Virus record (IMG/VR): IMGVR_UViG_3300028394_000324
Location: 1 to 23,132 of that record
Direction: 5' to 3' (one strand)
Source: a virus
Length of the DNA stretch: 23,132 bases
Below, one piece after another: positions 1 to 23,132 of this stretch; positions within the stretch are counted from its first letter, which is position 1; the number at the start of each line of letters is the position of its first letter. The notes under the pieces are model-generated. The model worked only from the letters and a program-made list of their open reading frames with translations. It had not been told where the DNA came from and did no database searches. Position numbers and translations under genes: made by a program.

Positions 1-1
1 C

Positions 2-169
2 TACCGGTACGAAGTTGACCCCGATACGGGCCAATTTAGCCGAAATCCGCTTCACGACCACTATTCCCACGGCGCGGACGCTTTCCGTTATATTGCGCTT
101 ATGATTAAAGAACCCGTCAAGCGTAAGAAACAAGCCCTAACCGCCACGGTTGGCAATTGGATGGGTTAG
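2..169 (+). CDS. Terminase large subunit, C-terminal end (partial)
   Basis: The window opens inside this gene; 55 residues and a TAG stop are visible. The frame reads through HDHYSHGADAFRY, the typical last conserved motif of the large terminase nuclease domain (His-Asp near the metal site followed by the SHxADAFRY helix), then a basic tail. Large terminase is the ATPase and nuclease that pumps and cuts DNA at the portal during packaging. The P22-type portal gene follows 27 bases downstream, which is the expected order. The start, the ATPase domain and any small-subunit gene lie left of the window. The identity is a family-level inference from a short but characteristic motif. Confidence 0.85.
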   Translation, partial: YRYEVDPDTGQFSRNPLHDHYSHGADAFRYIALMIKEPVKRKKQALTATVGNWMG

Positions 170-196
170 TGGGATAATTGAAAAAAAGGGCTAACT

Positions 197-2359
197 ATGG
201 CTGACTATCAAGCACAAAATTCAAAAGGCGATGGACGCATTAACGATGCCATTAAGTTTTGGCGGCTAGTTAATGAAGCGGATTCGACCAACCGCGCCGA
301 AGCGTTGCAGGACGTAAAGTTTGCAGCCGGTGACCAATGGCCCGTGGAAATCCAAAATAGCCGTAACGTTGAAGCCCGTCCGTGCCTGACTATTAACAAG
401 ATTGATGCGTACATCCGGCAAGTGACGAACCAGCAGCGCCAGCAGCGCCCACGCATCAAGGTTCATGCGGTCAACAACCTAGCCGATTACAAGGTTGCCC
501 AAACCATTGAAGGCATTTGCCGCCATATCGAAGTTAATTCCAACGCCGACACCGCCTACGACACCGCCTTTGATTACGCCGTGCGTATGGGTTGGGGCTA
601 TTGGCGTGTCAATACCCGATACACAAGTGAAGATTCTTTCGACCAAGAAATCTACATTGACACCATTGACAATCCCTTTACCGTTTACTTTGACCCTAAT
701 TCCGTATTGCCCGATGGGTCGGATGCCGAAAGATGCCTAATCACTACGGTGATGGATAAGAAGGTATTCCGCGAACATTACCCTAATGCGGACGATGGCG
801 CTAACTTCCAACAACGGTCAACCGGCGATGACACCGCTAGTTGGATCACTAAGGAAGATATACGCATTGCCGAGTTTTTCTACATTGAACGGGAAAAGGC
901 TAGGCTTTACCTTTTAAGCGATGGTTCACGCCACTTTGCCGATTCGGAATCGTTCTTTGAACGGGTGGATGCGGCGGGGCTACAAGTCATTGATGAACGG
1001 GAATCGTTCCGCAAAGCCGTTAAATGGGTCAAGATGACCGCAATGGAAATCCTAGAAGAAAAGACATGGGCGGGTAAATATATCCCCGTTGTGCCTTGCT
1101 ACGGCGCACAAGTCATTGTGGACGATAAGCGTAAAAAATACGGCCTGGTGCGGTTTGCAAAAGACCCACAACGGATGTATAACTTTTGGCGCACATCCAT
1201 GACGGAAAGCATTGCGCTTGCACCTAAAGCTAAATGGTTGCTTGCGGAAGGCCAGGACGAAGGGCATGAAAACGAATGGGCATTGGCTAACATTAAGTCA
1301 AGCCCCGTCCTACGTTATAAGCAAAAAGACATTGAAGGCGTACCGGCCCCCGTGCCTACACGGTTGCAACCCGAGCCGCCGCCAATGGGCATTATGGAGG
1401 CCGCAAACGCCATTTCGTCCGACTTGCAAATGGTCTTGGGCATCATGGATCCCAATCAGTTGCCAAGCGGAAACATTAGTGGTAAGGCATTGGCGGGACA
1501 ACAAAACCAAGTTGACTTGTCTAACTTCCACTTTTACGACAACATGACCCGTTCCATCCGGCATACGGGCAAAATCATCTTGGACTTAGTGCCAAAGATT
1601 TACGATACCCAAAGGGTAATGCGGATTATTGGTGCGGATGGTCAACCAAGCATGGAAACCATTAACGAACGCAAAGTTGGTGACGATGGCATTGAAGCGG
1701 TGTTAAACGATGTTACGGTGGGCGAATATGACGTTGTAATGGATACCGGCCCTGGCTTCATGACCCGCCGCCAACAAGCCGTAGATGCCATGATGCCGCT
1801 AATGGCAAAGCCGGAATTGTTTAACGTTGCCGGTGACTTGGTGTTTAGGAACATGGATTTCCCTGGCGCGGACATAATTGCCGATCGCCTTGCCGCCATG
1901 AATCCGTTGTCCCAAATTGACGAAAAATCGGATATACCGCCGCAAGTGCAAATGCAATTGGCGCAAGCTAAGAAAACCGTCCAGGATATGCAAAACCAAA
2001 TGGCGGCTATGCAATTGGCTATGAAACAACGTGCGGACATTGAAGGCGTTAAGCAAGAAGCCGAAACCAAGCGCGAACTTATGCGTCAAACCGCCAAGGC
2101 ACATAACACGGAAACAATGGCTGAAGTTAAGGTTAACGACCAAAATACCCGCGCCATTACTAGCCAAAACAAGACCGAAATTGAGGCAATTGTTGATTTA
2201 TTGTTGCACCGCATGGATACTAGCCGCTTGACTATGGAAATTGACCGTAGGAATGCCGAACAACAACAATATGCCCAATTTGCCGCCCAAGATATTGGTC
2301 AAGGGGCAAATCCATTAATTCAACAAATGCAACAAATGCCGCAACAAATGGCGCAATAA
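197..2359 (+). CDS. Portal protein, P22 gp1-like
   Basis: This 720-residue protein is close in length to P22 gp1 (725 residues) and lies directly after the terminase and before scaffold and coat genes, as in P22. The portal forms the dodecameric ring at one capsid vertex through which DNA enters and leaves and on which the tail assembles. The N-terminal part (about residues 15-110) has the arrangement of P22-type portals, with the run RPCLTINKIDAYIRQVTNQQRQ. The C-terminal 130 residues are rich in Gln, Met and Ala and predicted helical, consistent with the long barrel helices of this family. ATG at 197 is preceded by an AAAAAGGG ribosome binding site. Confidence 0.92.
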   Translation: MADYQAQNSKGDGRINDAIKFWRLVNEADSTNRAEALQDVKFAAGDQWPVEIQNSRNVEARPCLTINKIDAYIRQVTNQQRQQRPRIKVHAVNNLADYKVAQTIEGICRHIEVNSNADTAYDTAFDYAVRMGWGYWRVNTRYTSEDSFDQEIYIDTIDNPFTVYFDPNSVLPDGSDAERCLITTVMDKKVFREHYPNADDGANFQQRSTGDDTASWITKEDIRIAEFFYIEREKARLYLLSDGSRHFADSESFFERVDAAGLQVIDERESFRKAVKWVKMTAMEILEEKTWAGKYIPVVPCYGAQVIVDDKRKKYGLVRFAKDPQRMYNFWRTSMTESIALAPKAKWLLAEGQDEGHENEWALANIKSSPVLRYKQKDIEGVPAPVPTRLQPEPPPMGIMEAANAISSDLQMVLGIMDPNQLPSGNISGKALAGQQNQVDLSNFHFYDNMTRSIRHTGKIILDLVPKIYDTQRVMRIIGADGQPSMETINERKVGDDGIEAVLNDVTVGEYDVVMDTGPGFMTRRQQAVDAMMPLMAKPELFNVAGDLVFRNMDFPGADIIADRLAAMNPLSQIDEKSDIPPQVQMQLAQAKKTVQDMQNQMAAMQLAMKQRADIEGVKQEAETKRELMRQTAKAHNTETMAEVKVNDQNTRAITSQNKTEIEAIVDLLLHRMDTSRLTMEIDRRNAEQQQYAQFAAQDIGQGANPLIQQMQQMPQQMAQ

Positions 2360-2365
2360 GTAATT

Positions 2366-2406
2366 TGTGGTATAAACCACACAACCTTACCCGTTAGGTA
2401 AACGGG
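2366..2406 (+). promoter_or_regulatory. Two adjacent RNA hairpins between portal and scaffold genes
   Basis: TGTGGT-ATAA-ACCACA (2366-2381) is a perfect six-pair stem with a four-base loop. CCCGTT-AGGTA-AACGGG (2390-2406) is a second perfect six-pair stem. An alternative five-pair stem, TTACC/GGTAA, shares bases with the second and excludes it. No U-tract follows, so neither is a standard intrinsic terminator. They lie 22 bases or more before the scaffold start, where they could act as an RNA-processing site or tune scaffold translation. The role is a guess; only the inverted repeats are seen. Confidence 0.4.
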
Positions 2407-2428
2407 GAAAATTCTTAGGATAAAACCT

Positions 2429-3331
2429 ATGTCAGAAGTACAGGAAGCACCACAAGTGCAACCAAGGGTAGCCCAAACGGTGCTAACCAATGAAAACATG
2501 GCTGAATTCGCCGCCAAAAAGCTAGGTTTAGCTGCCCCAAGCGAGGCCGTAAAGACGGAACCGCAAGCGCAGAGTGAACCCGCAGATAGCGAGAATGAAG
2601 CGACAACGGTAGAGGATAGAAAACAGAATCCTAAATTGGAGAAAAGGTTTTCAAAGATGACCGAGCAACGGGAGGCGGCAAGGGCAGAAGCCCAAACCGA
2701 GCGCCTTGCAAGGCAAGAATTGGAAGCAAAGTTGCGGGATTATGAAGCCAAAGCAAAGCCTAGTGCCGAGCCAAAAGCCGATGAGGAACCGCAGCCAAAT
2801 CAGTTTTCCGATATGTACGAATATGCGAAAGCATTAACGGATTATCGGGTTGACCAGCGGATGAATGAGGAAAAGCAAAAGGAAGTGCAAGCAAAGGTGC
2901 AAGCCGAACGCGACAAGGTAATTAATACTTGGGCGAAACGGGTTGAATCTGCGAAAAGCGAAATGCCGGATTTTGAGGATATGGTTGGGTCTGCCGATGT
3001 TGTTGTGAGCAACGAAGTGCGGGACGCAATCTTTGAATCGGAAGTTGGCCCACGCATCTTGTATCACTTAGCGGAGAATCCCGAAATCGCTGAAAAACTG
3101 CAAGGCATGACTTTGACACGCGCCTTGGCAACAATTGGGAAGTTGGAGGGTCAGTTTGAAAAGGCCGAACCTCAGATAAAGCCTACCGTTGGAAGAAGTA
3201 AAGCGCCAGCGCCGATCAATCCGATCAAAGCGTCAGCGAACGGGCCGGTTACGGAACTTGATGGAAATCGTCAATTTCACGGTAACTACCAAGCCTGGAA
3301 AGCTGCACGACTTGCCGGAAGAATCCGCTGA
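2429..3331 (+). CDS. Scaffolding protein, P22 gp8-like
   Basis: This 300-residue protein is highly charged, rich in Glu, Lys, Ala and Gln, and mostly predicted helical, with coiled-coil-like stretches at about residues 65-110 and 140-180. It lies between the portal and coat genes, the position of P22 gp8 (303 residues). The C-terminus is a short basic helix (NYQAWKAARLAGRIR), as in P22, where a basic C-terminal helix-turn-helix binds the coat protein. Scaffold directs procapsid assembly and then exits before or during packaging. Sequence identity cannot be judged by eye, so the call rests on context, length and composition. ATG at 2429 follows an AGGA site with eight-base spacing. Confidence 0.82.
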   Translation: MSEVQEAPQVQPRVAQTVLTNENMAEFAAKKLGLAAPSEAVKTEPQAQSEPADSENEATTVEDRKQNPKLEKRFSKMTEQREAARAEAQTERLARQELEAKLRDYEAKAKPSAEPKADEEPQPNQFSDMYEYAKALTDYRVDQRMNEEKQKEVQAKVQAERDKVINTWAKRVESAKSEMPDFEDMVGSADVVVSNEVRDAIFESEVGPRILYHLAENPEIAEKLQGMTLTRALATIGKLEGQFEKAEPQIKPTVGRSKAPAPINPIKASANGPVTELDGNRQFHGNYQAWKAARLAGRIR

Positions 3332-3359
3332 CATCACAATTTTTTTTTAAGGAAATGAA

Positions 3360-4580
3360 ATGAGCAATAATCTGCTTACCATCTCCATGATTACCAACGA
3401 AGCGTTGATGGTCTTGGAAAATGAGTTGACTTTCTCCTCTGAAGTCATGCGTAACTATGACGATCAATTCGCGGTTACTGGGGCCAAAATTGGAGCCACA
3501 TTAAATGTACGCCGTCCTGGTCGTTTTATCGGCACTACCGGCCCTGCTTTGAACGTTGAAGATTTCAACGAAACAAGCACTCCCGTTACGTTGTCGACAC
3601 AGTTCCACGTTGATACGCAATTTACCACGCAAGACTTGGCACTTAGCCTTGACGCATTTTCGGATCGCGTCTTGAAGCCCGCCGTTGCCGCCGTAGCCAA
3701 TAAAATTGACTTTGACGGTACGACTATGGCTAAGCTAAACACCGCCAATATTGTCGGTACTGCTGGTACTCCCCCCACATCGTTGTTGACCTACCTTACC
3801 GCCCAAGCCTACTTGGACTCTGAAGGTGCGCCCCGCGATGGTCGCCGTTCATGCATTATCGAACCGTTTACCGGCGCGACAATCGTGGATAGCTTGAAGG
3901 GTTTGTTTGTACCCAATGACCGCATTGGAATGCAATATGCCAAGGGCATGATGGGCCGCGATTCCGCTGGCATGAACTGGAAGATGGATCAGAATATTTC
4001 TGCTCAAACTTTTGGCACATACACCGGAACGGCGACTATCAATACCAGCACGGACACCGGCATTTTGACAACCGGATGGGCGCAAACATCGGCCCTTACC
4101 TTGTCGAAAACCGGCACGTTCACTCCTAACGTTGGTGATACCTTCACCATTGCTAATGTGTACGCCGTGAACCCACAAAACCGTCAAGCCTATGGTAGCA
4201 ACAAGCTGCGTAATTTCGTTGTGACCGCTATTAGCGGAAATGCCGTTACCGTTAGCCCCGCCGTTATCTCCGCTGGTCAGTTCCAAAACGTGTCCATCAC
4301 TAGCCCTGGTGCTTCCGCTGTGACCCCGTTTAACCAAGCCGGTGCTGTTTCTCCGCAAAACATTGTTATGCACAAGAACGCATTTTGCCTGGCTACGGCT
4401 GATCTCGATTTGCCTGATGGGGTTGTCTTTGCGGGCCGTGCGTCCGATAAAGACTTGGGCCTCTCCATGCGTATCGTTAGGCAATATACAATCAACAATG
4501 ACAGTATTCCTACTCGCGTAGATGTCTTGTATGGTTGGGCGCCTTTGTACGCTGAACTCGCTTGCCGAGTGGCTTCCTAA
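3360..4580 (+). CDS. Major capsid protein, P22 coat (gp5)-like
   Basis: 406 residues, near the P22 gp5 length of 430. The N-terminal stretch fits the P22 coat family: NLLTISMITNEALMVLEN, then a run through VMRNYDDQF and IGATLNVRRPGRF, then the FTTQDLALSLDAFSDR region. A Thr/Asn/Val-rich beta segment at about residues 208-330 sits where P22 coat carries its inserted I-domain. The C-terminal part returns to an HK97-fold-like strand pattern ending in a segment that reads RVDVLYGWAPLYAELACRV. The protein builds the icosahedral shell. ATG at 3360 follows a strong AAGGAAATGAA leader and an unusual run of nine T residues, which has no hairpin in front of it. Confidence 0.93.
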   Translation: MSNNLLTISMITNEALMVLENELTFSSEVMRNYDDQFAVTGAKIGATLNVRRPGRFIGTTGPALNVEDFNETSTPVTLSTQFHVDTQFTTQDLALSLDAFSDRVLKPAVAAVANKIDFDGTTMAKLNTANIVGTAGTPPTSLLTYLTAQAYLDSEGAPRDGRRSCIIEPFTGATIVDSLKGLFVPNDRIGMQYAKGMMGRDSAGMNWKMDQNISAQTFGTYTGTATINTSTDTGILTTGWAQTSALTLSKTGTFTPNVGDTFTIANVYAVNPQNRQAYGSNKLRNFVVTAISGNAVTVSPAVISAGQFQNVSITSPGASAVTPFNQAGAVSPQNIVMHKNAFCLATADLDLPDGVVFAGRASDKDLGLSMRIVRQYTINNDSIPTRVDVLYGWAPLYAELACRVAS

Positions 4581-4607
4581 TCAACCCCATAAAGAAAGGA
4601 AACTATC

Positions 4608-5030
4608 ATGGCTAATCCAGGCGCAGCAACCACTGTAAGCAATCACCCGATTCAACTGTCAAGCAATCAAGCAATCCGCTTAATCGCATCGGCACAATCG
4701 GTTAACCTTAACTCCGTAGGCGATACTACTGCCCCGATCTTGGTCGCGGGTCGGGTAAGCGTTGCTTATGTAGTTTTGAGCAATGCAAGCACTAGCTTGA
4801 CCACGGCGGCATTTGCGGTTTATACCGCCCCTGCTGCTGGCGGTACGGCTGTCTTGTCCGCTACCACGCCAACCGGCGCAACCACGGCGGCTAAAGTTGT
4901 GAACACCGCTGCAAGTTCTACCGATGCAATCACCGGTTTGAACCTGTACGTTCGCAATACAACCGCCCAAGGCGCAGCGGCTACCGCCGATGTGTTTATC
5001 TACGGTTACGACCTGACCTTCCTGCCTTAA
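4608..5030 (+). CDS. Small Ala/Thr-rich protein downstream of coat gene, function unknown
   Basis: 140 residues, rich in Ala, Thr, Ser and Val, with almost no charged residues and an alternating pattern typical of an all-beta fold. It has no signal peptide or membrane segment. It follows the coat gene by 27 bases with an AAAGGAAAC ribosome binding site and is the last gene before a clear terminator, so it is probably co-transcribed with coat at a high level. A capsid decoration or head-completion role would fit, but no family was recognised and the role is inferred from position only. P22 itself has no gene here. Confidence 0.75.
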   Translation: MANPGAATTVSNHPIQLSSNQAIRLIASAQSVNLNSVGDTTAPILVAGRVSVAYVVLSNASTSLTTAAFAVYTAPAAGGTAVLSATTPTGATTAAKVVNTAASSTDAITGLNLYVRNTTAQGAAATADVFIYGYDLTFLP

Positions 5031-5050
5031 AACGGCATGAAACAACGGAA

Positions 5051-5086
5051 AAGGCCACTCCCAAAAGGGGTGGCTTTTTTCTTTTT
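5051..5086 (+). terminator. Intrinsic terminator after the capsid genes
   Basis: GCCACTCC-CAAAA-GGGGTGGC forms an eight-pair stem with one G-T wobble (5054-5074), extended by A-T pairs into the flanking A and T runs, and is followed by TTTTTTCTTTTT. This is the clearest rho-independent terminator in the window. It lies 20 bases after the stop of the 140-residue gene and would separate the head genes from the neck and tail genes. Confidence 0.85.
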
Positions 5087-5092
5087 AACGCA

Positions 5093-5098
5093 TATAAT
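5093..5098 (+). promoter_or_regulatory. Possible -10 box (TATAAT) right after the terminator
   Basis: A perfect TATAAT lies seven bases past the terminator U-tract and 24 bases before the next start codon. The hexamer 17 bases upstream (GTGGCT) is a poor -35 and is part of the terminator stem. This is therefore a candidate restart promoter only. Late phage genes may use a phage or modified RNA polymerase for which the -35 rule does not apply. Confidence 0.3.
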
Positions 5099-5121
5099 TT
5101 GACGAACTGAAAGGGATTGTC

Positions 5122-5385
5122 ATGTCCAACATAGCCTATATTGAAGCAACAACTTTGGTCAAAAGCGCACCGGCAAAGCTAAAAGGCATTTTTGTTAGTG
5201 CCGCATCTAGCACCCCAACAATCACGGTTTACGACACGCAAACATCCGGCACAACCGCCACGGTATTAGGTGTGTTTACCCCCGTAGCCGCTACAAACTA
5301 CATTTTCTTTGATGGACTAAACACCGCCAATGGCCTTTATGTGGTTATTAGCGGTACGGTGAAATGCACCGTTTATTACGAATAA
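5122..5385 (+). CDS. Small beta-rich protein, function unknown
   Basis: 87 residues, predicted mostly beta strands (ATTLVKSAPAKLKGIFVSA, then ITVYDTQTSGTTATVLG, then GLYVVISGTVKCTVYYE). The pattern resembles small compact virion proteins found near neck genes in many phages, but no named family is claimed. ATG at 5122 follows an AAAGGG site. It lies between a terminator and the gp4-like adaptor gene, 35 bases before the latter. A head-surface or neck role is possible. Confidence 0.72.
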   Translation: MSNIAYIEATTLVKSAPAKLKGIFVSAASSTPTITVYDTQTSGTTATVLGVFTPVAATNYIFFDGLNTANGLYVVISGTVKCTVYYE

Positions 5386-5420
5386 AGAATTATGTTTGCG
5401 GTGAGCAATAAAGGAATAGT

Positions 5421-6389
5421 ATGACTCAACCGATTGACATTATTACCCGCGCAATGAAAGACATTGGCGCTGTTGCCGCCGGTGAAGTGCCAACTGCTGA
5501 CGAAGCACAAGACGGTTTAGATATGCTCAACGATATGTTGGCGCAATGGTCTAATGAAAACATGATGGTTTTTTATCGGACGGAATTAATTTTTAAAACC
5601 GTCCAAAACACCGTTCAATACACTCTTGGCCCTGGCGGTTCGGTAGGCGCTACTTTTGTAGGTTCTATTTCCGGCAACACCTTGACCGTCACAAGCATTA
5701 GCTATGGTGGCATCACAATGGGCATGACCCTTTCCGGCACGGGCATTACGCCTGGAACAACTATTGTTGGATTTGAAACGGGCGCTGGCGGTAACGTTAA
5801 CGAAGCGGGTACTTATACCGTTAGTGTTTTCCAAACGGTAGCAAGCACCACGGTTAGTGCCTATTACGAACGTCCACTAAGCATTGAATCGGCTTTTGTG
5901 CGGGTTGCAACTACGCAAGGCGGGTCTAACATTGCCGGTGGATATTTGGACTATCCCGTGGCAATTCTTAGCCTTGAAGAATACGAATCATTGGGGATTA
6001 AACAATTGAATGGCCCTTGGGCCAAGATGATTTACTATATGCCCGCCGAAACACTTGGCACGGTATATGTGTTTCCCAACCCATCACAAGGCGAATTGCA
6101 TTTATTTACACAAACAATTTTTAGGCAATATCAAAGCATAAACGACACGATCAATTTGCCGCAAGGTTACAACATGGCGTTGCGTTGGTGTCTTGCCGAA
6201 CGACTAATGCCCATGTTTGGTAAGTCTAGCCAAACTCAAATTGCGTTGATTACTAGCTATGCGGCACAAGCCAAGTCTACGATTAAACGCACCAATATGC
6301 GTCCCGCGCAAGTTGCACGTTATCCCGATGCATTAATGATGGGAAAAGCCAAAGATGCCGGTTTTATCATGGACGGCGGCTTCCGTTAA
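5421..6389 (+). CDS. Head-to-tail adaptor, P22 gp4-like, with an inserted beta domain
   Basis: 322 residues against 166 for P22 gp4. Residues 1-74 begin IDIITRAMKDIGAVAAGEVP and continue through DEAQDGLDMLNDMLAQWSNE, and the frame resumes at about 149 with RPLSIESAFVRV; both parts fit the gp4 tail-accessory family. In the related proteins I recall, GPGG is followed within a few residues by the RP.IESAFVR motif, so residues about 75-148 are an insertion. It reads as a Gly/Thr beta module (GSISGNTLTVTSIS, GMTLSGTGITPGTTI, GTYTVSVFQTVASTT). The rest (LSLEEYESLGIKQL, NLPQGYNMALRWCLAERL) is the usual C-terminal part. gp4 binds the portal after packaging and starts tail assembly. ATG at 5421 follows AAAGGAA. 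Confidence 0.9.
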   Translation: MTQPIDIITRAMKDIGAVAAGEVPTADEAQDGLDMLNDMLAQWSNENMMVFYRTELIFKTVQNTVQYTLGPGGSVGATFVGSISGNTLTVTSISYGGITMGMTLSGTGITPGTTIVGFETGAGGNVNEAGTYTVSVFQTVASTTVSAYYERPLSIESAFVRVATTQGGSNIAGGYLDYPVAILSLEEYESLGIKQLNGPWAKMIYYMPAETLGTVYVFPNPSQGELHLFTQTIFRQYQSINDTINLPQGYNMALRWCLAERLMPMFGKSSQTQIALITSYAAQAKSTIKRTNMRPAQVARYPDALMMGKAKDAGFIMDGGFR

Positions 6390-6399
6390 AGGATAAAAA

Positions 6400-7875
6400 A
6401 TGCCTGATTTTGGCTTTGTCGGTGCTTCCTACGAAGCCCCATCTATTTATCAAGACGCACAAGAATGTATCAATTTCTTTTGCGAAATTGACCCTACGAA
6501 ACAACCAGGTGCGCGGGGCGTTGTTGCTATGTATCCAACGCCAGGGTTGGTAAATATTGCCCAACTTAACGTAAATGAAGTGCGCGGTTTGCATACTTTG
6601 TCAAATGAAGATTACATGATTGCGGTATCGGGTTCAACTGTTTACAAGATTGATAAAACATACACCGCAACCGTAATTGGAACATTAGTAACCGGCGCGG
6701 GGCAAGTGTCCATATCGGACAATGTGACTAGCAATGGAATGACAGCGTATATTGTGGATGGCGTAAATCGTTATACATGGGTGGAATCCACAAACACGTT
6801 TACTACGTTGCCAAATAGCGATGGCCCGTGGCAAGGTGCAAACGTTGTTGATTCCGTGGACGGTTACAACATTTACAACCAGCCTGGAACGTTTAATTGG
6901 GCTTGTACCGACCTAAGTTCTAGTTTGTCAACACAAGCCCTTTATGGGTCTGCTAATGGCTTTCCCGACAACATTACGGGTTTAATTGTTGACCGCCGCC
7001 AAGTCTATGTGCTTAAAGACGTAACAACGGAAGTTTGGACGGACATTGGTAATGTGATTTCGGGGATTACAACGTTCCCATTTGCCCGTGTCCCTGGCAC
7101 AACCGTCCAAGGCGGCTGTGGTGCAACATTTTCTGTGGCCCGTTTTGGAAGTTCTTTTGCTTTGGTTTGCAAGGACACTAGGGGCGATTCAACCATTGAA
7201 GCAATGGTTAATTACGATTACAAAAAGTTTTCTACCCATGCGGTTGAACAATCAATCACCAATTATGTGACTAGCGATGCAATAGCTTATACATACCAAA
7301 TTGAAGGTCACGAAATGTATGTGGTGACTTTTCCTAGTGTTGGCGATTATGGATTGACTTGGGTTTACGATGGATCAACACAACAATGGCACAAATGGCT
7401 GTCTTGGGATTCTGATGCCGCCATTTACAAACGTCATCGGTCAAATTGCGGATGTTTTTTTAACAATGAATATATCGTAGGCGATTACGAAAACGGCAAA
7501 ATATACATGATAAAAAATGATGTATATACAGAAGATGGCGCGGTAATTCGCCGTATGCGCCGTGCGCCACATTTGACAACGGATTTAGAACGCCAATATT
7601 TTGAATCTTTTCAAATTCAGTTTCAACCAGGCGTTGGGCTTAATACAGGTCAAGGCAAAGACCCACAAGCTATGTTGCGTTGGTCTAATGATGGCGGTAG
7701 CACTTGGTCAAATGAACATTGGGTAACTATTGGTCAAATAGGTCAATACGCTAACCGTGCGCTTTGGCGGCGTTTGGGGTGGTCGCGTGATAGGATTTTT
7801 GAAGTTGTAATAACCGATCCGGTTAAAGCCGTTATTGTGTCCGCTGAATTAAAAGCAAGCGTAGGTGAAAATTAA
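6400..7875 (+). CDS. Packaged-DNA stabilisation protein / tail hub, P22 gp10-like
   Basis: 491 residues, near the P22 gp10 length of 472. The N-terminus (PDFGFVGASYEAPSIYQDAQ followed by ECINFFCEID) is typical of this family, as is the block around DYGLTWVYDGSTQQWHKW with the SDAAIYKRHRSNC run after it. The many short strands suggest a beta-propeller-like hub. In P22, gp10 binds below gp4, plugs the portal channel and offers a surface for tailspike attachment. It follows the gp4-like gene by ten bases with an AAAGGA site. Its stop overlaps the next start (TAATG), so fibre translation may be coupled to it. Confidence 0.92.
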   Translation: MPDFGFVGASYEAPSIYQDAQECINFFCEIDPTKQPGARGVVAMYPTPGLVNIAQLNVNEVRGLHTLSNEDYMIAVSGSTVYKIDKTYTATVIGTLVTGAGQVSISDNVTSNGMTAYIVDGVNRYTWVESTNTFTTLPNSDGPWQGANVVDSVDGYNIYNQPGTFNWACTDLSSSLSTQALYGSANGFPDNITGLIVDRRQVYVLKDVTTEVWTDIGNVISGITTFPFARVPGTTVQGGCGATFSVARFGSSFALVCKDTRGDSTIEAMVNYDYKKFSTHAVEQSITNYVTSDAIAYTYQIEGHEMYVVTFPSVGDYGLTWVYDGSTQQWHKWLSWDSDAAIYKRHRSNCGCFFNNEYIVGDYENGKIYMIKNDVYTEDGAVIRRMRRAPHLTTDLERQYFESFQIQFQPGVGLNTGQGKDPQAMLRWSNDGGSTWSNEHWVTIGQIGQYANRALWRRLGWSRDRIFEVVITDPVKAVIVSAELKASVGEN

Positions 7876-10388
7876 TGGCAACAACGCCAAACACCAACAT
7901 TAACATTCCGTATTCGGCGTTTCTTGACCCGACTACGGGACGGCCTTCACAGGCTTGGTTGCTTTGGTTAATGAGTCCGTCATTCATAAACGTAACACTT
8001 GGTAGTGCTTTGCCGGTCACATCTGGCGGAACGGGTTTAACGTCTATTCCAACAAATGGGCAATTGTTGATTGGTAACGGAACGGGATATACCCTTAACA
8101 CACTAGGTTATGGCGCGGGAATATTGGTCACTAATGGTTCGGGAACAATTACGGTTGCCAATACCGGCGTTTTGTCTAACCTTGCGGGGTCGGGAATTTC
8201 CGTATCAAGCGCAACAGGTAATGTCACCATTGGCAATACGGGCGTTTTATCTATCGTTGCCGGTTCTGGCATATCGGCATCTAGCCCAACGGGTAATGTA
8301 ACGCTTGCAAATACGGGCGTTTTAAGCTGGTCTGGCGGCACTACGGGGCTTACCCCCGCAACGGCTACCACGGGCGCGGTAACGCTTGCAGGAACGCTTG
8401 CAATTGCTAATGGCGGGACTAACGGCACGGCAACCCCTACGGCTTATGGCGTTGCTTATGGTACGGGTACGGCTTATGCATTTACGGCGGCGGGGTCGGC
8501 TAAACAAGTATTAATTGCAAATACAAGCGCCGCGCCTACCTGGTCAACCTTGACAAGCGGCACATCTATTCTTTATGGTGATGGGTCGGGCGGGTTTAGC
8601 AATGTAACCATAGGTTCGGGCGTTAGCTTTGTTGGTGGAACTTTATCGGCTACGGGTTCGGGCGGCACGGTTACATCTGTCACCGGCACAAGCCCCGTTG
8701 TATCTAGTGGCGGCATAACCCCCGCGATTAGCTTGGCAACGGCTTACGGTGATACCTTAAATCCTTACGCATCTAAGACCGCAAATACTATTTTGGCTGC
8801 CCCTAGCGGAAGCGCTGGCGTACCTACATTCCGTGCATTAACGACAACCGACATACCATCGTTGTCTTACGTTACTTCCGTGGCATTGGCGTTACCTTCA
8901 ATAATGACGGTATCCGGTTCTCCGGTCACTTCAAGCGGTACGCTTACGGGTACTCTGACCACACAAGCCGTTAACTCCATTTTTGCTGGGCCAGCGTCAG
9001 GGGCTGCGGCTACCCCAACTTTCCGCGCTTTAACAACGGCTGACATTCCTGCGCTGGCGTATGGTTCAGTTACAAGCGTCAGTTTTACAGGTGGCATAGT
9101 GTCCGTGGCTACGCCAACTAGTACGCCAGCATTGACAGTAGCGGGAACTAGTGGCGGGGTTCCTTACTTTTCTAGCGGCACAACCTGGGCATCTTCGGCG
9201 GCGCTTGCCGCAAATGCTATTGTTCTTGGCGGGGGTGCTGGCGTTGCTCCAGCAACCACAACAACAGGTACAGGCGTTGTAACGGCGTTGGGGGTCAACA
9301 CAGGTACGGCGGGTGCATTTGTCGTTAATGGCGGCGCGTTAGGTACACCTAGCAGCGGCACGGCTACCAACCTAACGGGCCTACCACTTTCAACAGGTGT
9401 TACAGGGACTTTGCCGGTGGCTAACGGCGGCACTGGCACTGCAACGGCATTTACGGCTGGCTCTGTAATATTTGCCGGAGCGTCGGGCGTGTATTCGCAA
9501 AATAACGCCTCTTTCTTTTGGGACAATACCAACGCAAGATTGGGAATTGGGTCGGCATCCCCATTCGTAAAACTATATGTTAACGCAAACCTTACAGCGG
9601 GGACTTCCAATAGTATTCGTTTATTAGATGACGGTGCGGCGGCTACTAGCACATCAAATAATAGTTATGGCTATGGGTTTAATGCTTCTACTGGAGAGTT
9701 ATCATCTACTGCGGGTAATGGCGGCTTTCATAGTTGGTATACAGCTAATACAGAAAAAGTCCGTATCTCGTCCGGCGGTAGCTTGCTGGTGGGGACTTCA
9801 GCACAGATTCGTAGTGGTGTGCTATCCGTAAGTGGCATTATTAGCACAAACAACAACATAAATTGGGGGCCAGCAGGAAACGGAGAAATCTTTTCTGACG
9901 TAAATTGGGGTTGTATTTTTAAAGCTGACAGAGCGTCCCCAGCGGTAGCAGATTTTTTATGGCTTAATTCTGCTGGCACAGAACGTATGCGTATTAACAC
10001 CAGCGGCATCGTTTCTATGTCAGCTTATGGTGCTGGTGCAGCGACATTTTCAGCCACTGGTGTTATATCTTCCGTTTCTGATGAAACATGGAAAATTAAA
10101 GATGGTGTTCCAATTGACCCCGATTCCATGCTTAAAAAGTTGGAACCAGGATATTGGTATTACAACAACGAGAAAAAAGAAATCTTTGGGACAGCTAGAG
10201 AACTAGGCTTTTACGCTCAAAACGTAAACGCTGCTATTGGCCCAGAGGCAGCGCCAACTCCAGAAGAAGGCAAGCCGTGGGGCTACTATGACCGTTCTGT
10301 TTTGGCGGTAACCGTTATGTCTTTGCAAAAAGCACTTGCGACTATTGAATCATTAACCGCCCGAATCACTGCATTGGAGACATCATGA
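7875..10388 (+). CDS. Tail fibre with C-terminal self-cleaving chaperone domain (peptidase S74)
   Basis: 837 residues. A short N-terminal anchor (residues 1-45, NIPYSAFLDPTTGRPSQAWL) is followed by a long Gly/Thr/Ala/Ser-rich shaft with internal repeats: three copies of a 21-23-residue unit ending NTGVLS at about 81-151, and two copies of a segment containing TFRALTT.DIP. A more complex region at about 500-730 (DNTNARLGIGS) leads to the intramolecular chaperone domain. That domain starts at Ser735 in SDETWK, with Lys740 five residues on, the spacing of the Ser-Lys cleavage dyad known from endosialidase-type fibres. The end is a helical coiled coil (SLQKALATIESLTARITALE). The domain assists trimerisation and then cuts itself off. 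The gene takes the place of the P22 needle gene. Confidence 0.88.
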   Translation: MATTPNTNINIPYSAFLDPTTGRPSQAWLLWLMSPSFINVTLGSALPVTSGGTGLTSIPTNGQLLIGNGTGYTLNTLGYGAGILVTNGSGTITVANTGVLSNLAGSGISVSSATGNVTIGNTGVLSIVAGSGISASSPTGNVTLANTGVLSWSGGTTGLTPATATTGAVTLAGTLAIANGGTNGTATPTAYGVAYGTGTAYAFTAAGSAKQVLIANTSAAPTWSTLTSGTSILYGDGSGGFSNVTIGSGVSFVGGTLSATGSGGTVTSVTGTSPVVSSGGITPAISLATAYGDTLNPYASKTANTILAAPSGSAGVPTFRALTTTDIPSLSYVTSVALALPSIMTVSGSPVTSSGTLTGTLTTQAVNSIFAGPASGAAATPTFRALTTADIPALAYGSVTSVSFTGGIVSVATPTSTPALTVAGTSGGVPYFSSGTTWASSAALAANAIVLGGGAGVAPATTTTGTGVVTALGVNTGTAGAFVVNGGALGTPSSGTATNLTGLPLSTGVTGTLPVANGGTGTATAFTAGSVIFAGASGVYSQNNASFFWDNTNARLGIGSASPFVKLYVNANLTAGTSNSIRLLDDGAAATSTSNNSYGYGFNASTGELSSTAGNGGFHSWYTANTEKVRISSGGSLLVGTSAQIRSGVLSVSGIISTNNNINWGPAGNGEIFSDVNWGCIFKADRASPAVADFLWLNSAGTERMRINTSGIVSMSAYGAGAATFSATGVISSVSDETWKIKDGVPIDPDSMLKKLEPGYWYYNNEKKEIFGTARELGFYAQNVNAAIGPEAAPTPEEGKPWGYYDRSVLAVTVMSLQKALATIESLTARITALETS
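8115..8327 (+). repeat. Three degenerate tandem repeats in the fibre shaft
   Basis: At the protein level, residues 81-101, 104-126 and 129-151 share the pattern AGsGIsvss.tGNvTiaNTGVLS. The second and third units differ at only a few positions. At the DNA level the copies are diverged by synonymous changes, so the duplication is old or selected at protein level. Such repeats lengthen the fibre and can vary in number between strains. Confidence 0.6.
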
Positions 10389-10672
10389 CAGTCACTTGGG
10401 CAATCCCACAACTTGACCGCCAAACTTCCGATGGCTTAGTCACCACTGCACATTGGCGTGTAGATGTTGTTGACGGTGAACACTCTGCTGGCGCTTACGG
10501 CACAGTAGGCTTTAAGCGTGGTAACACGTTTGTGCCTTACGATTCTTTAACTGAGGCTCAAGTCATTGCTTGGGTTAAAAACAAGTTAGAAGTGGCTGAA
10601 ATTGAGAAAAGCCTTGCCGCACAAATTGAGGCAAAGAAAGCACCAACATCAACAACAGGAGTGCCTTGGTAA
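10385..10672 (+). CDS. Small fibre-associated protein of unknown function (possibly DUF7936 family)
   Basis: 95 residues, starting within the fibre stop codon (ATGA overlap at 10385), so its translation is probably coupled to the fibre. The sequence starts TVTWAIPQLDRQTSDGLV, continues through TAHWRVDVVDGEHSAGAYG, and ends in a helix and a short tail GVPW. I recall this layout from a widespread small phage protein family found next to tail fibre genes, perhaps the one catalogued as DUF7936; the name should be checked. The first 65 residues look like a compact beta domain and the rest an amphipathic helix. A fibre chaperone or minor tail role would fit the position. Confidence 0.75.
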   Translation: MTVTWAIPQLDRQTSDGLVTTAHWRVDVVDGEHSAGAYGTVGFKRGNTFVPYDSLTEAQVIAWVKNKLEVAEIEKSLAAQIEAKKAPTSTTGVPW

Positions 10673-10693
10673 ATTGCCGATTACGGCGATAAT
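10666..10693 (+). promoter_or_regulatory. Candidate sigma70-like promoter for the tailspike gene
   Basis: TTGGTA (four of six to TTGACA) at 10666-10671 is followed after 16 bases by GATAAT (five of six to TATAAT) at 10688-10693, 39 bases before the tailspike ATG. The same spot holds a small GCCG-ATTA-CGGC hairpin between the two boxes. The gap of 60 bases is one of the larger ones in the rightward set. Chance occurrence is quite possible. Confidence 0.28.
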
Positions 10694-10732
10694 AGGCAAA
10701 AGTACGCAACACACCCGTAACGAAAGACACCC

Positions 10733-12058
10733 ATGGCAACTTTAATTCCAAAATTTGACGTAAAGAACGGCGGGGCAACGCCCGCTGGTGCGATCAACAG
10801 GCCGCTTAACGAAAAACTTTCAGATGTTATTTCTGTTAAAGATTTTGGCGCAAAAGGTGACGGGTCAACAAATGACCAGCCAGCAATTCAAGCGGCTATC
10901 GCATACGCACAAACATTTTCTGTTAAAACCATATTTTTTCCTATTGGAAATTATTACGTAACTTCAGGGCTTGTGTTTACGTCTACTGTGGGGATTGATT
11001 GTGCAAGCGGCACTTTTATTACAGCTTCCGCAAATACATTTACAGTTGTAACTTTAGCGCCTGTAAATTATGCAAACACCATATTAAATATACCGTCTAT
11101 TGTTGGTGGCTCTATTGGTTTGTATATCTATGGAACTTCGTTAGCACAAATATTTATAGCAAATATTGCTAACTCTACAAATGCTTTGGTTTTAGCTGTT
11201 GACAACACAAATAAAGTTTGCGCCGACAACACTATTAATTTCACCGCCATCAATGGAAATGCTGAAGCGGCTATTAAGTTTGCGTATAACGCTACAACTA
11301 CTAGCGGTGTGTTAATGCAAGGAAACCAAATCAAAGGTAATTTTATTACTTCGTCAAAATATAGCGTTTATTTTTATGATGTAAACAATGGGAGCCTTGG
11401 CGCTAATCTTGCTTGGGATGATACTTGCGTCGATGTATTTGCAATTGACCCCGCAAATTTAGCTGGTTCAATTGGTTTTTATGCAAACTCAACTTTCCCC
11501 GCAGGAAGAACCTTTTTGTATGCAAAAGGTTTTTTTGACGCAATGGATGATGCGTATATTAAAGGCGCTTGTAGTAATAACCCAATATTTGTTATTTCTA
11601 ATTCAGGGCAATGGGATTACACAAAATTTAAGCAAACAGGTGCGGCAAGAATTATTAACGCATCAAGTAAACAAGGTAATTTGCCTGGCGTTAACCCTAT
11701 CCCAACAATGACAACAACGTATAACACGTTAGCTACGTTTAATAGCGGCGTGCCGTTGCAGTCAAATCGGACTATTTTGCAATTTACCATTGTCACACCT
11801 TTGGTATCGGGGGATGGATTGGGGTTTTATTTTTACCATATGCTAATGTCGCAATATAAACCCAAAGTAACCGCAGAGCCACTTTGGGAAGTGCCAATGT
11901 ATGTTCAAGCGTGCTGCGAAGCCAGCACCCCAGGGTTGCCTGGCCCTGGTAGTGCTAACCCGTATCCATTTCAAGGCATTTTGGTAGTGCGGGCAACTGG
12001 CGCTGTTGCCGCAGGAACATACCAAATTGCTATCACCGTTGAAGATGTAACTCAATAA
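10733..12058 (+). CDS. Tailspike with pectate-lyase-type beta-helix
   Basis: 441 residues. The N-terminal part (about residues 32-57, VISVKDFGAKGDGSTNDQ followed by PAIQAAI) is the standard opening of the Pectate_lyase_3 family, in which the chain enters a right-handed parallel beta-helix. Residues about 60-310 are strand-rich with many Asn, Ile and Thr, as expected for beta-helix rungs. The C-terminal 120 residues differ in style (LLSGDGLGFYFYH-like strands, paired Cys-Cys, a Pro/Gly stretch) and may be a separate trimerisation or binding domain. Such spikes bind and often cut capsular or O-antigen polysaccharide. Catalytic residues cannot be assigned by eye. There is no long N-terminal anchor, so attachment may need a partner. 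The ribosome binding site (GAAAGA) is weak. Confidence 0.85.
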   Translation: MATLIPKFDVKNGGATPAGAINRPLNEKLSDVISVKDFGAKGDGSTNDQPAIQAAIAYAQTFSVKTIFFPIGNYYVTSGLVFTSTVGIDCASGTFITASANTFTVVTLAPVNYANTILNIPSIVGGSIGLYIYGTSLAQIFIANIANSTNALVLAVDNTNKVCADNTINFTAINGNAEAAIKFAYNATTTSGVLMQGNQIKGNFITSSKYSVYFYDVNNGSLGANLAWDDTCVDVFAIDPANLAGSIGFYANSTFPAGRTFLYAKGFFDAMDDAYIKGACSNNPIFVISNSGQWDYTKFKQTGAARIINASSKQGNLPGVNPIPTMTTTYNTLATFNSGVPLQSNRTILQFTIVTPLVSGDGLGFYFYHMLMSQYKPKVTAEPLWEVPMYVQACCEASTPGLPGPGSANPYPFQGILVVRATGAVAAGTYQIAITVEDVTQ

Positions 12059-12068
12059 AGGAAAAATC

Positions 12069-12179
12069 ATGTCAGACCAACCACCATTACAAGCGCCGAT
12101 GACGCCCGAACAAGTTGCGGCGCAGCGCAAACCTTTGCATGACTTACTTAAGCAAAAAACAAGTGAAGTAGGGGGCTAA
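12069..12179 (+). CDS. 36-residue ORF between tailspike and anchor genes, unknown
   Basis: The reading frame MSDQPPLQAPMTPEQVAAQR... ends in a TAA two bases before the next start. It follows the tailspike stop by ten bases and has an AAAGGAAAA ribosome binding site at good spacing. The protein is Pro/Gln-rich at the start, then an amphipathic helix with charged residues. It has no known family that I can name. The tight packing and good initiation signals support a real gene despite the short length. Confidence 0.6.
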   Translation: MSDQPPLQAPMTPEQVAAQRKPLHDLLKQKTSEVGG

Positions 12180-12180
12180 T

Positions 12181-12687
12181 ATGGCTGTCAATCTTTCGCC
12201 CGTTGGCGGTGCTGCCGCGCAATTTTTTGACAACAATGGTCAAGTGTTGACTGGCGGCAAACTTTACACATATGCTGCCGGTACTTCAACCCCAGCAGCT
12301 ACTTACACTACTAATGCGGGAAATATTGCACATACAAATCCAATCATATTAAATTCCGCAGGGCGTGTGCCTACAAGTGGCGAAATTTGGTTAACTTCAG
12401 GAATTAATTTTAAATTTATACTGCAAGATCAAAATGGAAATCAAATTTTATCTGTTGATAATCTTACGGGCCTTGCTACTTCTGGTCAAGCCGGTAATGT
12501 AACTGCAACCCAAGGGCAAACCGTTGTAACGGTTCCGTTCACATACTTAGTCGGCCAAAATTCGTTAAGGGTTTTTGTCAATGGAAGCAAACAAATTGTT
12601 ACTACAAACTACACCGAGACTTCGACTACCAGCATTACGTTTACTGGCGGGTTAAATGTAGGTGATTTAGTTGAATTTGTTCAATAA
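12181..12687 (+). CDS. Stand-alone tailspike anchor-like protein
   Basis: 168 residues. Residues 1-97 run through AAAQFFDNNGQVLTGGKLYT, TPAATYTTNAGNIAHTNPII and then LNSAGRVP, followed by IWLTSGINFKFILQDQNGN. This is the widespread head-binding or anchoring module seen at the N-terminus of many tailspikes and fibres. Residues 104-168 form a second small beta module (VTATQGQTVVTVPF ... LRVFVNGSKQIVTTNYT). No receptor-binding or catalytic part follows. It could be a free adaptor bringing another spike to the tail, or a spike that lost its distal domain. ATG at 12181 lies two bases after the previous stop. Confidence 0.8.
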   Translation: MAVNLSPVGGAAAQFFDNNGQVLTGGKLYTYAAGTSTPAATYTTNAGNIAHTNPIILNSAGRVPTSGEIWLTSGINFKFILQDQNGNQILSVDNLTGLATSGQAGNVTATQGQTVVTVPFTYLVGQNSLRVFVNGSKQIVTTNYTETSTTSITFTGGLNVGDLVEFVQ

Positions 12688-12698
12688 TGTTTTATTAA
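12671..12698 (+). promoter_or_regulatory. Weak promoter candidate before the cupin gene
   Basis: TTGAAT at 12671-12676 and TATTAA at 12693-12698 are spaced by 16 bases in the very AT-rich junction before the cupin gene. Each matches four of six consensus bases. The -35 part is inside the end of the preceding gene. This is offered only because the cupin gene has no visible Shine-Dalgarno site and a different character from its neighbours. Confidence 0.18.
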
Positions 12699-12718
12699 AT
12701 ATTTAAAAAAAATAAATT

Positions 12719-13081
12719 GTGAACCACGCCGAAATATTTAAAGCCCATGAAGGGCAATTTGATGCCGATTTAGGTACAGAGCATCATTTTTCAGATGGTC
12801 TTTATGCCAAGCGGATGCGTATTCCCGCAGGATTTGTAGCGGGAACCCATGTTCACAATTACAGTCATTTAAGCATTCTTGCTAAAGGACGGGTCATTGT
12901 GCGGACGGATGATGGTGCAAAAGAATACACCGCACCGGCTTGTTTGGAAATAAAATCGGGCATTCTTCATACGATTGAAGCCTTGGAAAACTGTGAATGG
13001 TTTTGCATTCATGCAACTGAAGAAACCGATGCAACCAAAATTGACGAAGTTTTGATTCGAAAGGAAACATCATGCCAATAG
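12719..13081 (+). CDS. Cupin-fold protein with a four-histidine metal site
   Basis: 120 residues, a single cupin domain. Motif 1 is visible as GTHVHNYSHLSILAKGRV (residues 42-59): His44, His46 and, at the usual Glu position, His50, followed after six residues by Gly57. Motif 2 is in the region KSGILHTIEALENCEW, with His84 as fourth ligand. This gives a four-His site rather than the common three-His-one-Glu. Cupins can be dioxygenases, isomerases or sugar binders; nothing fixes the substrate. GTG at 12719 is the only upstream start in frame, because a stop lies two codons before it, and it has no Shine-Dalgarno site, only an A-rich leader. It overlaps the next gene by ten bases. Confidence 0.82.
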   Translation: MNHAEIFKAHEGQFDADLGTEHHFSDGLYAKRMRIPAGFVAGTHVHNYSHLSILAKGRVIVRTDDGAKEYTAPACLEIKSGILHTIEALENCEWFCIHATEETDATKIDEVLIRKETSCQ

Positions 13082-13776
13082 CATGGGCTTTAGGCGGTAG
13101 CGCATTATTGGGCTTCTTAGGTTCGCAAAACCAAGCTAGTGCGGCAAGGTCTGCCGCCGATTTGCAAGCGCAAGCGGCACAAAGGGCGCAAGACCAGCAA
13201 ATGCAGATGTTTACCACGTTGAACGAACAGCAAAAGCCGTATCGTGAAGCTGGCTACAGCGCATTAGGAAAAATTGGGGAAATGCTTCCGCAGTTTACCC
13301 GTATGCCTACGGAACAAGATTTGTTGTCTATTCCTGGCATTAAATTTGGACTTGAACAAGGGCTTGGTGCTACAAGTCAGGGAATGAATGTTTCTAGTCC
13401 AGGCTCCAACGTTGACATGGCTCGAACAAAGTTTGCAACCGATTACGGTATCAGCACGGCTTTACCGGCTTATCGTAATATGCAAACCGACATTTACAAC
13501 CGTTTATCAAGTCTTGCCGGTATAGGTCAAACCGCACAAGGTTCGGCACAAGCGTTAGGAAGTCAAACCGCCGCAAACATTGGGCAACTTGGCATTGGTG
13601 GTGCAAGCGCACTTGGCGCGGGGCAAATTAATGCGGCTAACGCAATGGCTGGTGGTGCTGGAAACATTGGCAATGCTGGATTTTTGTATTCAATGTTAAA
13701 TAAACCTTTAGCAACGGCAACGGCAACACCAACTACTAATAATCCGTATGTTTATGGGCAATCTAATGTTACTTAA
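13072..13776 (+). CDS. Putative DNA ejection protein, P22 gp7-like in size and position
   Basis: 234 residues (P22 gp7 has 229). Residues 1-20 (MPIAWALGGSALLGFLGSQN) are hydrophobic and glycine-rich. They are followed by a helix rich in Ala and Gln (about 20-60), a central Pro-containing part, and a Gly/Ala/Asn-rich C-terminus (about 155-205). Small Ala/Gly-rich proteins of this form, first of a set of three in increasing size, are typical virion DNA-transfer proteins that leave the capsid before the genome. The call is from layout and composition, not from a recognised motif. The start overlaps the cupin gene and has GAAACATC before the ATG. Confidence 0.7.
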   Translation: MPIAWALGGSALLGFLGSQNQASAARSAADLQAQAAQRAQDQQMQMFTTLNEQQKPYREAGYSALGKIGEMLPQFTRMPTEQDLLSIPGIKFGLEQGLGATSQGMNVSSPGSNVDMARTKFATDYGISTALPAYRNMQTDIYNRLSSLAGIGQTAQGSAQALGSQTAANIGQLGIGGASALGAGQINAANAMAGGAGNIGNAGFLYSMLNKPLATATATPTTNNPYVYGQSNVT

Positions 13777-13785
13777 AGGTTGAAT

Positions 13786-15348
13786 ATGGCTGATTTTTCT
13801 TTTCCCCAATTACCAGCAGTAACACCGCCCCCGCAAACTTCACTTGCGGACATGATGGGCATTGCCCGTGGAGCGCAAGCCTATCAGCAAGCCGAACAAA
13901 TAAATCCTTTGGAATTGCAAGCTAAAGAATTGGCGCTTAGACAAGCACAACAAATTAATCCTTTGGCTTTGGAACAACAACAATCCGCAACGCAAACCGC
14001 CCAACAAGCCGCCGCGACCGGCGGCATTAATTTAAACATATTAAAACAAAAAGATTTAGAACGCCAAAATTTGCAAACGTTTTTTTCAGACCCTGGAAAT
14101 TTTCAAACCGATGGTCGCATAGACATTAACAAAATCAATAAAGTTGTTCCTACGCTTGCGCCTTTAACCGGTTCCGATTACGTTAAAAATCTTAGCGATT
14201 TAAGCACGGCACAAACGGCAGCGGAAAAAGCATCAATGGGTTTGACGCAAGACGACCGCCAATTGGTTTCTTCCGCGCTTGGCATTGTTGGTCGCGCTGG
14301 TGTTCAAGACCCGCAAATCGTTATTAATGAAATGCGGATGCTAGTTGACCAAAATCCTAACAACAAACATTTAAAAAGTTTGGTTGAAAATGCTTATGTA
14401 CCTATTTTTTCTAAGATGCAGCCAGGTGCGAACGTTGCGGATGCATCGATTAAAGCTAGTCAATCTATTTTGACACCAGTACAACAACAAACAACATTTG
14501 CTCCAACTACCGCCGTTACAACGGAAAACCGTGTAGTTACTACAACGCCTTCTGTTGGTGCTGGTGCGCCAAGTGTTTCTATCTCTACCGCTGGCGGTTT
14601 GCAAGGTGGTGCGCCTAGTGCTAATGCGCCCGTTCCTGCCGGTACGGAAGTCGCTCCTGGTATGCGTGTTCCTTATCCCGTGCGTAGTGCGGCGCAACCT
14701 TTTATTGCCGAACCAACGGAAGCTAAAGACCAAGCTGCCGGTGCGGAATACCGAAACAACCTTGTCAATGGTCAAATGGGTTTATCACAAGCTAAACGAA
14801 ATGTTCAAGAAGTAATGGATACAGCTAACAAAATCGGAAGCGATTTGTATTTTGCTAAAGGCGGTATACCTGGTCAAATTGAACAAAAAATTCGCATGGC
14901 TATTGGAAGTGAACAATACGATATGCTTGCTAAAGACTTGGCAAACATGGCTATTACCAATTCCAAAGCAATGGGTTCGGTTGGTGGCACGGTTGCCGGT
15001 TTAGATATGGCTGCGGTAGCTAACGGAACAATTAAAGTGCCGCCTGATGTTTTGACAAAAATTGCCCGCAGGGTTCAAGCCGATCAAACCAACCTTGATA
15101 TGCAAGCCAATGGTGCACAACAATTTGCCCAAAAGTTTGGCGACAACAACATGAAGGCTTATCAACAAGCCTGGAACGCCAACGCCGATAGCAAGATTTT
15201 TGAAGCCATGAACATTACACGGGACGTAACCGACCCCGCTAGACTAAAAACGGAATTAAACAAGTTATTTCCTAATCCTAATGACTATCAAGACTTTCTA
15301 AAGAAATATCGGAACATTAAAAAATTATCCGAAACAGGGAGTTTGTAA
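13786..15348 (+). CDS. Putative DNA ejection protein, P22 gp20-like in size and position
   Basis: 520 residues from ATG at 13786, chosen over an in-frame TTG two codons earlier because AAAGG (13775-13779) is correctly spaced for the ATG. P22 gp20 has 471 residues. Residues about 25-95 are a Gln/Ala-rich helical segment with two copies of a QINPL.L motif. A Thr/Pro/Val/Ala-rich low-complexity linker spans about 232-300. The last 200 residues are helical and charged. No enzymatic motif was seen. Second of three ejection candidates; it abuts the third (stop TAA then ATG directly). Confidence 0.7.
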   Translation: MADFSFPQLPAVTPPPQTSLADMMGIARGAQAYQQAEQINPLELQAKELALRQAQQINPLALEQQQSATQTAQQAAATGGINLNILKQKDLERQNLQTFFSDPGNFQTDGRIDINKINKVVPTLAPLTGSDYVKNLSDLSTAQTAAEKASMGLTQDDRQLVSSALGIVGRAGVQDPQIVINEMRMLVDQNPNNKHLKSLVENAYVPIFSKMQPGANVADASIKASQSILTPVQQQTTFAPTTAVTTENRVVTTTPSVGAGAPSVSISTAGGLQGGAPSANAPVPAGTEVAPGMRVPYPVRSAAQPFIAEPTEAKDQAAGAEYRNNLVNGQMGLSQAKRNVQEVMDTANKIGSDLYFAKGGIPGQIEQKIRMAIGSEQYDMLAKDLANMAITNSKAMGSVGGTVAGLDMAAVANGTIKVPPDVLTKIARRVQADQTNLDMQANGAQQFAQKFGDNNMKAYQQAWNANADSKIFEAMNITRDVTDPARLKTELNKLFPNPNDYQDFLKKYRNIKKLSETGSL

Positions 15349-17700
15349 ATGGATGCTTTAGAACAATTCCTTGGTGGTGAGCAAGCTAGTCCAACCAAAT
15401 GGACGGGTGCAACTTTATCCACGCAAAAACTAAAGCAATTGCAAGATGCTGCCAATGCTGGCGATGCAACGGCAAAAGATGTATTACGCGCTTATAGTCA
15501 AGCTGCACCTGCCGCAACGCCAACCGCAGCGACCGCACAACCCGCAGCGCCAACAGCAGCCGATCCGTTAGAAGCATTTTTGTCGGGTCAAGCGCCAGCA
15601 GCACAAGCCGCGCAACCAAGCACAACAGGCACAAAAGAAGGCACGATGGGCGCTTTTGTGCCAAGAACAAAACAAATTTTAGACAAAGTTCTTGGTGGAA
15701 AAATAAGCCAAGCGGATGCTATAAATTTGTCAACCACAATTCCTGCTGAAGCCGAATCCGATTTGCGACCTTTGTATGAAGTTCCAAGGTCTATTGCTCA
15801 AAACCTTTTGGCATCCGCTGCAAGTGGATATGGTGCAATTGCAAAAGGCATTCAAACGGGTTCATTAGAACAGGCCGGTGCGGTTCAAAAAGAAATTCAA
15901 CAAAAATATGGTTATGAACCAAGTTCACCCATATCTAAACAAGTTTTGTCTTTGTTGAATTTGCCAATGGAATACGTTGTTCAACCGGCGGCTAAATTTG
16001 CTGGTGACATTACCCAATCCGTTACCGGTTCGCCTACGGCTGGCGGTGTGGTTGCCGGTGCAGTAGAAACCGCGCCTATGCTTTTAGGTTTGCGTAAAGG
16101 TGGGGCTGTAGCAGAACCAGGCATAACCACAAAAATAAGCCCATTAGACCGGCAAAAAGCCGCGATGACGGACACAAGTTTGCCGCCATCGGTTCGTGCA
16201 ACTATTGCGGAAAAAACCGCCAAGGGTGAAGTAATGACACCCGAACAAATACAAGCAACACAAGCACAATTTGAGGCTAGTAAACCGCAATTAATAAAGC
16301 CACAAGTTACAACGCCGGAAGCAACATTTGCGGCGGTAGCCGGTCAACAAGAAGCGCAAAGAAAAAGTGTTGGTGCGGCGGCTGTCCCTGATGCAACAAC
16401 AATTGAGCAAGCGTTGTCGGTTGCTACGCCAGAATTACGCAAAGCATTGCAAGGCAAAAATTTAGACACTTCATTTATTAGGCACATTGAAGCGGATAGT
16501 TTAGATATACCCGTTCGTTTGACTGAAGGCCAAGCAACTGGCGACATTATTAAAATTTCAAATGAACAAAATCGCAGGGGTAAAGACCCCGAATTGGCAT
16601 TGCGTTTTAATGAACAAAACGGTCAATTGATTGAGAATATTAATTCTATTCGTGCAAAAGCTGCGCCTGATGTTTATGGCACTAAAACTATTGAAAACAG
16701 TCAAGGCATTATTGATTCTTATAAAACAATAGATGCTAATTTAAATGAAGGAATTAACGTTAAATATAAAGCTTTGCGTGATGCTGCTGGCGGTCAGTTT
16801 CCTGTTGATGCGCCTAAATTATTGCAAAACATTGAAAGTAAATTGCAAAAAGAATTGCTTTCTAATGAAGCGCCAAAAGGTCAATTTAGCGAACTTCAAA
16901 GATTAGCTAAAGACAATAACATGACGTTTGAGGATTATTTGTCTCTTAGGCGCAATTTGGGCGACATAGCGCGAACAGCAAAAGATGGCGCGGAGCGTAA
17001 AGCGGCATCGTACATGATTGAAGAATTAGAAAAATTACCTTTGCAAGAAAGTGCTAAACGCTTAAAACCTTTAGCAGATCAAGCAAGAAAAGCCGCCCGT
17101 GATCGTTTCCAAATGCTTGAAAAAGACCCTGCTATGAAAGCGGCGGTAGATGATACTGTTCCTGCGGATAAGTTTATTGATAAATTTGTAATTAATGGGG
17201 TCAATAAAAACATCAACACAATGGTGCAACATCTTGGCAAAGATTCGGCAGCGCATCAACACATGGCGGCTGGAACAATTAATTGGTTGCGTGATAAAGC
17301 TGGTGTGATTGATGAAAATAGCAATTTTTCACAAAAGCAATACAACTCTGCTTTAAAAAAATTAGATGATGTAAATAATTTGCATGAAATATTTAATCCA
17401 GAAGCGGCAAGCAAATTAAAAACTTTGGGCAATGTTGCAAATTACACGCAATTCCAACCCCGTGGAACGTTTGTAAACAACTCTAATACTTTGGTTGGTG
17501 CAATGGCGCAAGCCGCAAGAAATGCGGTTGGAAAAACCGTTGAAGGCGGTTTAAATGTAGCTGTACCAGGTGTGCAACTTGGCACATCTTTGATGGAAAT
17601 GAGAGCAAGAAGGGCCGCAGAAGCTGAAACCCGCAAGGCTTTAGAAATTGGCGCTGGCACTCAAAAAGGTAAAAACAAACTTCAAGACTTGGGCAAATAA
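15349..17700 (+). CDS. Putative large DNA ejection protein, P22 gp16-like in size and position
   Basis: 783 residues (P22 gp16 has 609). The N-terminal 110 residues are Ala/Pro/Gln-rich and contain two similar short motifs, DALEQFLGGEQA and DPLEAFLSGQAP, which look like a duplicated docking peptide. Residues about 150-260 include moderately hydrophobic Gly/Ala segments that could enter a membrane. The C-terminal half (about 340-730) is long, charged and helical. No lytic transglycosylase or lysozyme motif was visible, unlike some internal virion proteins. It would be the third ejection component. ATG follows the previous stop directly; the last base of its stop is the first base of the next start. 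Confidence 0.7.
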   Translation: MDALEQFLGGEQASPTKWTGATLSTQKLKQLQDAANAGDATAKDVLRAYSQAAPAATPTAATAQPAAPTAADPLEAFLSGQAPAAQAAQPSTTGTKEGTMGAFVPRTKQILDKVLGGKISQADAINLSTTIPAEAESDLRPLYEVPRSIAQNLLASAASGYGAIAKGIQTGSLEQAGAVQKEIQQKYGYEPSSPISKQVLSLLNLPMEYVVQPAAKFAGDITQSVTGSPTAGGVVAGAVETAPMLLGLRKGGAVAEPGITTKISPLDRQKAAMTDTSLPPSVRATIAEKTAKGEVMTPEQIQATQAQFEASKPQLIKPQVTTPEATFAAVAGQQEAQRKSVGAAAVPDATTIEQALSVATPELRKALQGKNLDTSFIRHIEADSLDIPVRLTEGQATGDIIKISNEQNRRGKDPELALRFNEQNGQLIENINSIRAKAAPDVYGTKTIENSQGIIDSYKTIDANLNEGINVKYKALRDAAGGQFPVDAPKLLQNIESKLQKELLSNEAPKGQFSELQRLAKDNNMTFEDYLSLRRNLGDIARTAKDGAERKAASYMIEELEKLPLQESAKRLKPLADQARKAARDRFQMLEKDPAMKAAVDDTVPADKFIDKFVINGVNKNINTMVQHLGKDSAAHQHMAAGTINWLRDKAGVIDENSNFSQKQYNSALKKLDDVNNLHEIFNPEAASKLKTLGNVANYTQFQPRGTFVNNSNTLVGAMAQAARNAVGKTVEGGLNVAVPGVQLGTSLMEMRARRAAEAETRKALEIGAGTQKGKNKLQDLGK

Positions 17701-17936
17701 TGGCTACCCCCGAAATTGACTTAGTTAAGTACGGTGTTCTTTGGCAAAAGGTCGAGGACTACGAACGCCGGTTTGACAAAATGGAAATTAAGATTGACAA
17801 GCTAGAGGCATCGATTGATACGCTTATTGGCCTAGCAAATCAAGGCCGTGGCGGGTTTTGGATGGGTATGGTAGTGGTGTCCGCTTTAAGTAGCGTATTG
17901 GGCTATTTAGGCCATTGGGTGGGCAAAAGTGGTTAA
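17700..17936 (+). CDS. Small XhlA-like membrane protein, lysis region
   Basis: 78 residues with a coiled-coil-like N-terminal helix (about 15-46, heptad pattern around RRFDKMEIKIDKLEASID) and one hydrophobic segment (about 53-73, FWMGMVVVSALSSVLGYLGH) near the C-terminus. This is the layout of haemolysin XhlA-type phage proteins that accompany holins. It begins the lysis cassette and overlaps both neighbours by TAATG, so translation of the set is likely coupled. A holin partner or antiholin role is inferred. Confidence 0.72.
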   Translation: MATPEIDLVKYGVLWQKVEDYERRFDKMEIKIDKLEASIDTLIGLANQGRGGFWMGMVVVSALSSVLGYLGHWVGKSG

Positions 17937-18247
17937 TGCGCCGAACTCTACTTTTTTTGGCTTTGGTCACGGTATCAATTGCCCAAGACAAACTAATTTT
18001 GTCCGATGCGCCGCCGCCTTTGCCAAAGAAGCAGCCGCCTAAGTCAAGTTGTGCTGTGCAGGAGTTGTACGTTATAGCTTGGTCAACGCATGACCCAATA
18101 GAACGCCACAAGGCCATGTTGGGATGGTTGGATAAGACAAAGTGCAGCGCGGATGATTACGTTTTAATTTGGAACAATTTGCCCGAATGGGCAGGTACTT
18201 CAGATAGTCCCGCATTGCGGGCCAAAGTAATGGAGAAGGCAAGATGA
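17936..18247 (+). CDS. Small secreted protein in the lysis cassette, function unknown
   Basis: 103 residues from ATG at 17936, which overlaps the previous stop (TAATG); an in-frame ATG at 17915 would destroy the signal peptide pattern. The N-terminus MRRTLLFLALVTVSIA|QDK is a good Sec signal peptide with cleavage after residue 16. The mature part has a Pro-rich stretch (APPPLPKKQPPK) and two Cys (39 and 70) that could form a disulfide in the periplasm. There is no lipobox, so it is not a standard Rz1 lipoprotein. The position suggests a part in lysis; a spanin substitute is possible but unproved. Confidence 0.7.
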   Translation: MRRTLLFLALVTVSIAQDKLILSDAPPPLPKKQPPKSSCAVQELYVIAWSTHDPIERHKAMLGWLDKTKCSADDYVLIWNNLPEWAGTSDSPALRAKVMEKAR

Positions 18248-18483
18248 AAGATAAGGATAAGTTGGTAAATGTCGTGACTTACATGGTCACCGCTACTTTG
18301 TGCGCGGTTGTACTTTCCTTAATCTGGGCGCTGATCCACGGCTTGTTTGTCAAGGAAGTAGACAACACCAAGATTTTTGAAATCATCGGCCCCGCCTTCC
18401 AAACCATCATTGGTGGCTTGATTGGTTGGCTATCCGGCCTAAAAGTAGGCGCACATAAGGAGGAAACATCCAATGGCCCTTGA
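18244..18483 (+). CDS. Two-TM holin candidate
   Basis: 79 residues with two hydrophobic segments (about 9-36 and 44-66), a charged N-terminus (MKDKDK) and a polar tail (HKEETSNGP). This is the class II holin layout, or that of a small membrane partner. It overlaps the secreted-protein gene by ATGA and the next holin gene by 11 bases. With another holin-like gene just downstream, one of the two may act as antiholin or timing control. Confidence 0.7.
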   Translation: MKDKDKLVNVVTYMVTATLCAVVLSLIWALIHGLFVKEVDNTKIFEIIGPAFQTIIGGLIGWLSGLKVGAHKEETSNGP

Positions 18484-18880
18484 CGCCGTATCCGCATTGC
18501 TTGACATTGGCGGCAAAGTCTTAGATAGGGTTTTCCCCGATCCTGCTCAACAAGCCGCCGCTAGGCTTGAATTGCTAAAACTTCAGCAATCGGGGGAGTT
18601 GACCCAAATTGCGGGGCAAATGGACATCAACAAAATTGAAGCGGCAAGTAGTAGCGTCTTTGTCTCCGGCTGGCGACCCGCTATTGGTTGGATATGCGGT
18701 GCGGGATTTGCGGTGCAATTTGTCATTGGCCCATTAGCCGAATGGGGTTCCGCTTTGGCGGGGCATCCCGTTAAGTTTCCCGCGATGGACACGGGAACAA
18801 TGATGCCTTTGCTTTTAGGAATGCTTGGCCTTGGTGGTATGCGTACCGCAGAAAAAATGCAAGGCGTAGCGTCAAAATGA
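18473..18880 (+). CDS. Three-TM holin of the gene-transfer-agent release type
   Basis: 135 residues. The motif SGWRPAIGWICGAGFAVQF (residues 65-83) at the start of the membrane region, followed by an LAEWG segment and a glycine/leucine-rich helix (about 108-123), matches the family of three-TM holins described for release of gene transfer agents and many phages (PF11351 by memory). The N-terminal half is a soluble helical region with the usual DPAQQAAARLELLKL stretch. It would permeabilise the inner membrane so the endolysin next door can reach the wall. A strong AAGGAGG ribosome binding site precedes ATG 18473. Overlaps the endolysin gene by ATGA. Confidence 0.87.
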   Translation: MALDAVSALLDIGGKVLDRVFPDPAQQAAARLELLKLQQSGELTQIAGQMDINKIEAASSSVFVSGWRPAIGWICGAGFAVQFVIGPLAEWGSALAGHPVKFPAMDTGTMMPLLLGMLGLGGMRTAEKMQGVASK

Positions 18881-19308
18881 ACTTGACTAAAAACTTCACG
18901 TTAGAGGAATTAACCATAACCGACCATCGGGAGTTTAAAAATGAACCTAGTCCTAGTGAAAGAACAAATCTTATACGTCTTGCAAACTTTTTGGAGCAAG
19001 TTAAAGTTGCGTTGGAAGGCAAGCCGGTCATGGTTAATAGCGCGTTTCGCTGCAAAGAAGTAAACGATGCGGTAGGCAGCAAGGATACAAGCCAGCATCG
19101 GGTAGGTTGCGCCGCTGACCTTCGCGTACCAGGCATGACCCCCGATCAAGTTGTGCAAGCAATCATGGCGGCGGGTTTGGCCTACGACCAGCTAATAAGA
19201 GAGTTTGACCGCTGGACTCACGTTAGCATCTCGAATGACCCTAAGGGCAAGCCAAGGGGTCAAACGTTAATTATTGATGGCAAAGGCACTAGGCTTTATT
19301 CGTCATAA
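18877..19308 (+). CDS. Endolysin, peptidase M15 family (L,D- or D,D-peptidase)
   Basis: 143 residues. The zinc site is visible: SQHRVGCAADL gives His74 and Asp81 (SxHxxGxAxDL), Glu109 in REFDRW is the likely catalytic base, and WTHVSI gives His115. The N-terminal LTKNFTLEELTITD is the typical opening of M15_3 phage peptidases, which cut peptide stems of peptidoglycan. There is no signal peptide, so export depends on the holin. It overlaps the holin gene by four bases and is the last rightward gene. Confidence 0.92.
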   Translation: MNLTKNFTLEELTITDHREFKNEPSPSERTNLIRLANFLEQVKVALEGKPVMVNSAFRCKEVNDAVGSKDTSQHRVGCAADLRVPGMTPDQVVQAIMAAGLAYDQLIREFDRWTHVSISNDPKGKPRGQTLIIDGKGTRLYSS

Positions 19309-19380
19309 AGGTGGGGTACTCGCTGCGTCTGGTTGACCGCCGTATTGCAGTAACACTTCACCAGCATCCGCTTTCCCCCG
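19309..19380. other. Convergent junction between rightward and leftward genes
   Basis: This 72-base gap separates the endolysin stop from the stop of the last leftward gene. A terminator for both directions would be expected, but no stem followed by a U-tract is seen on either strand. Read leftward, the frame of the neighbouring gene stays open for 25 codons past its TAA, to a TGA at 19303-19305 inside the end of the endolysin gene. Confidence 0.6.
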
Positions 19381-19608
19381 TTATGGTTTAGGGCAATTCT
19401 CCGGCACATCAACCGCAACATAAACCGGCGTTACGGCCTTCTTAGCAGGAATTATCCATCTATCAATGTAAACATCCGGCATAGCGTCTAGGCTTTTTTT
19501 AAGTGACCTAGCATCTATCCCGCTGATGGTGCATATTTGGCTTTTAGTCAGGCCATCTTCATGGGCCAATAAAGTTTCACGGATTAGATGATGTCTTGAT
19601 TTTCTCAT
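19381..19608 (-). CDS. Small winged-helix-like protein, last leftward gene
   Basis: 75 residues from ATG at 19608. The frame is open further upstream only with a TTG start that would overlap most of the preceding gene. Residues about 6-45 (IRETLLAHEDGLTKSQICTI through SLKKSLDAM) fit a helix-turn-helix. A strand-rich wing (VYIDRWIIPAKKAVTPVYVAV) and the ending DVPENCPKP follow. I recall similar small phage proteins with a CPxP ending that goes on for more residues. It overlaps the previous gene by 32 bases and lacks a Shine-Dalgarno site, so it may be translated by coupling. Regulator or DNA-binding accessory role inferred. Confidence 0.65.
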   Translation of the reverse strand: MRKSRHHLIRETLLAHEDGLTKSQICTISGIDARSLKKSLDAMPDVYIDRWIIPAKKAVTPVYVAVDVPENCPKP

Positions 19609-19771
19609 TTTGTATAGCCGTAATAATATCTTCAATTTCGTGGATAGCGGTAATGCATTCGGCAATAGCCTGGTCTTTTTTGCCTTCAAGCATTAGGTTA
19701 TAAGCGTTTTTAAGTGCTTTTTCTGCCATCATGCAAGGATAAGCGTAGTCTTTAATTTCAACAATTTTCAT
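19577..19771 (-). CDS. Small helical protein, unknown
   Basis: 64 residues. The ATG at 19771 overlaps the TGA of the preceding gene (ATGA), which fixes the start; a TTG eight codons upstream is less likely. The sequence is two long amphipathic helices: AEKALKNAYNLMLEGKKDQA and IHEIEDIITAIQNEK. It has no motif and no membrane segment. This is typical of small early phage proteins that bind host factors, but no function can be given. Confidence 0.68.
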   Translation of the reverse strand: MKIVEIKDYAYPCMMAEKALKNAYNLMLEGKKDQAIAECITAIHEIEDIITAIQNEKIKTSSNP

Positions 19772-19956
19772 GTGTTTTTCTGTGGTGGTGTGCAAGTGTG
19801 GATGTGGTCAGCAGCGCCTAGTCGTTTACCGCAGCGTTCGCAGAAATTGCGCTCAAGTTTGTACTTTTTTTTGGCATCATAGTAACCAGACTGATATGCA
19901 ATCAGCAACGCATTGCCATCTTCTTTGTAAACCTGTGTATCGTCGTCTTCATCCAT
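19768..19956 (-). CDS. Small protein with a possible zinc-binding motif
   Basis: 62 residues from ATG at 19956 with GGGAAGAAC upstream; it overlaps the preceding gene by eight bases (ATGGATGA). The N-terminus is acidic (MDEDDDTQ). The C-terminal part, FCERCGKRLGAADHIHTC, holds CxxC followed by HxHxC, which could bind one zinc ion. The middle (IAYQSGYYDAKKKYKLERN) is a helix seen in other small phage proteins. A zinc-ribbon role in nucleic acid or protein binding is possible. Confidence 0.68.
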   Translation of the reverse strand: MDEDDDTQVYKEDGNALLIAYQSGYYDAKKKYKLERNFCERCGKRLGAADHIHTCTPPQKNT

Positions 19957-20320
19957 TGTTCTTCCCTCGCAGCTTGGATTCAATGGCTCTTGCGTAGTGA
20001 ACAAATGGTTGATTGCTTAACTCAGCACCAACTCCATAGTCAGCAAATAAAGCAACCTTCCATATTGCTTCAATTTCTTTGTCCGTCAGCACAACCCATG
20101 TGCGCTGTGGTGGGGTGGTGTAGAGAGTTTCCCAACGACCGATTTCTGGTTTTTCTTTTTGAAAAATTGGATTTCCACCAATAGATAAATATCCAAACGG
20201 CTCCTGCGCTGGCTGTGCTAGGGCTGCTTTGATTACGTCTTTCGCGTTGTCAATATCTGCTCGAAACCCTGGTAAATTTTCTAGCACCTCAAGTACCAGT
20301 TCTAATGCTTCTTTAGTCAT
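19949..20320 (-). CDS. Ea22-like modular early protein
   Basis: 123 residues. An N-terminal helix (EALELVLEVLENLPGFR) leads into KAALAQPAQEP, a linker very common in Ea22-type early phage proteins. The body reads GYLSIGGNPIFQKEK, then LYTTPPQRTWVVLTDKEIEA, then a C-terminal helix. The WVxLTDxEI motif is typical of this group. Such proteins are mosaics of swapped modules with unknown function. ATG at 20320 follows AAAGGAGAAG and overlaps the previous stop by ATGA. Confidence 0.75.
   Translation of the reverse strand: MTKEALELVLEVLENLPGFRADIDNAKDVIKAALAQPAQEPFGYLSIGGNPIFQKEKPEIGRWETLYTTPPQRTWVVLTDKEIEAIWKVALFADYGVGAELSNQPFVHYARAIESKLRGKNNG
20199..20219 (-). repeat. 21-base direct repeat, copy 1 (AQPAQEP linker)
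   Basis: This stretch is identical to 20537-20557 and encodes the AQPAQEP linker in the leftward frame. The repeat lies at a module border in each of two adjacent genes. Confidence 0.8.
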
Positions 20321-20796
20321 GCGTTCTTCTCCTTTAGTTTGGCTACGACAGCCTTAGCAATAATTAAGAAGTCAGCAAAATCAATCTCTGCTTCTGTACT
20401 GTCTGCTATTGGCGACACACGCCACCATTCAAACCATTCATTACCCGTTGGCTCTACCCACGGGCGCTGTGCTTGAATCTTGTGGCCTTCAGATGCACAA
20501 ACACCACACAGTAAACAGTCGCCAGTCCGAACCTTTGGCTCCTGCGCTGGCTGTGCTGCGGGTGGGGTGGGGTTTATGTCGTCGTCTTTATCCATTGTTG
20601 TTCTTTTATGTTTGTCGTGTTCCTCGTTAAAACATTTGACCATTAATTGATGCGCGTAGTTCATGAATCCGTGTTCTTTCGTCAGCGGCTTGTCCTGCGC
20701 CGTTGCCCTTCTACCATCAGGCTCATGGTCTGACCAGTTAACTTCGTCTATTGTCTTGGCACTTGCCGCTTTCTTTTTGCTTTGATAGCCTGTCAT
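20317..20796 (-). CDS. Modular early protein with AQPAQEP linker, unknown
   Basis: 159 residues. The N-terminal third (KKKAASAKTIDEVNWSDHEP and following) is charged and unlike the rest. Next come a helix with HQLMVKCFNEEHDKHK, a short acidic stretch, the AQPAQEP linker at about residue 80-87, and a Cys pair in DCLLCGVCASEGHK. The end is NEWFEWWRVSPIADSTEAEI with a C-terminal helix. The MDKDDDINP start-like stretch at about 68 resembles the MDEDDD start of the 62-residue gene, which suggests the long form arose by fusion of a separate small gene. ATG at 20796 has AAGGAGAAAC upstream and overlaps the previous stop by ATGA. Confidence 0.72.
   Translation of the reverse strand: MTGYQSKKKAASAKTIDEVNWSDHEPDGRRATAQDKPLTKEHGFMNYAHQLMVKCFNEEHDKHKRTTMDKDDDINPTPPAAQPAQEPKVRTGDCLLCGVCASEGHKIQAQRPWVEPTGNEWFEWWRVSPIADSTEAEIDFADFLIIAKAVVAKLKEKNA
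20537..20557 (-). repeat. 21-base direct repeat, copy 2 (AQPAQEP linker)
   Basis: Identical to 20199-20219; it lies 338 bases away in the neighbouring gene, in the same frame and orientation. Recombination between the copies would delete one module and fuse the two genes in frame. Confidence 0.8.
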
Positions 20797-21008
20797 GTTT
20801 GTTTCTCCTTAAAACCGCGCCAATATTTGTTTTGCAAGGCATCAAAATTTCTATGGTAATCATCCAACAAGTTGTGAGAACCTCGTGACCATTTCTTTCC
20901 GTTCCATGTAGCAAAGCCTGTATAAAATCCAGCTAATTTTGTAAATTTAACTTCATACACACCCGTATGCACGGGCTTGATGTGCGGCGGGAACCACGGT
21001 GTCATCAT
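20793..21008 (-). CDS. Small Trp/Tyr-rich phage protein, unknown
   Basis: 71 residues. The motif WFPPHIKPVHTGVYEV at the start, an aromatic WNGKKWSR in the middle and a KYWRGFKEK end form a pattern I have met in many small phage proteins of proteobacteria, without a known function. It is probably a single small beta domain. Two ATGs in a row open the frame at 21008; the first overlaps the upstream stop (ATGA), and AAGGGGAAC serves as ribosome binding site. Confidence 0.72.
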   Translation of the reverse strand: MMTPWFPPHIKPVHTGVYEVKFTKLAGFYTGFATWNGKKWSRGSHNLLDDYHRNFDALQNKYWRGFKEKQT

Positions 21009-21217
21009 GTTGTTCCCCTTGCGCGAATCCTTTTTGAAATAAATTGATTTACAAACCTGTTGTAACCATCCACATCATCGCTAATCTTTGCACACGCCTC
21101 ACGCTCATGTGCTGCTACCAAGGCGGCAAACTTTTCAAGTGCTTCTTGATAAATGCCATCTAGATGCGGACGCATACCTATCAGTTGGCACTCCTGTGCT
21201 AGTTCAATGATGTTCAT
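21005..21217 (-). CDS. Small EREAC-type phage protein, paralogue B
   Basis: 70 residues: MNIIELAQECQLIG at the start, then EALEKFAALVAAHEREACAK, then a variable part, and the end RIRARGTT. The upstream neighbour shares MNIIEL, FAALV, EREAC and the IRARGTT end, so the two are tandem paralogues. The FAALV...EREAC helix is widespread in small phage proteins of Betaproteobacteria, with no known function. ATG at 21217 overlaps the previous stop. Confidence 0.73.
   Translation of the reverse strand: MNIIELAQECQLIGMRPHLDGIYQEALEKFAALVAAHEREACAKISDDVDGYNRFVNQFISKRIRARGTT
21006..21025 (-). repeat. 20-base direct repeat at a gene junction, copy 1
   Basis: Identical to 21215-21234. In the leftward sense it holds the last codons of one gene, the AAGGGGAAC ribosome binding site and the ATG of the next. 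It marks the edge of a tandem gene duplication. Confidence 0.8.
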
Positions 21218-21447
21218 GTTGTTCCCCTTGCGCGGATGGTGTTTGCGGCTTTTTCTTCGTGACCGCCTAAATCAATAATAAACATCAACTTAACGCAAGC
21301 CTCACGCTCATCAGCACGGGCTGCTGCTTCTACCAAGGCGGCGAACTTTTGATATCTTAAAAATCCCCAAGGGTAATCGTTGTCGTTTGATTGAACAACA
21401 TTGTTTGCATATTCTTCAGCCTGTTTTGTTAGTTCAATAATGTTCAT
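21214..21447 (-). CDS. Small EREAC-type phage protein, paralogue A
   Basis: 77 residues from ATG at 21447, which follows GGGGGAAG and overlaps the preceding stop by ATGA; a longer frame upstream has no such signals. It reads MNIIELTKQAEEYANNVVQS, a middle part with WGFLRYQKFAALVEAAARAD, EREACVKLM, and ends in TIRARGTT. It differs from its paralogue mainly in the segment before FAALV and after EREAC. Probably a helical hairpin protein; role unknown. Confidence 0.73.
   Translation of the reverse strand: MNIIELTKQAEEYANNVVQSNDNDYPWGFLRYQKFAALVEAAARADEREACVKLMFIIDLGGHEEKAANTIRARGTT
21215..21234 (-). repeat. 20-base direct repeat at a gene junction, copy 2
   Basis: Identical to 21006-21025, 209 bases away, again spanning a gene end, ribosome binding site and next start codon. 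Confidence 0.8.
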
Positions 21448-21665
21448 CACTTCCCCCAAATAACTAAACAAATAACCCACACGCCAAGCACCACAGTCAC
21501 CATTGTTAGCAGTGCTTTGAAGGTGTCGGCAAGGTCATCCAGTGAGTCGCCCAACTGCGCATCGTTGTAGCCATTGGCATACGCATCGTTAATCTCTTTG
21601 ATGCGCTGTTTGCGTACAGGGCAGTCAGGGCCATTGGTGCATTTTCCGTAGTCACAACAAGTCAT
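21447..21665 (-). CDS. Small membrane protein with Cys-rich N-terminus
   Basis: 72 residues. Four Cys in the first 15 residues (MTCCDYGKCTNGPDCPVRKQ) form a likely metal-binding or disulfide knot. A polar middle (residues 17-48) follows, then one membrane helix at about 50-70 (ALLTMVTVVLGVWVICLVIW). The CxxGxxCPVR style is common in small proteins of related phages. The N-terminus is probably cytoplasmic. A role in altering the host membrane early in infection is only a guess. It overlaps its neighbours on both sides by four bases. Confidence 0.72.
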   Translation of the reverse strand: MTCCDYGKCTNGPDCPVRKQRIKEINDAYANGYNDAQLGDSLDDLADTFKALLTMVTVVLGVWVICLVIWGK

Positions 21666-21853
21666 TTGTATTCCTTTAAACGTGTGTTTAATTGCTCAAT
21701 GCGGGTCATATTCATGTTTAGCACTGCTTGGGCGTACTCAATTGAAATCTCAGCCTCAAGGCGGTCTAGGTGGGCACAAGCAAGCTCTCGCTGGATAACC
21801 TCTGCTGGCGTCAAATTGCGGTAGTAGTCCTTCAAAAATTTAAGAAATTGCAT
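21662..21853 (-). CDS. Small helical protein, unknown
   Basis: 63 residues from ATG at 21853; an in-frame GTG six codons earlier lacks a ribosome binding site, while AAAGGGAA fits the ATG. It is one long helical stretch: LTPAEVIQRELACAHLDRLE, AEISIEYAQAVLNMNMTRI, EQLNTRLKEYK, with a heptad-like pattern. Similar small helical proteins are common in phage early operons. It overlaps the preceding gene by 14 bases. Confidence 0.7.
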   Translation of the reverse strand: MQFLKFLKDYYRNLTPAEVIQRELACAHLDRLEAEISIEYAQAVLNMNMTRIEQLNTRLKEYK

Positions 21854-22121
21854 ACCATTCCCTTTCAGCACGTTTAGCCATAGACTTTACAGTTTTGCCT
21901 GTCAACCCAACTAGACCATCACGCTCCATTTCGGGCAAGCGCCTGGCTACCTGATTGCCATCAAGCACCGCAAAGAATGCAATTCCGTCTTTACCAAGCG
22001 GGCCTTGCTCCATCAAAGTTTTAAGAATTACGGTAGCGTGTTGTTTAGCAAGTTCTTTTGCTTCGTCAGCCGATTGCCAACTAGTTATTGGGTCGGTGTT
22101 TCTAGCGCGATAGTGTTCCAT
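21840..22121 (-). CDS. Winged-helix DNA-binding protein
   Basis: 93 residues. The opening RARNTDPITSWQSADEAKEL is a signature of a common phage group. It is followed by a helix-turn-helix region (HATVILKTLMEQGPLGKDGI through VARRLPEMERDGLV) and a short wing (TGKTVKSMAKRAEREWY). Likely a small transcriptional regulator or nucleoprotein; its target is unknown. The AAGGAGG site before ATG 22121 is among the strongest in the leftward operon, and the gene sits nine bases after the SSB-like gene. Confidence 0.82.
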   Translation of the reverse strand: MEHYRARNTDPITSWQSADEAKELAKQHATVILKTLMEQGPLGKDGIAFFAVLDGNQVARRLPEMERDGLVGLTGKTVKSMAKRAEREWYAIS

Positions 22122-22130
22122 GTGGCCTCC

Positions 22131-22370
22131 TTAAAAAGGTACAGAATCAAAATCATTTTTAGGGAAACTGTCATCTTTGGGTTTTGGTTCATTAATATAA
22201 GCCCATCCGTCCCAGCCGCCAGCGACTAAAGGCACGTTGTCAATCTTGAGCATATCGCCGGACTTGGTTTCAATGATTGATCCAATGCGGGCATAACGGT
22301 TTTTGGCTACGCCTTGGGCATTGGTGTATTTGCCGCTAATTACAGAAATTTCTTTTTTGATCTTAGACAT
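22131..22370 (-). CDS. Small SSB-like recombination accessory protein (tentative)
   Basis: 79 residues. The body (KKEISVISGKYTNAQG, NRYARIGSIIETKSGDML, VAGGWDGWAYINE) looks like a small beta barrel. The end, KPKDDSFPKNDFDSVPF, is acidic and closes with a DxDxxPF motif like the C-terminal tail by which bacterial SSB proteins recruit partners. It lies two bases after the YqaJ-type exonuclease gene in the transcription direction. A role in single-strand binding or in recruiting host repair proteins is inferred; the body is shorter than a standard OB-fold SSB. Confidence 0.68.
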   Translation of the reverse strand: MSKIKKEISVISGKYTNAQGVAKNRYARIGSIIETKSGDMLKIDNVPLVAGGWDGWAYINEPKPKDDSFPKNDFDSVPF

Positions 22371-22372
22371 AA

Positions 22373-23023
22373 TTAATTACCTTCAATGATTGCGTTAAGT
22401 TGTTGAATTTGCACGTTTACTTCGGCTAAGAAATTGACAATTTCCGCTTCCATTTCTTGAATAAAAGCATCATCACGGAAAACCCGTTTAATAAATAGTT
22501 GCGCTTTGGCGGGCATCCTTGGGTCAAATACCACATAGTCGCACCAATGGCGACCCGTGCAAGCCATTTGGAATTGCATTTGCACGTTGTACTTGCCAGG
22601 CACTTTTCCGGTCAGTAGCGTATCAATCATGGTTGCCGTGTTAGGGCATTTGATTTCCACTAGACCATCAGGCCCAACAAGGCCATCAGGGGAAGCGCCA
22701 GCCCACTCAATTAATGGATGTGGCACAAACCCTACTTCCTCAACCATTACGCCCGTTTTGGCCTCATACGCCGCCCGTGCAAATGGTTCTTGTTCCGTTC
22801 CCCATTCCATTGCGGCATTGGTAAATCCTTCCGCTTTGGTTTTGGTAAGGTTTTCACAAACTAGTTGCGCCATGTAGTTGTCGCGTGATGCCGAATAGCC
22901 GGTCTTGGTCTTAGCCATTAGGTCTGCAACTCTACTAGCGGTCACTTTGCCTATGCGGGCGGTAAACCATTCGTCCGTGCCTTGTTCCATTAGGCCAGGC
23001 CATGCGTTTGGTAAATCAAGCAT
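22373..23023 (-). CDS. YqaJ-type phage recombination exonuclease (lambda Exo-like)
   Basis: 216 residues. The restriction-endonuclease-fold active site is visible: GTEQEP (Glu77/Glu79), AGASPDGLVG with Asp113, LVEIKCPN with Glu123-x-Lys125, and NVQMQFQM with the conserved glutamines near 148-152. The N-terminal QGTDEWFTARIGKVTASR is the standard opening of the family. The enzyme resects 5' strands at double-strand ends for single-strand annealing. The usual annealing partner (Beta, Erf or RecT) is not in the window and may lie further right. ATG 23023 follows AAGGAGAT and overlaps the upstream gene by eight bases. Confidence 0.93.
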   Translation of the reverse strand: MLDLPNAWPGLMEQGTDEWFTARIGKVTASRVADLMAKTKTGYSASRDNYMAQLVCENLTKTKAEGFTNAAMEWGTEQEPFARAAYEAKTGVMVEEVGFVPHPLIEWAGASPDGLVGPDGLVEIKCPNTATMIDTLLTGKVPGKYNVQMQFQMACTGRHWCDYVVFDPRMPAKAQLFIKRVFRDDAFIQEMEAEIVNFLAEVNVQIQQLNAIIEGN

Positions 23024-23132
23024 TTGTAATCTCCTTGTAGCGTTTGTTTTTAGCGGTAATCACTTTGGCTTGCAATCCTTGGTCGCCATCACAACAAGCA
23101 TAAGCGCCGTTGTAAGCAAGTTTCAATTCGTC
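23016..23132 (-). CDS. C-terminal end of an unidentified leftward gene (partial)
   Basis: The frame is open from the right edge for 38 residues (DELKLAYNGAYACCDGDQGL ...) to a TGA inside the start of the exonuclease gene. The end is basic (ITAKNKRYKEITNA) and an ACCDGD stretch holds adjacent cysteines. Too little is visible for a family call. The eight-base overlap indicates it belongs to the same operon, where an annealing protein or a small accessory gene would be common. Confidence 0.6.
   Translation of the reverse strand, partial: DELKLAYNGAYACCDGDQGLQAKVITAKNKRYKEITNA

Follow-up and report, generated by a model that had tools for sequence, protein, structure and literature searches.

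The window analyzed here is the whole of a 23,132-base IMG/VR virus record from a freshwater phage, and it carries a late gene block of the P22 type. Portal, scaffold, coat, gp4-like, gp10-like Hc3, fibre, and spike genes occur in that order, followed by an open reading frame (ORF) at 12181–12687, a cupin gene, a gp7-like ejection gene, and two large genes that take the places of gp20 and gp16; the features from Hc3 to the gp16-position gene detailed below lie on the + strand. The gp10-like head closure protein Hc3 (6400–7875) matches phrog_578 (4e-99), and the pectate-lyase-like tail spike (10733–12058) matches PF12708 (8e-12). Upstream of the cupin gene, 12181–12687 encodes a 168-amino acid protein that is probably a tail appendage by position and matches phrog_26190, a family of unknown function (6e-10). 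The cupin gene itself (12719–13081) begins with GTG, and its 120-amino acid product occupies the position of P22 gene 14. Its stop overlaps the start of the gp7-like DNA ejection gene (13072–13776; phrog_598, 1.2e-18) by 10 bases. The ejection proteins at the gp20 position (13786–15348) and the gp16 position (15349–17700) were assigned from gene order; the former has a weak PHROG match of unknown function, and a PHROG search with the latter returned no match. For the gp20-position ORF, ATG 13786, with AAGG ahead of it, is a more probable start than TTG 13780. Elsewhere in the block, residues 74–148 of the gp4-like adaptor (5421–6389) match the tail-fibre family PHROG 38233, an unusual insertion for a head-tail adaptor.

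The reading frame and coordinates of ORF 12719–13081 check out, and we confirmed that it is a real, strongly conserved cupin. An HxHxxxH motif spans 12848–12868 (H44, 12848–12850; H46, 12854–12856; H50, 12866–12868), and H84 (12968–12970) supplies the fourth putative metal ligand. Further histidines occur at positions 3, 10, 22, 23, and 98, and the codons of C96 and H98, residues invariant in the four-His group, fall within 13004–13012. The original prediction of a four-His cupin between tail and ejection genes was therefore accurate in both residues and location. Relatives were found in 49 phage records and 52 IMG/VR loci, and later scans raised the number to several hundred. Given a dN/dS of 0.06–0.08 against eight relatives, the gene is under strong purifying selection; the frame is kept in close relatives.

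The leader of the cupin gene had been singled out as different from those of its neighbors. For the window allele the description is right (GTG start, 97% A+T, no Shine-Dalgarno site), and L001 and L002, whose proteins are 99% identical, carry the same leader; as a family trait it fails. Several relatives at 85–90% identity have GGA or GGGGG ahead of a GTG or TTG start, and L003, L004, L006, and L007 have AAGGA- or GGGGG-type sites ahead of GTG or TTG. Because relatives have normal Shine-Dalgarno-type sites, the window leader is most likely a recent local change in this lineage, and we rejected it as a mark of foreign origin.

Sequence and structure comparisons agree on the fold. The window protein as a single sequence matches Pfam Cupin_2 at E = 1.1e-5, with 25.5 bits against a gathering cut-off of 27.2; the four-His relatives L042, L044, and L076 pass that cut-off. 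It matches three related PHROG families (24280, 12032, and 34170), with E-values of 5.6e-23 for 24280 and 5.9e-22 for 12032, and it shares the placement typical of 24280 and 12032 cupins, preceding whichever ejection protein or internal virion protein comes first. An NCBIfam search gave no match, and a PDB search with the single sequence yielded nothing significant, so that a profile search was needed; the profile matched CelOCE best (1.9e-7) and quercetin dioxygenase at 3.6e-6. AlphaFold2, supplied with a 24-sequence alignment, predicted a cupin barrel with a mean pLDDT of 84.5 and values above 90 across most of the core. The structure search against known cupins, run with Foldseek and VIA-align, lists cupin-fold PDB matches for this model: HP0902 (5j4g; Z 12.6, rmsd 2.7 over 88 residues), CelOCE (Z 11.3, rmsd 2.7 over 95 residues), and TM1459 (Z 11.0, rmsd 2.1 over 89 residues), with the small cupins KdgF and DddK also among the nearest folds. 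Model and matches together indicate the double-stranded beta-helix barrel of cupins.

The four histidines correspond to a characterized metal site. In TM1459 of Thermotoga maritima, manganese is bound by H52, H54, H58, and H92, and F104 and C106 line the metal cavity (PMC5031596). A four-His profile built from diverse members aligned to the TM1459 variant 8awo without gaps (27–87 onto 40–100), placing H44, H46, H50, and H84 on H52, H54, H58, and H92, respectively. The window cupin thus has the HxHxxxH motif and distal His of a TM1459-type site at TM1459 spacing, which bears out the earlier remark that His replaces the usual Glu ligand. The gap-free match to a solved four-His site also serves as an equivalent of the proposed check on whether the four histidines converge, and its outcome favors convergence. 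C96 and H98 are spaced from the ligands exactly as F104 and C106 are in TM1459. By this analogy, the phage cupin very probably binds one divalent transition metal through H44, H46, H50, and H84, and it would probably do so as a dimer.

Across the family, the site exists in two states. Our set comprised 198 distinct proteins from 235 loci in phages, IMG/VR, and bacterial genomes. The four-His state accounts for 105 proteins (130 loci), and the R/K state, in which residue 84 is R or K and residue 44 is mostly K, for the other 93 (105 loci). H84 without the other three histidines was found in none of the 198 proteins. In an unrooted tree built without the four ligand columns, a single branch with support of 100 separates the two groups. 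The R/K group retains H46 (98%) and H98 (88%). Within the four-His group, with the divergent Mallos protein left out, S52, G57, W94, C96, and H98 are invariant as well, so the pocket is kept beyond its ligands. Cupin enzymes in general use these His ligands, which makes loss in the R/K group the likelier direction on the unrooted tree. Since both groups hold the same genomic slot, the metal is dispensable for the basic role of that slot; since the site is kept without exception in the four-His clade, it matters there for function or stability. A single genome scan for cellular four-His homologues, with patterns strict enough that cellular relatives may have escaped it, retrieved four loci; three are four-His, and the neighborhoods of all four are phage-like by ORF layout. 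Some R/K cupins carry C-terminal extensions: L056 (7890–8765) has a weak SET-domain match (0.015), and L071 (3947–4708) bears a GenBank label referring to a histone methyltransferase structure.

The genomic position of the cupin is conserved as well. P22 genes are ordered 26-14-7-20-16, and the window cupin, directly ahead of the gp7-like gene, fills the gene-14 slot. Whether the gene keeps this position in related phages had been posed as a check. A tightly packed downstream ORF, defined as one starting -80 to +60 bases from the cupin stop, is present in 219 of 225 loci; in each of the 24 close relatives that leave room for one after the cupin, this ORF is gp7-like. A custom gp7 profile recognized 146 of 229 downstream neighbors; when ten unrecognized neighbors were compared with PHROGs, four matched internal virion proteins. 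In P22-like phages the cupin precedes a gp7-like protein; in Krylovirinae-type phages it is flanked by tail tube B and the internal virion proteins, and in the zobellvirid T4S1 the internal proteins come after it. The slot is not absolute, given that a four-His relative sits in the early region of the Xanthomonas phage Mallos and an R/K relative lies upstream of the head-tail adaptor in Alteromonas phage H4/4. The slot gene is absent from phiKMV, which is accordingly unusable as a source of virion mass spectrometry for the family. The cupin is an established phage family at the gene-14 slot and no intruder.

Enzyme-like cupins had been regarded as foreign to the P22 virion plan, a view that finds no support once P22 gp14 itself is modeled. 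The AlphaFold2 prediction for this protein (DUF2824, PF11039; L072 8911–9366; pLDDT 83.3) is a GNAT (acetyltransferase) fold, matching GNATs with a Foldseek E-value of 1.8e-9 and a VIA Z of 16.7 (rmsd 2.3, 146 residues aligned). Enzyme-like folds therefore belong in the gene-14 slot. Inspected by eye, the P22 protein appears degenerate in its acetyl-CoA loop region. Profile comparison of P22 gp14 with phage GNATs detected no homology, the alignments being too shallow. Databases label P22 gp14 as "head morphogenesis" or "virion stability factor"; our search of the open-access literature found no paper defining the function of gene 14, and one "gp14" paper concerned another gene.

Other podophages swap GNAT, cupin, and hydroxylase genes for one another at this slot or carry them together. 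The zobellvirid Vibrio phage 1.264.O has a GNAT where its relative T4S1 carries the cupin. In the diversity-generating Bordetella phage BPP-1, a GNAT overlaps by a few bases an R/K-type cupin that has lost its histidines (bbp24-bbp23, L404 4962–5881), and a weakly gp7-like gene follows; bbp23 is labeled a short tail fiber protein. PfAn1 has the order hydroxylase-GNAT-gp7, and ctXG1253 has a hydroxylase directly ahead of a gp7-like gene. Of the 130 four-His loci, 28 have a PF05118-like Asp/Asn hydroxylase gene that directly adjoins the cupin on one side or the other (e.g., L190 3785–4405, L074 6309–6845, L076 5450–6019, and L230 3781–4350); none of the 105 R/K loci does. The Fisher value of 1.5e-8 ignores kinship among loci and, as these are not independent, overstates the link; hydroxylase presence changed about 10 times along the cupin tree. 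The hydroxylases mostly keep the HxD...H pattern, which is partly altered in a few, such as that of L203. Most four-His loci have no adjacent hydroxylase, and a six-frame check of the window revealed none. One record, from Limnohabitans phage DC33 (L320, PQ492659), is a 39-kb genome with a hydroxylase, a GNAT, and a 567-amino acid portal-sized gene; it is filed under Inoviridae, a taxonomy line that looks wrong.

Taken together, these observations are best read as describing a phage-specific cupin in the gene-14 slot that serves as a metal-binding morphogenesis accessory of the ejection proteins, a reading we hold with about even confidence. The protein would act during assembly. Its most likely target is the gp7-like product of the adjacent gene, which it would either modify or assist in folding or stability; we put the chances of such an accessory role at roughly one in two. 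Fold and place alone would suffice for the basic role, as suggested by the R/K cupins and the degenerate-looking GNAT of P22. In the four-His clade, the metal would additionally let the cupin act on a protein in the manner of an oxygenase or peroxygenase. We advance this catalytic step only tentatively. It would have the putative cupin oxygenase sometimes teamed with a 2OG-Fe hydroxylase, the R/K relatives doing the basic job metal-free. The repeated pairing of the cupin with a 2OG-Fe oxygenase makes oxidative protein modification an attractive candidate. A broader and more speculative proposal, which we think unlikely, is that the podophage slot is an exchangeable protein-modification module (GNAT, metal cupin, or Asp/Asn hydroxylase, singly or combined) that modifies ejection proteins during assembly, with P22 gp14 as one form.

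Part of the evidence also suits a structural metal, with the slot protein acting as a scaffold or chaperone whose barrel is just stabilized by the four-His site in this clade. R/K proteins occupy the same slot without the site, and P22 gp14 has a degenerate-looking acetyl-CoA loop; yet C96, H98, and S52, beyond the ligands, are invariant too, and only four-His loci show the hydroxylase link. We regard a purely structural metal as possible, if somewhat improbable. An enzyme of the RmlC, KdgF, or dioxygenase kind, altering host or phage glycans or metabolites, would fit the nearest folds, small cupins that include KdgF and DddK, and the profile matches to CelOCE and quercetin dioxygenase. Such a role is hard to square with a place by the ejection genes that stays fixed across phages infecting many different hosts, with R/K relatives that hold this place lacking the site, and with neighborhoods in which sugar-metabolism genes were not seen next to the cupin; it strikes us as decidedly unlikely.

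Database annotation points instead to the tail tip of the virion, where the cupin would serve as a short tail fibre or adhesin and bind a receptor sugar. PHROG 24280 is named "tail fiber adhesin" and 12032 "short tail fiber protein," GenBank labels of this type appear in VPMS1, VvAW1, and others, the Shewanella phage X14 product is named "putative structural protein," and the gene ahead of the cupin is often a tail appendage. Receptor-binding tips usually diversify, however, whereas the cupin sequence is strongly conserved; its 120 amino acids show neither a trimerizing fibre nor an attachment domain, and the window has separate fibre and spike genes upstream. One paper also refers to an RmlC-like cupin of Ralstonia phage phiAP1 as a "short tail fiber" and states that this assignment was not validated (PMC8703784). 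The labels apparently derive from sequence similarity, as we found no supporting experiment in the open-access literature, and we consider a fibre role unlikely. Late host takeover, raised in the original prediction, or a moron gene has the least going for it: other phages have small cupins, and the Mallos relative is located in an early region, but the tightly packed, fixed position in the virion block at nearly all loci makes such a role very improbable.

The cupin family was already present in PHROGs, and four-His cupins were known from TM1459. As far as the open-access literature shows, four findings appear to be new: that the metal site is all-or-none across the family, that the cupin occupies the gene-14 slot, that P22 gp14 is predicted to have a GNAT fold, and that hydroxylase genes are linked to four-His loci only. 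If our reading is true, the small pre-ejection gene of podophages encodes an enzyme-fold accessory and no tail fibre, with different phages having adopted different solutions: a GNAT in P22, a cupin in the window, and a hydroxylase elsewhere. It would also argue against the "short tail fiber" label spreading through databases for this family. How P22 gene 14, and perhaps also T7 gene 13, serves the ejection proteins would become testable, and modifications on gp7, gp20, and gp16 would be the place to look. The variety of enzyme-like slot proteins hints at an unrecognized helper step in building the DNA-injection apparatus.

Comparison with known systems sets the window cupin apart from each of its nearest counterparts. 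The manganese cupin TM1459 (1VJ2/5WSD) shares its fold and the spacing of all four ligands; TM1459 is nonetheless a bacterial protein of low identity, whereas the phage cupin has its own N-terminal HHFSDGLYAK motif and a viral context. CelOCE (9BWF), a copper cupin that oxidizes cellulose (PMC13353379), is likewise a small jelly-roll barrel, but it has Gln at the third HxHxxxH position; all four-His phage proteins have His there, which departs from the CelOCE-type HxHxxxQ...H copper site. The PHROG 24280/12032/34170 proteins ("tail fiber adhesin," "short tail fiber protein") form a homologous family in the same genomic slot, and the R/K-group members examined differ in lacking the four-His site, with R or K at 84 and K or other residues at 44. 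P22 gp14 has the slot, a similar size, and the place ahead of gp7 in common with the window cupin, but homology to DUF2824 is ruled out by the difference between the predicted cupin and GNAT folds, leaving position alone as shared. T7 gp13 (PF11090) occupies a matching slot ahead of the gp14 core protein, although its Pfam and PHROG families are distinct from those of the cupin.
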